Of a stretch of 64,000 bases of DNA, positions 1 to 64,000 are shown piece by piece. The notes beneath the pieces were generated by a model. That model did not search any database. It was not told the DNA's origin and was given only the letters and a program-made list of their open reading frames with translations. The position numbers and the translations under genes are program-made. Position 1 is the first letter of the stretch, and each line of letters opens with the position of its first letter. Source of the stretch: Synechococcus sp. WH 7803 (lineage in GTDB: Bacteria > Cyanobacteriota > Cyanobacteriia > PCC-6307 > Cyanobiaceae); assembly GCA_000063505.1 (NCBI GenBank), contig CT971583.1:1767918-1831917 (forward strand). Reading direction: 5' to 3'.

Positions 1-1
1 T

Positions 2-283
2 CTGGTGGTGGCACTCTTCGGCTTGTTTCTGCTGGTGCAGACCTTCAGCCTGCGCTTGGAGTTCTGCGCCGACACCCTGGTGGTGTGGCGAGGCCAAACG
101 GAATTGCGCCGCTTTCCCTACGCGGAGTGGCAGAGCTGGCGCCTGTTCGCCGCCTGGCTGCCCGGACTGTTCTATTTCCGCGAGGTGAACAGCATCCACT
201 TCCTGCCGATCCTGTTTGATCCAGCACAGCTGCGCGAGCAGCTGGTGCAGCGCGTGGGCGCCCTGGAAACCCCCAAGCCCTGA
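2..283 (+). CDS. DUF3119 family protein, 3' part
   Basis: The reading frame is open from the first bases of the window, so the true start lies upstream; only the last ~93 codons are seen. The fragment has a hydrophobic stretch near its start (LFGLFLLVQ) followed by a soluble part with 'LRRFPYAEW' and 'LPGLFYFRE', which I recognise as the cyanobacterial DUF3119 family of small membrane-associated proteins. Function is unknown. It lies ~120 bases upstream of the DUF3086 gene on the same strand. The family call rests on pattern memory and the fragment is short. Confidence 0.7.
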   Translation: MVVALFGLFLLVQTFSLRLEFCADTLVVWRGQTELRRFPYAEWQSWRLFAAWLPGLFYFREVNSIHFLPILFDPAQLREQLVQRVGALETPKP

Positions 284-400
284 ACGACAGCCAACAAGAA
301 CACGCCACCGTAACGGCAAGGAAACGCATGCGTTACGAAGACGTGCCGCACGTGCCAGACACGCGGCGATCCGCTGGAATAGATGCAGGACACGTGCGCC

Positions 401-1354
401 ATGCCTGACGACACCGATCTGACGCCCCAGGAGCCGGCCCCCCAGGAAGCCGACCCCCAGCCCCAGGAGCCCGATCCTCAGCCCCAGGGCCATGGGCCCC
501 TGATCCAGCTGGCCCTCACCGAACTCCAGGAGCGACGCGACGCTCTGCAGCAGGAGATCGAGACCCTCACCCAGCGCAAACAGCAGCTGGAAACGGAGAT
601 GGCCGCCAGCTTTGCCGGGCAGTCCGATGCGATCGCCCGGCGCGTGAAGGGCTTCCAGGAGTACCTGAGCGGAGCCCTCCAGGGCCTGGCCCAGTCGGTG
701 GAAACCCTGGAACTGGTGGCCCAACCGGTGGTGGTGCACCCCTCGCCGCTGGACGCCCAGGCCGCGGCCGCCGATCAGGCGGCGAGCGCAGGCGCAACAC
801 CAGCGCTGGCCGACACCTTCCGCCCGGATGAGGAGCTGATCCGCGCCAACCTCAAACGCTTCCTGGAGCAGCCCGACTTCTACGCCGACCCCTGGAAGCT
901 GCGCCGCAGCATGGATGCGGCAGACACCTCCGTGCTCGAAGACTGGTTCTTCAATCAAGGGGGACGCGGAGCCCAGCCCAGCCGCGGCAACCGGCCCCGC
1001 AACGTGCTGCTGGCGGCCGCGCTGATCGCCGTGATCGGTGAGCTCTACGGCGATCAATTCCAGACCCTGGTGCTGGCAGGCCAACCCGAACGGCTGGGCG
1101 ACTGGCGCCGAGGTTTGCAGGATGCTCTGGGCCTGGGCCGGGAGGATTTCGGCCCCAACAGCGGCATCGTGCTCTTTGAACGCGGCGACGCCCTGGTGGA
1201 GCGGGCCGACCGCCTGGAGGAACGGGGCGAGGTGCCGCTGATCCTGATCGACGCCTCTGAACAGGTGGTGGACATTCCCGTGCTTCAGTTCCCGCTCTGG
1301 CTGGCCTTTGCGGCCGGACCCGGCGAAACCGACGACATCGACGACCTGTTGTGA
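401..1354 (+). CDS. DUF3086 domain protein
   Basis: A 317-residue protein if the ATG at 401 is used; an in-frame ATG at 383 would add six residues. The N-terminus is a Pro/Gln-rich tail (repeats like PQPQEPD), then a Glu/Gln-rich coiled coil over roughly residues 40-75 (LTELQERRDALQQEIETL), then the conserved C-terminal domain with 'QPDFYADPWKLRRSMDAAD' and 'NVLLAAALIAVIGELYGDQ'. This is the cyanobacterial DUF3086 family; its role is unknown. Its stop overlaps the plsY start (TGATG), so the two are probably cotranscribed and translationally coupled. Confidence 0.85.
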   Translation: MPDDTDLTPQEPAPQEADPQPQEPDPQPQGHGPLIQLALTELQERRDALQQEIETLTQRKQQLETEMAASFAGQSDAIARRVKGFQEYLSGALQGLAQSVETLELVAQPVVVHPSPLDAQAAAADQAASAGATPALADTFRPDEELIRANLKRFLEQPDFYADPWKLRRSMDAADTSVLEDWFFNQGGRGAQPSRGNRPRNVLLAAALIAVIGELYGDQFQTLVLAGQPERLGDWRRGLQDALGLGREDFGPNSGIVLFERGDALVERADRLEERGEVPLILIDASEQVVDIPVLQFPLWLAFAAGPGETDDIDDLL

Positions 1355-1965
1355 TGGGCTTCCTCTCCGTGCTGCTGGGCTATCTGCTCGGCTCCATTCC
1401 CAGCGGCTACCTCGCCGGCCGCTGGCTCAAAGGCATCGACCTGCGCACGATCGGATCGGGCTCCACCGGCGCCACCAACGTGCTGCGCAACGTGGGCAAG
1501 GGCCCAGCCCTGGCAGTGTTTCTGGTGGATGTGGGCAAGGGCGCGGCAGCTGTGCTGCTGGCCAGAGCCCTCAGCGAAGGCCTGGTGGGAATGGAGCTGA
1601 TGCGCAATTGGCTGGAGGTGCTGGCGGGTCTGGCAGCGCTGGCTGGTCACATCTGGCCGGTGTGGCTGGGCTTCAAGGGCGGCAAGGCCGTGGCCACCGG
1701 CTTCGGGATGTTTCTCGGCCTGGCCTGGCCGGTGGGTCTGGCCTGCTTCGGGGTGTTCATGGCCGTGTTCAGCCTGAGCAAGATCGTGTCGCTGGCCAGC
1801 GTGATCGCCGCCCTCAGCCTGCCCCTGCTGATGGTGCTCGCCACCGGCAGCCCTCCCTACATCCTGGTTGCGGTGGTGGCGATGGTGCTGGTGCTCTGGC
1901 GCCATCGCAGCAACCTGCAACGCCTGATCAACGGCAGCGAACCGAAGGTGGGACAGAAACCATGA
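1354..1965 (+). CDS. plsY: Acyl-phosphate:glycerol-3-phosphate acyltransferase PlsY
   Basis: PlsY transfers an acyl group from acyl-phosphate to glycerol-3-phosphate, the first step of phosphatidic acid synthesis, in the inner membrane. The 203-residue product has about five hydrophobic helices and the family's three conserved loops: GSIPSGYLAGR near the N-terminus, GSGSTGATNVLR around residues 34-45, and GFKGGKAVATGFG around residue 110. A GTG lies one codon upstream, but ATG 1354 overlaps the preceding stop as TGATG and fits coupling to the DUF3086 gene. Length is normal for the family. Confidence 0.96.
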   Translation: MGFLSVLLGYLLGSIPSGYLAGRWLKGIDLRTIGSGSTGATNVLRNVGKGPALAVFLVDVGKGAAAVLLARALSEGLVGMELMRNWLEVLAGLAALAGHIWPVWLGFKGGKAVATGFGMFLGLAWPVGLACFGVFMAVFSLSKIVSLASVIAALSLPLLMVLATGSPPYILVAVVAMVLVLWRHRSNLQRLINGSEPKVGQKP

Positions 1966-2039
1966 GTGCCGCGGTGGAAAGCGCTGGCCGCACCCGGGTG
2001 CTGCTGCTCAACGACTGCTCTGTAGGCATGGACGAGTGA
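1962..2039 (+). CDS. Possible 25-residue ORF overlapping the plsY stop
   Basis: An ATG overlaps the plsY stop codon as ATGA and opens a short frame of 25 codons (start MSAAVESAG, then RVLLLNDC). The overlap is typical of a coupled downstream gene, and 'RTRVLLLND' looks like the first beta strand of a Rossmann-like protein. It stops after 25 codons exactly where the accessory block begins. It may be the stump of a gene cut off by the insertion. I do not recognise a family, and chance cannot be excluded. Confidence 0.3.
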   Translation: MSAAVESAGRTRVLLLNDCSVGMDE

Positions 2040-2073
2040 AGTCAATCGTTCAACCAATTAGGCACGATTGGGA

Positions 2074-3930
2074 TCAAGCCTGAAACAACCGTCCTAAAAC
2101 CTTGAGCTGATCAACAAACCCACGCCAGCGCTCGGCATCCGCGCTGGAGAGCTCGCCAACCAAGTCCACCCGGCTCACCCGCTCGCATGGCAAGCCCTGG
2201 TCAAGGAATTCCTGCCAGCTCAGCAAGAATTTGAGATGGCAGATCGAGCGGTTGTACAAGAGCTGCTCGGGCTTGAAGTAGCCAACCACCATGCACTCCT
2301 TGATTGATGTCTCCAACAAACCGATGTCGTCTGCTTGCAGTGCTGGGCTGATGCCCACCACGCTCCCAGCAACCACCGGATCATTTCTGAGATGGGTAGC
2401 AGCAGCATTGGACGACAGGCAAACAATCACCTCGATTGGGATCCAGCCCGAGGTTGTTGCGGGGAAGTAAGTGTCCAGGTATTGCGCTGCTTGCGCCCGT
2501 TGGAGTCTTTGCATGAAGTTGACCTCAATCAGCTGCGTCTTGCCCTCATGCAAGGGAGCTGCGAGGTCCGTTGTAATCACATCAATACCTGCGTTTGGCA
2601 AGGCCATCGAATGGCTGATCGATTCAGCCATCCACTGAACGCTGGGATGCACAACATCCAGTAACTCGCTGTAGACCCAATCCATGCGGTTCTCCAGATC
2701 GCTGGATATGACAACGCGTTCGCCGTCCTCCGGCACCGATTTCAGGGTCAATCCGGCGTGCGCAAGATACTGCTCGATCGCTGGGCTGGCTTGAGGACGC
2801 TCGAGGAAGTATTCCCTGGTGATTGCATCAGGCTCCCGCCAGTTTTCAGCTCTGACTTCGATCAATCTGCCGATGGAGGCGGACCCATCCCCAATCACAA
2901 AAGGCGGCTCGCAGCAAAGTGCGCGCACCAAGGTGTGATTGATAACTGCCATACGCACATAAGCGCCCTTGCAGTGGGCCTGCACTTGCACCTCGCGGTG
3001 GGCAAAAGGAATCGCTTTAGCGACCGCAGCAACAAATGCCCGAGGGGTGTTGATATTCACAGTGATGCCGCAACCCAACTCAGCGGCATCGGGCTTGACG
3101 ACACATGGCCACCCAACCTTTACCGCAGCGTTTAGCGCTTGAGACCTGCTGCATTGGCCGCTTTTAACCGGCAACACTATTGTTCTTGGGGTTGGAAACC
3201 CCAATTGCTGAAGCCATTGGAGCGTGATCGGCTTGCGCTGGGCAACCTGGGCACCTATTAGGGAATCGGCATCGTTGGCGGACGAACGAATCAGCCGCGA
3301 TGCCTCACCAACGCCGAACTGCAATAGCGGGGGATTCGGGCCTGGCTCCAGCCACCTTGGGAAGCAGGGAATACCCCGTTGGGTTGCCGCCCGAATCAAT
3401 GCATTCGAGAACCCATGCCCCCTCCTGATTGAGGCAAGTTCCCGGATTGCCTGCACGCGGGGCTGGAGGCGGGTGGCCACAGAGTTTGGTTCCTCGATGC
3501 AGGCCTCGAGTAGATCGGCCGCCAGATTGAGAGCCGTTGCCATGAGTTCGACATACACCGGTGATCCCACGAAGGCCTTGCAGAGCATGCGAATGCCTTG
3601 GTGATCAGGAGTGATGGCGGGGTAGCCAAGACCCAGCGCACTGGAGGCCCACACCCCACACCAAAGCGCGCAATACAGCCCCCGAGGCTCAGCGGCTTCA
3701 AAAATGGCGGCCTCTTTGCCCCCCAGCACACGCTGTGGCTCGAAAGCCAGCAGAAGTTCAAGAGCTTGGGCCTGTTGCAACCGTTGCTGCAGCTCCGCCA
3801 AGGCCATTGATGAGATCACCGCCGCGGGCTTTAACAGCAACTCCGGATGACGCACAGCATCTGGCTCATCAAGGCAAGGGCCTGAAACCATGCGCAAGGA
3901 GCGCTGTTGCCAGTGTTTGGAACCCATCAA
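2074..3930 (-). CDS. Cyanophycin-synthetase-like ATP-grasp ligase
   Basis: ATP-grasp enzymes activate a carboxylate as an acyl-phosphate and join it to an amine. This 618-residue protein resembles the first half of cyanophycin synthetase: 'GIPCFPRW' and 'LLQFGVGEASRLIRSSAND' before the fold, the lid region 'VGWPCVVKPDAAELGCGI' with Lys279, 'VIGDG' at 345-349, 'NAGIDVITTD' near 446-455 and the metal-binding 'IEVNFMQR' at 468-475. The last ~120 residues show no GxxGKT P-loop, so the Mur-ligase half of CphA that adds the second amino acid is missing or lost. Starts at 3930, 3927 (ATG) or 3891 (MVSGPCLDEP) are all possible. It is divergent from a Gly-rich peptide gene, so it may be a peptide ligase rather than a cyanophycin enzyme. 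Substrate unknown. Confidence 0.82.
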   Translation of the reverse strand: MMGSKHWQQRSLRMVSGPCLDEPDAVRHPELLLKPAAVISSMALAELQQRLQQAQALELLLAFEPQRVLGGKEAAIFEAAEPRGLYCALWCGVWASSALGLGYPAITPDHQGIRMLCKAFVGSPVYVELMATALNLAADLLEACIEEPNSVATRLQPRVQAIRELASIRRGHGFSNALIRAATQRGIPCFPRWLEPGPNPPLLQFGVGEASRLIRSSANDADSLIGAQVAQRKPITLQWLQQLGFPTPRTIVLPVKSGQCSRSQALNAAVKVGWPCVVKPDAAELGCGITVNINTPRAFVAAVAKAIPFAHREVQVQAHCKGAYVRMAVINHTLVRALCCEPPFVIGDGSASIGRLIEVRAENWREPDAITREYFLERPQASPAIEQYLAHAGLTLKSVPEDGERVVISSDLENRMDWVYSELLDVVHPSVQWMAESISHSMALPNAGIDVITTDLAAPLHEGKTQLIEVNFMQRLQRAQAAQYLDTYFPATTSGWIPIEVIVCLSSNAAATHLRNDPVVAGSVVGISPALQADDIGLLETSIKECMVVGYFKPEQLLYNRSICHLKFLLSWQEFLDQGLPCERVSRVDLVGELSSADAERWRGFVDQLKVLGRLFQA

Positions 3931-4075
3931 TCCCGCCAGCGCACAAGGTCAACCCCGATTCACGGGCAGCTTCCGCAGCGCTGCCGGCGGCATTGTCGAG
4001 TGAGACAGCGAGGACGGCAAGACCATCACCCTGCAAGGGAATTGTTGACCGGTCAAACACTGCTATTAATCTCAC
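3869..4075 (-). CDS. Possible small ORF overlapping the ATP-grasp 5' end
   Basis: A 68-codon frame starting at GTG 4075 lies between the ATP-grasp gene and the divergent peptide gene and overlaps the ATP-grasp start by 23-62 bases, depending on the start used. It has GC-rich codon use like the neighbours, a plausible strand-helix pattern (GLAVLAVSLDNAAGSAAEA) and ends GFRPLP. It could be a small companion protein, or the original N-terminus of the ATP-grasp protein now separated by a frameshift. I do not recognise a family. Its overlap with the likely promoter of the ATP-grasp gene argues for caution. Confidence 0.3.
   Translation of the reverse strand: MRLIAVFDRSTIPLQGDGLAVLAVSLDNAAGSAAEAARESGLTLCAGGIDGFQTLATALLAHGFRPLP
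4045..4056. promoter_or_regulatory. 12-bp perfect palindrome between divergent genes
   Basis: TTGACCGGTCAA is a perfect palindrome 53 bases upstream of the peptide start and 115-154 bases upstream of the ATP-grasp start. Its position between two divergent genes suits an operator for both. No regulator gene is adjacent, and the binding protein is unknown. The TTGACC half could also serve as a -35 element, although no well-spaced -10 is clear. Confidence 0.4.
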
Positions 4076-4108
4076 TTAAGCCCTATGCTTTTTGGCTAAG
4101 CACCAGCC

Positions 4109-4303
4109 ATGGACATGGAAAACAAGACAGCTCTAGACACCTCGACCCAACTGCCCTTCGCGGTCGATGCTGCGGTACTCGAGCAGGTGGCTGAATTCCG
4201 CCGCCAACAGCAGGCATCGCTGGAGCTGGCTGGGCCCGGCACCGAACCCGACGGCGGCGGCAGCAAAGGCGGCGGCGGCGGGGAAACCAAGATCGATTTC
4301 TGA
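4109..4303 (+). CDS. Gly-rich small peptide, candidate modified-peptide precursor
   Basis: A 64-residue product starting MDMENKTALDTSTQLPF. Residues ~17-42 form an acidic/amphipathic helix-like segment (VDAAVLEQVAEFRRQQQAS). From residue 42 the chain becomes Gly-rich (GPGTEPDGGGSKGGGGG) and ends ETKIDF. The leader-plus-short-tail layout, the lack of Cys and the divergent CphA-type ATP-grasp gene resemble a ribosomal peptide precursor with its ligase, but it matches no RiPP precursor family I know and lacks the PFFARFL motif of microviridin leaders. ATG 4115 is an alternative start; neither has a strong ribosome site. That it is translated is inferred from its position and from composition that looks unlike random sequence. 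Confidence 0.6.
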   Translation: MDMENKTALDTSTQLPFAVDAAVLEQVAEFRRQQQASLELAGPGTEPDGGGSKGGGGGETKIDF

Positions 4304-4323
4304 ACACAAGCCCTCAGGCCTGT

Positions 4324-4490
4324 TCATTCCGTTAAGGCAGCTGAATCAAACAGTCCGCAGCTGATCAAGCATTTCCGGGCTGGTTCCTGCACATCGGCAG
4401 TACGGCGCCAGCCCTGAACAGAACGCCGGTTGATGGGGTTGCGGGCCTGTACGGCGCTGGCATTAAAAATCAAGCGTTCTTTGCTGTATT
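4324..4490 (-). pseudogene. Remnant 3' end of a TPR-sulfotransferase
   Basis: Read on the minus strand this stretch encodes a tail almost identical to the last ~52 codons of the sulfotransferase at 5772-7280. Both contain RLIFNASA, QARNPIN and SVQGWRR, and end CGLFDSAALTE versus SGLFDSADLTA followed by a stop. The rest of the gene is absent; homology fades near 4490. The reading frame is still open, so the loss is recent or the differences were under selection before it. It marks a duplication or recombination in which the SET gene and one complete copy now lie downstream. Confidence 0.85.
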
Positions 4491-4703
4491 GGTAGGGCCC
4501 TCACCAAAGCTCCGCGTCCATCACCTGTGAAGGCGTTGAGCGGATGGAGCAGCACCGGCAACACCTTTCTGCATCAGGCATTCAGTTGCGGCATTTTGAA
4601 CTGCAATCCGCTCTTGCTTGTTGGGGTCAATGACGGTTTGCACCGGCGGCATGAACAGGGCAATGCATGGGTGGAAAAGTACATCGCGTTCTGTGTAGGA
4701 ACG
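4491..4703. other. Stretch without a convincing gene
   Basis: Between the sulfotransferase remnant and the preferred SET-protein start nothing convincing is seen. The SET reading frame is open back to about 4527, but that part (e.g. NTFLHQAFSCGILNCNP) does not look like SET sequence. The stretch should contain the SET promoter; no clear -35/-10 pair stands out. Confidence 0.4.
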
Positions 4704-5732
4704 ATGGCACCGTCGGCTATGTGGCAGGCACTGCTGGAGGCGTTTCGTGGCTTCGGCGGCATCGCTGAGAACGTGATGCAACGCGAGGGTCCCTTCGGCA
4801 TGGGGCTGTTTCCGATCGACCCTGGCAAAACGGTGAAGCTGCGGGTTCCCGATGCCCTGCTGGTGCCGATCGACGCCGTACAACTGCAGGAGGGGGCGGT
4901 GGTGATCAAGGATCCCAGCGCCTTTCCCCCCGGCTATGCCGATTGGTTCATGCAGTATCAGGCCAACCACTCCTGGGGCTTGGACGGCTGCCGTTCGATC
5001 GAAGCCTTTGAAGAAAGCTTGAAGGCGCTACCTGATGCCGTTCACCAGGACCTCAAGCGTCTGGGCCTCTACAACCTCGACAATCGCTTTCCCGGCGAGA
5101 ACCGCGAACAGGAAATCTTCCAGCGCTTTCTGAAGACCCGCTTCATCAACCACAAAGGCAACAAAGTCTTGATGCCGGTCATCGAACTGGTGAACCATGC
5201 GCCGGCTGCCAAGGGCTTTAATCAAGGTGGCGATGGCATCGCCGTCGGCGGCGTCCATGCCGGCGAAATTCTGGTGAACTACTCCGTCAGCGATCCGTTG
5301 CACCGCCTGCTCGGCTACGGCTTCAACTGCCAGGAACCTTCGGGGTTCAGCCTCAACCTCTGGCTTCAGCACAACGGCCAGCAGGTGGTGGTGCAAGGGG
5401 GGGTGCGGCGCGACGGTCTGACCAAGTCCTGCACGATTGAACGCCAGGACGACAAGCTGGTGGTGGTCCAGCCGCTGCTGGGCCTGACGCGAGAGCCCGG
5501 ACTGCCTCGCACCCTGTTCTCCAGGGCATGTGCAGCAATACCGGGGCTGCGGGCGAATGAGCTGTTCGATCAGATTCACCAGGGCAACACCATGGCCCTG
5601 ATGGGGCTGCTGCTGCAACTGGAGGGCGTGGGAGGTGATGGGGCCGCCCAGCTACGCCAGGGCTGCCTGGATCATTGGATCGCAATCGGCAATGACCTGG
5701 GCACGCGCAGCGATCTGCTGCAGGCAACCTGA
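4704..5732 (+). CDS. SET-domain protein, possible lysine methyltransferase
   Basis: The 342-residue product carries a SET domain of the kind found in Rubisco large-subunit and SETD6-type methyltransferases: a 'GPFGMGLFP' opening near residues 29-37, the catalytic-core 'PVIELVNHAP' with Asn-His at 164-165, then 'GEILVNYSVSDPLHRLLGYGF' elements at ~187-207 with a Tyr at 193. A helical C-terminal region follows. ATG 4704 is chosen because it has AGGA three bases upstream and begins just ahead of the recognisable domain; the open frame extends to 4527. SET enzymes use S-adenosylmethionine to methylate lysines. The target is unknown; a protein or peptide product of this block is possible. Confidence 0.75.
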   Translation: MAPSAMWQALLEAFRGFGGIAENVMQREGPFGMGLFPIDPGKTVKLRVPDALLVPIDAVQLQEGAVVIKDPSAFPPGYADWFMQYQANHSWGLDGCRSIEAFEESLKALPDAVHQDLKRLGLYNLDNRFPGENREQEIFQRFLKTRFINHKGNKVLMPVIELVNHAPAAKGFNQGGDGIAVGGVHAGEILVNYSVSDPLHRLLGYGFNCQEPSGFSLNLWLQHNGQQVVVQGGVRRDGLTKSCTIERQDDKLVVVQPLLGLTREPGLPRTLFSRACAAIPGLRANELFDQIHQGNTMALMGLLLQLEGVGGDGAAQLRQGCLDHWIAIGNDLGTRSDLLQAT

Positions 5733-5771
5733 TGCCCAGATTGAAGAGCTGAACACAGGTCCACGCCCCGT

Positions 5772-7280
5772 TTAAGCCGTTAGGTCAGCTGAATCAAACA
5801 GCCCGCTGCTGATCAAGCACTGCCGGGCTGGTTCCAGCAGATCGGCATAGCGGCGCCAGCCCTGAACAGAGCGACTGTTGATGGGGTTGCGGGCCTGTAT
5901 GGCGCTGGCATTGAAAATCAAGCGATCTTTGCGGTGGTGGTTCAAGTAGCGCTCATCCCAGGGCCAGTCCAGCCACGAGAGCAGTGTGCGGATGTGGTGT
6001 TCAGGGATTTGGGTGAGTTGCTCGTAGTTGTTGGTGAAGATCCTTTCGCCGTAGCGTTCCTTGAAGCCAAGCATTGCCTGCTCCTGGGCAATGATTACTT
6101 CAGCAGCATCAACAACATCGGAGCAATAGTTTTGTGGTGCAACCATCCGCGCCCGCAACATCGAGAGAATGTTGTCGAGAGGATTGCGCCGGCTGTGGAT
6201 CACTTTGGCGTTGGAGATCAGATCAAGGATCACATTGCAGTGAATGAAGTTGTAGACCGATTTATCGATCGTGATGGCGGCTTGGCTTGGCTGCTCCAGC
6301 AGCGGGAGTTCATCGAGGAGCGCGCGATATAGGCCATCCAATGTGCCGCTGGCTTGGTGGTTGAGCTGGGCAATGGCCTGGCCCATCGCGCCGTGTTCCC
6401 CCAAATCGACGCTGCCCTCCTTCATACTCAAGATTGAGGCCAACAGGGTGGAGCCACTGCGCGGCATGCCAACGATGAACACGTGCTGGCTGTGGGCGGA
6501 AGCCTGTGGCGCCACGCCGCTGGGGGTTGTTGCACCAGCGTGGATGCGCTCCAGCATGGCGATTTTGTTGGAGGGCAACCGCTGGAGCTTGGCCTGATTG
6601 GCCTGCTGCAGGGCGGTGGCTGCTTGATCAACATCACCCAGCCGATGCAGACACTCGAACCGGGCAAAATTCAACGTTTCATGCTGTCTGCGATCCGGTG
6701 ATCGGCTGATCAGCCGCTCAATGGAATCAAGAATGTCGATCGCCTCTTGATCACTCTGAAGATCGGCAGCTTGGCCTAATACAGCGACGATCTTCTCATC
6801 ATCAGCAGCCAAAGCCTGACCTAGAAGCTCTTTGCAGCGTTGCCGGTTGCCCTTGTTGCGCTCCAGTGACGCCAGCTCAATCAATGCTCCTGGCGAGCCG
6901 GGTTGAAGCGCAAGGCAGCGATGAATCGCCTCTTCAAACCGATCAAGTTCACGCAAGGCGCGATAGTTGGTCGCCAGCAGTAAGTGGGCGTCATGGCTGC
7001 TGGGGCAATGCTCAATGCAGCGCAGCAGAATCTCCTTGCTTCGTTGGGGTTGATTCCAATCGCGATACACCGCTGCAGCTTGCAAGTAAGGCTCGGGAAC
7101 TTTGGGCTCCAGCGCAATGGCTTGCAGGGCCGCCGCCAGAGCAAGATCGGCCTGATGCTCCTTGGCATAGGCCGCGCTGAGTTGCTGGTAGGCCTTGTGA
7201 TCACCAGGGTGCTGGCTCACCCGCTGCAGAGCTTCGGCTAAAGCTGGAGAGGTTGCCGGTGTTGGCGCATTTTTTTGCAT
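5772..7280 (-). CDS. TPR-sulfotransferase fusion protein
   Basis: A 502-residue protein. Residues ~10-190 are tetratricopeptide repeats (helical pairs such as HKAYQQLSAAYAKEHQADLA). Residues ~267-500 are a sulfotransferase of the protein-tyrosine-sulfotransferase-like class: the PAPS 5'-phosphate loop 'VGMPRSGSTLLASIL' at ~270-284 and the 3'-phosphate motif 'SRRNPLDNILSMLR'. It would transfer sulfate from PAPS to a hydroxyl on a protein, peptide or glycan; TPRs may hold the acceptor. ATG 7280 is preferred over an in-frame TTG at 7295. A broken copy of its last ~52 codons lies at 4324-4490. Divergent from the next TPR gene. Confidence 0.87.
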   Translation of the reverse strand: MQKNAPTPATSPALAEALQRVSQHPGDHKAYQQLSAAYAKEHQADLALAAALQAIALEPKVPEPYLQAAAVYRDWNQPQRSKEILLRCIEHCPSSHDAHLLLATNYRALRELDRFEEAIHRCLALQPGSPGALIELASLERNKGNRQRCKELLGQALAADDEKIVAVLGQAADLQSDQEAIDILDSIERLISRSPDRRQHETLNFARFECLHRLGDVDQAATALQQANQAKLQRLPSNKIAMLERIHAGATTPSGVAPQASAHSQHVFIVGMPRSGSTLLASILSMKEGSVDLGEHGAMGQAIAQLNHQASGTLDGLYRALLDELPLLEQPSQAAITIDKSVYNFIHCNVILDLISNAKVIHSRRNPLDNILSMLRARMVAPQNYCSDVVDAAEVIIAQEQAMLGFKERYGERIFTNNYEQLTQIPEHHIRTLLSWLDWPWDERYLNHHRKDRLIFNASAIQARNPINSRSVQGWRRYADLLEPARQCLISSGLFDSADLTA

Positions 7281-7364
7281 TCTACCGGCGAGCAAAACCC
7301 AAATACTTTATCGAATAATTCCAGAAATCCCATAAAATATGTAGCAGCGTCTGAGAGGCTCAAA

Positions 7365-8654
7365 GTGGCATCAACGCAACTAGCCCAGGCGCTGGCAACC
7401 GCCCTCGAAGCCGTCAAAAGCAATCCCAAGAGCGCAGAAGCACACAAAAACTTTGCCAACAGCTGTAGAGATTGCGGCTACCTTAACCAGGCGCTGACGT
7501 CAATATCTCAAGCTATTTTGCTGGATCCAAATGACACCAATTCTTACTGGATCCAAGGATTGATTCACAGGGAGCTTGGCAACTTCCATGAGGCGCTTCA
7601 ATCAAATCATCAAGCCCTAAAAATTGATCCTCACAATATCGATGCAACGATCGAGCTTGGCCACCTCCACCGCAAATTTGGCAATCTCGATCAAGCGCTG
7701 GCCTGTGCACTTGAATCAATTAAACCCAATGCTGCCGATACAACTAAAGCCTGTGATCTTTTAACACTCACACTTCAGCAACAAAGAAATACAATCAATT
7801 CAAAGGCAATCCACCCGATCGAGAGTGTCGACGCAGAACTCAGAAAGCTTCCATTGCCTGGAGCCAACAACAGCACAATCAGCGCAGCTGAGATTCAGCA
7901 TTTCATCCAAAAAGCCTTCATCATTACAGCCTCACTTGATCAGCAGATCAACACAAGCCTCACCCAGATCTATCATATTCAACAATCCGAAGCTCCAAAC
8001 TGCTCCGCCCTCAGCAAATTCTTTCTTGCTCAACAGGCGATCGCCAAGCGATGCCACAGCTGCTATAAAATTCAACTTAACGCCAAAAGTCTAGACGAGC
8101 TGCTGATGCTTCATTTTCTCATGAAAACATTGCATCTCAAAGATAGCAATATAAGCAAGTGCATGATTGAATTACGGCCAGGCCAAAACAATTTTTACAA
8201 GGGATTAATTTACTGCTCAGGCGTGAAGGAAGCCGCGCACGTTGCCAAAAATGTAATTTTAGAATGCCGGAAAAGGACAGCTCTTTCCCCCGAGGCTTCA
8301 ATCAATCGAGGATGCACATCCTTCAGAAAAGAATACCCCGATTACGGAGCAATCAATACATCCACAAGTCTTCAGGAAGGGCCAAGGCAACGCGAGGAGT
8401 GGGCGAATAAGGAAGCCCAGTTTTTCAAACAAAGGAATTCCATGCCGATCAACAAATCCGCCTCTGCGTTTAATCTCGGTGAATGGCTTATTATCAAAAA
8501 CTGGATCGCTTATGCCAACGCCATGGGTGACCCACTGACTGGGTATTCGCAGCCGAGCTTCAGCCACACCAACGCCAATTTTTTAGCGCAAGTTGAAATC
8601 ATGAAAGACAAACAAGCCAGCCCATGTCCACCCGAGATACCTGGCATTGAATAA
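7365..8654 (+). CDS. TPR-repeat protein with uncharacterised C-terminal half
   Basis: A 429-residue product from GTG 7365, chosen because GAGAGG lies six bases upstream; a TTG at 7275 would extend into the divergent gene's start. Residues ~10-130 hold about three TPRs (AEAHKNFANSC, NSYWIQGLIHRELGN, TIELGHLHRKFGNLDQAL). The C-terminal ~300 residues are rich in Asn, Gln, Lys and Ile with scattered Cys and match nothing I know. Base composition is clearly more AT-rich than the flanking housekeeping genes, which suggests horizontal acquisition. The 2OG-oxygenase gene starts 11 bases downstream, so the two form an operon. Confidence 0.72.
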   Translation: MASTQLAQALATALEAVKSNPKSAEAHKNFANSCRDCGYLNQALTSISQAILLDPNDTNSYWIQGLIHRELGNFHEALQSNHQALKIDPHNIDATIELGHLHRKFGNLDQALACALESIKPNAADTTKACDLLTLTLQQQRNTINSKAIHPIESVDAELRKLPLPGANNSTISAAEIQHFIQKAFIITASLDQQINTSLTQIYHIQQSEAPNCSALSKFFLAQQAIAKRCHSCYKIQLNAKSLDELLMLHFLMKTLHLKDSNISKCMIELRPGQNNFYKGLIYCSGVKEAAHVAKNVILECRKRTALSPEASINRGCTSFRKEYPDYGAINTSTSLQEGPRQREEWANKEAQFFKQRNSMPINKSASAFNLGEWLIIKNWIAYANAMGDPLTGYSQPSFSHTNANFLAQVEIMKDKQASPCPPEIPGIE

Positions 8655-8665
8655 GGAAAAATTTC

Positions 8666-9445
8666 ATGCCCCGCATTGACCCAGCCATGACAGATCAAGA
8701 CCTTGGCATCAAAGCGGCAGACTCTTTATTACGTTCATGCACAAGTGGGCAGGTTCGCTACCAACAGCCGGCACCCCACGGAGTGATTGATGATTGCTTT
8801 GATCCTGCCTCTCTGGCAGCCATCCATGAATATTTCCCGGCCCCAGAGATGATGAAGCCTTATCCAGGCCAGAAGAAGGATTGCATTGATCGATTATGCG
8901 CCCCACTGAGTGACAATGCATTGGGGAAAAGTCACATAGCATCATTCCAGCAACCTGCAGCTGAATTCTGGGACACATTTCAGCACCATCTCAATAATCC
9001 TGCTTTTAGCAGCCAACTACTCAATGCCATCATTCCAGCAAATTTAGCCAAAGAAAAGGATCGGCACCCATCAGTGCATCTCACAACGGTATTGATTCGT
9101 GATAGCGATGGTTACAGTCTTGGCCCTCATATCGACCCACCAAGCAGAGTTTTTACAATCTTGGCCTATCTGCCAGAGCATCAAGGGCTTAATGCATGCG
9201 GAACTCGACTCTACGTCCCAAAGAATCCCCAAGACCAAGATCGATTCCCAAAAAACGGAAAAACACAAGATTGGGCTAATTTTTTTGAAGTCAAAACGAT
9301 TGATTTTGTTTCCAATCGCGCTTTTGTTTTGCCCCGAACGGCTGAGGCCTGGCATGGCGTTCCAACCGTGAAAGGTTCACAAGGTCAGCGCAAGATGATT
9401 CTCATTGCTGGCATGAAGAACAACTTGATGGATGAAAACCAATGA
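8666..9445 (+). CDS. 2-oxoglutarate/Fe(II)-dependent oxygenase
   Basis: A 259-residue protein with the facial triad of 2OG-Fe(II) oxygenases: 'GPHIDPPSRVFTILAYLPE' supplies His155 and Asp157, His230 in 'EAWHGVPT' is the distal ligand, and Arg242 in 'GQRKMIL' is placed to bind 2-oxoglutarate. The fold resembles the prolyl-4-hydroxylase/phytanoyl type that hydroxylates side chains or small molecules. ATG 8666 has AAGGAAA upstream. The gene follows the TPR protein and shares its AT-rich composition. In picocyanobacteria such oxygenases often sit with TPR proteins and sulfotransferases; the substrate here is unknown. Confidence 0.8.
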   Translation: MPRIDPAMTDQDLGIKAADSLLRSCTSGQVRYQQPAPHGVIDDCFDPASLAAIHEYFPAPEMMKPYPGQKKDCIDRLCAPLSDNALGKSHIASFQQPAAEFWDTFQHHLNNPAFSSQLLNAIIPANLAKEKDRHPSVHLTTVLIRDSDGYSLGPHIDPPSRVFTILAYLPEHQGLNACGTRLYVPKNPQDQDRFPKNGKTQDWANFFEVKTIDFVSNRAFVLPRTAEAWHGVPTVKGSQGQRKMILIAGMKNNLMDENQ

Positions 9446-9464
9446 AGCTGATCCTTTGCGGGCC

Positions 9465-9660
9465 TCAGAAACGGCGCGGAATCGCCCCCCGTTCGCGGAT
9501 TAAGGCCTGGCGCCATTGCTGTTGAGCCAGATCCATGGGTTCATGAATTGGCAAAAGGATGCGATGGATTCCAGGGCAAAGCAAACCCTGATCCACAAAT
9601 TGAGGCCTTGCATTAGACCGATTTTCGCAGATTGGGATGATCGGCAAAGCGTGGGAGCGA
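9465..9660 (-). other. Orphan ORF at the right edge of the accessory block
   Basis: The minus-strand frame is open from about 9692 (inside the pyrF end) to a stop at 9465 and contains protein-like text (ARPQFVDQGLLCPGIHRI, then LLPIHEPMDLAQQQWRQAL). No start with a ribosome site is seen after the pyrF stop. It looks like the C-terminal stump of a gene truncated by the block boundary. I cannot name the family. Confidence 0.3.
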
Positions 9661-10416
9661 TCAGCCCAGGAGCTCCCCGCAACAAGCTGCAAACGCCGCG
9701 CTGGGATCTTCGGCCTTGGTGATCGGCCGGCCGATCACCAGCTGACTGGCTCCTGCTGCAATCGCCTCAGCCGGCCCCATCACCCGGGCCTGATCCCCAA
9801 CAGCAGCGCCTTTGGGGCGAATGCCTGGGGTGACCAACGCGAACGGTTCAGGGTGCTGCGCCCGCAACGCCGCGGCCTCCAGAGGTGAGCACACACACCC
9901 ACCGATTCCAGCGGTCGCCGAGAGCTGCGCCAACGCCGGCACCCGTTCGGCGATGCCCTGGGTGATGGCGAGTTCCCGTTGCAATCGCTGCTCCTCCCAA
10001 CTGGTGAGCACCGTCACCGCCAACAGCGTGGGGGCGGGTTGGCCTGCGCCTTGAGCTCCTTCCACCGCTGCGGCCTGGGCTGCCTTGAGCGCTTCGCTGC
10101 CGGCGCAGGCATGCACCGTGATCAGCTCGGCCCCCAGGGCCGCCGCCCGCCGGCAGGCCCCGGCCATCGTGGCGGGGATGTCGTGAAATTTGAGATCGAG
10201 AAACACCCGCAACCCCTGCTCGCGCAGTTGGGCCACCACCTCAGGACCAGCCTGCACAAACAGCTCCAGGCCCACCTTCACCCAACGCAGCCCCTCCACC
10301 TGGGCGGCAAAGGCCAAAGCCTGCTCGGGCGCCATGCCATCGAGGGCCACGATGATCCGATCAGCCGGATGAGCGGAACGCAACGATGCCAAGACAGCCG
10401 CAGCAGCAGCCTCCAT
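9661..10416 (-). CDS. pyrF: Orotidine 5'-phosphate decarboxylase
   Basis: PyrF decarboxylates OMP to UMP, the last step of de novo pyrimidine synthesis, in the cytosol. The 251-residue product has 'RIIVALDGM' at the first barrel strand, the catalytic '[13 protein letters not shown]' (Asp-Lys-Asp-type centre), '[12 protein letters not shown]' and the phosphate-binding '[12 protein letters not shown]' near the C-terminus. ATG 10416 ([12 protein letters not shown]) is preferred because upstream extension would run into the divergent cupin gene. In related picocyanobacteria I recall pyrF close to plsY; here they are separated by ~7.7 kb. Confidence 0.96.
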
Positions 10417-10440
10417 CCTGAGGCCACAGCCACCCGACCC

Positions 10441-10878
10441 ATGCTTCCGCGGATCATTCACCCCGACCAGCTCCAGGGCTACCGCTTCAGCGATCAGGAC
10501 CACTGCCGACTGGCCCTGCTCAGCTCACCCGCCGATGGTGATGACGACCGCGGGTCCCAGGAAGGGATCAGCCTGTTTCTGGAAATCCACGATCCCTGCG
10601 ACCGGGTGCCGTTGCACACCCACCATCACTCCGCGGAGTTTTATTTCGTGCTGCGGGGCACGGTGATCTTCCACATCGAGGAGCGGTCGATCACAGCCAG
10701 CACCGGCGACTTTGTGGTGGTTCCTGCCGAGGCCATTCACGATTTCGAAAATCCCGGCCCCGATCGCCTCTACCTGCTCACCGTGCTCAACCGCGATGAG
10801 GGTTTCTCGGAGATCCTGCGCCAGGGCGTTCCCACCGATCTCGAACCCGAAGATCTGGAGGTGCTGCGCAACCTCTGA
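10441..10878 (+). CDS. Cupin-domain protein
   Basis: A 145-residue single cupin barrel. The first motif is '[17 protein letters not shown]' with the His cluster and Glu that bind a metal, and the second is '[18 protein letters not shown]' with the last His ligand. Cupin_2 proteins range from enzymes to sugar- or ligand-binding proteins; nothing here fixes a function. It is divergent from pyrF with a 24-base gap between start codons, so promoters must overlap the coding regions or one gene is weakly expressed. A partial copy of the tyrS 3' end lies just downstream. Confidence 0.8.
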
Positions 10879-10907
10879 TCCCCATCAAGGCAGCTTGAGG
10901 GACAGGC

Positions 10908-10936
10908 CCCTGCTCAAGCGGTAAGCCGCCGGAAGG
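10908..10936. repeat. Direct repeat copy 1 (tyrS 3'-end duplicate)
   Basis: Twenty-nine bases here are identical to 11622-11650, which covers the last codons of tyrS and the end of the PIN toxin gene. Similarity continues with mismatches for ~30 bases beyond (to about 10970), so the duplicated unit is ~60 bases. The copies bracket the toxin-antitoxin genes. Confidence 0.92.
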
Positions 10937-10970
10937 CCCTCCTGCCCAGCCGCAGCACATACCCCTCTAG

Positions 10971-10992
10971 CTTAGCCGCCCTGCCGGCTAAG
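10971..10992. promoter_or_regulatory. Inverted repeat upstream of the antitoxin gene, likely operator
   Basis: CTTAGCCG and CGGCTAAG form perfect 8-base arms around CCCTGC, ending eight bases before the antitoxin ATG. Phd/YefM and VapB antitoxins usually bind palindromes at this position to repress their own operon, so this is the likely autoregulatory site. Binding is inferred. Confidence 0.6.
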
Positions 10993-11000
10993 CTGATGCC

Positions 11001-11228
11001 ATGCAAGTGAATCTCCACGCCGCCAAGACCCACCTCTCCCGTTATGTGGAGCAGGCCCTGGATGGGGATGAGGTGGTGATCGCTCGGGCCGGCAAACCCC
11101 TGGTGAAGCTCGTCCCCGTCGACACCTCACCGCGCAGGCGGACGCTGGGGTTCATGAGCAACCAGGGCATCGCCACTGCTGATGTGAAAGCCGACTTCGT
11201 TGATGACATCAACGCCATGTTCGGCTGA
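11001..11228 (+). CDS. Phd/YefM-family antitoxin
   Basis: A 75-residue antitoxin. The N-terminal half is a typical Phd/YefM DNA-binding fold: MQVNLHAAKTHLSRYVEQAL, then 'GDEVVIARAGKPLVKLVPV'. The C-terminal tail (TADVKADFVDDINAMFG) is the flexible part that would neutralise the toxin; 'DDINAMFG' resembles tails of antitoxins paired with PIN toxins. The stop overlaps the toxin start as TGATG, giving coupled translation. An inverted repeat just upstream is the probable autorepression site. Confidence 0.9.
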   Translation: MQVNLHAAKTHLSRYVEQALDGDEVVIARAGKPLVKLVPVDTSPRRRTLGFMSNQGIATADVKADFVDDINAMFG

Positions 11229-11638
11229 TGACCAGCGGAACAACACCGCCACGCCTGCTCGACACGCAGCTGCTGATCTGGATGGCCTTTGCACCGGAAG
11301 AGCTCCCAGCCACGCTGATCCCAGATCTGAAAGACCGACAACAACGCTTTTTTGTGAGTGTCGTCAGCCTGTGGGAAGTGGCGATCAAACGCTCGCTCAA
11401 CCGCCCCGACTTTCAGTTCGACACTGCTGCGTTACGCCAGCATCTCCAGCGTGAAGGGTTTGAAGAATTGCCCATCCAGGCCGAGCACTGCTTAGCCGTC
11501 CAGAATTTGCCCTGGCACCACAGGGATCCTTTTGATCGGTTGCTGATCGCTCAGGCGCAGCAGGAGCGGAACCAGCTACTGAGCTGCGATCAGACCCTGA
11601 GCGAGTACGGGGCCTGCGTCACCCTGCTCAAGCGGTAA
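11228..11638 (+). CDS. vapC: PIN-domain toxin (VapC type)
   Basis: A 136-residue PIN-domain ribonuclease. Acidic metal-binding residues are visible in '[12 protein letters not shown]' (first Asp), '[10 protein letters not shown]' (Glu) and '[13 protein letters not shown]' with a later '[12 protein letters not shown]' (Asp). Such toxins cleave tRNA or rRNA when freed from the antitoxin. It is coupled to the antitoxin gene by a one-base overlap. Its last codons overlap the convergent tyrS end within a 29-bp direct repeat, so the terminal LLKR residues come from sequence shared with tyrS. Confidence 0.9.
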
Positions 11639-11650
11639 GCCGCCGGAAGG
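11622..11650. repeat. Direct repeat copy 2 (within the tyrS 3' end)
   Basis: This is the native copy: it contains the tyrS stop codon (complement of 11628-11630) and the toxin stop (11636-11638). The identical copy at 10908-10936 lies on the other side of the toxin-antitoxin pair. Confidence 0.92.
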
Positions 11651-12872
11651 TCTTCTTGCCCAACTGCAGCACCTTGCCCTCCAGCTCCGCGGCTGTGGCG
11701 AACTCCTGGTTGGGGTCGGTGATTTTCTCCCCCTCCAAGCGCACGGCGCCACCCTTGATCTGACGGCGCGCATCGCTGCTGCTGGCGCAGATGCCCACCG
11801 CGCTGAGCAAATAGAAGGCCTTGGCCGGAAAGTTCACCTGCGCCAGCGACGCCTCCGGCACCTCCGCCGCCGCATCACCCGCTCCGCCCACCAGGCTGGC
11901 GGCATCGGCCTGAGCCTTGGCGGCGGCCTCCAATCCATGGCGGCTGGCGGTCACAGCGAGAGCCATCGCCTTCTGCTTCTCGCGTGGGTTCTCCGGCAAC
12001 GCCGCCAGATCCAGGTTGGTGAGCAAGGTCACGTAATCGTTGATCGCCCCATCGCCCACCTTTTCGAGCTTGGAGTACATCGAGAGGGGATCCTCCTCCA
12101 AACCCACGGTGTTACCGAGGCTTTTGCTCATCTTCTGCACCCCATCGAGACCCACCAGGATTGGCAAGAGCAACCCGAACTGCGTCCCCTTGCCGAAATG
12201 GCGTTGCAGATCGCGGCCCATGGCCACATTGAACTTCTGGTCGGTGCCGCCCAGCTCCACATCGGCGTTCACCGCCACCGAGTCGTAGCCCTGCAGCAGC
12301 GGATAGAGAAACTCATGCAGGGCAATGGGCGTGCCGCTGCCATAGCGCTTGGAGAAGTCGTCCTTGGCCAGCATCTGGCCCACGGTGGCCGTCCCCAGCA
12401 GGCCGATCACGGCCGGCAGGTCCAACCCCTCCAGCCATTCGCTGTTGCGGCGCACCTCCAAACGGCCGGGGGTCTCGAAATCCAGCAGGGCCGTGTCCTT
12501 CGGCTGCCCCTGGCCCAGCTGGGCGAGATAGGTGGCGGCATTGGCGTCCACCTGCTCAGCTGTGAGCTGCACCCGGGTGTCGCTTTTGCCGGTGGGATCA
12601 CCGATCCGCGCCGTGAAATCCCCGATGATCAGCACCGCCGTATGGCCCGCATCCTGGAAGGCCCGCAGCTTGCGGAACAGGATGCTGTGGCCCAGATGAA
12701 TGCTGCTGCCGGTGGGATCGATGCCCAATTTCACGCGCAGCGGTCGGCCCTGCGACTCCGCTTGCGCCAGGCGCGCCGCCAGAGCCTGATCCGCATCGGC
12801 GGGGTCTCCTGCAGGAAAGAGATCGGCCATGCCGCGCGACAGCCAGGCCGGCAAGGACGGGGTCGGGGCCAT
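11628..12872 (-). CDS. tyrS: Tyrosyl-tRNA synthetase
   Basis: TyrS charges tRNA-Tyr with tyrosine in the cytosol. The 414-residue class I enzyme has the HIGH-like 'LGHS' in '[15 protein letters not shown]', the Tyr/ATP pocket, '[19 protein letters not shown]', and the KMSKS motif in '[14 protein letters not shown]'. The C-terminal ~70 residues are an S4-like RNA-binding domain ([21 protein letters not shown]). It is the TyrZ-like form typical of this lineage. The open frame runs to 13454, but ATG 12872 ([11 protein letters not shown]) gives the normal length. It converges on the PIN toxin with an 11-base overlap. Confidence 0.96.
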
Positions 12873-12913
12873 GGACAGGCGGAGCGGTTGCGGGCTGAAT
12901 CGTACGGGTCGCC

Positions 12914-13240
12914 TCAGCTGGGGGGCTGCTCCAGCTGACTCTTCATCCGCTCCAGCGTGCCGTGCATCTGCTCGAACATCTGTTCGGGCGTGATGCCGAA
13001 TTGCCCCAACTGGGTGCGCAGCTGCTCCACCGTGAGCTTGGCCTGGAAGTCTTCCGAGAGCTCGAAACGCTTCATGAACACGCGGTAGCGCTCCATCAGC
13101 TCCTCCATCGTGTCGATGAATTTCTTCTTGCCCTCCCGGTCGAACTTGCCGTAATCCGAGCCCAGCTGCATCAGTTGCTGGTAGTCGCCGAACAGCCGCT
13201 TGGCCTCCTCCTGCACGATTTCGGAGTCGAAGAACGCCAT
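12914..13240 (-). CDS. DUF1825 family protein
   Basis: A 108-residue soluble, mostly helical, charged protein beginning [20 protein letters not shown], with '[19 protein letters not shown]' in the middle. This is the cyanobacteria-specific DUF1825 family, of unknown function and normal length here. It lies 41 bases upstream of tyrS on the same strand, and may be cotranscribed with it. The gene upstream is divergent. Confidence 0.88.
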
Positions 13241-13281
13241 GGCTCCATCCGTTTACTTGCGAAAGTCTGAACAATGAGCGC

Positions 13282-13298
13282 CCGCACTGACAGTGCGG
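13282..13298. promoter_or_regulatory. 17-bp inverted repeat upstream of the LuxR-type regulator gene
   Basis: CCGCACTG-A-CAGTGCGG is a perfect palindrome in the 125-base gap between the divergent DUF1825 and LuxR-type genes, 67 bases before the regulator's start. It could be an operator, possibly for the regulator itself; no T-run follows, so a terminator is unlikely. Confidence 0.4.
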
Positions 13299-13365
13299 AT
13301 CCACGCCCCTGGATTCGCGCCACCATGAAAGAGCCAACGGCCTCGGTTCCCGCCCGTTTCTCCCG

Positions 13366-14091
13366 ATGGATCTCAGCGCCCAGATCCCCTTACTGCAAGA
13401 GCAATCCCGCCAGGGCCACGGCCTGCTGCGCCGCAGCCGCACCGCCATCGCCACCGCCGACCCGGTGCTGCTCGCCAGCTGGACGATCTGGTTCGAAGGT
13501 CAGGGGCCTCTGGTGGCCGCCTGCACCAGCGAAGACGACTGCCTCGGCAACATTCAGAGCCAAGCAGCCACCCTGCTGCTCTGCACCGATCTGCTGGAGA
13601 GCGGCAGCGGCATCAGCCTGGTGGAGCGCGCCCTTGCGGTTCAGCCCGAGCTCAAGGTGCTGATCCTGCTGCACAGGCCGATCGCCCGCACGATCCTGAA
13701 CGCGATCGAGGCCGGATGCCATGGCATCTGCGCTGTTCAAAGCGCCGGCACCGGCGCGGTGGCCACCGCCTTCACCGCGATCGACAGCGATGGGCAATAT
13801 CTCGATCCGCTGATCAGCGGTGTGCTCCACCACAGCCGGCTTCCCAGCAGCGGCCAGTCCCTGCCCCTGCAGGAACTCACGATGCGCGAGGAAGACGTGC
13901 TGCGCGGGCTCTGCCGCGGCATGAGCAATGAGGCGATCGCCAACGACCTGGTGGTATCGATCGAGACCGTGAAAAGCCACGTGAGCAGCCTGCTGCGCAA
14001 GCTGGCAGCCAAAGACCGCACCGCAGCGGTGGTGACCGCCTTTCGTGAGGGGCTCGTGCAGGTCCCCGCCAGACCGCCCCGCTGGACCTAG
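13366..14091 (+). CDS. LuxR/NarL-type response regulator
   Basis: A 241-residue transcription regulator. Residues ~25-150 form a diverged receiver: 'ATADPVLL' and '[15 protein letters not shown]' with Asp75 at the phospho-acceptor place, but the usual paired acidic residues and conserved Lys are not evident. Residues ~170-235 are a LuxR-type helix-turn-helix ([33 protein letters not shown]). It probably binds DNA as a dimer; whether it is phosphorylated is uncertain. No histidine kinase is adjacent. Divergent from the DUF1825 gene, with a palindrome between them. Confidence 0.85.
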
Positions 14092-14125
14092 GGTCCTGGC
14101 CAGGCTGCTTAGGAGACACGCGGCA

Positions 14126-14698
14126 ATGGCCCGCCGGCACTGGCTCGATCCCCTGGCACGCAAGGTGCTGCAGGCCATCGGCGACCTGCCGGCCGATCCG
14201 GTGCGCCCAGCCGCTGCCCCCACTCCAAGGAACGAAGAAGCCAGCTGGTGCATCGATGTGAACCGGGCCACGGCCGACGACTGGCGCCGACTACCCGGCT
14301 GCAGTGAGGCCATGGTGGATCTGCTCCTGCGCCTGCAGCAGGGCGGGGTGCAGTTCAGCCAGCTGGAGGATCTGGCCCGTCTGCTCGAGTTGCCATCTGC
14401 GCTCTGCGCGCAGTGGCGGCCCCATCTGGTGTTTCGCTGGCATGGCGACGCTCCCCCGCTGCCGGATCAACCGCCCCTCGATCTCAACGCTGGCAGTCCC
14501 ACCCTGCTGGCCGCCAGCCTGGGATGGCCGCAGGAGCGCCTGCAGCGCCTGATCAGCGAACGGCGCCGCCAACCCTTTCAGCACCTGGCAGACCTGCAGG
14601 AGCGACTCTGTCTTCCGCCTGATGCCGTGGAGGCTCTGATCGGTCGGGTGACGTTCGGTGCTAAACCCTCCGGCCCCAGCCTGCCGCCGCGGCGTTGA
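14126..14698 (+). CDS. Helix-hairpin-helix protein, ComEA-like
   Basis: A 190-residue protein with two helix-hairpin-helix-like repeats: 'CIDVNRATADDWRRLPG' around residue 45 and 'PLDLNAGSPTLLAASLGWP' around residue 120, each opening with the 'DxNxA' of ComEA-type HhH modules. Such domains bind DNA without sequence preference. No signal peptide is seen, so it differs from periplasmic ComEA. AGGAG lies 10 bases upstream of ATG 14126; the open frame extends back to 14045 inside the regulator gene. It is followed within four bases by a GIY-YIG gene, so they likely form an operon. Confidence 0.72.
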   Translation: MARRHWLDPLARKVLQAIGDLPADPVRPAAAPTPRNEEASWCIDVNRATADDWRRLPGCSEAMVDLLLRLQQGGVQFSQLEDLARLLELPSALCAQWRPHLVFRWHGDAPPLPDQPPLDLNAGSPTLLAASLGWPQERLQRLISERRRQPFQHLADLQERLCLPPDAVEALIGRVTFGAKPSGPSLPPRR

Positions 14699-14702
14699 GT
14701 GC

Positions 14703-15290
14703 ATGGCTGACGCACCCCGCCAGGGCGATCTCTTTGCTGATGCCTCCCAGACCGGCGCAGCGGGTGGCGGCGCAGAGCTGGCGATCACAGCCCCCCAGCT
14801 ACGCCGCTGGCAGCAGCGGGTGCATGCCTTCCAGGCGCCGCTGTTTGCGCCCACACCGCCAGACGCTCTGCAGGGCGCCTTCTTCGAGGCGGCCCAGGAT
14901 CCCCTCGCCAGCTTTGACCCCCTGCAGCTCAAACCGCTGCCGCTCAGTTTCTGGCGCTGGCCGGAAGGCCCCCATCAAGGCGCAGCGCTCTATTTCGTGA
15001 TGGACCGCCCTGCTGATCTCGCGCAGCCCCTGCTGCTCTACATCGGAGAAACGATCGCCGCCGATCGTCGCTGGAAGGGAGAGCACGACTGCAAGGCCTA
15101 CCTGGCCGCCTACCAGGAAGCCTGCATGGCCTGTGGTCTGCGCTGCAGCACCAGCATTCGCTTCTGGGGCGATGTGCCCAGGGCCACCCGGGCCCGCCGG
15201 CAGCTGGAACAGACCCTGATCCGACGCTGGCAACCGCCCTTCAACAAGGAAACGCGCGAACGCTGGGCCACACCGTTCCATGCGGCTTGA
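14703..15290 (+). CDS. GIY-YIG domain protein
   Basis: A 195-residue protein. The C-terminal ~110 residues carry a GIY-YIG-like fold: 'ALYFVMDRPA' and 'LLYIGETIAADRRWKGEH' give the Y..YIG pair, then an Arg-rich helix 'RATRARRQLEQTLIRRWQ' and 'PPFNKE', which is the typical closing motif. The N-terminus (RQGDLFADASQ) is a variable tail. Members are nucleases or degenerate relatives; the usual catalytic Arg and Glu are plausible but not certain. ATG 14703 follows the HhH gene stop by four bases, which suggests the two act on the same DNA structure. Confidence 0.78.
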   Translation: MADAPRQGDLFADASQTGAAGGGAELAITAPQLRRWQQRVHAFQAPLFAPTPPDALQGAFFEAAQDPLASFDPLQLKPLPLSFWRWPEGPHQGAALYFVMDRPADLAQPLLLYIGETIAADRRWKGEHDCKAYLAAYQEACMACGLRCSTSIRFWGDVPRATRARRQLEQTLIRRWQPPFNKETRERWATPFHAA

Positions 15291-15327
15291 GGGAGGCTTC
15301 TAGCATCGCTGCAGGCATCGGCTCCCC

Positions 15328-16809
15328 ATGAAGATCTCCCTCTCTCCGGCCACCCCTGAGGCCTGGAGCGGTTCCGTTCTGGCCCTCGGCATCCCTGAGA
15401 ACGACCCCCAGGGCCTGGTGGCGGCCATGGAGCAGCGCTTCAGCCTGCAGCTCAGCGACTGGCTGAAGCAGAAACCCTTCAGCGGCAAACCCGGCGACTG
15501 CGTCAGCCTGCCCCTGTTGCGCAGCGACTGCACGGCCCTTGTGCTGGTGGGACTGGGAGAGGCCTCCAGCGTGGATCGCGACCGCCTGCGCTTGGCTGCC
15601 GCCGCCGCCGCCAGGGCTGCGCAGGGCCAAGGGGGCACCCTGGGCCTGCTGCTTCCCTGGAGCAGCGACACCCCCGAGGAGGATGCCGCCGCCGCCGCTG
15701 AAGCGGTGCGTCTGGCGCTCTACAGCGACGAGCGCTTCCGCAGCAAGCCCGAACCCAGCCCCAAACCCGACCAGCTTGAGCTGCTGGGATCTCTGCCCGG
15801 AGGCTTGTCCCACGGCCTGGAAGCGGTGCATCCGGTGTGCGCCGGCGTGGAACTGGCCCGCGAGCTGGTTGCCGCCCCGCCCAACAGCGTCACCCCGGCA
15901 GAACTGGCACGCACCGCCAGCCACCTGGCCCATGAACATGGCCTGGAGCTCACCATCCTCGAGCGCTCCGACTGCGAAGAGCGCGGCATGGGCTCCTTCC
16001 TCTCGGTGTGCCAGGGGTCGGACATGGACCCCAAATTCATCCACCTCACCTACCGCCCCAACGACGCAGCAAGCAAGCGGCTGGTGCTGGTGGGCAAAGG
16101 GCTCACCTTCGATTCAGGCGGGTACAACCTCAAGGTGGGCGCCGCCCAGATCGACATGATGAAGTTCGACATGGGCGGAAGCGCGGCCGTGTTCGGCGCC
16201 ATGCGCGCGATCGCAGAACTGCGTCCGGCCGGTGTGGAGGTGCACATGCTGGTGGCCTCCTGCGAAAACATGATCAACGGCTCCGCCGTGCACCCCGGCG
16301 ACATCGTCACCGCCTCGAACGGCACCACGATTGAGATCAACAACACCGATGCCGAAGGGCGGCTGACCCTCGCCGACGCCCTCGTGTATGCCTGCAAGCT
16401 CAAACCCGACGCCATCGTTGATCTGGCCACCCTCACGGGTGCCTGTGTGATCGCGCTCGGTGATGAAATCGCTGGCCTCTGGAGCGGCGATGACAGCCTC
16501 TCCTCCCAGTTGGAGATGGCCGCCCAGGCCGCCGGCGAGGGACTGTGGCGCATGCCCCTGCACAGCCCTTACCGCAAAGGGCTCAAATCCCTGCTGGCGG
16601 ACATGAAAAACACCGGCCCCCGGCCGGGTGGTTCGATCACAGCCGCCCTGTTCCTCAAAGAGTTTGTCGATGCCGGCATTCCCTGGGCCCACATCGACAT
16701 CGCCGGTACGGTCTGGAGCGACAAGGGCCGGGGGCTGGATCCATCGGGAGCCACCGGCTACGGGGTTCGCACCCTGGTGAACTGGATCACCAACCAGGCC
16801 AACACCTAA
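15328..16809 (+). CDS. pepA: Leucyl aminopeptidase (M17)
   Basis: PepA removes N-terminal amino acids from peptides in the cytosol, using two metal ions. The 493-residue protein has the M17 signature 'NTDAEGRLTLADALVYA' and the catalytic stretch 'GKGLTFDSGGYNLKVG' with the metal-binding Lys and Asp, plus 'VDLATLTGACVIALG'. Length is normal. It follows the GIY-YIG gene by 37 bases. Some family members also bind DNA; nothing here shows that. Confidence 0.96.
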   Translation: MKISLSPATPEAWSGSVLALGIPENDPQGLVAAMEQRFSLQLSDWLKQKPFSGKPGDCVSLPLLRSDCTALVLVGLGEASSVDRDRLRLAAAAAARAAQGQGGTLGLLLPWSSDTPEEDAAAAAEAVRLALYSDERFRSKPEPSPKPDQLELLGSLPGGLSHGLEAVHPVCAGVELARELVAAPPNSVTPAELARTASHLAHEHGLELTILERSDCEERGMGSFLSVCQGSDMDPKFIHLTYRPNDAASKRLVLVGKGLTFDSGGYNLKVGAAQIDMMKFDMGGSAAVFGAMRAIAELRPAGVEVHMLVASCENMINGSAVHPGDIVTASNGTTIEINNTDAEGRLTLADALVYACKLKPDAIVDLATLTGACVIALGDEIAGLWSGDDSLSSQLEMAAQAAGEGLWRMPLHSPYRKGLKSLLADMKNTGPRPGGSITAALFLKEFVDAGIPWAHIDIAGTVWSDKGRGLDPSGATGYGVRTLVNWITNQANT

Positions 16810-16833
16810 GTTCGGGGGCCGTCACCGCACGTC

Positions 16834-17082
16834 ATGGCTTCCAAACCCCTGCGTTGGTACATCCGAGCCCAGCTGGGGGTGCTGCTGCTTCCCGCCGGGC
16901 TCTGCCTGTTCGGGGAAGCGGTGAGTCGGCGCATCGTGCAGATGCTTGGTCAGGATCGAGGCCCCTGGTTCTGGTACGGCACCCTCAGCCTGATCGCCAT
17001 CAATGCTGGCGTGGGGCTGATGATCGAATCCGGCCTGCTGCGCGGCTACCCGGGCCGGCGGTCTGATCATGCGTCTCCCTAA
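16834..17082 (+). CDS. Small membrane protein, unknown function
   Basis: An 82-residue protein with two predicted membrane helices: LGVLLLPAGLCLFGEAV near residue 15-31 and 'YGTLSLIAINAGVGLMIES' near 48-66. The ends are basic. It lies 24 bases after pepA and converges on the next gene, sharing two bases of stop codon. I do not recognise a named family; it looks like a short conserved picocyanobacterial protein. Confidence 0.6.
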   Translation: MASKPLRWYIRAQLGVLLLPAGLCLFGEAVSRRIVQMLGQDRGPWFWYGTLSLIAINAGVGLMIESGLLRGYPGRRSDHASP

Positions 17083-17261
17083 GAGGCCACCGCAGCGGTC
17101 TCAATCACCGACAGGGGATGCTCGAGAGCATGAATCTGCCAACGGGCCCGCTCTGAGCAGCTGGCCATCACCCGATCAAGATCATCGGACGCCTGCTTCG
17201 GCGATGGGTACGGGCCCACGTGACGGGTCACAAGACCGTCCTTGATGGTCAGCAGATACAT
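17079..17261 (-). CDS. Conserved small cyanobacterial protein
   Basis: A 60-residue soluble protein beginning MYLLTIKDGLVTRHVGPYPS with an Asp-rich helix 'ASDDLDRVMASCSERARW'. I recall similar short proteins in marine Synechococcus, with no assigned function. The pattern of alternating hydrophobic residues fits one small alpha/beta unit. It overlaps the convergent gene by four bases. The 156 bases up to msrA (17262-17417) hold no gene that I can see and should contain its promoter. Confidence 0.7.
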   Translation of the reverse strand: MYLLTIKDGLVTRHVGPYPSPKQASDDLDRVMASCSERARWQIHALEHPLSVIETAAVAS

Positions 17262-17417
17262 ACAGACCTCCTACGCGTCCCGAGGCCATGGTACGCAGAT
17301 CGATCGAGGAAGAGGAGGGGGTAAAACCCGCACCTTCACTGAGAAGTCGCTGAATCAGAACGGATCAACGACTACAGAATTTCCACAGAATCTGTTAGGC
17401 CAACTGGCACGCCCTTG

Positions 17418-18056
17418 TCAACGCTTGGCCGGCGTACTCCAGGCAGCGCCGCTGCGGGCTTTGGGGCCCCACACCTGATCGAGCCGGCGGTCACGACCGC
17501 AGCTGAACCGGTAGAAGCGGTAGCGCAGCGTGTTGTTCTTGGCGTAGTTCTGGTGGTACCCCTCGGCAGGCCAGAACTTTTTGAGGGGCTTGATCTCCAC
17601 CTTGATCTTGGCTTCAGGCACCCCCAGCTCTCTGGCGGCCGCAGCGCGGCTGGCACGGGCAGCCTGAGCCTGAGCTTCGCTGTTGGTGAAAATCACCGGC
17701 CGATAGGAATCGCCCCTGTCGCAGAACTGGCCACCACCATCGAACGGATCCACATTGCGCCAATACGACTGCAGCAGGCGGGGATAGCTGATCTTGGCCG
17801 GGTCAAACCGCACCTCCACCACCTCCTGGTGCCCCGTGGTCTCGCTGGTCACCTGCCGGTACGTGGGCTTGGCCACGCTGCCGCCGCTGTAACCACTCTC
17901 CACCGACAGCACCCCGGGAAGTTTCTCCAGATCACTCTCCAAACACCAGAAACATCCCCCGGCGAGCACGGCATTCTCCACGGCCGCAAACACGGATCCA
18001 GGAGCCCCAAACAGCAGGGCTCCCACCATGAACAGAGGCAGAACGAGGCGCATCAC
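17418..18056 (-). CDS. msrA: Exported peptide-methionine (S)-S-oxide reductase
   Basis: MsrA reduces methionine-S-sulfoxide in proteins. The catalytic '[18 protein letters not shown]' contains the active-site Cys, and 'SGYSGG', '[19 protein letters not shown]' and 'YHQNY' are family landmarks. The product of 212 residues starts with a signal peptide ([19 protein letters not shown], cleavage after VFA), so it acts outside the cytosol, probably in the periplasm. Its start overlaps the lpxB stop (ATGA), placing it last in the envelope operon. The tail ([11 protein letters not shown]) is variable. Confidence 0.93.
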
Positions 18057-19246
18057 GAGGCGGTTGTGGTGGGGGGCAGCTGGTCGAGAATGGCGCGGGC
18101 GGCGCGATCGGTCACGCCAGGCTCGCCCAGCGTTTCGGTGAGCCGTTTGTAGCCACTCAACATGGCCTGCCGCGCTGCGTCATCAGCGAGCAGCGGCGCC
18201 GCCAGCTCCACGAGATGGTCCGCATCAAATGAATCCTGGAGCAGCTCCGGCACCAGGCGCTCACCCAGCAGCAGGTTTACCTGAGAGATGTGCTTCACCT
18301 GAAAGCGCAGCAGGTGACGGGCCACCCAGGCCGTCACCCGGCTCACCCGATAGCCCACCACCTGGGGCACACCATGGAGCGCCAGCTCAAGGTTCACCGT
18401 GCCCGATTTGCCCAGAGCCAGGTCGGCTGCCGCAAACAACCACGGCTTCAAGGTGTCGGCGTCTGCGGACGGCACCACGGAGCCACGCACACCAGCCGCA
18501 GCCAGGGCCTCCTTGAGGGGCTGCTCGAAGGAGGCCAATCCGGCCGGAACGATCACATCCAGGGAGGGATCCCGGGCCTGAAGGCGGGCAGCAGCCTCCA
18601 CCAACACCGGCATCAGGTACTTCAGCTCCTGAGGCCTGGATGCAGGGAACAACAAGAGCAGCCGCCCTTGCGGCGGCAGCGACAGCCGCGCGCGGGCAGC
18701 AGCCCGGTCCGGACGGTTGGCAACACTGTCGAGCAGGGGGTGGCCAACCCAGGTCACGTCTGCGCCCCGACTGGCATAGAACGTCGCCTCTTCCGGGAAA
18801 ATGGCCAGGATCCGATCGGTGAACTTGAGCAGCTGGGTGGTCCCCCCATCACCAATGCGCCAGGCCCACTCCTGAGGTGCGATGTAATAAGTGATCGGAA
18901 TCGAAGGCAACCGCCGCCGCAAATTGTTGCCCAGGCGCACATTCGCGCCCATGTAATCGATCAACACCACCCCATCAGGGGGTCGCTGCTGCAGCACGTG
19001 ATCCACGCGGGCCTGCAGCTTCAAGGTCGGTAGCACCAGAGGCAAGGCCTCCCACAGGCCGATCGCGCCCATGGGCGCCGTGTCCGCCAGCAGTTCAGCA
19101 CCCGCCGCCTGCATGCGGCTGCCACCGAGGGCGAGCACTTCGAGGTCCAAGCCCCTGCGGGCAGCCTGCCGGTGCAGGGCCTCGATCAACAGGCTTCCCT
19201 GCAGATCACCGGACACCTCCCCGGTGCTGATCAGCAATCGCACCAT
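18053..19246 (-). CDS. lpxB: Lipid-A-disaccharide synthase
   Basis: LpxB joins UDP-2,3-diacylglucosamine to lipid X to form the lipid A disaccharide, at the inner membrane. The 397-residue product has the family opening '[15 protein letters not shown]', '[18 protein letters not shown]', '[12 protein letters not shown]' and '[19 protein letters not shown]'. Length is normal. It overlaps lpxA by one base (TGATG) and msrA by four bases, so the genes are translated together. Lipid A genes in this window fit the LPS-bearing outer membrane of marine Synechococcus. Confidence 0.95.
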
Positions 19247-20100
19247 CAGCGCGAGCCGAGAGCCGGCATCGGGCCACGACGCCCCGGAGCAATGGAGCGC
19301 TCCAGGAAGGAGCAGAGGTGATCCGCCAGAGGCAGCAAGGACTGCTCCCGGGCCAGCTTGAGGCCATCGGCGATCACATGCTCCGAGCGGTACAGCAACG
19401 ACCAGATCTCCTGCAGTTGCTTGAGCTCCTGGCCATCGTCCTTGCGATCAAGGCCCCGCCGGCGCAGTCCCACCCGATTGAGGCCACGCACCCGACCCGG
19501 GTGTCCCTCCACCAGGCAGTAAGGCGGCACATCCCGGTCCACCCGGGTCATGCCGCCCACCATCGCCATGCCACCGATGTGCACGAACTGATGAATCCCC
19601 AGGCAACCACCGATCACCGCCCGGTCTTCGATGAGCACGTGGCCGGCCACCTGAATGCTGTTCGACATCACGATGCCGTTGCCCAACTCACAGTTGTGGC
19701 CGAGATGGCAGTAAGCCATCAGAAGGTTGTGATCGCCGATGCGGGTCTGTTCACCCTCATCGGTCGCCCTGTTGATGGTGACGCACTCGCGAATGGTGTT
19801 GTGATCGCCGATCACCACCTCCGTGGGTGCACCTTTGTATTTCAGATCCTGAGGTTCCTGTCCGAGGCAGGCGCCGGGATAAATCTTGTTGTGCTCCCCG
19901 ATGACCAATTGACCATCAAGCACGGCATTGGGGCCGACCCAGGTATGAGCCCCGATGCGCACGTCGGGGCCCACAACCGCGCCCGGACCGATCACCACGC
20001 CCGCTGCGAGCTCAGCGCGTGGGTCGACCACCGCGAGGGGGTGCACTTGGGCAGGCCGGTTTTCGGCAGTCACAACAGTGGAATGCTGTTCGCTCATCAT
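19246..20100 (-). CDS. lpxA: UDP-N-acetylglucosamine acyltransferase
   Basis: LpxA attaches a 3-hydroxyacyl chain to UDP-GlcNAc, the first step of lipid A synthesis. The 284-residue protein is built of hexapeptide repeats forming a left-handed beta helix ([34 protein letters not shown]), with the catalytic-region '[17 protein letters not shown]' and a helical C-terminus. ATG 20100 (or the next codon, 20097) starts two bases after the fabZ stop; the longer open frame to 20214 lies inside fabZ. Part of the bamA-lpxC-fabZ-lpxA-lpxB-msrA operon. Confidence 0.95.
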
Positions 20101-20102
20101 GG

Positions 20103-20573
20103 TCAATCCACCAGCGAGAACATCAGCTCGCCAGAACACACCAGCTGGCCCTCCACCGTGGCTTCCGCCTTCACCTTGCCGAAGCGCTGACGCTTGAGGC
20201 TGAGCAACTCGCAACTGATGCGCAGCTGATCACCCGGAACAACCGGACGGCGAAAACGCACGCCGTCGATGCCCGCGAACACGAACAGGCCTTTGGGGAG
20301 ATCGGGCATCTGGGTGACGATCAAACCGCCCACCTGAGCCATCGCCTCCACGATCAGCACACCAGGCATCAGCGGTCGATCGGGGAAATGCCCTTGGAAC
20401 TGGGGCTCGTTCAGGGTCACGTTCTTGATGGCGACGGCCTTTTCACCAGGAACGTGCTCCAGCACCCGATCCACCAGGGCAAAGGGGTAACGGTGCGGCA
20501 ACAAACCCATGATCTGCTCGGCGTTGAGCACGGGCTGGGAAGTCACAGCGTCGTTGGCGGAGGAAGGTGTCAA
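20103..20573 (-). CDS. fabZ: 3-hydroxyacyl-ACP dehydratase FabZ
   Basis: FabZ dehydrates 3-hydroxyacyl-ACP in fatty acid elongation. The 156-residue hot-dog protein has '[19 protein letters not shown]', the catalytic His in 'LPHRYPF' and '[19 protein letters not shown]', which supplies the active-site Glu. The N-terminus ([19 protein letters not shown]) is a short variable tail. It sits between lpxC and lpxA, the common arrangement, because hydroxyacyl-ACP is shared between lipid A and fatty acid synthesis. Confidence 0.96.
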
Positions 20574-20578
20574 AACAG

Positions 20579-21433
20579 TCAGGGCTGGACAGGGGAACGA
20601 TCGGCCAGGGCCGCCGCCAGGTCGGCATGCAGACCGTGGGAGCCGCGGTAGACCAGCACCTGCGCCCGCGGGAATCCCACGAGTGCCAGGTCGCCGATCA
20701 GGTCAAGCAGCTTATGGCGCACCGGTTCATCCGGAAAGCGCAGCGGTGGGTTCAGCCAGTGCTCTCCATCACACACCAGGGCATTATCAAGCGCCCCACC
20801 CTGGATCAGGCCCGCAGCACGCAGGTGCTCCACCTGGTCCCGAAACCCGAAGGTGCGAGCCGGAGCGATCTCCTCAACGAAACGCTGCGGCGTGAGCTCC
20901 AACGTGAATTGCTGCCTGCCGATCGCCGGCTGAGGGAAATCAATCACGCCCACCACGCTGAACTGCTCGGCCGGGGTCGCGGTGATCACACTGCTGCCGC
21001 GATGCAGGGCAAGTGGGTGCTCGAGCTCGGGGCGCTGCGGATGCCAACCGGGAACCTCCAGCAGATCCGCTTCCGCGATCGCCTCCACCCAGCCCAGGGC
21101 TGAGCCATCGAGCAGGGGAATCTCCTCTCCATCCACCTCGAGCAGGGCATGGGTGAGCCCACACCCCGCCAGCGCTGCCAACAGGTGTTCCACGGTGGCC
21201 AGCCGACGGCTGCCGAGATCGAGGGTGGTGCACAACTGGCTGTCACGCACCTGGGACGGCGCGAGCCGCACGGGCGCAGCGTCATCGGACGCCCACTGCA
21301 CCCACACCCCCGGTTCGAGCGACGGCTTCAGCGTCACCGACACCGGCTGGCCACTGTGCAAGCCGATTCCACTGCGATGCACAGGCCCAGCCAGGGTCCA
21401 GGCACCGTCGTAATCAACGGGCCAGCGAACCAT
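20579..21433 (-). CDS. lpxC: UDP-3-O-acyl-N-acetylglucosamine deacetylase
   Basis: LpxC is the zinc deacetylase that commits UDP-acyl-GlcNAc to lipid A. The 284-residue product has the opening '[16 protein letters not shown]', the zinc ligand in '[12 protein letters not shown]', '[16 protein letters not shown]', 'RTFGF' and the C-terminal '[13 protein letters not shown]' with its ligands. Start ATG 21433 overlaps the bamA stop (TAATG); the longer frame to 21469 lies inside bamA. Length is slightly shorter than E. coli LpxC, as usual in cyanobacteria. Confidence 0.95.
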
Positions 21434-23727
21434 TAGAACTTCCAGCCCACACCCAGGTTGAAGCGCCACTCCCCGGTGAAGTCCTGGCTGGCCACTTCCA
21501 GTCGCAGCGGACCCACGGGCGTGGTCACGATCACACCCACACCAGGGGAGACGCCTGATCCGGGCTTCTTGAGCAGTTGACCGGGCTTACCGGGAACACT
21601 GGCCTGGGTCCCGAAATCCGTACCGGCATCGAAGAACACCTCGCCGGAGAAGATGCTGATGATCGGGAAGCGGTATTCGATCGTGGCTTCACCGAAACTG
21701 CGGCCCACCGCCAGGTCGCAGTCGAACCAGCCGCGCACCGAGTTGGAGCCACCCAAACAGAAGGCTTCGTAGGGAGGCAATTGGCCCACGATCGTGCCGG
21801 CCTTCACCTGGAAGGCGAGCGCCTGAGGACAGTTCTCCTTCTCACCGGGCTTGGGTCGGCAACCCTTGAACAACTTGAGCCACTTCACGGGAATGAAGTG
21901 GGTGTAAGTGGTTCGGAAACGGTTGAAAGTTGGTGAGTTCGGTCCGATGGACACGTACTGCTCCGTACCGAAACTGAAGAAGTTTCCGGAGGTGGGATTG
22001 CGACCGTCGTTGAGGGTGTTGTAGGTGGCCGCAAAACGCACACTGGCCAGGTTGTTTTCGTCCGCGCAATCAAAGGCAACGCAAATCACCTCGTCGTTGG
22101 GAATGCGGCCGTCGCGAATGTTGCCGCTGGGCACGCCGTAGGGCCGGGTGTCGCCGTTGAAATTGATCGGCCGCACATTCTGGAGATTCACACCAGCCAG
22201 CACCTGCCAGGGCACCTTCTTGAACGGGTCACCGCCGTTGAGGGGTCTGGCGAAAATAACGTTGCCTCCGATTCGCTGCAGGGCAACGGAGTCGCCTTCG
22301 AAATCAAACCAGCTCTCTTCAGGGAACTGCCTGCTGGCATTGGCCACATTGTTGAAGCGCCGGTCTGCAGGGTTGTTCCGGTTGTTGATGTCGTAGGCGT
22401 ACCTGGAGTTGTTGTCCTCGTAATCCGTCACGGTGACGATGTCGCCCTCGTTCTGGCTCTGGAACACCTGGGGAACTTCCCGGCTCAAAAAGATGGACGT
22501 CCGGAAGGATGTGCGGTGCTTGTCTCCCTTGATCCAGGGATCTGTAAAGGTGAAATTGGCAAGACCACCGAACTGTCCGTAGGTGATGTTGAGCGCAAGA
22601 TTCCAGGCGCGACCGAGCAGGTTGCTGTCTGACAGCTGCACCTGACCGAACACACCCTGGCTCTGGCTGTATCCCAAACCACCGGAGAGGGAGCCGGTGG
22701 ATTGCTCCACGATCCCGAGCACAATGGTGATATTGCCCGGCTCCCCAGCCACAGGCTTGAGGGTCACCTTGATGTCGCTGAACAGCGAGGTGCTGTAGAG
22801 GCGCTTGATGTCCTCTTCCAGTTGTTTGCGGTTGAAAGGTTCGCCCGGCTCAATCGAAATTTCGCGGGTCACCACCCAGGGTTTGGTTTTGCCCTTCAGC
22901 GGCTCGCCCTTGTCGTCGGTGGTTTCGCCTTCCTTGGTGATGAACTCAACTTGGACGCCATCAACGGTGCCGATCAACACCTTGAGTTGCACCACACCAT
23001 CAGGGCTGACACGGGTCGGCCCACTGACCCTGGCCAGGGAATACCCCTCGTCGGCGTACCACTTCTGCAGCTCCTTCATGCGCAGCTGCAGCTCGTTGAG
23101 GTTGAGCGTGCGTCCGTAGTCAGAGCTGAACGTGTCCTCAATCACCTCCGGCTTGATTTTGTTGTCGTCTGGCTCCAGCTCCACCCGGGTGAGCACCGGA
23201 TTGGGCACCACCTGCACCACCAGCTGCACACCGAGCGGGCCGTTGATCGGCTCGATGCGTACATCGGAAAACCAACCAGTGGCATAGATGGCGTCGAGGT
23301 CGAGCTTGAGCTCCTCCCGGGTCACCCGGCTGCCCGGACGCACGCTCATCGCGTCGTAGGCCGCCAATTCAAGGCGTTCCTGCTCCGGATGATCGGCGAT
23401 GCCTTCAATGATCACCTCAGTGATCAACACCCTGGGGCTGGCGGGAGCCTGGGGAAGCGTTTCTGCCGCAGGTGCTTGCTCGGCAGGCGCGGTTTGAGCC
23501 GGCGCCGCCGGCGTCACGTCGATCTCTTCAGACGTGCTCTGCTCGACCTCAACTTCTCCAGAGGCACCGCCGGCCTGAACCACTTCGGTTTCAGAGGCCT
23601 CAACTTGAACTGCTTCAGCCTCCGCCTGCGCCCTGGCCGGAAGGGCCATCAGCGGCAGCGATAGCGCCACTCCAAGAACGCTCCGCCGAACGGTTGTCCT
23701 GGTTCGGCGGGAGGAGAAGGTCACCAT
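21433..23727 (-). CDS. bamA: BamA/Omp85 outer-membrane assembly protein
   Basis: Omp85 proteins insert beta-barrel proteins into the outer membrane. This 764-residue protein has a signal peptide (VLGVALSLPLMALPARAQA), a low-complexity Glu/Ala/Val linker to ~residue 95, about three POTRA repeats up to ~residue 330 ('GEPFNRKQLEEDIKRLYST' is typical), and a 16-strand-type barrel ending in '...GWKF', the C-terminal aromatic signature. 'GGSNSVRGWFDCDLAVGRS' is the conserved lid-lock loop with the VRG(F/W) motif. ATG 23727 is chosen because the signal peptide follows it. It heads the lpx operon. Confidence 0.93.
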   Translation of the reverse strand: MVTFSSRRTRTTVRRSVLGVALSLPLMALPARAQAEAEAVQVEASETEVVQAGGASGEVEVEQSTSEEIDVTPAAPAQTAPAEQAPAAETLPQAPASPRVLITEVIIEGIADHPEQERLELAAYDAMSVRPGSRVTREELKLDLDAIYATGWFSDVRIEPINGPLGVQLVVQVVPNPVLTRVELEPDDNKIKPEVIEDTFSSDYGRTLNLNELQLRMKELQKWYADEGYSLARVSGPTRVSPDGVVQLKVLIGTVDGVQVEFITKEGETTDDKGEPLKGKTKPWVVTREISIEPGEPFNRKQLEEDIKRLYSTSLFSDIKVTLKPVAGEPGNITIVLGIVEQSTGSLSGGLGYSQSQGVFGQVQLSDSNLLGRAWNLALNITYGQFGGLANFTFTDPWIKGDKHRTSFRTSIFLSREVPQVFQSQNEGDIVTVTDYEDNNSRYAYDINNRNNPADRRFNNVANASRQFPEESWFDFEGDSVALQRIGGNVIFARPLNGGDPFKKVPWQVLAGVNLQNVRPINFNGDTRPYGVPSGNIRDGRIPNDEVICVAFDCADENNLASVRFAATYNTLNDGRNPTSGNFFSFGTEQYVSIGPNSPTFNRFRTTYTHFIPVKWLKLFKGCRPKPGEKENCPQALAFQVKAGTIVGQLPPYEAFCLGGSNSVRGWFDCDLAVGRSFGEATIEYRFPIISIFSGEVFFDAGTDFGTQASVPGKPGQLLKKPGSGVSPGVGVIVTTPVGPLRLEVASQDFTGEWRFNLGVGWKF

Positions 23728-23773
23728 GGGGGAGACGGAAGTCGGCCGGACAGGCCACAAACGTCTGGAGAAC

Positions 23774-24526
23774 CTACCCGCAGTTCCGGGGTTGTGGGCA
23801 TGCCCCTTGTACCCGTTTGCAGACCTCCCCGTAGGCCTCGATCACGCCGCCGAGATCCTTGCGGAATCGATCCTTGTCGAGAATGCGCTCATTGGCATCG
23901 GTGCTGCTGAGGTCCCAGAGGCGGCAGGTATCAGGACTGATCTCATCAGCAACCAGCAGCTCACCGGCCTGATTCAGGCCCAGTTCCAACTTGAAATCCA
24001 CCAGCTGCAAGCCCAGGTCTTTGAAAAACGGCTGCAGCACAGCATTCACCTGACGGGCCAGCGCCTCCATGCGCTGGCGTAGCTCCGCACTCACCACACC
24101 AAGCAGGGCGATCCGGGCATCTGTGAGCAGCGGATCTCCCAGCGCATCATCTTTGTAATAAAGGTCGAGCAGGGCGGGATCGAGGGCTGTGCCCTGGGGG
24201 ATCGGGGTTTCTCGGCACAGCGATCCGGTGGCCGTGTTGCGCAGCACCACCTCGATCGGGATCACCTCCACACGCTGCACAACCATCCAAGTGGCATCGG
24301 CAACACCCACGTAATGCGTGGGGATGCCATGGCGCTCGAGCAGCTCAAACAGGCAGGCCGAAATCTGGCAGTTCAGTCGGCCCTTGTGCTCGAGCTGGGC
24401 TTTCTTCTGGGCATTGAAAGCGGTGGCGTCATTCTTGAACTCCACCAAAACCTGCTGGTCGTCTGCGCTGGCATAGATGCGTTTGGCTTTGCCTTCGTAA
24501 AGGAGCTCGCCGTGGGACAGGGTCAT
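23774..24526 (-). CDS. purC: SAICAR synthetase PurC
   Basis: PurC condenses CAIR with aspartate using ATP in purine synthesis. The 250-residue protein opens '[18 protein letters not shown]' and has '[19 protein letters not shown]', '[15 protein letters not shown]' and '[17 protein letters not shown]', all signatures of the SAICAR fold. Length is normal. Its start overlaps the stop of the upstream exported hypothetical gene by four bases. purD lies close by on the other strand. Confidence 0.96.
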
Positions 24527-25527
24527 GGCTGTGCGGAGAAAACGGTCGCGTCGGCCTCGGAAGCCTCTGATTCTCCCAGTGCAGCATGCCCTCCCGGCGC
24601 GCGCGGGGAGCGCAGCTCCTGATCCAGCTGCTCCCGTTGACCCGGCGTCAACACCGGCGCATCGCGATCGAGATCCAAGAGGGTGAAGCGATCATCCACC
24701 CGCGTGGCCAGGCGGCGCAGACGCTCGCGCGGACGATCTCCAGTGCCGCCGTTCTCCAACTCCAGCGTCAGCTGCAGCCGCAGAAGATCCTCCGCCAAAT
24801 TCCAGGCCTGCACAGCGGCCGCCTGATCCAAAGCCGCTTCCAACAGCGGCCCGCTGCGCTCCGGTTCCAGCTCACCCAACAGCTCGGACGCCAAACCAAG
24901 CCGGCGGGCAGCCGCCTCTCCGGTACGACGCCCAGCCAGCAGGGTGATCACAGCCTCAGCTGCGTCGCCGTTGGCGATCTGGTGATCCGCGAGCACATCA
25001 AGACCAGACCGCGTTAACGGCTGCCCGGCATCATCCAGCCCCACCACAAGCGCTTCAGCCTCCAGTCGGGAAGGATCGCCTTCAGCCAGGCGCAGGAGGG
25101 CCAGGATCGCCCGCTCCTGATCCAGAGCCGCAGCGGCCGCACGCCAGGAGAGCAGCAGCCACTCCCTGCGCTGCTGGCCTGGCGCTGGGCCGTAGCGACT
25201 GAGCACCACAGGCACACTGTCGGGCGCCTTGCACTGCATCAGCGCCCGAGCGTTGGCCATCACCACCGCAAAGGGCTGGGGAGCCGGTGCTACCTCCATC
25301 AAGCGATTGCGCAACAAGCGCAATCGCTCCTCCAGCCCGAACTGAGCGGCATCCGCACAGGCCAGCTGCAACGCAGGAAGATCGCCCTCGAGCAGCACAG
25401 CCTCGAAGGCTTCCGGCGCCATCGCCTGCTCCAGCACCGGAGCCGCATCGTTCTGAAGCCGTGACTCCTCCACCGGAATAGGGATTGCCGCCAGCAGAAG
25501 CGTCAGGGACAGGGGAAGAAAACCCAT
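24523..25527 (-). CDS. Exported or membrane-anchored helical-repeat protein, unknown
   Basis: A 334-residue protein with an N-terminal hydrophobic segment ([19 protein letters not shown]) that reads as a signal peptide. The rest is Ala/Leu/Glu-rich and helical, with repeated helix pairs resembling TPR/HAT-like folds ([30 protein letters not shown]). I do not recognise a named family; it looks like a conserved cyanobacterial lumen or periplasm protein. ATG 25527 is preferred over 25548 because the signal begins there. It overlaps purC by four bases and is divergent from purD. Confidence 0.68.
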
Positions 25528-25628
25528 GGGCCGGCAGGCGCTCAACAAAGATGGATGGATCCCATCACGATCGTCGACCGTGATCGGGCGTTCAAACCTA
25601 AGGGTCTTCGACCATCACGCCTGCCTCC

Positions 25629-26945
25629 ATGGCCCATTCCAGCCCCCGTCCTCAGTCCCTGCCCCCCCTGCACCGCCTGCTTGTGGTGGGCGGTGGCGGC
25701 CGGGAGCAGGCCCTGGCCTGGGCGCTGCGCCGTTGCCCAGGGGTCAACGAGGTCTGGGTCACCCCGGGCAACGGCGGCACCTTGGATCTGGAAGGCTGCC
25801 GGGCTCTCGGGATCAGCGAGCTGGATGCCGACGGCCTGATCGCGCACTGTCGCGACCATGCCATCGATCTCGTGGTGATCGGCCCGGAAGCCCCCCTGGC
25901 CGCTGGGGTGGCCGATCGCCTGCGGGAAGCCGGACTGGCGGTGTTCGGACCGGGTGCCGATGGTGCACAGCTGGAGGCCAGCAAAGCCTGGGCCAAGCAA
26001 CTGATGCAGGAGGGAGGAATTCCCACTGCCGGGCACTGGGCTGTCTCGGAACTCCCCGAAGCACTGGCCGTGCTCGATCGCCTGCAGCGGCCTTTGGTCG
26101 TCAAAGCTGATGGTTTGGCCGCCGGGAAGGGGGTCACCGTGGCCGAGACCATCGAGGCCACTGCAGCAGCGATCCAGGAGGCCTTCGCAGGCCGGTTCGG
26201 CAGCGCCGGCGAACGCCTGGTGCTCGAAGAACGTCTGCAAGGACCTGAGGTCTCCGTGTTCGCCCTCTGCGATGGCGAACGCATGGTGCTGCTCCCCCCC
26301 GCCCAGGATCACAAGCGTCTGCTCGAAGGAGATCGGGGTCCCAACACCGGCGGCATGGGCGCCTATGCCCCAGCCCCGCTCCTCGACGCCGCCGGCCTCG
26401 AGCAGGTGAGGGCGCAGGTGCTCACGCCAACGTTGCGTGCCCTGCGCAACCGCGGCATTCAGTACAGGGGTGTGATCTACGCCGGCCTCATGCTCACCGC
26501 GACCGGCCCCCAGGTGATCGAATTCAACTGCCGGTTTGGGGATCCGGAGTGCCAAACCCTGATGCCGCTGATGGGGCCGGAACTGGCCCAGGTGCTTCAG
26601 GCCTGCGCCCTGGGATGCCTGGATCTGGCCCCAGCGCTCACCATCACCGAGGCCTGCAGCGCCTGCGTGGTAACCGCCGCCGAGGGCTACCCCGACGCAC
26701 CGAAAAAAGGGGATGTGGTTCTCCTGGCGCCGGACGACGATCCCCAGCGCCAGCTGTTCCACGCCGGGACCCGCCGGGATCAAGACGGTCGCCTGCTCAC
26801 CAGTGGAGGGCGGGTCCTGACCCAGGTGGCCCAAGCTGACACGTTCGACCAGGCCTTTGCTCGCGCGTACCAGGCCCTGGAAACGGTGGACTACAGAGGA
26901 ATGCAATACCGCAGAGACATTGGTCATCAGGTGCGCCGGTCTTAG
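25629..26945 (+). CDS. purD: Phosphoribosylamine-glycine ligase
   Basis: PurD joins phosphoribosylamine to glycine with ATP in purine synthesis. The 438-residue ATP-grasp enzyme has the N-terminal 'LLVVGGGGREQALAWAL', 'DLVVIGPEAPLAAGV', 'KADGLAAGKGVTVA', 'GDRGPNTGGMGAYAPAP' and the metal-binding 'VIEFNCRFGDPECQTL'. Length is normal. nblS follows by 24 bases on the same strand, although a shared transcript is not shown. Confidence 0.96.
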   Translation: MAHSSPRPQSLPPLHRLLVVGGGGREQALAWALRRCPGVNEVWVTPGNGGTLDLEGCRALGISELDADGLIAHCRDHAIDLVVIGPEAPLAAGVADRLREAGLAVFGPGADGAQLEASKAWAKQLMQEGGIPTAGHWAVSELPEALAVLDRLQRPLVVKADGLAAGKGVTVAETIEATAAAIQEAFAGRFGSAGERLVLEERLQGPEVSVFALCDGERMVLLPPAQDHKRLLEGDRGPNTGGMGAYAPAPLLDAAGLEQVRAQVLTPTLRALRNRGIQYRGVIYAGLMLTATGPQVIEFNCRFGDPECQTLMPLMGPELAQVLQACALGCLDLAPALTITEACSACVVTAAEGYPDAPKKGDVVLLAPDDDPQRQLFHAGTRRDQDGRLLTSGGRVLTQVAQADTFDQAFARAYQALETVDYRGMQYRRDIGHQVRRS

Positions 26946-26969
26946 GCTCAGCCAACGCAAGTCGAAGCC

Positions 26970-29015
26970 ATGGCCAGCGAACCAGCGACGGCCTCGAACG
27001 ATGGCCGGGCCTCATGGGCGGTGATCGACTCCAAGCCCAGTGACGACCAAAACTGGACAGAGCGCATTAGCGCTTGGTGGGCCGAATTCAGCCTTCAAAC
27101 CAAACTGCTGGCGGTGGCCACCCTGGTGGTGAGCCTGATGATGACGGGCATCACCTTCTTCGCGCTCAATGGCATCCAGCGCGATGCCGCCATGAACGAC
27201 ACCCGCTATGCCAGGGATCTCGGGCTCCTGCTCGCGGGCAATGTGAGCGAACTCGTTGCCGAAGGGCGCGATCGGGAATTGGCCAATGTGGCCGAAACGT
27301 TCTGGCGATCCAGCCGAAGCCTCCGCTACATCTTTTTCGCCGATCCGGAAGGAATCGTCTACCTGGGGATTCCCATTAGCGGAAGCAATAGCACCTCAGA
27401 TGGTGATCTCCGCCTGAATCGACGCCTGGAGCTCCCCGCGGAAATGCGCAACCGCCCCAAGAACCCCCTGGTGCGGCAGCACATCACCCCCCAGGGCCTG
27501 GTCACCGATGTGTTCGTTCCCCTTGTGGAACAAGACCGCTATCTGGGTGTGTTGGCCCTCGGGGTGAACCCCAACGAAACGGCTCTCGCGAGCGCGGCCC
27601 TCACCCGGGAGGTGACGGTGGCGGTGTTCATCTCCATCTGGGTGCTGGTGATCCTGGGGGCCGTGTTCAACGCCCTCACCATCACCCGACCGGTGAAGGA
27701 GTTGCTTCGCGGCGTGCGCTCGATCGCCGATGGCGACTTCCGCGCCCGTATCGGCCTCCCCGTGGGCGGTGAACTTGGCGAACTGCTGGATGGCTTCAAC
27801 GCCATGGCTTCCCAGCTGCAGGTTTACGACGCAGCCAACATCGAGGAACTGCAAGCCGCGCAGGTGAAACAGGCCTCGCTCATCGCCACCATGGCGGATG
27901 GCGCCGTTCTCCTCGATGGCGATGGACGGATCGTGCTCGCCAATCCAACAGCTCGGCGTCTCTTCCGCTGGGAAGGACGCAACCTCGAGGGGAAAGACTT
28001 TCTCAACGAACTCCCCGAGCTCCTCGCCGTGGAACTGCATGAGCCACTCGAGGCCGTCTCGAGCAACCGCACCGACACCAACGAGCTGCGCAGCAGCATC
28101 GGTGATCCAGCACGAACCCTCCGTTTCGTTCTGCAAGCTGTGCGGGAACCCAGTGGAGAAACCCTGAAAGGCTTGGCGGTCACGATCCAGGACCTGACCC
28201 GCGAAGTGGAGTTGAACGCGGCTCAGAGCCGCTTCATCAGCAACGTGTCCCACGAACTGCGTACGCCTCTGTTCAACATCAAGAGCTACGTGGAAACCCT
28301 GCACGACATGGGGGATCTGCTCAGCGACGAAGACCGACAGGAGTTTCTGGGCATTGCCAACGCTGAAACCGATCGCCTGACGCGACTGGTGAATGATGTG
28401 CTCGATCTATCGCGGTTGGAATCCAGCCGCAGCGTCACCTTCGCGCCGATTGAAGTCCGTCCAGGGCTGGAGCAAACCCTGCGCAGTTATCAGCTCAATG
28501 CATCCGACAAGCAAGTGGAACTGAGCCTTGAAGCGGATCCAAACCTCCCCGACATTCTGGGCAACTGGGATCTGCTGCTCCAGGTGCTCGACAACCTTGT
28601 GGGCAACGCTCTCAAATTCAATCGCAAAGGCGGTCAGCTGATGATCCGTGCCTACACCTGGCCAGACAGTTGCCAGATGACACCAGCGCACCCGGAAAGC
28701 GAAGGGCCAACCTGCCCACTCGCTTCACCGCTTCCGCGCATGCGCGTCGAGATCTGCGACACCGGTTACGGCATCAGTCCCGACAATCAACAGCGGATCT
28801 TCGAGCGTTTCTACAGAGTTGAAAATGCCGTGCACACAGAAGTGGGGACCGGTCTGGGCCTGTCGATCGTGCGCGGCATCCTCGAAAAGCATGGAACCGA
28901 AATCCGCATGGCCAGTGAACCCGATGTCGGCACTACCTTTTGGTTTGATCTACCGCTGGCTCAGGAAGATCCCGACGAATTGCAGTGGAAGGCTGAACGG
29001 CAGCGAGAAGCCTGA
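26970..29015 (+). CDS. nblS: Sensor histidine kinase NblS (Hik33/DspA)
   Basis: NblS is the essential cyanobacterial kinase controlling responses to high light, nutrient stress and redox. The 681-residue protein has two membrane helices (~residues 42-65 and ~208-232) around an extracytoplasmic sensor loop, then HAMP (VKELLRGVRSIADGDF), PAS (~300-400) and the kinase core: His428 in 'FISNVSHELRTPLFN', N-box 'LLQVLDNLVGNALKFN', G-boxes 'CDTGYGISPDNQQRIFERF' and 'GTGLGLSIVRGIL'. Its stop touches the kaiC stop as TGATCA. Its usual partners RpaB/SrrA are not in this window. Confidence 0.94.
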   Translation: MASEPATASNDGRASWAVIDSKPSDDQNWTERISAWWAEFSLQTKLLAVATLVVSLMMTGITFFALNGIQRDAAMNDTRYARDLGLLLAGNVSELVAEGRDRELANVAETFWRSSRSLRYIFFADPEGIVYLGIPISGSNSTSDGDLRLNRRLELPAEMRNRPKNPLVRQHITPQGLVTDVFVPLVEQDRYLGVLALGVNPNETALASAALTREVTVAVFISIWVLVILGAVFNALTITRPVKELLRGVRSIADGDFRARIGLPVGGELGELLDGFNAMASQLQVYDAANIEELQAAQVKQASLIATMADGAVLLDGDGRIVLANPTARRLFRWEGRNLEGKDFLNELPELLAVELHEPLEAVSSNRTDTNELRSSIGDPARTLRFVLQAVREPSGETLKGLAVTIQDLTREVELNAAQSRFISNVSHELRTPLFNIKSYVETLHDMGDLLSDEDRQEFLGIANAETDRLTRLVNDVLDLSRLESSRSVTFAPIEVRPGLEQTLRSYQLNASDKQVELSLEADPNLPDILGNWDLLLQVLDNLVGNALKFNRKGGQLMIRAYTWPDSCQMTPAHPESEGPTCPLASPLPRMRVEICDTGYGISPDNQQRIFERFYRVENAVHTEVGTGLGLSIVRGILEKHGTEIRMASEPDVGTTFWFDLPLAQEDPDELQWKAERQREA

Positions 29016-30554
29016 TCAGGCATCGGGATCCACGCCCCGGGCAATGCGCAAGAGTTCGCTGCGCTCGTCGGTGGTCACGCGATGGGGAACGCCGGAGATA
29101 ATCCGCTCGAAATTGGAGAAGGAGTCCTTGATCTGAGGACCATTGCCCGTGATCACGAATTCGCGGATCCCTTTGTCGTGCCATGAGCCGCGCATTTTGA
29201 ACACGTTCAGAGCCCGGGCCATCTCCCCACGGATTTCCACGTATTGCAGAAGCAGGATCGTGTCGGTGATGGTGGAGATATGGGAATCCGTGATCGAGTG
29301 GCTGCCCATGAACTCTTCAGAGGTGTTCGTGAAGAATCCGGCGATCTCCTCCTGCTTGGCATAACCGGTCACACCGATCACAAACTGCCGGAAGGCGTTG
29401 TGACTGACGCCACGGGCCAAAGCAGAGAGCGAGTCAATCGCCATCCGCGAGGGCTTGAACTGACTGATCTCGGTTTTGATGATCTGCAGGTGATCTTCCA
29501 GACCTGTCGACTCGGGATAGGCACAGATGATCTTCAGCATCCCGTCCTGCTCCATCTGCTCGAAGTCGATGCCCCAACTGGTGGCATTTCGCAGCAGCTG
29601 GGCGCGTGATTCCTCGTAGGCGAACAGGATGGCCCGCTCTTCATTCCGGCAGGCATCCTCGATGAACTTCGACACCAGCAGGGTCTTGCCGGTTCCGGTG
29701 GCACCGGTGGCAAGAATGATGGAGTCTTTGAAGAAGCCACCCCCGCACATTTCGTCGAGCCGCGGCACTCCGGAGCTGACCCGCACATTCGAGGAGCGCT
29801 GGGTGAGGCGCATCGCTCCGAGGGGGAAGATGCTGATGCCATGGGCTCCCATGGTGAAAGGGAACTCCCCCTTCATGTGCGTGGTTCCCCTGAGCTTGAG
29901 GATCTCCACCGTGCGCCGGCGACGCTCGCCCTCGAGCACATTGCGCAGAATCACCACGTTGTCGGAGACGAATTCCTCAACGCCATAGCGAGCGATCGGG
30001 CCGTACTCGTCGATCCGTTCCGTGGTCATCACCGTGGTGACACCAATCTCTTTCAGACGGGCGATCAAGCGAAAGATCTCACGACGCACCACAAACACCG
30101 CGTCGTACTGCTGGAACACCGCCGTGATCGAATCGATGGCCACCCGCTTGGCCTTGTATTTACGAATGGCGTAGTTGATGCGTTCGATCAGACCCGACAG
30201 ATCGAAGCTTCCGGCCACATCCTGACCATCGGGATCGGGTGATGCATCAAGGATGAAGAGCTTGTCCTGCTCCACCATCTCCTGCAAGTTCCAACCAAAG
30301 CTGGCGGCGTTACGCAGGATATCGAGGGGCGACTCTTCAAAGGTGACGAAAATTCCCGGCTCATCAAAGTGAGCGATGCCGTTGTGCAGAAAGTGCAACG
30401 AAAAAACGGTCTTACCAGTTCCGGACGTTCCGCTGATCAAGGTGCTGCGACCGATCGGCAGACCGCCTTGACAGACATCATCGAAGCCCTCAATCCCTGT
30501 TGGGAGCTTCTGAACCTGCATCTGTGGCGAACCACTGGAGCTGGAGATCTGCAT
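29016..30554 (-). CDS. kaiC: Circadian clock ATPase/kinase KaiC
   Basis: KaiC is the hexameric clock protein with rhythmic autophosphorylation. The 512-residue product has two RecA-like halves: CI with Walker A 'GTSGTGKT' (~42-49) and 'FVTFEESP' (Glu73-74), and CII with 'GATGTGKT' (~284-291) and 'FAYEESRAQ' (Glu314-315). The phosphosites are Ser427 and Thr428 in 'SITDSHISTITDT', matching S. elongatus S431/T432. The C-terminal tail 'ARGVDPDA' is shorter than in S. elongatus. Start 30554 is used; ATG 30521 is possible. Last of kaiABC; 66 bases separate it from kaiB. Confidence 0.96.
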   Translation of the reverse strand: MQISSSSGSPQMQVQKLPTGIEGFDDVCQGGLPIGRSTLISGTSGTGKTVFSLHFLHNGIAHFDEPGIFVTFEESPLDILRNAASFGWNLQEMVEQDKLFILDASPDPDGQDVAGSFDLSGLIERINYAIRKYKAKRVAIDSITAVFQQYDAVFVVRREIFRLIARLKEIGVTTVMTTERIDEYGPIARYGVEEFVSDNVVILRNVLEGERRRRTVEILKLRGTTHMKGEFPFTMGAHGISIFPLGAMRLTQRSSNVRVSSGVPRLDEMCGGGFFKDSIILATGATGTGKTLLVSKFIEDACRNEERAILFAYEESRAQLLRNATSWGIDFEQMEQDGMLKIICAYPESTGLEDHLQIIKTEISQFKPSRMAIDSLSALARGVSHNAFRQFVIGVTGYAKQEEIAGFFTNTSEEFMGSHSITDSHISTITDTILLLQYVEIRGEMARALNVFKMRGSWHDKGIREFVITGNGPQIKDSFSNFERIISGVPHRVTTDERSELLRIARGVDPDA

Positions 30555-30620
30555 GATGGCGAGCTTATGGAGAAACGCTAAAGAGAAAAACGAAGCAAAC
30601 GGTCAAGCACACGGTCTGGC

Positions 30621-30980
30621 TTAAGAATCTGAATCCGTTGTGTCTGCATCTTCCAACGCATCCATCAGCGTCGATGTGAGGCTGTTGTCGGCAAGTTCGT
30701 CGTAGAGAAGGTCCAGACCGATCAGCACCCTCTCCCGATCCGATAGATCGCCGATGATGCGGCGCACCGGAGGAGGCAGGATTTTGGAGAGCGTCGGTGT
30801 GGCCAGGATCTTGTCTTCTTCCGCCAGCTGCGGGTTCTTGAGAACGTCAATCACTTTGAGGGCGTAAACGCCTTTGAATTCCGTTTCAAGAATGTTGCGC
30901 AGGGTTTTCAAAGCACGCATCGAGTTGGGCGTGTTCCCAGCCACGTAGAGCTTGAGGATGTAGGTCTTCCGTGGGCTCAT
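30621..30980 (-). CDS. kaiB: Circadian clock protein KaiB
   Basis: KaiB is the thioredoxin-like, fold-switching clock protein that binds the KaiC CI ring and captures KaiA. The 119-residue protein begins [20 protein letters not shown] and contains '[20 protein letters not shown]' and '[20 protein letters not shown]', nearly as in S. elongatus. It carries an extra acidic tail after the usual end (from ~residue 100; [13 protein letters not shown]), about 17 residues beyond the 102-residue S. elongatus protein. It overlaps the kaiA stop as ATGA, so the two are coupled. Confidence 0.95.
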
Positions 30981-31864
30981 GAGGACACCTCCGAATCCAT
31001 CAGGGAGCGGCGTTGCTCTGACGGGACCGCCAAAGCGACCTCGGGGGGAATGGAGCGGCGATACATCTCGCAGAGATGGGCCATGACGTCGAGCAGAGCG
31101 AGCCGATAGTCCTGAAGAAAATCGTTCTTGTGCCCTTCAAGTCTGAGTTGCTTCCAGAACTCGTCAATCAGATTCATGTGGATCTCCACAGTGCGGGTGA
31201 TGGGCAGGTCGCCGAAGAAGGCCGTATTCACAAAACTCTCCAGGGCCTGGTTGGCCGCGGCCGGATCACGGAAGTAACTGATCAACAGATCGCGGTAGGT
31301 GCGCTGCAGGGACCGCAACAGCTCCCGCTGCTCATCAGGGGGGAGGTTGGCCAGAAAACGGGATGGGTCCCGCTTGTAAAACACACCCAGGTAGCCCAGG
31401 CGCTCCTGAAGACGGCTCGAGAGCTTCCACGCACTGCTTGCGCTCTCGGCGGAGGACGGTGCCGATCCATCCTCCGGCCTTGCTTCCTTCTGGCCCTGGC
31501 GCAGAAACCGGGAAATGGCGGCGTCCACGTTGTATCCCAGCTGCTCAAGCTGATCGACAGGAAGATGCACCTCCTCCGGGTGGTAGTCCACCCGCCCCAT
31601 CAGTTCTCCAACCACCACAGCCGGGAAGAGCAACCCGCCGCGACGCAGACCTTCGCGGGTGGTCTCGTCGAGAAGCGACTGCTCAATGACCACCGCATCC
31701 ACCGCTTCACGCTGATGGGCCAGGACTTCGAGAAGTCCTTCACCGGAGGCGGCCTGGTGCAGATCCACAGGCTTGTAACGGTTCACGGGCAGCCACTGCG
31801 TACAAGCATCCACAAGCTCCTTTGAGGTGAGAAGCAGAGCGATCGTGAGTGCTGGACGAGCCAT
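30977..31864 (-). CDS. kaiA: Circadian clock protein KaiA
   Basis: KaiA stimulates KaiC autophosphorylation. The 295-residue protein has an N-terminal pseudo-receiver domain ([19 protein letters not shown]; no phospho-acceptor role expected) to ~135, a linker rich in Ser/Ala ([12 protein letters not shown]) and a helical C-terminal dimer domain with '[19 protein letters not shown]', '[16 protein letters not shown]' and '[18 protein letters not shown]'. Full length shows this lineage keeps KaiA, which Prochlorococcus lost. It heads kaiABC; its promoter lies in the 126-base gap to the divergent rplU. Confidence 0.95.
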
Positions 31865-31990
31865 CCACCGCGCAGGGTCCTGAGCTGAATCTTGACGAAG
31901 GGGACAGCAAAGGCCGAAGATCTTTGTTTGTCTTTCGATTGCGGTTCAGGCCAAATCGGTTCGCCGAGCCTGACCGCGTCCTTTCGTTTC

Positions 31991-32365
31991 ATGGCCGAAA
32001 CCAGCACCAGCCAATCCGCCGCTCCCGACACCGGCACCTACGCCATCGTTGAGGCCTCAGGCCAGCAGTTCTGGCTGCAACCCAACCGTTATTACGACCT
32101 CGACCGCCTTCAGGCTGATGTCGATGCCACGGTCACGCTCGACAACGTGCTCCTCGTGAAGGACGCCACGGGAACAACCCTCGGCAAGCCCTATGTGAAG
32201 GACGCCAGCGTTGAGCTGAAAGTGATGGCCCATCGCCGCGGCCCCAAGGTGATCGTCTACAAAATGCGACCCAAGAAGAAAACCCGTCGTAAGAATGGTC
32301 ACAGGCAGGAACTCACCCGGGTGATGGTTCAGTCCATCTCCGTCGGCGGCAAGTCCATCAGCTGA
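31991..32365 (+). CDS. rplU: 50S ribosomal protein L21
   Basis: L21 of the large ribosomal subunit. The 124-residue product has an N-terminal tail ([15 protein letters not shown]) ahead of the L21 core: '[20 protein letters not shown]', '[19 protein letters not shown]', '[19 protein letters not shown]' and '[13 protein letters not shown]'. ATG 31991 is chosen because the upstream extension to 31892 does not resemble L21. rpmA follows by 43 bases, the conserved order. Confidence 0.96.
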
Positions 32366-32408
32366 TTCGAACCACCCTCAGCCCCTTCACAATCTTCACC
32401 ACCACCCC

Positions 32409-32678
32409 ATGGCACATAAGAAAGGCACAGGTTCAACCCGCAATGGACGCGATTCCAATTCCAAGCGCCTCGGCGTGAAGGCCTATGGCGGCGAAAGCGT
32501 CACCGCCGGATCCATCCTGATCCGCCAGCGCGGCACATCCGTTCTCCCCGGTGTGAATGTTGGCCAAGGCAAAGACGACACCCTGTTCGCTCTGACCGAC
32601 GGCGTCGTGAAATTCGAAACCATCCGTCGCGGCCTGCGCAATCGCAAGCGCATCAACGTGGCCACCGCAGCCGGCTGA
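32409..32678 (+). CDS. rpmA: 50S ribosomal protein L27
   Basis: L27 of the large subunit, near the peptidyl transferase centre. The 89-residue protein begins [20 protein letters not shown], the classic L27 opening, without the cleaved N-terminal extension seen in Firmicutes, and contains '[19 protein letters not shown]' and '[17 protein letters not shown]'. Cotranscribed with rplU. Confidence 0.97.
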
Positions 32679-32690
32679 ACGGCGCAGTCG

Positions 32691-33152
32691 TCAGTGATTC
32701 CGGGATGAACGCAACGCCTGTTTCAGGGTGACGACCATTCCGAGAACCGTGAGCCCCAGGACGATCGCCGTTCTGGGGCTTGGTTCATGGAACAGATGGG
32801 CAAGTTCCAGTGGCAGAGCCAGCGCGAGCACACCCACCAGGAGCCACTCACCCCAATGCCGACCTGTCCAGGTGGCCCAAGCAGCCAACAGGATCAGCCC
32901 GGAGTACACCGAGGATGCAACCGCCAGCCGCAGCAGGCGCGTGGGACCCAGAACAGTGCCCTTCTCCGCCATGTGGGAGAGCAGTTCGCGATCGGCTTGT
33001 CCCCAGGTCTGGGCGAAATCCGACAGCTCGGCGTAGTGGCTTTGACCGAAGAACGCAGCAAGGCTGATCGCCAACAGAACGAGCGCGAGCAGGACTTTTT
33101 TCAAGACGATCAGCTTGATCAGCCAGCGTCCTTGGCCCTGGGACTGCGCCAT
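32691..33152 (-). CDS. DUF2127 membrane protein
   Basis: A 153-residue membrane protein with about four helices ([69 protein letters not shown]). The pattern '[12 protein letters not shown]' followed by 'LPLELAHL' suggests DUF2127, of unknown function. ATG 33152 ([19 protein letters not shown]) is preferred over 33239, which would overlap the upstream methyltransferase. It converges on rpmA with a 12-base gap. Confidence 0.75.
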
Positions 33153-33160
33153 CGAATTGC

Positions 33161-33919
33161 TCAGGTCTCGAGCGGACGGTAGACCCTGGTTGTGATCAAT
33201 AAGGGGTGGAAGACCTCCAGAAAATGCCCTTGGAGGCAACGGAAGAAGCTGTCGACAAGCTCTGGATCGTCGAAATGGAAGGGGTACTCACCCTCATGTC
33301 CTTTGAAGAAATACCAGTTCAGAACGGCCCGTCCACCAGCCCGTAGGCGGCGATGAAACTCCATCAGCTGGCCGGCCGGATCGGGCAGATGCTCCAGCAC
33401 ATCCAGACAAACCACCGTGTCGAAACTCTGACCGGGAAGGCTCTCGAGATCGCGATGCACGGAGAGCCGATCTTCAAGACCGAGCGCTGCCGCGCGCTGG
33501 GCAACAAACGCGCGGTTCTGGGGATTGAGATCCACAAACCACACGTGCCGAACGTCGCTCAACCCAGCGGCCGCGAGGGCATGGGTGCCGATGCCCCCTC
33601 CGAAATCCAGCACATCCCCATGGGCGAACTGCTGCTGCAGGCGCAGGGTGTCGGCGATGTAATCAGCACTGCTGAGATGCCAAGCCGCCAACTCGAGCAA
33701 GTGGCCTGTGCCCACAGTGTCTTCATAAAACATCTCCGCGCGCTCGGGATCAAAAGCACCGGGATGCATGGCCGCCAGATCCTCCTTGCTCTGAGGCAGC
33801 CGCTGCTCCACCTCAGCCTTTGACAGGGAGAGATAGGAGGCGAGGTGATCCTTCACTGAAAAACCACTGGCCAGAAACTCCTGGATCGTCACGTCTCCGG
33901 TCGCAATCTCTGGCTGCAT
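33161..33919 (-). CDS. SAM-dependent methyltransferase
   Basis: A 252-residue class I methyltransferase. 'GDVLDFGGGIGTHALAAAGL' is motif I, 'VWFVDLNPQNRAF' the acidic ribose-binding strand, and 'FDTVVCLDVLEHLPDPAG' motif IV with the typical methyltransferase-11 text. The N-terminal ~85 residues (SLSKAEVEQRLPQSKEDLA) are a helical substrate domain I do not recognise. ATG 33919 is used; the frame is open to 34114, but that part overlaps truB. Substrate unknown. It abuts truB head to head at CATG. Confidence 0.8.
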   Translation of the reverse strand: MQPEIATGDVTIQEFLASGFSVKDHLASYLSLSKAEVEQRLPQSKEDLAAMHPGAFDPERAEMFYEDTVGTGHLLELAAWHLSSADYIADTLRLQQQFAHGDVLDFGGGIGTHALAAAGLSDVRHVWFVDLNPQNRAFVAQRAAALGLEDRLSVHRDLESLPGQSFDTVVCLDVLEHLPDPAGQLMEFHRRLRAGGRAVLNWYFFKGHEGEYPFHFDDPELVDSFFRCLQGHFLEVFHPLLITTRVYRPLET

Positions 33920-34901
33920 GACCTGCCTGCTGATGCCGGCAAACTTACGTGCGAGCCAGGTGCCACAGTCGAAACCCTGCACCATTCCTGCCCTGCCGTT
34001 GACTGCGCCCCTTGGCTTTGCCGTGATCGACAAGCCGGCTGGCCTCACCTCCCACGCCTGCGTCGCTCGGATCCGGCGCCTGCTCGGCATCCGACGGGTC
34101 GGCCATGGCGGCACCCTGGATCCAGCGGTGACAGGAGTTCTGCCGATCGCCGTCGGGCAGGCGACCCGCTTGCTGCCCTATCTCCCCGGCGACAAGACCT
34201 ACCGGGGAGTGATCCAGCTGGGCATCACCACCAACACTGATGACCTTGAGGGAGAGATCAGCTCACGCCAGCCCTTGCCGGCCCTGAGCAGCGCCGAGCT
34301 GGAGCAGGCGCTTGCCCCATTCCGCGGCCTCATCCAACAGCGCCCGCCGCAGGTCTCAGCCGTTCATGTGGATGGCGAACGCGCCCATGCCAGAGCGCGG
34401 CGCGGTGAACAGATGGATCTGCCGGAGCGCGCCATCACGATTCACCACCTGCACCTCCTCAATTGGTGCCCGGAACAGGGGCAATTGCGCGTTGAAGTGC
34501 ACTGTTCAGCAGGCACTTACATCCGTTCGCTGGCCAGAGATCTGGGCCAGAACCTGGGCTGTGGGGGCTGCCTGGCCAGCCTGCGCCGCACCCAGGCCCT
34601 TGGGTTTCAAGACGCGCAGGCGATCCCCCTGCCAGAGCGGCCGGAGCCGGGGGCCACCGCGACAGATCCACCGGCGCTGCCTCTGCTTCCTCCGCAGGAC
34701 GCCCTCGCGCACCTCCCGCAGCGGCGCCTGTCCGCCCGTGAGCAGGAGGACTGGAGCTGCGGACGGCGGATCACCCCAGGAGCCGACCAGGAGAGCGACG
34801 CGGTGGTGGTGCTCAGCGAGGGAGGGCGCATGCTCGGCCTGGGCGTGCCGGATGGGACGGGTGGGCTGCAACCAAAAGTCGTGTTCGAAGCCCGAGGCTG
34901 A
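33918..34901 (+). CDS. truB: tRNA pseudouridine-55 synthase
   Basis: TruB makes pseudouridine 55 in the T-loop of tRNA. 'GFAVIDKPAGLTSH' opens the family core, 'RVGHGGTLDPAVTGVLPIAVG' contains the catalytic Asp, and 'RQPPQVSAVHVDGERAHARAR' type text (QQRPPQVSAVHVDGERAHA) and 'VHCSAGTYIRSLARDLG' follow. The true start is uncertain: ATG 33918 shares CATG with the divergent methyltransferase start, leaving no room for a ribosome site, and a TTG at 33999 lies closer to the conserved core. The C-terminal ~100 residues are PUA-like. Confidence 0.93.
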   Translation: MTCLLMPANLRASQVPQSKPCTIPALPLTAPLGFAVIDKPAGLTSHACVARIRRLLGIRRVGHGGTLDPAVTGVLPIAVGQATRLLPYLPGDKTYRGVIQLGITTNTDDLEGEISSRQPLPALSSAELEQALAPFRGLIQQRPPQVSAVHVDGERAHARARRGEQMDLPERAITIHHLHLLNWCPEQGQLRVEVHCSAGTYIRSLARDLGQNLGCGGCLASLRRTQALGFQDAQAIPLPERPEPGATATDPPALPLLPPQDALAHLPQRRLSAREQEDWSCGRRITPGADQESDAVVVLSEGGRMLGLGVPDGTGGLQPKVVFEARG

Positions 34902-34954
34902 CCTGAAGACGGGTCAGTACCGTGCTGTGCCAGAGACGGACGTCAGCGCATCCG

Positions 34955-35698
34955 ATGGCCGGCCACAGCAAATGGTCCCAGATCAAACGCACCAAGGCGG
35001 TGGTGGATGCCAAACGGGGCGCAGTGTTCACGCGGATCGGCCGCGAGATCACCGTTGCAGCCAGACAGGGGGCTGATCCCGATGGCAACTTCCAGCTCAG
35101 AACGGCCATTGCCAAGGCCAAGGCCGCCGGCGTTCCAGCTGGCAACATCGAGCGGGCGATCGCCAAGGGATCAGGGCAGGGCGGAGAGGCCATCAAGCTG
35201 GAATCCATCCGCTACGAGGGGTATGGCCCAGGCGGCGTGGCCGTTCTGGTGGAAGCCCTCAGCGACAACCGCAATCGCACGGCGGCGGAGCTACGCCTCG
35301 CCTTCAGCAAACACGGCGGCAACCTCGGCGAAAGTGGATGCGTCAGCTACCTGTTCCAGCATCGGAGCGAGGTGAGAATTGAGGCTGACGCAGAGCGCGA
35401 AGAAGCGCTTCTGGAAAGCCTGCTGAGCCTCGAAGCCGATGGCTATGAACTCGGCGACGACGGCCAAGCCCTGGTCCATGGCCCCTACGAAGTCCTCGAG
35501 TCCCTGCAGAACGGGCTCAGGCAGCAGAGCTGGCAGGTTCAGGAGTGGACCCATGCATGGCATCCCCTCACCCAGGTGGTCCCCCAGGATCCAGACACCA
35601 CCCGGCAGTGCCTCAAGCTTCTCGAGGCACTCGAGGACCTGGATGACGTGAACAGCATCAGCACAAACCTGGAGATCGACGACGCCTTCGTGCCGTGA
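34955..35698 (+). CDS. YebC/PmpR-family protein
   Basis: A 247-residue YebC-type protein: '[20 protein letters not shown]' opens the family, '[15 protein letters not shown]', '[19 protein letters not shown]' and '[19 protein letters not shown]' follow. Members act as transcription regulators, and recent work links the family to relief of ribosome stalling. ATG 34955 is the conserved start. It lies after truB on the same strand and converges on the hydantoinase gene. Confidence 0.93.
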
Positions 35699-35715
35699 GC
35701 CGATGGAGGGTCCGC

Positions 35716-38700
35716 TCAGGGGGCAGACGCCGTTGTCGCCACTCCCCAGCCTCCGCCACCAGGGGTCGCAATCAACAGACGATCCCCTGGCTGCACCTCC
35801 AGTTGGGCGCATCCCTGAAGCGGTTCGCAGGAACCAGTCGCGCGGGTGAGACGCGCAGCCCCGGGCGCGCCATCCTCGCCACCCTCAAGACCAAAGGGTG
35901 CCACCAATCTTGAACCCGACAGCAGCGCCGCTGTCATCGGTTCCAGGAATCGAAACTCCCGCACCAGGCCATCGCCCCCGGGCCAACGGCCGGCACCACC
36001 ACTGCCAGGGCGGAATCCGAAGCGCTCCAGCCTCACGGGAAAGCGTTGTTCGAGGATTTCAGGATCCGTGAGCCTTGAGTTGGTCATGTGGGTCTGCACA
36101 CCACAGGACCCAGGGAAGCCCGGACCCGCGCCGCCGCCCCCTGCGATCGTTTCGTAGTACTGCCGCCGCCCATCACCAAAGGTGAGGTTGTTCATCGTGC
36201 CCTGAGCCGCCGCCATGGCACCCACCGCGGCAAACAGAAGGTTGCAGAGCGCCTGGGAGGTTTCCACATTCCCCGCCACCACCGCAGCAGGCGGTCGGGG
36301 ATTGAGCAGACACCCCTCCGGCACCACCAGGGTCAAGGGCTGAAAACAACCGGCATTGAGGGGGATCGGCTCCTCGACCAGGCAGCGCAGCACATACAGC
36401 ACGGCGGCCTTGGTGACTGCCAGCGGAGCATGGAAATTGTGATCGCCTTGCAGAGAGCTGCCGCTGAAATCGAGCACCGCTTCACGACGGTGCCGTTGCA
36501 CCCGCAACGCCAGCCGCAGCCAGGCCCCGTTATCCAGCTGCACCTCGCAGTGCCGCTCTTGCAAACGATCGATCAGGCGGCGAACGGTGCTCGCGGCGTG
36601 GTCTTGCACATGCTGGAGATAGCGACCCACGCGCGCTCGCCCCTCAACTTGAAGCAGCGTTTGGAACAGCTGCAGTCCGAGGTGGTTCGCCGCCACCTGA
36701 GCTTGCAAATCAGCCCAGAGCAAATCCGGAGCCCTGAGGGGGAAGGGCTGCTGGCGCACCAGCTCAGCCCAGCCGTCTTGATTCAGAACGCCCTGTTGCA
36801 CCAGCCACCAGTTGCGCACCAGCAACCCTTCCTCGCTGATCCGCCTGCTGAAGGGGGGCATCGACCCCGGGGTCAGTCCCCCCACATCCGCGTGGTGCCC
36901 GCGGCAGGCCACGAACGCAAACGGTGCATCCAACCGATCGCTGAACACCGGCGTGATGGCGGTGATATCTGGCAGGTGGGTGCCGCCGTGGAAGGGGTCG
37001 TTGCTGATGATCGTGTCGCCGTCCCGTAACGCAGGACGGTCGCCCCGACGCACCTGCAGCAGCAGATCGGCCACCGCATCACCCATGGAGCCCAGATGCA
37101 CGGGGATATGGGGAGCATTGGCCACCAGGGCACCCTCTCCATCGAAGAGGGCGCAGGAAAAATCAAGCCGTTCGCGGATGTTCACCGAGCGACTGGTCTG
37201 ACGCAGCCGCTCTCCCATCCGTTCAGCGATCTGCATGAACCGGTGATGGAACAGGCTCAGATCCACAGGATCGGGGCTCTGCGGGGGGCAAGGTTCGCGA
37301 CTCGCAGCGGCAGGCATCGCCGCACCCCCAGGTCGCGCCCCATCCATCTCCAGCGACAGACTCCCGTTCGGCAGTCTCCGGGCTGACCAACCAGGCTCCA
37401 ACACGGTTCCAGCGGTGGGATCGAGGATCAAGGCCGGGCCCTCCAAGCGCTGATTCACGGAAAGCTGCAGCCGTTGCACCACCGGAACGGCACACCATCC
37501 GCTCTGCGGCCAATGCACCATCGCTGCATCAGGAACGCTGGCGAGAGTTCCGGCAGGCCCTACGCATTCGTCCTGGCCCTGCGCCGAGAGCTCCGCCGCA
37601 GCCAGCACCTCCACGTCGATCCGCTCCACCACCAACCGGGTGTCGGGAGCTGGGGCATAGCCGAAGCGCTGCTGGTGCGCCTGGGCAAAGGCTGCCCGCA
37701 GATTCTCCAGGGAAGGCTGTTGCGGAGGAGGCTCAAGAGCGATGAGCAGTCCCTGTTCCGCGGCCCCATCCCGCAGTTCCAGGTGGACCCGCTGCTCCCC
37801 CACCGCCACGGAACGACCGCACACCTGCTCCAGGGCAGCGTGGGCCAAGGCCAGCTGTTCGGCGACCAGGGCTGGCAAGCGGGTCAGGCAGGCGCCATCG
37901 AGGGGCTCGCGCACCGCCGCCTGCCGCAGCTGCCGCGGACGGGCCTGAGCAATCCCATAGGCCGAGAGCACCCCGGCCAGGGGATGCAACAACACCTGGC
38001 GCAGCCCGAGGGCAGTGGCCACGCGACAGGCCAACTGGCCGGCCGCACCGCCATAGGCGACCAGGACGCCCCCACGTATGTCATGACCGCGGAACAGAGA
38101 GACCTGACGGATGGCTGCTGCCATGGCCTCAACCGCGAGGTCGAGGGCCCCTTCCGCCAAAACCTCCGGTGTGCGCTGCAGCGATTCAGCCAGAACAGCG
38201 AACTTGTTCTGCGTGATCGCCAGGTTCGGATGGGCATCACGATTCGGACCAAACACCGCCGGGAAAGCCTGAGACTGCAGCCGGCCCAGCAGCAGATGGG
38301 CATCGGTGATGGTGAGGGGTCCACCCCTGCCGTAACAGGCTGGTCCTGGATCGGCTCCTGCCGAGCGGGGCCCCACCAGCACCCGTCCGCCATCGTCATG
38401 AATGATCGAGCCTCCCCCGGCAGCCACCGTGTGAATCGGCAATCGCGATGCCGTGAGCAGCAAACCGGCGATCTCTGTTTCGGGGCTGCGGTCCCAGTCG
38501 CGATCGGCCGCCCCTGCCGGTAGGCAGAACACATCGGTGCTCGTGCCTCCCATATCCACGCCCACCAGGGGGAGATGCCCCACACCGGCCTGTTGGGCCG
38601 CAGCCACGGCACCGACCATGCCCCCCGCCGGCCCAGACAGAATGGTGTCCTTGGCCAGCAGAGACCTTGGGGCCTGCAGGCCTCCACTGGAGGTCATCAC

Positions 38701-39405
38701 CCGCAGCAGGGGGCGTCCCTGCAGCGCAGCCTGTACCTGGTTGAGGTAGGTCTGCAAAACCGGCCGCACAGCCGCCTCCACCAGGGTGGTTTGGCCCCTG
38801 GGAACCAGTCGGGGCAGAGGGCTCACCTGGTGGGAGCCAATCACCGTCTCAAAGCCAGCGGCGAGCACCGCCTCCGCCAGGGCCCGTTCATGGGCTGGCG
38901 TCCGCCAGGCATGCATCAAGGCGATGGCACAACTGCGCAGACCCGCGGCGCGATGGGCCTGCAACCGGCTGATCAGAGCGGCATCGATCACCAGCGGCTC
39001 CAGCTCGCGCCCCGCCGCATCCAAACGTCCCGAGACCTCCTCAACTGCCGCGATCAGGGAAGGTGACGGGGGAATCTCCAACGCGAAGAGGTCCCGCCGG
39101 TGCTGATCACCGATGCGCAGCAGGTCGGCCAGGCCCTTGTTCGTGAGCAACAGCACGGGCTCCCCCTTGCCCTCCAGCAGGGCATTGGTGGCCACGGTGG
39201 TTCCCAGACGCAGCTCCTCGATGCCTGATGGGGAACCGAGGCCTTCCGTCGCCATGAGCGCCTGGATCGCATCCACCGCCGGATCGCCCTTCAGGCCGGG
39301 CTGCACCGACAGCACCTTGCGCACGATCAGCCCTCCGTCAGGCCGGCGTGCGACCACATCGGTGAAGGTGCCGCCGCGATCAATCGAGAACTGCCAGCGC
39401 GTCAC
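35716..39405 (-). CDS. 5-oxoprolinase/hydantoinase, fused HyuA-HyuB
   Basis: A 1229-residue protein in which the two subunits of ATP-dependent N-methylhydantoinase or 5-oxoprolinase are joined. Residues ~1-680 are HyuA-like ('FSIDRGGTFTDVVARRPDG', 'VGVDMGGTSTDVFCLP', 'YGGAAGQLACRVA'); ~735-1220 are HyuB-like ('DTIISNDPFHGGTHLPDI', 'FAFVACRGHHADVGG', 'ETIAGGGGAGPGFPG'). The eukaryotic-type fusion opens 5-oxoproline (pyroglutamate) to glutamate with ATP. The GTG start overlaps the nagB stop as GTGA, so the genes are coupled. The substrate may be another hydantoin or lactam. Confidence 0.93.
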   Translation of the reverse strand: MTRWQFSIDRGGTFTDVVARRPDGGLIVRKVLSVQPGLKGDPAVDAIQALMATEGLGSPSGIEELRLGTTVATNALLEGKGEPVLLLTNKGLADLLRIGDQHRRDLFALEIPPSPSLIAAVEEVSGRLDAAGRELEPLVIDAALISRLQAHRAAGLRSCAIALMHAWRTPAHERALAEAVLAAGFETVIGSHQVSPLPRLVPRGQTTLVEAAVRPVLQTYLNQVQAALQGRPLLRVMTSSGGLQAPRSLLAKDTILSGPAGGMVGAVAAAQQAGVGHLPLVGVDMGGTSTDVFCLPAGAADRDWDRSPETEIAGLLLTASRLPIHTVAAGGGSIIHDDGGRVLVGPRSAGADPGPACYGRGGPLTITDAHLLLGRLQSQAFPAVFGPNRDAHPNLAITQNKFAVLAESLQRTPEVLAEGALDLAVEAMAAAIRQVSLFRGHDIRGGVLVAYGGAAGQLACRVATALGLRQVLLHPLAGVLSAYGIAQARPRQLRQAAVREPLDGACLTRLPALVAEQLALAHAALEQVCGRSVAVGEQRVHLELRDGAAEQGLLIALEPPPQQPSLENLRAAFAQAHQQRFGYAPAPDTRLVVERIDVEVLAAAELSAQGQDECVGPAGTLASVPDAAMVHWPQSGWCAVPVVQRLQLSVNQRLEGPALILDPTAGTVLEPGWSARRLPNGSLSLEMDGARPGGAAMPAAASREPCPPQSPDPVDLSLFHHRFMQIAERMGERLRQTSRSVNIRERLDFSCALFDGEGALVANAPHIPVHLGSMGDAVADLLLQVRRGDRPALRDGDTIISNDPFHGGTHLPDITAITPVFSDRLDAPFAFVACRGHHADVGGLTPGSMPPFSRRISEEGLLVRNWWLVQQGVLNQDGWAELVRQQPFPLRAPDLLWADLQAQVAANHLGLQLFQTLLQVEGRARVGRYLQHVQDHAASTVRRLIDRLQERHCEVQLDNGAWLRLALRVQRHRREAVLDFSGSSLQGDHNFHAPLAVTKAAVLYVLRCLVEEPIPLNAGCFQPLTLVVPEGCLLNPRPPAAVVAGNVETSQALCNLLFAAVGAMAAAQGTMNNLTFGDGRRQYYETIAGGGGAGPGFPGSCGVQTHMTNSRLTDPEILEQRFPVRLERFGFRPGSGGAGRWPGGDGLVREFRFLEPMTAALLSGSRLVAPFGLEGGEDGAPGAARLTRATGSCEPLQGCAQLEVQPGDRLLIATPGGGGWGVATTASAP

Positions 39406-40211
39406 GGTGCCGAAAGACGGGCATAGGCGGCATCATCCACCCACACGTGCACCTGGGGATGCCGCTGCAGCCAGCTGGCGGGAACCAGGTCAGTGCTGGG
39501 CTCCAACAAGGCCGCGCGCAGAATCTCCGCCTTGGCGCTGCCGGTCACGATCAGGTGAATCACCTCGGCACTGAGAATCTCCTGCAACCCGAGCGTGATC
39601 GCCTGCTTGGGCACAGCCTCGGAGTCACCGCCGAAGGCGTCAGCGTTCTGAATCCGTGTCGCTGCCTGCAACGTCACCACGCGGCACGGGCTGTCGACCC
39701 CTGAGGGCGGTTCGTTGAAGCCCACATGGCCATTGCTGCCCAGGCCAAGAAGCTGGAGGCCGAGTCCCCCGGCCTGCTGCACAGCCGTGCTGTAGCGACG
39801 CGCCTCCAAACCTGGATCGCTGGCCTTGCCGTCAGGAAGTCTGACCCGGTCGGTCGGTAGATCCAGGGGACCCGCCAGGTGGGTCTGCATGTAAGCCGCA
39901 AAGCTGCGCGGATCCCCGACCGGCAGCCCCACGTATTCATCGAGGTTGAAACTGCACCAGTGCTCCCGTAGCCACTGCAGATCGAGCGCAGGCCAGCGCT
40001 TCAGCCGCGCACAGAGCGCCGCATAGAGAGGCTCCATGGTGCGGCCGGTGGCCAGGCCAAGAGGACGGAAGTGTTGCTGCTGAACACCCGTCTGCAGGGA
40101 CGCATCCAGCACATCCACCACCGCATCCATCAGCGCAACGGGATCAGGGCGGCGCTGAACCGAGATGGACGGGGGAAGCTTCGACACAGATCGGGCAGGG
40201 ATCAACCCCAC
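39402..40211 (-). CDS. nagB: Glucosamine-6-phosphate deaminase family protein
   Basis: A 269-residue NagB/RpiA-fold sugar-phosphate isomerase. 'GLATGRTMEPLY' binds phosphate, 'CSFNLDEYVGLPVGDPRSF' holds the catalytic Asp and the NagB-specific N-x-DEY text, and 'LLGLGSNGHVGFNEPPSG' is the family signature. Identity with 6-phosphogluconolactonases is lower at these points. The GTG start at 40211 overlaps the SpoIID-like gene end by 10 bases. It would convert glucosamine-6-phosphate to fructose-6-phosphate, perhaps recycling amino sugars from wall or lipid A turnover. Confidence 0.88.
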   Translation of the reverse strand: MGLIPARSVSKLPPSISVQRRPDPVALMDAVVDVLDASLQTGVQQQHFRPLGLATGRTMEPLYAALCARLKRWPALDLQWLREHWCSFNLDEYVGLPVGDPRSFAAYMQTHLAGPLDLPTDRVRLPDGKASDPGLEARRYSTAVQQAGGLGLQLLGLGSNGHVGFNEPPSGVDSPCRVVTLQAATRIQNADAFGGDSEAVPKQAITLGLQEILSAEVIHLIVTGSAKAEILRAALLEPSTDLVPASWLQRHPQVHVWVDDAAYARLSAP

Positions 40212-41614
40212 CAGGCTGGCTCCGGTCCTGGGCTGAATGCCAGCGCTGGATCATCGCTCGGCCGGTAGGGACGAATCTGCACCCCTCGGTAGTAGTGAAG
40301 AAGAATCTGGCGAAAATCAGCCCCTTGCTCAGCAAGACCGTGGGCTCCCCATTGGCTCATACCCACACCGTGCCCATACCCCTGGCCTTGTGCTTCGAGC
40401 ACAAGGCTGTTTGAACGATCAAGGCTGTTCGGGCGGTCGTGGCTGTTCGGGCGGTCGTGGTTGCTGAAAGTGAGAGGCATCTGCAGCGGTGGTGGCGGTG
40501 GCGGTGGTGGCGCAAGCCCCGGATCCGCAGCTTCAGTGGAGCCACTGGCCGAATCGCTCCAAAGGCCGATCAGAGCCGGCCGCGCGCGGGCTGGTTCGGA
40601 ATCCAACGGACGTGCTGGAGAGAGCTCCCTGTCGCCATCGCTCACCATGGCGAAACGCACCATCGTGCTTTTGAGGCCAAGCCGCTGACGCAGCTCACGC
40701 CCTGACAGAACCAACGCCCCTCTCGGCCCCTGAATACGAGCCGAGCGCACCCGCCCAGTGGAACTGGTGCTCAGAACACGCACTGTCTCCACTCCGCCGG
40801 TCTCCTTGAAGAGCCGTTGAAGATCGCTGCCATCGAAGCGCTTGTTCCATCGGTGCACAGGGCTGTGGTCGTCGTGATCGCGAACGCTCACCAGATAGGG
40901 CAGTTGTTGGCGCCACACCTCGCCGCTGGGCTCGGTCGCCCCACCCGAGCTGCTGTGGAACACCGCATTGATCAAACGGCCGCCATGCACCAGAACCAGG
41001 GATCGGGTGGTATCGACGGCCTCCCGAGTGCGTGGGGTCTCCGATTCGACGCCCTTGTACACCTGGCTGGCAACGGTGGCTTTCACATCGAAGTCGCCCT
41101 TTTTACCCCGCTGCCGGAGGGCGTAGGTGCGTGCGGCAACCGCTTGGGCCTGGAGCGCGGGGAGCGGCCAGCTGGCCGGCATCTCACTGCCCACCACACT
41201 GGGCAGATAGGTCTCGATCCCAAGCCTGTTGATGGCCAGCACGCGACCGCCCCGGGGCAGAAGCAGCACATCCCCGCGGTAGCGCCGCTGGCCGAGCCAG
41301 AGGCCCCTGGGATCATCCGTGGACACGCGCAGGGATGGCGCTTGACCCAAACCATCGAGAAGCAGGGAGCCGCCACGGAGGCTGACCGACAACCGCTGCA
41401 GAGAGCGCTCCTGTCCTCCGAGGCCGCGCACCCGCAGCGGCAGCGCAGCATCGGCCCTGAACTGCAGCGTCTGTGCTTCGGCAATAAGAACCCGCATCAT
41501 CGGCTCCTGGGCGGTCACCGCAACCCGCGGCTCACCCGCAAGGGCAGCGACGGCAAGGGGCGCCAGCGCGACAGCCCTGAGCACTGGCCGCAGGTTGGAG
41601 ACGAACGGGGACAC
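40202..41614 (-). CDS. SpoIID/LytB-domain exported protein
   Basis: A 470-residue protein beginning with a signal-like segment (VLRAVALAPLAVAALAGEP). 'IETYLPSVVGSEMPASWP' with 'LQAQAVAARTYALRQRG' and the C-terminal 'GYGHGVGMSQWGAHGLAEQG' with 'ILLHYYRGV' define the SpoIID/LytB domain, which acts on peptidoglycan glycan strands in B. subtilis. A Pro run (APPPPPPPPLQ) and three 6-residue repeats (HDRPNS, HDRPNS, LDRSNS) interrupt the domain before the last motif. Start GTG 41614 is chosen because the open frame further upstream lies over the rnz promoter and lacks SpoIID features. It may remodel wall at the outer face of the inner membrane. Confidence 0.83.
   Translation of the reverse strand: MSPFVSNLRPVLRAVALAPLAVAALAGEPRVAVTAQEPMMRVLIAEAQTLQFRADAALPLRVRGLGGQERSLQRLSVSLRGGSLLLDGLGQAPSLRVSTDDPRGLWLGQRRYRGDVLLLPRGGRVLAINRLGIETYLPSVVGSEMPASWPLPALQAQAVAARTYALRQRGKKGDFDVKATVASQVYKGVESETPRTREAVDTTRSLVLVHGGRLINAVFHSSSGGATEPSGEVWRQQLPYLVSVRDHDDHSPVHRWNKRFDGSDLQRLFKETGGVETVRVLSTSSTGRVRSARIQGPRGALVLSGRELRQRLGLKSTMVRFAMVSDGDRELSPARPLDSEPARARPALIGLWSDSASGSTEAADPGLAPPPPPPPPLQMPLTFSNHDRPNSHDRPNSLDRSNSLVLEAQGQGYGHGVGMSQWGAHGLAEQGADFRQILLHYYRGVQIRPYRPSDDPALAFSPGPEPAWWG
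40405..40458. repeat. Three 18-bp tandem repeats inside the SpoIID-like gene
   Basis: Two copies of an 18-base unit (423-440 and 441-458 within 40 kb, GGCTGTTCGGGCGGTCGT) are identical; a third, at 40405-40422, is degenerate. They keep frame and encode the hexapeptides HDRPNS, HDRPNS and LDRSNS next to a Pro run. The unit number may vary between strains. Confidence 0.85.
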
Positions 41615-41702
41615 TCCAGGCACCGATGGGCGCCCAGTGTGCCCCTCCTGTTGCCGGAGAGCCAGGCCTCCGTGGCAGATTGGCCGTTGAGCCCGCTCCG
41701 CC

Positions 41703-42674
41703 GTGCAGGTCACCTTTCTCGGCACCAGTTCCGGAGTTCCGACCCGCGCCCGCAACGTGTCAGCCGTGGCGCTGCGTCTGCCGCAACGGTCGGAGCTTTG
41801 GCTGTTTGACTGCGGAGAAGGCACGCAGCACCAATTCCTGCGCAGCGATCTGCGCCTTTCCCAACTGCGCCGCGTGTTCATCACGCACATGCACGGCGAT
41901 CACGTGTTCGGGCTGCCAGGGCTCCTGGCCAGCCTGGGGCTGAGCGGCAGCAGTGCCGGGGTGGATCTCTACGGACCGGATCCCCTCGATGCCTACCTGC
42001 ACGGCGTTCTGCGCACCAGCTCCACCCGCATTGGCTATCCGCTGGCCGTACATCCGGTGCGTGGAGCTGCCGAATCAGGACGGATTGTCTTCGAGGACGA
42101 CGATCTGCAAGTGCGGGCCACGCCCCTGCATCATCGGGTGCCCGCCTATGCCTACCGGGTGGATCAGAAGCCCCGGGCCGGTCGATTCGACGTGGCCAAA
42201 GCCAGGGATCTGAACATCCCACCCGGGCCTGTTTATGCCGCTTTGAAGCGCGGTGAGACCGTCACTCTTGATGATGGCCGCCGCATTGACGGCCACGCGT
42301 TGTGCGGCCCCCCGCGGCGTGGAGCCAGCGTGGTGTACTGCACCGACACCGTGTTTTGCGAAGCCGCCGTGGAACTCGCGCGCGGAGCGGACCTTCTGAT
42401 TCACGAATCCACCTTTTCCCATGCCGAAGCGGAGATGGCATTCCAACGCCAGCACTCCACCAGCACCATGGCGGCACAAACGGCGGCGGAGGCGGGTGTG
42501 AGCCAACTGGTGCTGACCCACCTCAGTCCCCGCTATGCCCCGGGGAATGCTGTCACTGCAAACGATCTGCTCGCTGAAGCCCAGGCGATTTTTCCCGCCA
42601 CGGTGCTCGCCAAAGACTTCCTTTCCATCGACGTCACCCCGCAGACGGATCCATCGTGCTGCAACAGTTCGTGA
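41703..42674 (+). CDS. rnz: Ribonuclease Z
   Basis: RNase Z trims 3' trailers from tRNA precursors. The 323-residue metallo-beta-lactamase protein has '[19 protein letters not shown]' at the start, the metal motif '[20 protein letters not shown]' (HxHxDH), '[11 protein letters not shown]' and the C-terminal 'HLSPRY' ligand. It starts at GTG 41703, divergent from the SpoIID-like gene. It matters here because this genome's tRNA-Val lacks an encoded CCA. Confidence 0.95.
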
Positions 42675-42760
42675 TCGCCTGAGCGCGATCGGCCACAGGG
42701 GGATCCCACCCCGTGATACAAGAGCGTTGTGTGCTGTCTCCATCAGTCTCCGGCATTTTT

Positions 42761-43273
42761 ATGGCCTCTTTCCTCCCAAACGTGCGTCGCTCCCTGAGCC
42801 GACTGCTGATCGTGCTGTCGGCCTTCGCCGTCCTGGTGATCGGCACCCCTGCCCAGGCTGCCTCTTGGGATGCGGAGACCTTGACGGTTCCCGCCGACGC
42901 CGAAGGCAGTCCCGTCACCTTCTCGGAGCAGCAGGTGAAAGCTGGACGCAAGGTGTTCAACACCAGCTGCGGCACCTGCCATGCCGGTGGCATCACCAAG
43001 ACCAACCACAACGTTGGCCTCGACCCTGAAACCCTGGCCCTGGCCACCCCAGCCCGCGACAACGTGGCAGCGCTGGTGGATTACCTCCAGGACCCCACGT
43101 CTTACGACGGGGAATACAGCATCGCCGACCTTCACCCCAGCATGCGCAGCCGGGACCTTTATCCCGCGATGCGTGACCTCACAGATGAAGATCTGCGCTT
43201 GATGTCGGCTTACATCCTCGTGGCTCCAAAAGTGCTGGGCCAGGAATGGGGCGGCGGCAAGATCTACTTCTGA
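42761..43273 (+). CDS. psbV: Photosystem II cytochrome c550
   Basis: PsbV is an extrinsic lumenal subunit that stabilises the oxygen-evolving cluster. The 170-residue precursor has a signal peptide to ~residue 33 (LIVLSAFAVLVIGTPAQA), the haem-binding 'SCGTCHAGG' (C-x-x-C-H, residues 70-74) and the distal His in 'ADLHPSMRSRDLYPAM'. The end 'EWGGGKIYF' is the conserved C-terminus of PsbV. ATG 42761 is used; the frame is open to 42713. A strong terminator follows. Confidence 0.97.
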   Translation: MASFLPNVRRSLSRLLIVLSAFAVLVIGTPAQAASWDAETLTVPADAEGSPVTFSEQQVKAGRKVFNTSCGTCHAGGITKTNHNVGLDPETLALATPARDNVAALVDYLQDPTSYDGEYSIADLHPSMRSRDLYPAMRDLTDEDLRLMSAYILVAPKVLGQEWGGGKIYF

Positions 43274-43309
43274 TTCATCCAAACGCCTTCGTCTCGAATG
43301 CCCCTTTGA

Positions 43310-43334
43310 AGCCCGCTGCAGAGCGGGCTTTTTT
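43310..43334 (+). terminator. Rho-independent terminator after psbV
   Basis: AGCCCGCT, a GCAG loop and AGCGGGCT form an 8-base perfect stem followed by a T run, 37 bases after the psbV stop. Confidence 0.9.
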
Positions 43335-43359
43335 AATGGCTTGCCAAACCCGGCCTTGC

Positions 43360-43749
43360 TCAAGGCTGTTGATTGGCCGCATCAAAGGAACGGGGATGCC
43401 GGCTGTACCACCACTCCTGAAGCTCAGGAGTGAAACGCATGGAGAACAGCGTCAGCACGGTGGCGGTAGGCCTGGAACCGGGCTGAAGCAGCTCAACCGC
43501 ATAGGAGGGGCAACGACGGGAGGCGAGGTCGGGCACGAAACGACGGCCCACCCGGCGCCAACTCGGCTCCTTGCTGCGCCACACGAGGCGGCAGCAGGGC
43601 CAGGGCAGCTCATCGCGATCGAACAGCCGGCAACAGGGACCGATCACCCTGAAGCTGTACTGGCCCCCAGGACTGGTATGCACCGTGCCATGAGCAAGAA
43701 GCCCATCAACCTCAGGTCGCAGGGGAGTAGCAGCGGTGGCGGAGGACAT
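43360..43749 (-). CDS. Conserved hypothetical protein
   Basis: A 129-residue basic protein from ATG 43749 (MSSATAATPLRPEVDGLLA). It has scattered Cys (GPCCRLFDRDELPWPCCRL), an Arg/Trp-rich middle (VWRSKEPSWRRVGRRF) and a C-terminal 'LFSMRFTPELQEWWYSRHP'. No domain is recognised; the paired Cys could bind metal. An alternative upstream start at 43794 would cross the petF terminator. Codon use resembles the neighbours. It is read away from petF's end and converges on psbV. Confidence 0.62.
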   Translation of the reverse strand: MSSATAATPLRPEVDGLLAHGTVHTSPGGQYSFRVIGPCCRLFDRDELPWPCCRLVWRSKEPSWRRVGRRFVPDLASRRCPSYAVELLQPGSRPTATVLTLFSMRFTPELQEWWYSRHPRSFDAANQQP

Positions 43750-43784
43750 CCTTCGATCGGCCAGACACACACCACCCTGCCAAC

Positions 43785-43808
43785 AAAAAGCCACCCCTGG
43801 GGGTGGCA
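43785..43808 (-). terminator. Rho-independent terminator after petF
   Basis: On the minus strand GCCACCC and GGGTGGC arms form a stem followed by TTTTT (A-run 43785-43789 on the plus strand), 43 bases beyond the petF stop. Confidence 0.88.
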
Positions 43809-43850
43809 GAGCATTCTCCGGTTAGGGAGAGCTGATTGTTGCGGAGGGGC

Positions 43851-44150
43851 TCAATAGAGCTCTTCCTCGGCGTGGGTCTTGATGGTGCAATCAGAGGTGG
43901 GGTAGGCCACGCAGGTGAGCACGAAACCAGCTTCGATCTGGTCGTCGTCCAGGAAGCTCTGATCGGACTGGTCAACGGTGCCAGCGGTGATCTTGCCAGC
44001 ACAGGTGGAGCAGGCGCCGGCGCGGCAGGAGTAGGGCAGGTCGATGCCCTGCTCTTCAGCGGCATCGAGGATGTACTGATCGTCGGGAACCTCGATGGTC
44101 TTGTTGAGACCTTCGCTCTCGCTGACCAGAGTGACCTTGTAAGAAGCCAT
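43851..44150 (-). CDS. petF: [2Fe-2S] ferredoxin, plant type
   Basis: PetF carries electrons from photosystem I to FNR and other acceptors. The 99-residue protein has the cluster Cys at 42, 47, 50 and 80 ('[13 protein letters not shown]' and 'FVLTCVAYP') and the acidic surface typical of photosynthetic ferredoxin; it ends AEEELY, as is usual. ATG 44150 is the conserved start ([14 protein letters not shown]). It has its own terminator and a 141-base upstream region, as expected for a highly expressed single gene. Confidence 0.97.
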
Positions 44151-44291
44151 GGATGGATGAAGTGTGCAGAGACCCGAAGCAATCGGGCTCGCAGGACCGC
44201 ACCCTTCTACATCGGACAGGCGTCCCCCCACACGCTTCCACTGAGCATTAGGGCCAAGGCCAATCAAATCCGATACTTACATAAGCCCAGC

Positions 44292-45185
44292 TTATTGAAC
44301 TTTCCGGCGGATCTCCAGCAGTCCCCAGCGCCCCTGACTGGCGAGAGGCTGCACCGACCAGCCCAGCGCCTCGAGCACGTCGGTCAGGCGCGGAGCTTGC
44401 TCCACCAGGAGCCCACTCAGAAGTCCCCGCCCCTGGGCGCTGAGGATGGATTGAAAGCCTGGCGCCAGGGCTTCGATCACCGGCGCCAGGATGTTGCAGA
44501 GCAGAAGGTCCGACGGCTGAGACGCCAGAAGGGTCTCCAAGGTCTCCAGAGACCCCTGAGCAACGCGCAGCGCTTCAGGGGCCAGACCGTTGAGGGACGC
44601 GTTCTCTGAGGTGGCTCGGACAGCCAGGGAGTCGGTATCCACGGCCATCACCTCGCGGGCCCCGAGACCCAGTGCCGCCAGGCCGAGCACACCGCTCCCG
44701 CATCCGAGATCAGCCACCCGCAACCCCTGGGGCGGCGCGGCTTCGAGAGCCTCCAAACACAGGCGTGTGGTGGGGTGACTCCCGGTCCCGAAGGCACTAC
44801 CGGGATCCATCTTCAGCACCAGACGCTGGGCATGCTCCTCAGGAACACTGAGCCAGGCGGGAAGGATGAGAAGCCCCTTCCCCACAGGATCTGGCTGCCA
44901 GTGCTGCTTCCAGCTGCGGCTCCAATCTTCATCGGCCAACTCATCCCATTGCGGGTCCGCCAGCTGAAGGTCGAAGGTTTCAGCGAGGGGAGCCAGGCTC
45001 GCAATCAGCTCAAGCCGCTGGTCCTGCGGCCATTCATGGGCAGGAAGCCAGGCCAGCAGCGTGCGTTGATCAGGAGCCTCAGGGGCATGCTGAACCGCCA
45101 CCCGATGCAGTCCCATGGCCGTGAGCTTCCAGAGCAGGGATTCCTCCAGCTCTGGCTGCAGCGGCAGGGACAGACGCCACCACAT
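44292..45185 (-). CDS. prmA: Ribosomal protein L11 methyltransferase
   Basis: PrmA trimethylates ribosomal protein L11. The 297-residue protein has an N-terminal substrate domain and a SAM domain with 'DPGSAFGTGSHPTTRLCLEA', 'VADLGCGSGVLGLAALGLG' and 'DLLLCNILAPVIEAL' (NxxxxP-type motif IV). ATG 45185 overlaps the serA stop (TGATG), so the two are cotranscribed. A GTG one codon upstream is possible. Confidence 0.94.
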   Translation of the reverse strand: MWWRLSLPLQPELEESLLWKLTAMGLHRVAVQHAPEAPDQRTLLAWLPAHEWPQDQRLELIASLAPLAETFDLQLADPQWDELADEDWSRSWKQHWQPDPVGKGLLILPAWLSVPEEHAQRLVLKMDPGSAFGTGSHPTTRLCLEALEAAPPQGLRVADLGCGSGVLGLAALGLGAREVMAVDTDSLAVRATSENASLNGLAPEALRVAQGSLETLETLLASQPSDLLLCNILAPVIEALAPGFQSILSAQGRGLLSGLLVEQAPRLTDVLEALGWSVQPLASQGRWGLLEIRRKVQ

Positions 45186-46771
45186 CACAGCGTGACGGGA
45201 TGCGCTTCCTGGATCCCGTTGATCCCGTGGATCGTGGCCAGCAACGCCGGGGGAATCGGATCGTCGATGCTCAACACCATCACGGCATCCCCGCGCACGA
45301 TCCGGCGCCCCACTTGCATGGAGGCGATGTTCACGTTGTGTTCACCCAGAAGAGAGCCGAGGTGGCCAATGATCCCGGGCATATCCCGGTGGCGGGTGAA
45401 GAGCATGTGACGGCTGGGGGGCACATTCACAGGAAACTCATCGATGTTGGTGACCCGCAGCTCCCCATCAGCAAACACCGCACCGGTCACGCTGTGCCCT
45501 CCCTGGCCGCCGCGGGTGGTCAACTGGAGCGAGCCACCGGCGAAGTCGCGGCTGGCGTCATCCTTCACCTCCAGCACGTGAATGCCCCGTCCCTTGGCTT
45601 CCAAGGAGGCATTCACATAGTTGATGCGATCACCAAGAGCATTGGTGAGCAGACCCTTCAGCGCTGCCACCATCAAAGGCTGGGAAGGATGAAGAGCAAA
45701 TTCGCCCTGAAGCCTCACCTCGAGCTCCTGAACCTGACCGCCACTGAGCTGACTCACCAGCAATCCAAGGGTTTCGGCAAGCTGAAGGTGGGGCTTGAGA
45801 CGCTCCATGATCTCCGCGCTGAGACCAGGGATATTCACCGCACTGCGGGCGGGAAGACCGAGCAGCACATCCCGAATTTGCTCAGCCACGTCCGTGGCCA
45901 CATTCTCCTGGGCTTCCTCCGTGGAGGCGCCGAGGTGGGGTGTCAGTACCAAACCGCGCTCGACCGCCCGCAAGGGAGAATCCTCCGACAGTGGCTCTGA
46001 GGCATACACGTCCAGCCCTGCTCCAGCGATCACACCGTTCTCGATCGCTTCGGCCAGCGCCGCCTCATCCACGATTCCGCCGCGAGCGCAGTTCACGATG
46101 CGAGCTGTGGACTTCATCGAGCGCAGCAGCTCGGCATTCACAAGATTTTCGGTATCCGGCGTGCGGGGAATGTGCAGCGTGATGTAGTCCGCTTGGCGGA
46201 ACAGATCCTCGAGCGTGGTGAGGCGCACCTGCATCTGCTGGGCGCGATCGGCAGAAATGAAGGGATCGAACGCAATCACCTCCATGCCCATCGCTTTGGC
46301 CACCCGGGCCACATGGGAACCGATCTTGCCCAGACCGACCACACCGAGCACTTTCTTGTAGAGCTCATTTCCCACGTACTTCTTGCGGTCCCAAGCACCG
46401 GCGCGCATGGAACCGTGGGCCTGGGGCACGTGGCGCGACAGTGACAGAAGCAGCGCGAGCGCGTGCTCAGCGGCCGCGATCGTGTTGCCTTCCGGCGAGT
46501 TCACCACCAGCACGCCGCGCTGGGTCGCCGCGGGAACATCGACGTTGTCAACACCCACACCAGCCCGGCCGATGATGCGCAGGCGATCAGCCGCAGCGAT
46601 CACATCCGCCGTCACCTGAGTGCCTGAGCGGATCATCAAAGCGTCGTAGTCACCGATGATGGACTTCAGCTCCTCGGCCGAAAGGCCCGTGCGCTGATCC
46701 ACCTGAGCCACCTGCCCGAGGATGTCGATCCCCGCCTGATCAATGGGGTCTGAAACGAGAACTTTGGTCAT
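45185..46771 (-). CDS. serA: D-3-phosphoglycerate dehydrogenase
   Basis: SerA oxidises 3-phosphoglycerate to start serine synthesis. The 528-residue long-form enzyme has the NAD-binding 'LGVVGLGKIGSHVARVAKAM', 'HIPRTPDTENLVNAELL', the catalytic 'LTPHLGASTEEAQENVA' His, an intervening allosteric-substrate-binding domain and a C-terminal ACT domain ('HRDMPGIIGHLGSLLGEHN'). ATG 46771 (MTKVLVSDPIDQAG) is chosen; the open frame to 46873 lacks family features. Serine may regulate it through the ACT domain. Confidence 0.96.
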   Translation of the reverse strand: MTKVLVSDPIDQAGIDILGQVAQVDQRTGLSAEELKSIIGDYDALMIRSGTQVTADVIAAADRLRIIGRAGVGVDNVDVPAATQRGVLVVNSPEGNTIAAAEHALALLLSLSRHVPQAHGSMRAGAWDRKKYVGNELYKKVLGVVGLGKIGSHVARVAKAMGMEVIAFDPFISADRAQQMQVRLTTLEDLFRQADYITLHIPRTPDTENLVNAELLRSMKSTARIVNCARGGIVDEAALAEAIENGVIAGAGLDVYASEPLSEDSPLRAVERGLVLTPHLGASTEEAQENVATDVAEQIRDVLLGLPARSAVNIPGLSAEIMERLKPHLQLAETLGLLVSQLSGGQVQELEVRLQGEFALHPSQPLMVAALKGLLTNALGDRINYVNASLEAKGRGIHVLEVKDDASRDFAGGSLQLTTRGGQGGHSVTGAVFADGELRVTNIDEFPVNVPPSRHMLFTRHRDMPGIIGHLGSLLGEHNVNIASMQVGRRIVRGDAVMVLSIDDPIPPALLATIHGINGIQEAHPVTL

Positions 46772-46908
46772 CCAGCGGCAGGAGAAAGCCGCCATCCACT
46801 TTAGAGATTGATCCGATCGCTCCTGAGCCCTGATCGAGAAGGCTGCGCCGCAGCCCCTCTGATTCAGCGGCACACCATGGAGAATGTGCCCTCGCGCCGA
46901 GTCTGTCC

Positions 46909-47439
46909 ATGCCCGTCTGTGTCCTGGTGCTCAGCGAACGCGACGCCGCTGAGAACCTCGTGGCCTCCTTGCGGGAGGCAGGCACCCATCTGCTGCGAGT
47001 GGCGCTCGTGGCTCCCGACGATGAACCTGCTTCCTCCGGTGAGCTAACAGCTGAGCGCATCGACGAGGTCGACCTTTTGAATCCAAGCCTGACCAGAACG
47101 AAGCGTCAGCGCTCTATGTCGCGGTGGCTGATGCCCTTCGGTTTCCTGGCCGGAGCCACCTTTACCCAGATCACAACGCTCGACACCTTTGCCCGCTTCG
47201 GAACGCTCGGCGAAATGGTGCTTGGAGGATTGCTGGGTCTTGGATCCGGTCTGATGGGCAGCTATGCAGCAGCCGCCAGCGTTCCCTCTGATAACGAAGA
47301 CGGCGTGCGGATTTTGCGCAACCGTCACAAGGAAAACGCCTGGTTACTCCTGCTCGAGACCCGACCCGGGGTGGAGCTTCCCTGGACACTCGTTCAAAAG
47401 GTGCGTCCCCAGCAGGTTGTGCGGCTGAGCGACGTATGA
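46909..47439 (+). CDS. Conserved membrane protein, unknown
   Basis: A 176-residue protein with a soluble N-terminal half beginning 'MPVCVLVLSERDAAENLVAS', two or three membrane segments in the middle (LMPFGFLAGATF and 'GEMVLGGLLGLGSGLMGSY') and a soluble end (AWLLLLETRPGVELPWTLV). Probably a cyanobacteria-specific family; function unknown. Its stop overlaps the PSII S4 gene start as ATGA, so the two are coupled. Confidence 0.72.
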   Translation: MPVCVLVLSERDAAENLVASLREAGTHLLRVALVAPDDEPASSGELTAERIDEVDLLNPSLTRTKRQRSMSRWLMPFGFLAGATFTQITTLDTFARFGTLGEMVLGGLLGLGSGLMGSYAAAASVPSDNEDGVRILRNRHKENAWLLLLETRPGVELPWTLVQKVRPQQVVRLSDV

Positions 47440-48215
47440 CACTGCCAAGAGATGCGCTCCTCGCTGGCTCCTGCCATCGGGCGGTGATGGCTCGGCTCCT
47501 CGATCAGGCCGAAGAGGTGCTGCGCACCTGGCAACCCAGCTGGAGTCCCTTTCTCACTGGCCCTGAACTGGAGGAGGCCGGAAAGCTCGAGGCCCTCGCG
47601 GAGTTGCGAATGGTGCGCGATGGAGGCCGGGAAGGCGCCGAACGCTGCCGGCTTCAACTGAGCCGCCGCGATCAGGAGGCTGACGCGGAATCAGCCCCGC
47701 TCTGCGGTCTTCGCCTGGAAGGCAACTTTCTTTTTGACCGCGCTGAACCCGATGACATGCGTCAGGCGCTGATGCAACTCGATGTGAGCGCAGATTCCAT
47801 CGGTGATCTCTGGCTGCGCGGTGACCGGGGAGCGCAAGCCGTCTGCACCCCGGAGGCCGGAGAGCAGCTCAACGGACTGACTGGACAGGTTCGCGATGTA
47901 CCGCTTCTGCTGGAAACGGTTCCTCTCGATGCTCTGCAATGGCCTGCCAGGCGCACGCCGCGGCTCCTGCGCAGCGTGGAGGCGTCCTGCCGGCTTGATG
48001 CCATTGCCTCAGCGGGCTTCGGTTTGTCCCGTTCCAAGGTGACGCGGGAGATCAAGGAAGGACGCCTCAGACTGAATTGGGGAGCGATCCGCCAGGCCAG
48101 TCGAGACGTCAAGGTGGGCGATCAACTGCAACTCCAGGACCGCGGAAGCGTGGAGGTGCTGAGCCTGACGCTCACCAAGCGTGAGCGATGGCGAGTCGAA
48201 ATGATGCGCCGGTGA
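47436..48215 (+). CDS. Photosystem II S4-domain protein
   Basis: A 259-residue YlmH-like protein with an S4 RNA-binding domain near the C-terminus ('LDAIASAGFGLSRSKVTREI', 'GRLRLNWGAI'). Cyanobacterial and plant members of this family are named photosystem II S4 domain proteins and are associated with PSII assembly or with RNA binding; the exact role is unsettled. Length and domain order fit the family. It is coupled to the preceding membrane protein and followed by tRNA-Val. Confidence 0.88.
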   Translation: MTLPRDALLAGSCHRAVMARLLDQAEEVLRTWQPSWSPFLTGPELEEAGKLEALAELRMVRDGGREGAERCRLQLSRRDQEADAESAPLCGLRLEGNFLFDRAEPDDMRQALMQLDVSADSIGDLWLRGDRGAQAVCTPEAGEQLNGLTGQVRDVPLLLETVPLDALQWPARRTPRLLRSVEASCRLDAIASAGFGLSRSKVTREIKEGRLRLNWGAIRQASRDVKVGDQLQLQDRGSVEVLSLTLTKRERWRVEMMRR

Positions 48216-48289
48216 GCTGCTAACTTCGACTTCACCCGGTGGACATCGATCCAACCGATCACCGCAGATTCTCTGAAGGGTGACAATGC

Positions 48290-48361
48290 GGGCGATTAGC
48301 TCAGAGGTAGAGCACTACCTTGACACGGTAGGAGTCACTGGTTCGATTCCAGTATCGCCCA
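48290..48361 (+). tRNA. tRNA-Val (GAC)
   Basis: A 72-base cloverleaf. The acceptor stem is GGGCGAT/ATCGCCC with discriminator A48361, the D arm is AGCTCAGAGGTAGAGC, the anticodon arm is CTACC-TTGACAC-GGTAG with GAC at 48322-48324, and the T arm is CTGGTTCGATTCCAG. No CCA is encoded, so it is added after processing. Confidence 0.97.
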
Positions 48362-48389
48362 TTTCCCTTGATGGGACAGGAGTTTCTTG

Positions 48390-49781
48390 ATGCCTCTGTC
48401 CATCGTTGTCGGGCTCGGCCGATCGGGTTTGGGCGCGGCCCGGTTGCTCCAGGCTCAAGGGCACGACGTGGTGGTGCTCGAACGGGGTGATACCCCGGCG
48501 TTGCAAGACACAGCGCATGCCCTGCGCCAGCAGAACATCACCATCGAGCTGGGGCGCCCCCTCGAGCTTGACAGCTTCACCGCCTGGCTCGACCAGGCCT
48601 CAGAGGTGGTCATCAGTCCTGGAATTGCCTGGGATCACCCCACACTCAATGCCCTGCGCGCCCAGGGCCTGCGCGTCCGCGGTGAAATGTCAGTGGCCTG
48701 GGATGCCCTCTCTGGCATTCCCTGGATCGGCATCACCGGCACCAACGGCAAAACCACAGTCACCCATCTTCTCCAACACGTGCTGGCCCATGCCGGCCTT
48801 GAAGCGCCCATGGCGGGCAACGTTGGTCATTCCGCAGCCGAACTGGCCCTTGAAGTCCTGCAAGGAACCAGACCCAAGCCCGACTGGGTTGTGATGGAGA
48901 TGAGCAGCTATCAGATCGAAGCCGCAGGGGAGGTGTCGCCGCGCATCGGAATCTGGACAACCCTCACACCGGATCACCTCGAAAGGCACGGAACCCTCGC
49001 GGCGTACCGCGCCATCAAACGGGGCCTGCTGGAGCGCGCAGAGACTCCCGTTTTGAATGCGGATGACGCCGACATCCGCCAACACTGCGGTGCTTGGTCA
49101 CGGCCAGGCCTTCGCTGGGTGTCCGGCGCCGATGATGGCCCCGACAAGGACTCAATCCACAGGATCAGCGTGAATGCTCAGGGCTGGGTCAGCCAGGGAG
49201 AGCGGCCACTGTTCCCGGCCGACGCCTTACCCCTGCCCGGCGATCACAACCGTCAGAACATGCTTTTAGCGACCGCTGCTGCGCTGGAAGCGAGTGTCTC
49301 AGCGTCCAGTATCGAGGCGGCACTGCGCTGCTTCACCGGGGTCCCGCACAGGCTTGAACCCCTTGGGTCGGTTGGGGGCATTCCCGTGTTCAACGACAGC
49401 AAGGCCACGAATTACGACGCTGCCGCCGTGGGTTTGCGCTCCGTGCAGGCGCCTGTGGTTCTCCTCGCCGGCGGTCAGACCAAGCAGGGCGATGCAGATC
49501 CATGGCTGGAGCTTCTCCAGTCCCAGGTGTGCGGCGTGGTTCTGTTTGGAGCAGGCGCCGGGGAGCTCGCCGATCTGATCGAGACCGCTGGCTTCTCAGG
49601 TCCGGTGATGCATCACGCCGACCTGAACGCGGCCGTGCCGCAAGCCCTGAGCCTTGCCAAGGACTTTGAGGCCGGCAGCGTGCTGCTGTCACCGGCTTGT
49701 GCCAGTTTCGACCAGTACCCCAACTTCGAGGCCAGAGGCGATCATTTCCGGCGGTTAATCAATGCGGTGAAAGATCTCTAG
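48390..49781 (+). CDS. murD: UDP-N-acetylmuramoylalanine-D-glutamate ligase
   Basis: MurD adds D-Glu to UDP-MurNAc-L-Ala in peptidoglycan synthesis. The 463-residue ligase has an N-terminal nucleotide fold (LSIVVGLGRSGLGAARLLQ), the ATP P-loop 'GITGTNGKTTVTHLLQH', 'VMEMSSYQIEAAGE', 'LPLPGDHNRQNMLLATAAAL' and 'VFNDSKATNYDAAAVGL'. The frame opens at a TTG at 48387, but ATG 48390 is preferred. It starts 29 bases after the tRNA. Confidence 0.96.
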   Translation: MPLSIVVGLGRSGLGAARLLQAQGHDVVVLERGDTPALQDTAHALRQQNITIELGRPLELDSFTAWLDQASEVVISPGIAWDHPTLNALRAQGLRVRGEMSVAWDALSGIPWIGITGTNGKTTVTHLLQHVLAHAGLEAPMAGNVGHSAAELALEVLQGTRPKPDWVVMEMSSYQIEAAGEVSPRIGIWTTLTPDHLERHGTLAAYRAIKRGLLERAETPVLNADDADIRQHCGAWSRPGLRWVSGADDGPDKDSIHRISVNAQGWVSQGERPLFPADALPLPGDHNRQNMLLATAAALEASVSASSIEAALRCFTGVPHRLEPLGSVGGIPVFNDSKATNYDAAAVGLRSVQAPVVLLAGGQTKQGDADPWLELLQSQVCGVVLFGAGAGELADLIETAGFSGPVMHHADLNAAVPQALSLAKDFEAGSVLLSPACASFDQYPNFEARGDHFRRLINAVKDL

Positions 49782-49805
49782 GCTGCGGAAAACACTGCGA
49801 AATCC

Positions 49806-50267
49806 GTGGCCTACTGGTTGATGAAAAGTGAGCCCGATGTGTACGGGATTGACCATCTCCAACAGGAGCACACCACCCTTTGGGATGGAATTCGCAATTA
49901 CCAGGCCCGCAATTTCATGCGGTCAATGGCCATTGGCGATCAGGCTTTTTTTTATCACTCCAACTGCAAACCCCTCGGCATCATTGGCCTCATGGAGGTC
50001 AGCGAAACGGGTCTTGTTGATCCCACCCAGTTTGATCCTTCCTCTAAGTACCACGATCCAGCCTCAAAGCCGGAAGCACCCCGCTGGGACTGCGTCAAAC
50101 TCACCTACAAGGGCCGGTTTGGAAGCCTCTTAAGCCTTGACGATCTGCGCCAGGCCTACCAACCCGAACAACTGGCCGTGGTGAAGCGTGGCAATCGTCT
50201 CTCGATCCTCCCTGTGGACGAGGCCATTGCCCACGATCTGTTGAAGCGACTTGGCCCTCTCCAGTGA
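49806..50267 (+). CDS. EVE-domain protein
   Basis: A 153-residue EVE (PUA-like) domain protein of the THYN1 type: 'YWLMKSEPDVYGIDHLQQ', 'LWDGIRNYQARNFMRSMAIG' and 'QAFFYHSNCKPLGIIGLMEV' are hallmark text. EVE domains read modified bases in DNA or RNA. Start is GTG 49806. It follows murD by 24 bases and overlaps or touches the next gene; no restriction system is nearby. Confidence 0.93.
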   Translation: MAYWLMKSEPDVYGIDHLQQEHTTLWDGIRNYQARNFMRSMAIGDQAFFYHSNCKPLGIIGLMEVSETGLVDPTQFDPSSKYHDPASKPEAPRWDCVKLTYKGRFGSLLSLDDLRQAYQPEQLAVVKRGNRLSILPVDEAIAHDLLKRLGPLQ

Positions 50268-51024
50268 CCCTCAGCAGGTGTCCAGCGCGGAACGCCTGCC
50301 GCTGACCACCCTGATTCCGAGAGCCTGGATCGGGTTCGGCAAAGCCCCATGGCAATGCGTCGGGCTGACCGCACTGACCCTGATTGCCTTAACCGGTCTT
50401 GGCGTCCTCGCTCGCGACCTCCAGGAGAGCGGGCACAGCGGCCTCCGACTCGCGGGGAACGCCCTGCTGCTGTTGACAATCCCTGCGACCCTTGGACCGT
50501 TGGTGTCGCTGCTGCGCTTGGCCGATCAACTTCTGCCCGTGGGTTCTGGTTCCGACGCCGACACAAGTCCAGGCAAGGGGCGCCCCCTGCGCTGGCTGTT
50601 GCGCCAAACCACAGCGCTTGTTCTGCTCGAGGGGGTGGTGTTCATCGGTGCCTTGAATGTGATCCGCATCCTCAGCGGGCTGATCGCATCCCACAGCGGG
50701 GTTCTCTCCACAGCAGTTCTACTCTTGGGACTGCTAGCGCTGGCGGCCTGGTCCCTCAGCCAGATACTGGCTCTCCCCTTACTGGTGCACTACGGCCATC
50801 GCCCTCTGGCCGCGATGGAGCACAGCCGCAAAATTGTTCAAGCCAACCGCATCAAGGTGCTCGCCCTGTTGGGACTTCTGTTGGGGGTCAACCTGATCGG
50901 CCTGATGGGCGCCTGCCTGGGCCTTCTGCTGAGCATTCCATTCTCGGCCTTGCTCCTGATGGCCAGCTGCCGGACTCAAACCCCCTGGGACAGGGATTCA
51001 CGCCGGAACATGCTTCCCACATAA
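50251..51024 (+). CDS. Multi-pass membrane protein, unknown
   Basis: A 257-residue protein with five or six hydrophobic helices (LTALTLIALTGLGVLA, LALAAWSLSQILALPLLVH, VLALLGLLLGVNLIGLMGA) and a cytosolic-looking end. It resembles the glycerophosphoryl-diester/DUF-type membrane proteins with a conserved 'PLAAMEHSRKIVQANRIKVL' helix, a pattern also seen in YciC-like proteins. Start is uncertain: TTG 50251 overlaps the EVE gene; GTG 50278 is possible. It converges on the DUF2811 gene with a 49-base overlap. Confidence 0.65.
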   Translation: MALSSDPQQVSSAERLPLTTLIPRAWIGFGKAPWQCVGLTALTLIALTGLGVLARDLQESGHSGLRLAGNALLLLTIPATLGPLVSLLRLADQLLPVGSGSDADTSPGKGRPLRWLLRQTTALVLLEGVVFIGALNVIRILSGLIASHSGVLSTAVLLLGLLALAAWSLSQILALPLLVHYGHRPLAAMEHSRKIVQANRIKVLALLGLLLGVNLIGLMGACLGLLLSIPFSALLLMASCRTQTPWDRDSRRNMLPT

Positions 51025-51257
51025 AGACGGGTGATCTCGCGGGAATCAACACCGTTCTGAATCAGAAATCCCGCGATTGCAGCCTGCACAAGACGGTATT
51101 GATCCCAGTTGGGGCAACGCTCAATGAACCCCACCATGGCCTGCTGGAGAGGCTGGGAGACCTCCGTCTGAAAGCTCACAGAACCGGATTCCTCCAGAGC
51201 AGCACACGCAGGTCCAGCTTGGCTCGTCGTTTCAACCGTTTGATCAACCAGGTGCAT
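50976..51257 (-). CDS. DUF2811 family protein
   Basis: A protein of up to 93 residues whose core 'VSFQTEVSQPLQQAMVGFIE', 'DQYRLVQAAIAGFLIQNGV' and 'ITRLYVGSMF' matches the short cyanobacterial DUF2811 family. The first ~25 residues (MHLVDQTVETTSQAG) are extra, so the real start may be further in. Function unknown. It shares 49 bases with the convergent membrane-protein gene. Upstream is the 298-base gap with DnaA-box-like sites. Confidence 0.75.
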   Translation of the reverse strand: MHLVDQTVETTSQAGPACAALEESGSVSFQTEVSQPLQQAMVGFIERCPNWDQYRLVQAAIAGFLIQNGVDSREITRLYVGSMFRRESLSQGV

Positions 51258-51555
51258 GCAATCCCTTCCAATGGCTACCAGTTCTCCACATCAACAACGC
51301 TGCGTCAAGGCAGCACTTTTTGGGCAATCCCAACAACTCTCCCAATGAGATTTCAGTGGCAGACAGCCTTCACAGCCGGGGATTTGCCTCATGGAACGAC
51401 AGGCCAGCCGCAAGCAGCTTCGTCAACCTCCCCACGCGCAATCACTGCCCTTTTCCACAGAGCGAGGCCAGAAGCCCGATACCGGCGCCAGGCCTGTGGA
51501 AAACAGTGGCACAAGCGCGGAAAAGCCTCGGGAAAAATCAGTGCATCGCGATTGA
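51258..51555. promoter_or_regulatory. Gene-free stretch with DnaA-box-like 9-mers
   Basis: No gene is supported here. It contains TTTTCCACA at 51451-51459, the same 9-mer inverted (TGTGGAAAA) at 51495-51503, and TTCTCCACA at 51282-51290. These match the cyanobacterial-type DnaA box (TTTTCCACA) exactly twice and with one mismatch once. It may be a DnaA-binding or regulatory region for the DUF2811 gene on its left. dnaA and dnaN are not in view, so calling it an origin is not justified. Confidence 0.4.
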
Positions 51556-51945
51556 TCAGTTCAGCTGATCAGTGGAGAAGTCCCAAAGCGTTCTCATGGC
51601 AGCGGCCACGGCTGCGGCCGCTGGGGCCGGCCAAAACACCTCCACACCTCGCTCGCAGCCGTCCTCCGGCCTCAGAATCATCTGCAGGGACCAACCCTCA
51701 CGATCTCCCTCAAGAGATCCCCACCATGGAATGCGTTCCAGCTCGAGGGTGATCAGCTCCTCGTCCATCAGCTGCCCGCGCAGGGCCGCATGGTGGTCGA
51801 CCAAATCCTGAATTAACGAGGCCAACGCGCCGGCCTCGGATTCGGTGAGCTCAACGGCCCAGGTCTCCCCACCAATCAGTGCGCCATAGGGATGGCGTTG
51901 AGGATCCCTGGCCAGTCTCCAGCCGGGACCCTCCTGCTGAATCAT
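51556..51945 (-). CDS. DUF1818 family protein
   Basis: A 129-residue soluble protein beginning '[20 protein letters not shown]', with '[18 protein letters not shown]' and '[19 protein letters not shown]' in the middle and '[19 protein letters not shown]' near the end. This is the cyanobacterial DUF1818 family, of unknown function; the text fits a small beta-rich domain. Its ATG overlaps the rpoZ stop as ATGA, so it is cotranscribed with the RNA polymerase omega gene. Confidence 0.87.
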
Positions 51946-52193
51946 CCCGGCAGGAGATCGGGCTGATCCTGCTCATCGCTGAGCTCCACGATGGCTCGCT
52001 GCACAGGCTTCACGCTGGATTCCTCCAGCAAGCCGTCGAAATCATCAAAGCGACGCTGCTTGGCACGAAACGCAATGCGCACCGTTGTCAGATAGCGATT
52101 GCTCGACTGACGGATCAGACTTTCTCCTCGCTTGGCAAGGTCCTGATGGTCGACTCCGGCCGTGAGCATGCCCAGTTCCAAGGAATTCAGCAT
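51942..52193 (-). CDS. rpoZ: RNA polymerase omega subunit
   Basis: Omega is a small assembly and stability subunit of RNA polymerase. The 83-residue product has the cyanobacterial form: '[20 protein letters not shown]', '[20 protein letters not shown]' and '[19 protein letters not shown]'. The frame is open to 52328, but only ATG 52193 gives the family length and it begins two bases from the stop of the upstream gene. Its stop overlaps the DUF1818 start. Confidence 0.93.
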
Positions 52194-52194
52194 C

Positions 52195-52479
52195 TTAAGT
52201 GAACAGGTCGCTGTGGAAGGGAATGTGCATCGGATAACAGCGTTGTGGACGGCCCGGCACGCGCAGCACGATCTGACGCCCCAGCCCCATCGCCACCAGC
52301 GGGCGACGCAGGTGGCTGAGCAAGGCACTCACCTCCTCGAGATGACCGGCATCCACACACTCCACGCGGATGGTTCCCCAGCTCCTCGACATCCGGCAGT
52401 CCCGAAGGGGTTCCAGCTCCGCCTCGATCTCAGGGTCCTCCCGGTAAAAGGAAAACACCAGTCGCCGTAACCGATCCAT
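52195..52479 (-). CDS. Conserved small protein, unknown
   Basis: A 94-residue basic, soluble protein from ATG 52479 ([20 protein letters not shown]). It has '[20 protein letters not shown]' and '[20 protein letters not shown]' and ends FHSDLFT. The alternating strand-helix pattern suggests a small alpha/beta fold. I recognise it only as a conserved picocyanobacterial protein. It lies immediately upstream of rpoZ on the same strand and is divergent from the DnaK-like gene; the frame open to 52905 lies in the antisense of that gene. Confidence 0.68.
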
Positions 52480-52518
52480 GACTGATCCCCGTAGTCTCAA
52501 CCTTCCTCCAACGTGCCC

Positions 52519-54147
52519 ATGGGGATGACGAAGCCCCGCGCTGGCGAACAAAACCTTCATCTTTCCCGACGCGGGACCCTGGCGATTGATCTGGGAAGCA
52601 CCAACACCGTGGTGGCCTTTCAGGCCTGCGACGCGATGGGAATCGAGCTGATTGACCTGGCGCCGATCAGTCGCGAAGCAGGCGAGGTCCCCTCGATGCT
52701 CTGGCTGGATGATCAAGACACAGACGGGCTTCTGGTGGGCCGCCAGGTGCTGGAGAGCGGCCTGGGCGACCGTGATGCTCCCCAGCTCCACCGAGACTTC
52801 AAGCGCTGGATCGGCCTTCCCGTTCCCTCCGAGTGGCGTCAGCGGCTCAGTCCTGATCAGGCTGGAGCGCGCTTGCTCCAGGAAATCTGGAAGCGGATTC
52901 CCCAAGATCTCACCATCGAACGCCTCGTGCTCACCGCGCCGGTGGAAACGGACGCGTCCTACCGCCAGTGGCTGCTGAACGCCTGTGCGCCGCTGCAGAT
53001 TCCTGAAATCGCGATGGTGGATGAGCCCACGGCCGCAGCCCTTGGGGCGGGGTTACCGGCAGGAGCGAAATTGCTGGTTGTGGACCTCGGCGGCGGCACA
53101 CTCGATCTGTCACTCGTGGCCCTGGAGGGAGGCGAAGGCCGCGCCGCACCTCTGGCGCAGCTGCTGCGCTTCCAGAGCCGAAACCTCAGCAAAAGTCGTC
53201 AAACCCTCCGTCAGGCGCGCGTGCTCGGAAAAGCAGGGATCGCGCTGGGGGGTCGAGATCTCGACCGCTGGATCCTCGACGCACTCCAACCGCCAGGCCT
53301 TCCTTGCGAAGGCGATGGATTCACCGCCTGTCTCGCTGCAGCCGAACGACTCAAATGCCGACTTTCAAACACCGACATCAACGATGAGGAGGAACTGACG
53401 GAACTGGCCAGCAGTCCCGCCATGGCGACTCCCGCCACGTTGCAGATGAACCGCAAACGCTTCACCCAGATCCTGGAGGAACGGGGACTGTTCCTGCTCC
53501 TGGAGGAGCTTCTCAATCAGACCTTGCGGTCTGCCGCCGTTCAAGGCTGTCGCCGCAGCGACCTCAGCGCCGTTGTGATCGTTGGTGGAGGCGCCCATCT
53601 CCCCCAGTTGCGCGCGTGGCTCACCCGCTTCATGAGCCCGGTTCCTCTCTGCACCCCACCTCCGATGGAAGCCGTCGCCCGCGGAGCCCTCAGCCTCACA
53701 CCGGGAGTTCGGATTCTCGATCTTCTGCAACGGGGAATTGCCTTGCGCTGCTGGGACCGTCGCAGCAACCGACATCACTGGCACCCTCTCTTCGTTGCAG
53801 GACAACCCTGGCCATCAAGCCAGCCCTTTGAGCTGGTGCTGAGTGCCAGTGCCGTGGATCAAACCACCCTTGAATTCGTCCTGGGCGAGCCAGAGCTGGA
53901 GGCACGCCACGAGGTGAGACTTGTCGATGGACTTCCGCAGGTGATCGAACGCACATCCGATGCAGCAGCTGTGAAGGAGCGTCCCGGTCCTTCGTTCACC
54001 CTGATGCTCAATCCCCCGGCTCAGCCTGGAGAGGATTGCCTGAAACTGCACTTTGTGCTCGATGAGCATGCCGAGCTGATCATGGAGGGGGAAGACCTTC
54101 GCAACGGCAGGCGCCTCGAAAGAGTCAGCCTCGGCACCGTGCGGTAA
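52519..54147 (+). CDS. DnaK-like (Hsp70) protein
   Basis: A 542-residue Hsp70 relative. The actin-like ATPase domain is clear: 'LAIDLGSTNTVVAFQAC' (phosphate 1), 'IAMVDEPTAAALGAGLPA' (connect), 'LLVVDLGGGTLDLSLVALEG' (phosphate 2) and 'VVIVGGGAHLPQLRAWL' (adenosine). The C-terminal ~170 residues match a shortened substrate-binding part; the helical lid and EEVD-type tail are missing. Such divergent DnaK-like proteins are often not heat-shock chaperones. Starts 52519 and 52525 are both possible; a GTG lies at 52513. Confidence 0.88.
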   Translation: MGMTKPRAGEQNLHLSRRGTLAIDLGSTNTVVAFQACDAMGIELIDLAPISREAGEVPSMLWLDDQDTDGLLVGRQVLESGLGDRDAPQLHRDFKRWIGLPVPSEWRQRLSPDQAGARLLQEIWKRIPQDLTIERLVLTAPVETDASYRQWLLNACAPLQIPEIAMVDEPTAAALGAGLPAGAKLLVVDLGGGTLDLSLVALEGGEGRAAPLAQLLRFQSRNLSKSRQTLRQARVLGKAGIALGGRDLDRWILDALQPPGLPCEGDGFTACLAAAERLKCRLSNTDINDEEELTELASSPAMATPATLQMNRKRFTQILEERGLFLLLEELLNQTLRSAAVQGCRRSDLSAVVIVGGGAHLPQLRAWLTRFMSPVPLCTPPPMEAVARGALSLTPGVRILDLLQRGIALRCWDRRSNRHHWHPLFVAGQPWPSSQPFELVLSASAVDQTTLEFVLGEPELEARHEVRLVDGLPQVIERTSDAAAVKERPGPSFTLMLNPPAQPGEDCLKLHFVLDEHAELIMEGEDLRNGRRLERVSLGTVR

Positions 54148-54216
54148 CCGGTCCGTCCACAACGGGATGTCCGGCGTCGCAGGAGTCCATAGAAAGGGAT
54201 TCCTTTCAAGTGTGTC

Positions 54217-55062
54217 TTGGCGCTTCGACGCCCTCTCCCCCGCTTTTGGCTGATCGCCACGCTGGGTGGCGTTCTGGCGCTTTGCGGAACCGCCTACTGG
54301 TGGGAGCAGCAGCTGCCCAAACGCCTCGAAAACGCTGCTGCGGCTGGCGACCTGGATGCATGCCTGCGCTATGGAGAGCAGCTGGCCGCCCTGCGTTGGC
54401 TAGGGACAGAAGCGCCCCTCGAGCAAGCGTTCTGCAGACGCCGCCAAGCGCAGCTCACCTGGGAAGCCGGAAACACAGGCAAAGCACTGGAACTGCAGAC
54501 CCAGCTTGTGAATTCTGCAGTCGGCAGCCAAGCGGAGCAGACCAGTGATCGCCAGCGGCTGAAAGAGTGGCGTTCTCAGGTCCGCGAGAAGGCACTGGCC
54601 CAGTTCCGAGCTGGAAACCTCGACGCAGCCTTGGCCACCTTGTCCCCCCTCGAGACAAGGGGGCAGCGCACGGGGAGCCAACTCAGCGACAGTTTGAAAG
54701 AAACCTGGAACCGCAATCGCGTCGATCATGAGCGCCTGCAGGAGCGGGTCCAGCGTCAGCAATGGTGGGAAGCCTTGAGTGTGCTGAATCAACTCGACCA
54801 TCCCTGGTGGCAGCGCCATGCCCTGCCGCTGCGACGTCAGATCGAAACCGCCATCAAGAACCTTCGCGATCAGCAAAGCCACACCAGTCACGGTGATCTC
54901 CCTGATCACAGCGTGGATCTGGAACGCCTGAACGAGGCCGTTGAACAGCGCATTGGCGAAGGCATGGATCCTTGGAGCGCTTTCGTTGCCGGTTGCTCCG
55001 ATCTCGGCGGTGTGCTGGTGGAGGAGGGGCCTGAAAGCCTCTGCAAGGCGAAGAAGCCGTGA
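54217..55062 (+). CDS. Membrane-anchored protein with helical repeats, unknown
   Basis: A 281-residue protein with an N-terminal membrane anchor (FWLIATLGGVLALCGTAYWW) and a charged helical body rich in Arg, Gln, Glu and Trp. Helix pairs such as 'LEQAFCRRRQAQLTWEAGN' and 'ALAQFRAGNLDAALATL' look TPR-like. The end 'ESLCKAKKP' is basic. No family is recognised. Start is a TTG at 54217, which is uncommon. It follows the DnaK-like gene by 69 bases and precedes ftrV by 28 bases. Confidence 0.65.
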   Translation: MALRRPLPRFWLIATLGGVLALCGTAYWWEQQLPKRLENAAAAGDLDACLRYGEQLAALRWLGTEAPLEQAFCRRRQAQLTWEAGNTGKALELQTQLVNSAVGSQAEQTSDRQRLKEWRSQVREKALAQFRAGNLDAALATLSPLETRGQRTGSQLSDSLKETWNRNRVDHERLQERVQRQQWWEALSVLNQLDHPWWQRHALPLRRQIETAIKNLRDQQSHTSHGDLPDHSVDLERLNEAVEQRIGEGMDPWSAFVAGCSDLGGVLVEEGPESLCKAKKP

Positions 55063-55090
55063 GACAATTCGCCCATTGACTCGTGACTTC

Positions 55091-55312
55091 ATGCAGCCTG
55101 GTGACAAGGTCGTCGTCGCCTCATCAGTGGTGGTCTACAACCATCCCGAACATCGGGGCACATCCTTCGATCTCCAGGGCAGTGAGGGAGAGGTGGTCAC
55201 CGTGCTGACGGAATGGAAAGGGCGCCCGATCAGCCCAACGCTTCCGGTGATCGTGGCCTTTGGTCGCTACAAGGCCCATTTCCGCAGTGATGAACTTCAG
55301 GTTGCGTCCTGA
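55091..55312 (+). CDS. ftrV: Ferredoxin-thioredoxin reductase, variable chain
   Basis: FtrV is the small SH3-like subunit that supports the catalytic FTR chain, which passes electrons from ferredoxin to thioredoxin. The 73-residue protein begins 'MQPGDKVVVASSVVVYNHPE', with 'FDLQGSEGEVVTVLTEWKG' and 'PVIVAFGRYKAHFRSDEL'. ATG 55091 is the family start; the open frame to 54941 lies inside the preceding gene. It overlaps the convergent pyrR end by 16 bases. The catalytic chain gene is not in this window. Confidence 0.9.
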   Translation: MQPGDKVVVASSVVVYNHPEHRGTSFDLQGSEGEVVTVLTEWKGRPISPTLPVIVAFGRYKAHFRSDELQVAS

Positions 55313-55857
55313 GTTCTGCGCAGAAACACCCCTTCTTCACCATCCACGTCCATCAGACGCAGTTCGATCGTTTCACAGCGACGCGTCGGAACGGTGCGCC
55401 CACAGAAATCAGGCTGAATCGGCAGTTCGCGATGTCCGCGATCCACCATCACCAACAGCAGAACCCTGCGGGGACGTCCCCAGGCCTGAATCGCCTCAAG
55501 CGCCGCTCTCACCGTACGACCGGTGAAAATCACGTCATCCACAAGCACCACATCCCGCCCTTCCACACCCACAGGAAGGTCGGTGCCTGTCACCGGTCGC
55601 ATGGCCACGCGCTCGAGATCGTCCCTGTGAAAGGTGGGATCCAAGGTTCCTCTGGCCACCGGCCGACCAGCTTGTTCTTCCAGAGCACGCGCCAAAACCG
55701 CAGCCAGCTGGACACCCCGCGTCGGGATGCCGAGCAAGACGAGATCATCAAGCCCACCAACGCTCTCAAGCACTTGAGAGGCCAGGCGCATCAACGTTCT
55801 TCTCAGTTCGTCGGACGAAAGAATCTCGATCCGTTCATCATGGCCGCCCGTCCCCAT
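55297..55857 (-). CDS. pyrR: PyrR-type regulator/uracil phosphoribosyltransferase
   Basis: PyrR binds pyr mRNA in Firmicutes and also makes UMP from uracil and PRPP. The 186-residue product has the PRPP-binding 'VVLVDDVIFTGRTVRAAL' and 'LLGIPTRGVQLAAVLARAL', with 'TLDPTFHRDDLERVAM' and 'VMVDRGHRELPIQPDFCGR'. Cyanobacterial members may act only as enzymes. No pyr attenuator was seen in this window. Start ATG 55857 is divergent from gpmI. Confidence 0.94.
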   Translation of the reverse strand: MGTGGHDERIEILSSDELRRTLMRLASQVLESVGGLDDLVLLGIPTRGVQLAAVLARALEEQAGRPVARGTLDPTFHRDDLERVAMRPVTGTDLPVGVEGRDVVLVDDVIFTGRTVRAALEAIQAWGRPRRVLLLVMVDRGHRELPIQPDFCGRTVPTRRCETIELRLMDVDGEEGVFLRRTQDAT

Positions 55858-56007
55858 GGATCCAGTGAGCAGGGCGCTGAGTTTATGCGTTTGAGCCGGC
55901 GGGGCGTCCGCGAAAGCTGACCGTTCAGCGGCGGACGATTCACTGATGGAGGGATCCGGAGGTAACTTGTGAATCTGGAGAAGTCCTTAAGAAGGGAGAC
56001 ACGCTGA

Positions 56008-57639
56008 GTGAACGCGGTTGATCGCCAAGCTGGACATCCCAAACAGAGGTCGTCGGTGGCACCTGTGGTGCTCGCGATCCTGGATGGATGGGGCGACCGT
56101 GAAGGCAGCGATTTCAACGCCATCCGATCGGCCGAGACCCCGGTGATGGATGCCTTGAGGCACGCCTATCCGAACACCTTGATCCAGGCCAGCGGCTCCC
56201 ATGTGGGACTCCCTGACGGGCAGATGGGGAATTCGGAGGTCGGCCACCTCACGATTGGCGCAGGACGCATCATTCGCCAAGAGCTGGTGCGCATTGGTGA
56301 CACGGTGCGCGCCAACCAACTCGCAGCAGTGCCCGCGCTCAGCAAGCTGGCTGCGCGCCTGCGCGAGAGCGGCCGAACGCTCCATCTCCTCGGGCTCTGC
56401 TCCGATGGCGGCGTGCATAGCCACGTCGATCACATCTGCGGTCTACTGCGCTGGGCTGCTGAAGAAGGGATCGAATCCGTGGCCATTCACGCGATCACCG
56501 ATGGGCGGGACACACCCACCCAGAGTGCACCGCGCTACGTGCACACCATCGAAGACACCATCCAGTCCTGCGGTGTGGGCGAGATCGCCAGCCTGTGCGG
56601 CCGCTACTGGGCCATGGACCGCGACCAGCGCTGGGAACGCACCGCACGCGCTTACGCGCTGCTGACAGATCCTGCCCATCCCTGCAGCAACAACGACGCT
56701 TCAGCCGTTCTCGAAGCGAGCTACGCCGCGGGAACCACCGATGAATTTCTGGAGCCCACGCGCCTGAGCAGCAGCCATCTTCAAGACGGTGACGCCCTGC
56801 TCATGTTCAATTTCCGTCCCGACCGCGCGCGTCAGATCATTCAGAGCCTCACCCTGGATGCATTCGAGGGTTTTGAGCGTCCGCACCATCCCAAATTGGA
56901 TGTTGTCACCTTCACGCAATACGAAAGCGGACTGCCCGTGGAGGTGGCCTTCCCTCCCGAATCCCTCGACAACCTCCTCGGCCAGGTGGTGGCTGCTGAA
57001 GGATTGAAGCAATACCGCACAGCGGAAACCGAGAAATATCCTCATGTGACCTATTTCATGAACGGCGGCATCGAGCAGCCCCTCGATGGAGAAGACCGGC
57101 ATCTGGTGCCCTCTCCCCGGGTGGCCACCTATGACCAGGCCCCGGCCATGGCCGCCGACACGCTCACCGACAGCTGCATCGCCGCCATCGAACAGGGGAT
57201 TTATTCCCTTGTCGTGATCAATTACGCCAATCCGGACATGGTGGGGCACACGGGAGTGATGCAAGCCGCCACCGAAGCGATCCAAACCGTGGACCAGTGC
57301 ATCGGTCGCCTGCTCGATGCCGTCGGACGCATGGGCGGCACCTTGATGATCACTGCCGACCATGGCAACGCTGAGTGCATGCGCGGTGCCGATGGTGAGG
57401 CCTGGACGGCACACACCACCAATCCCGTGCCTGTGATTCTTGTCGAGGGTGAGAGGCGCAAACTGGTGGGCATGGGCAATGCGCTGCGCTTGCGCGACGA
57501 AGGTGGTCTTGCGGACATCGCCCCAACACTGCTGCAGCTGCTGGGCCTCGACAAACCTGCAGCCATGACCGGTCAAAGCTTGATTGAAGCTATTGACACG
57601 CCAGCGCCGTCCAGCGCCAAGTTGCCCCAGCCAGTCTGA
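56008..57639 (+). CDS. gpmI: Cofactor-independent phosphoglycerate mutase
   Basis: GpmI interconverts 3- and 2-phosphoglycerate, using two metal ions and no 2,3-BPG. The 543-residue enzyme has '[18 protein letters not shown]' at the first metal site, the catalytic Ser in '[18 protein letters not shown]', '[17 protein letters not shown]' and '[18 protein letters not shown]' near the second site. It starts at GTG 56008, ten bases after GAAGGGAG. secG follows by 21 bases, a common pairing in this lineage. Confidence 0.96.
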
Positions 57640-57660
57640 CCCGACCCGCCATAGGATCAG

Positions 57661-57894
57661 ATGATGATGACTACCGTTCTCTCCTGGATCTGGATCGGCA
57701 GCGGCCTGCTGCTCATTCTGTTTGTCCTCCTCCACAGCCCAAAGGGCGATGGCATGGGAGGTCTTGCCGCCAGTGGCAGTTCAACGTTCACCAGCTCCAG
57801 CAGCGCTGAGGCAACCCTGAACCGCATCACCTGGACCACGTTGGCGGTGTTTCTCACGCTTGCGATCATCCTCAGCGCTGGCTGGCTGAAGTAA
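57661..57894 (+). CDS. secG: Preprotein translocase subunit SecG
   Basis: SecG assists SecYE in protein export. The 77-residue protein has two membrane helices (WIWIGSGLLLILFVLLH and 'TLAVFLTLAIILSAGWL') around 'SPKGDGMGGLAASGSSTF', the conserved cytosolic loop. Three ATGs in a row open the frame; the first is taken. Its stop abuts the convergent mscL stop. Confidence 0.94.
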   Translation: MMMTTVLSWIWIGSGLLLILFVLLHSPKGDGMGGLAASGSSTFTSSSSAEATLNRITWTTLAVFLTLAIILSAGWLK

Positions 57895-58290
57895 TCAATC
57901 GCCTGGGTTGCCCTGCTTGGCGTTAGCCGACTCTTTGAAGGTGGACATTCCACTTTCAAGGGTTCGCTGTGAGCGGTTGATCGCCTTGATGATGAAGAAC
58001 AGGGCCCAACCCACGATCAGAGAGTTGAGGATCACATCGAAGATTTTTCCAATTGCCAAGTCCCCGCCGTAGTAAGGGATAACAAGGTTTTGCCAGTTCC
58101 CTCCCCGCACCAAAGGGTTGAGGAGAGGCATCAACAGATCCTTACTGATGGCATTCACAATCTGCTGGAACTGGGTGCCAACCACCACAGCGATCGCCAA
58201 GTTGAGGGCATTGCCCTTTTGAAAAAAGAATTCGGTGAATTCACGCAACCAACGACGCAGAAACATCACGAACCGAGCACACCCGGCCAT
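57895..58290 (-). CDS. mscL: Large-conductance mechanosensitive channel MscL
   Basis: MscL opens on membrane tension to release solutes after osmotic downshock. The 131-residue protein has 'FTEFFFQKGNALNLAIAVVV' with 'GTQFQQIVNAISKDLLMPLL' (first helix and pore), a periplasmic loop with 'YYGGDLAIG', and the second helix 'VILNSLIVGWALFFIIKAIN'. Start 58290 is used; ATG 58266 (MFLRRWLREF) is possible. It lies between secG and the groEL end. Confidence 0.95.
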   Translation of the reverse strand: MAGCARFVMFLRRWLREFTEFFFQKGNALNLAIAVVVGTQFQQIVNAISKDLLMPLLNPLVRGGNWQNLVIPYYGGDLAIGKIFDVILNSLIVGWALFFIIKAINRSQRTLESGMSTFKESANAKQGNPGD

Positions 58291-58310
58291 TAAAGCTTGC
58301 AGGCCGACAC

Positions 58311-58339
58311 GAAAAGACCCCCGCCGTAGCAGGGGTCTT
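58311..58339 (-). terminator. Rho-independent terminator after groEL
   Basis: On the minus strand AAGACCCC and GGGGTCTT arms close over a 10-base loop and are followed by a short T run, 48 bases after the groEL stop. Confidence 0.82.
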
Positions 58340-58386
58340 GATGTTGAACAGGATTGATTGCGCTTGACGCGACTGATTGGTGTCGA

Positions 58387-60054
<1,668 letters not shown>

Positions 60055-60074
60055 TCAGCCGAAGCTGTGCTGTC

Positions 60075-60386
60075 TCAGTTGACGACAGCCAGGATGTCCT
60101 TCTCGGACAGGAGCACGTACTCGTCACTGCCGAGCTTGATATCGGTTCCGGCGTACTTGCTGTAGAGAACCTTGTCGCCTACGCCGACTTCAGGAGCCTG
60201 ACGGGAGCCGTCTTCGTTGGCTTTGCCGGGGCCGACCTGAACCACCTCACCCACCTGGGGCTTTTCCTTGGCGGTATCGGGAAGAAGGATGCCGCCAGCG
60301 GTCTTTTCCTCGGATTCGGAAACCTTGACGAACACGCGATCGCCGAGGGGCTTGACGGTGGAGACGCTGAGAGAAACAGCTGCCAT
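60075..60386 (-). CDS. groES: Co-chaperonin GroES
   Basis: GroES is the heptameric lid of GroEL. The 103-residue protein has '[20 protein letters not shown]', the mobile loop '[18 protein letters not shown]', and ends '[14 protein letters not shown]'. ATG 60386 gives the family length; the frame is open to 60482. A CIRCE-like inverted repeat lies 51 bases upstream, suggesting HrcA repression. Confidence 0.97.
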
Positions 60387-60437
60387 GGGGACTTGCAGGA
60401 GCAGGGACAGGGCGCCGAAGCGCGACAGCGACCCGAG

Positions 60438-60464
60438 CTGGCACTCAAGGTCACCGACTGCCAA
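60438..60464. promoter_or_regulatory. CIRCE-like operator upstream of groESL
   Basis: Read on the minus strand: TTGGCAGTC, nine bases, GAGTGCCAG. It matches the CIRCE form TTAGCACTC-N9-GAGTGCTAA at most positions, with arms nearly complementary and the exact 9-base spacer. It lies 51 bases before the groES ATG, where the HrcA repressor would bind. hrcA itself is not in this window. Confidence 0.72.
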
Positions 60465-60512
60465 CCTATGTGCGCTCATCACCCATCGACCATGGATTCG
60501 GCGTGCGGGTGA

Positions 60513-62066
<1,554 letters not shown>

Positions 62067-62148
62067 CGCTTCCGGGGACCGCCGTTCAACGCCGGTCCCC
62101 ACCATCACGATTTAGCTCCAACGCCCCGACCCCAAGTCCTCCCCTTCC

Positions 62149-62559
62149 ATGTCCCTCACCCTCCGCGTGCTGGCACCCGACCAGAGTGTGTTCGACGGTT
62201 CAGCTGACGAGGTGATTCTTCCAAGCACCACTGGTCAGCTTGGAATTCTCCCCGGCCACGTGTCCTTGCTCGCAGCGCTGGATGTGGGTGTCCTGCGTGT
62301 TCGTGCCGATGGCGGCTGGAAGTCCATCGCGCTGATGGGCGGTTTTGCGGAAGTGGATGCTGACGATGTCACCGTGTTGGTGAATTCTGCTGAGCTCGGC
62401 AGTTCCATTGACGCCTCCAGTGCCGAATCGGATCTTCAGGCTGCAAGGAACGAAGTCTCCAAAATGGAAGGCCAGCCTGCATCAGCCGACAAAGTGAAAG
62501 CGCAACAATCCCTCGATCGTGCCCGCGCACGCGTGCAGGCGGCTAAGAATCAGGATTGA
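62149..62559 (+). CDS. atpC: ATP synthase epsilon subunit
   Basis: Epsilon couples the rotor and can inhibit ATP hydrolysis. The 136-residue protein has the N-terminal beta sandwich ('LTLRVLAPDQSVFDGSADEV', 'TGQLGILPGHVSLLAALDVG') and a helical C-terminal hairpin ('DLQAARNEVSKMEGQ', 'AQQSLDRARARVQAAKNQD'). It follows atpD by 82 bases and is closed by a strong terminator. Confidence 0.96.
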   Translation: MSLTLRVLAPDQSVFDGSADEVILPSTTGQLGILPGHVSLLAALDVGVLRVRADGGWKSIALMGGFAEVDADDVTVLVNSAELGSSIDASSAESDLQAARNEVSKMEGQPASADKVKAQQSLDRARARVQAAKNQD

Positions 62560-62589
62560 TTGTTCAAAATCAACGGAGATTTCATCCAG

Positions 62590-62615
62590 GCCGGGGTTTT
62601 CGACCCCGGCTTTTT
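62590..62615 (+). terminator. Rho-independent terminator after atpC
   Basis: GCCGGGGT, a TTTCG loop and ACCCCGGC give an 8-base perfect stem followed by five T, 31 bases after the atpC stop. Confidence 0.93.
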
Positions 62616-62633
62616 CATGTCTGAACGATCGAA

Positions 62634-62665
62634 CAAAAAAAACGACCTGCAGTGATTGCAGGTCG
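62634..62665 (-). terminator. Rho-independent terminator after the PSRP-3 gene
   Basis: On the minus strand CGACCTGCA and TGCAGGTCG close over a five-base loop and run into eight T (A-run 62635-62642 on the plus strand). It ends the leftward PSRP-3 transcript 35 bases past its stop. Confidence 0.9.
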
Positions 62666-62699
62666 CGATCGAACCATGGACGCTTGGTGTGCGCGCGAT

Positions 62700-63221
<522 letters not shown>

Positions 63222-63273
63222 TTAAGGACAAACAACTAACCTAACAGCCGCCTTAACCCTTCATCACCTGAGC

Positions 63274-64000
63274 TTGCCAAGCGATCCCCACCAACTCCTG
63301 TTGTTCGATATCGACGGCGTGATTCGGGACGTGGCCGGAAGCTACCGCCGTGCCTTGCAGGCAACGGTTGAGCACTACAGCAACTGGCGACCAAGTCCGT
63401 CGCAGATCGATGATCTCAAGGGAGAAGGGCGATGGAACAACGATTGGGATGCAAGCCTCGAGCTGTTGAGACGGCATGGATCGCCCCTGCCGGAACGCAA
63501 TGCTCTGATCGCGGTGTTCAGCGGGTTTTATTTCGGGGGCGATCCAGAAGACTCACCGGAAAACTGGACTGGTTTCATCGGCGATGAGCCGCTCCTGGTG
63601 AATGCGTCCCTGTTTGAGACCCTTCATGCCCACGGATGGGCCTGGGGCTTCGTCAGCGGCGCAGAACCCCCCTCCGCCCGCTTCGTACTGGAGCAGCGCC
63701 TGGGGCTCAACGCCCCGCCCTTGATCGCCATGGGCGATGCTCCCGACAAGCCGGATCCCACCGGACTGCGGCAGATGAGTGAATCCCTCCTCACCAGCAG
63801 CGAAGCAACCACCGTGGCCTATCTCGGGGACACCGTGGCCGACGTTCAAACCGTCATCCGTGCCAGGGCTGAGCAACCAGAACGAACCTGGATCAGCCTG
63901 GCCGTCGCCCCTCCGCACCTTCACGCTCACCCTGTGGAGCGTCGTGCTTACGAACAGCGGTTGATGGAGGCCGGTGCTGACCACATCCTGAGCAGCACCA
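63274..64000 (+). CDS. HAD-superfamily hydrolase, cut by the window end
   Basis: The frame starts at TTG 63274 (LPSDPHQLLLFDIDGVIRDV) and is still open at 64000, so the C-terminus is missing. 'LLFDIDGVIRD' is HAD motif I with both Asp; 'WGFVSGAEPPSARFVLEQ' holds motif II Ser/Thr, 'MGDAPDKPDPTGLRQM' the Lys, and 'TVAYLGDTVADVQTVIRARA' motif IV with GD.xxD. It resembles the HAD family sometimes annotated next to imidazoleglycerol-phosphate dehydratase (TIGR01548). Substrate unknown. Divergent from PSRP-3; no ATG fits better. Confidence 0.85.
   Translation, partial: MPSDPHQLLLFDIDGVIRDVAGSYRRALQATVEHYSNWRPSPSQIDDLKGEGRWNNDWDASLELLRRHGSPLPERNALIAVFSGFYFGGDPEDSPENWTGFIGDEPLLVNASLFETLHAHGWAWGFVSGAEPPSARFVLEQRLGLNAPPLIAMGDAPDKPDPTGLRQMSESLLTSSEATTVAYLGDTVADVQTVIRARAEQPERTWISLAVAPPHLHAHPVERRAYEQRLMEAGADHILSST

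Follow-up and report, generated by a model that had tools for sequence, protein, structure and literature searches.

The ligase gene and its fold

The window analysed here is a stretch of 64,000 nucleotides from Synechococcus sp. WH 7803, whose genome is a single contig of 2,366,980 bases. Two of its genes lie head to head and diverge from a spacer of 178 bp. One encodes an ATP-grasp ligase and the other a short peptide:

2074-3930 (-): CphA2-type ATP-grasp ligase, 618 codons, 618 aa (NCBIfam match and fold)
Parts of the ligase: N-terminal ~1-130, ATP-grasp ~205-475, vestigial C-terminal ~495-618
4109-4303 (+): 64-aa peptide gene, proposed carrier or substrate (codon score; in-frame homologues at locus L003 in RCC307 and locus L034 in genome G099)
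4147-4326 (+): block shared with G099 at 90% DNA identity, from the QLPF codons through past the stop (blastn, DNA alignment)

The ligase frame starts with TTG at 3930. The codon after it is an ATG (3927), which would give a protein of 617 aa if used. An upstream, overlapping 68-aa frame at 3869-4075 (-) was rejected as a missing N-terminus, because relatives begin at the ligase start and its codon score is low.

The NCBIfam models of cyanophycin synthetase (CphA) cover residues 130-471 of the ligase only, at about 4e-47 and far under the model cut-offs. This coverage corresponds to the ATP-grasp part of cyanophycin synthetase without the Mur part. The original prediction had described just such a protein, 618 residues long and head to head with a 64-residue frame, and that description is borne out. 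In structure, an AlphaFold2 model of the single chain (mean pLDDT 82) has as its best Foldseek match the solved CphA2 7TA5, over the whole length (E 5e-33, 639 columns), followed by CphA1 and then by more CphA2 structures. The presumed ATP- and metal-binding residues are retained in the alignment (VVKPD, GIDV, EVN). In the window strain and in RCC307 alike the gene is intact, and a dN/dS comparison points to purifying selection.

An ATP-grasp half without a working Mur half is the known layout of CphA2 (PMC10206079, PMC9262961), a cyanobacterial enzyme that uses its one active site to polymerise beta-Asp-Arg dipeptides anew (PMC10206079). By its modelled fold the enzyme has this architecture, which is already known and not new. 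Like the CphA2 proteins of Gloeothece (7TA5) and Stanieria (8FXH/8FXI), it shares the fold over its full length, has about 620 aa (within the ~600-640 aa of the class), and combines an N domain and one ATP-grasp site with a vestigial, Mur-like C-terminal part, as seen with both Foldseek and NCBIfam. It differs from them in that structural alignment gives only 18-21% identity to them, its gene adjoins a peptide gene, and its genome offers no cyanophycinase or CphA1 as a partner.

It also differs at a conserved site. CphA1, CphA2 and most relatives retain an NxSxGG motif. In the clade to which this ligase belongs it is replaced by RMDWVY, RMNWVY, RKDWVR or RSNWVY, which fits a changed substrate. 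By our reading of the alignment, the His at the position of Synechocystis CphA1 H267, a residue needed for the G domain of that enzyme (PMC9262961), is not retained either.

CphA2 draws its beta-Asp-Arg from cyanophycin, a supply that calls for a cyanophycinase and usually a CphA1 in the same genome. Neither a match to TIGR02069 (cyanophycinase) nor one over cut-off to TIGR02068 (full CphA1) was found in the window genome (G000), RCC307 (G054) or G099. The CphA2 substrate beta-Asp-Arg is therefore without a known source, and to judge from gene content classical CphA2 chemistry is unlikely in these genomes.

The small gene and the company it keeps

An open reading frame of this length proves nothing alone, since shuffling the spacer yields an ATG frame of this length or more in 75% of cases. 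At 0.291 per codon, the codon score of the 64-aa frame lies at the median of the window's real genes and exceeds that of 99% of spurious frames. It starts with ATG and ends in ...KGGGGGETKIDF. RCC307 (L003:7657-7938, minus strand) and G099 (L034:14915-15196, plus strand) have homologous frames that share the helix, the Gly tail and the KIDF end, and the lengths of the three differ by multiples of three only. With this codon score and the in-frame recurrence in two more genomes, the 64-aa frame is very probably a gene with homologues in two other Cyanobiaceae.

At all three loci the peptide is the same from QLPF to LELAGP and from KGGGGGE to its end, save for one A/E change and one T/D change; the T of the ETKIDF end is D in G099. 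Variation is confined to a linker of 5-9 residues and to the N-terminal residues ahead of QLPF. Linker apart, the segment from QLPF to the stop codon is nearly identical in the three genomes, synonymous sites included. The identity with G099 starts sharply at QLPF, where the DNA upstream is unrelated, and high DNA identity runs on beyond the stop codon.

The peptide matches no known peptide or graspetide family in Pfam or NCBIfam and has no PFFARFL motif, in agreement with the original prediction. Weak matches in other Cyanobiaceae (E 0.0004-0.05) fell in unrelated frames and proteins and were discarded. A search of viral contigs and phage records gave no match to the peptide, one of the spacer gave no promoter or terminator consensus, and among papers carrying locus tags of this stretch none was relevant.

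Ligase matches occur in 14 of 300 family genomes (the window genome counted), all at 21-37% identity except that of RCC307. The ligase is absent from the 30 other genomes of the same genus that were searched, save for a C-terminal fragment in G017. In a tree of 24 relatives, the ligases of the window genome, RCC307, G099 and G275 form one clade (support 100/99). The peptide was found in three of 400 sampled Cyanobiaceae genomes, namely the window genome, RCC307 and G099, and nowhere beyond the window genome in a sample of 386 from the phylum. All three peptide genes lie no more than one gene from a ligase of that single clade, and none was located away from such a ligase in the 400 family genomes. 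In G017 flanking genes of the island described below persist, the ligase is reduced to a C-terminal scar, and the peptide is absent.

Gene order is not the same at each locus. In RCC307 the peptide is followed by the divergent ligase and an autotransporter, and in G099 by the divergent autotransporter and then the ligase. Beta-barrel proteins of the autotransporter type directly adjoin the ligase in both orders (L003:9873-11645 and L034:13331-14866). As a necessary partner they were rejected, since they occur widely without the ligase (41 of 400 genomes).

G275, the remaining member of the clade, lacks a credible peptide. Upstream of its ligase is a 61-aa frame, but the codon score of this frame is that of non-coding sequence, and 54% of shuffles give one like it by chance. 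No such peptide was seen among the more distant ligase relatives examined, where Gly-rich small frames beside the ligase proved to be GC-rich noise lacking the helix and the KIDF end. The expectation that the small frame would be conserved beside homologues of the ATP-grasp gene holds for the window genome, RCC307 and G099 but not for G275 or these relatives. The pair does recur, at three loci in one ligase clade, but the variable tail that had been foreseen behind a conserved leader is missing, the helix, Gly tail and KIDF end all being nearly invariant.

Genome comparison indicates that ligase and peptide are a real, rare pair, whose function we infer. Their company in three genomes suggests that the enzyme may build something onto the peptide.

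An island exchanged between strains

The pair lies in an island at 2125-9601 that is 92% identical to RCC307 by blastn, with unrelated flanks on either side. Such identity between unrelated flanks indicates that the island was exchanged laterally. Beyond the pair, the following features were recorded:

4300-4493: duplicate of the TPR-sulfotransferase 3' end, in direct repeat with 5749-5941 at 85% (self blastn)
4527-5732 (+): 401-aa protein, no Pfam or NCBIfam match, 96% identical in RCC307
5749-5941: second copy of the direct repeat (self blastn)
5772-7295 (-): TPR and sulfotransferase protein, 507 aa (Pfam Sulfotransfer_3, 4e-18)
7275-8654 (+): TPR protein, 459 aa (Pfam TPR)
8666-9445 (+): 2OG-Fe(II) oxygenase-like protein, 259 aa (Pfam 2OG-FeII_Oxy_3, a weak match under cut-off at E 0.002)
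9465-9692 (-): scar left by the C-terminal part of another ATP-grasp gene, G099 type; resembles L003:2258-2560 and L034

Three of these genes, for the sulfotransferase, the oxygenase-like and the 401-aa protein, accompany the pair in both the window genome and RCC307; any role of theirs with it would be conjectural. The 401-aa gene is flanked by the two direct repeats, as though inserted by duplication. By eye only, an ELVNH stretch in its product suggests a SET-like protein.

Divergence from RCC307 is uneven along the island. The other genes differ little (dS 0.04-0.13), and the ligase is a mosaic, with dS 0.115 in codons 1-185, 0.6-1.1 thereafter, and dN of about 0.15-0.23 past codon 185. 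The catalytic part of the ligase thus appears to have been replaced or to be older, while remaining under purifying selection. Across the loci, ligases beside near-identical peptides differ down to about 30% identity. Here it is the enzyme that varies, beside a constant peptide, the opposite of the usual modified-peptide locus with its variable core.

Scars of this second ATP-grasp gene mark the island's far end in three genomes (9465-9692 (-), L003:2258-2560 and L052:7214-7396), and the copy in RCC307 shares 67% identity with the C-terminus of the G099 ligase. Just past the scar in the window is a perfect 24-base palindrome at 9717-9740, possibly a terminator. Further on, two small adjacent frames at 11001-11638 were read by eye as an antitoxin and a PIN-type toxin, and near them is a 65-base direct repeat (10908-10972 and 11622-11686).

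What the ligase may do with the peptide

CphA enzymes elongate chains at the C-terminus (PMC9262961). In pearlins, a carrier peptide receives at its C-terminus an amino acid, which is then modified and released (PMC9303977, PMC11117183). With C-terminal elongation by CphA enzymes on one side and a constant peptide beside a varying enzyme on the other, a carrier or primer loaded at its C-terminus is the best fit. We tentatively propose that in this pair the CphA2-type ATP-grasp ligase acts on the ribosomal peptide, which would be dedicated to it. The ligase would spend ATP to phosphorylate the C-terminal carboxylate of the peptide and would join to it one or more amino acids or a dipeptide. The acceptor end would be the nearly invariant KGGGGGE[T/D]KIDF on its flexible linker, and the conserved helical part, QLPF...LELAGP, may be a docking element. 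The peptide would then be a constant, pearlin-like carrier or primer, while the exchanged ligases would set what is attached. The peptide as acceptor, its C-terminus as the site and the identity of the added group are all parts that we infer. The stronger claim would have a CphA-type ATP-grasp enzyme lengthen, without tRNA, a dedicated ribosomal carrier or primer at its C-terminus, the enzyme being exchanged between strains around a constant peptide; as a whole this is rather unlikely.

Known systems resemble the pair in part. Pearlins (TglA, AmmA, TmoA) likewise have a short ribosomal peptide beside a ligase, a constant carrier to which the constant peptide of the three loci here would correspond, with C-terminal loading, which is only proposed here. 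However, their PEARL ligases belong to another, LanB-like family that uses aminoacyl-tRNA; none was found among the neighbours examined, where a CphA-type ATP-grasp enzyme stands instead, nor was a protease, which pearlin-type release would need, recognised near the pair. The amino-group carrier system of LysW and LysX also comprises a small acidic carrier and an ATP-grasp ligase that acts at the C-terminal end of the carrier. There the likeness ends, as the peptide here matches no Pfam or NCBIfam family and the ligase is no more than a marginal match to the LysX model.

About as likely as the carrier or primer reading, and quite possible without being probable, is that the peptide is an independent small gene riding with the ligase on a mosaic exchanged island, and that the ligase makes an unrelated amino-acid-derived molecule or polymer. 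The 92% identity to RCC307 between unrelated flanks, the break in ligase dS after codon 185, the sharp edge of the G099 block at QLPF next to repeated sequence, and the distant ligases without a peptide all agree with this. It explains less well why the two remain together beside a ligase only ~30% identical and in another gene order, why both are missing from G017, and why no peptide is found apart from such a ligase. Those same observations (company at three of three loci and joint absence in G017) speak for a carrier or primer, together with the codon usage, the intact ligase, the missing CphA1 and cyanophycinase and the lost NxSxGG. Since two of the three peptide loci lie in one laterally shared island, the association amounts to about two independent cases. 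Against a carrier or primer stand the near-identical synonymous sites beside ligases of ~30% identity, which recent recombination would explain without any shared function, and the clade member G275 without a credible peptide. Among the immediate neighbours of the pair in the window we recognised neither a protease nor a leader-binding element nor a transporter.

It is unlikely that the enzyme is a plain CphA2-like one, making a cyanophycin-like polymer from beta-Asp-Arg or a similar dipeptide without any peptide. The full-length fold match and the occurrence of CphA2 in cyanobacteria (PMC10206079) would suit this, but the genome lacks a full CphA1 and a cyanophycinase, neither NxSxGG nor the G-domain His (H267, by alignment reading; PMC9262961) is kept, and structural-alignment identity to known CphA is just ~20%. 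Still less probable is a graspetide, in which the ligase would close side-chain lactones or lactams at T, K, D and E of the ETKIDF end. These residues do stand close together within the conserved end, and as in microviridins a short peptide gene adjoins an ATP-grasp enzyme; yet the ligase is of a different ATP-grasp family, matching CphA and no graspetide-maturase model in NCBIfam, the PFFARFL leader is absent, the tail is constant rather than variable, and T is D in G099. An untranslated frame, with only the DNA being shared, is equally improbable: its length is expected by chance and high DNA identity continues past the stop, but its codon score is that of a typical gene and its length changes in threes only. 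The earlier view of a peptide and its ligase is partly supported, with modification of the peptide as its conjectural part.

If the carrier or primer reading is true, cyanophycin-type polymerases, for which the source of the primer is a live question, would be joined to carrier-peptide biosynthesis, hitherto bound to aminoacyl-tRNA ligases. In its stronger form, without tRNA, it would represent a new route by which products or polymers of amino acids are assembled on a ribosomally made peptide. Of the numerous picocyanobacterial CphA2-like genes without cyanophycinase, one branch would moreover gain a function.

Several CphA2-like ligases occur together with long CphA1-like proteins (853-862 aa) in single genomes, namely G150, G275, G064, G053 and G167 (loci L035, L042, L043, L044, L047 and L048). 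Cyanophycinase was sought in G053, G150 and G275, and none was found. The long proteins fall under the CphA1 cut-off where scored, and some of these CphA2- and CphA1-like genes adjoin PGA_cap, methyltransferase, P450 and TauD-like genes.
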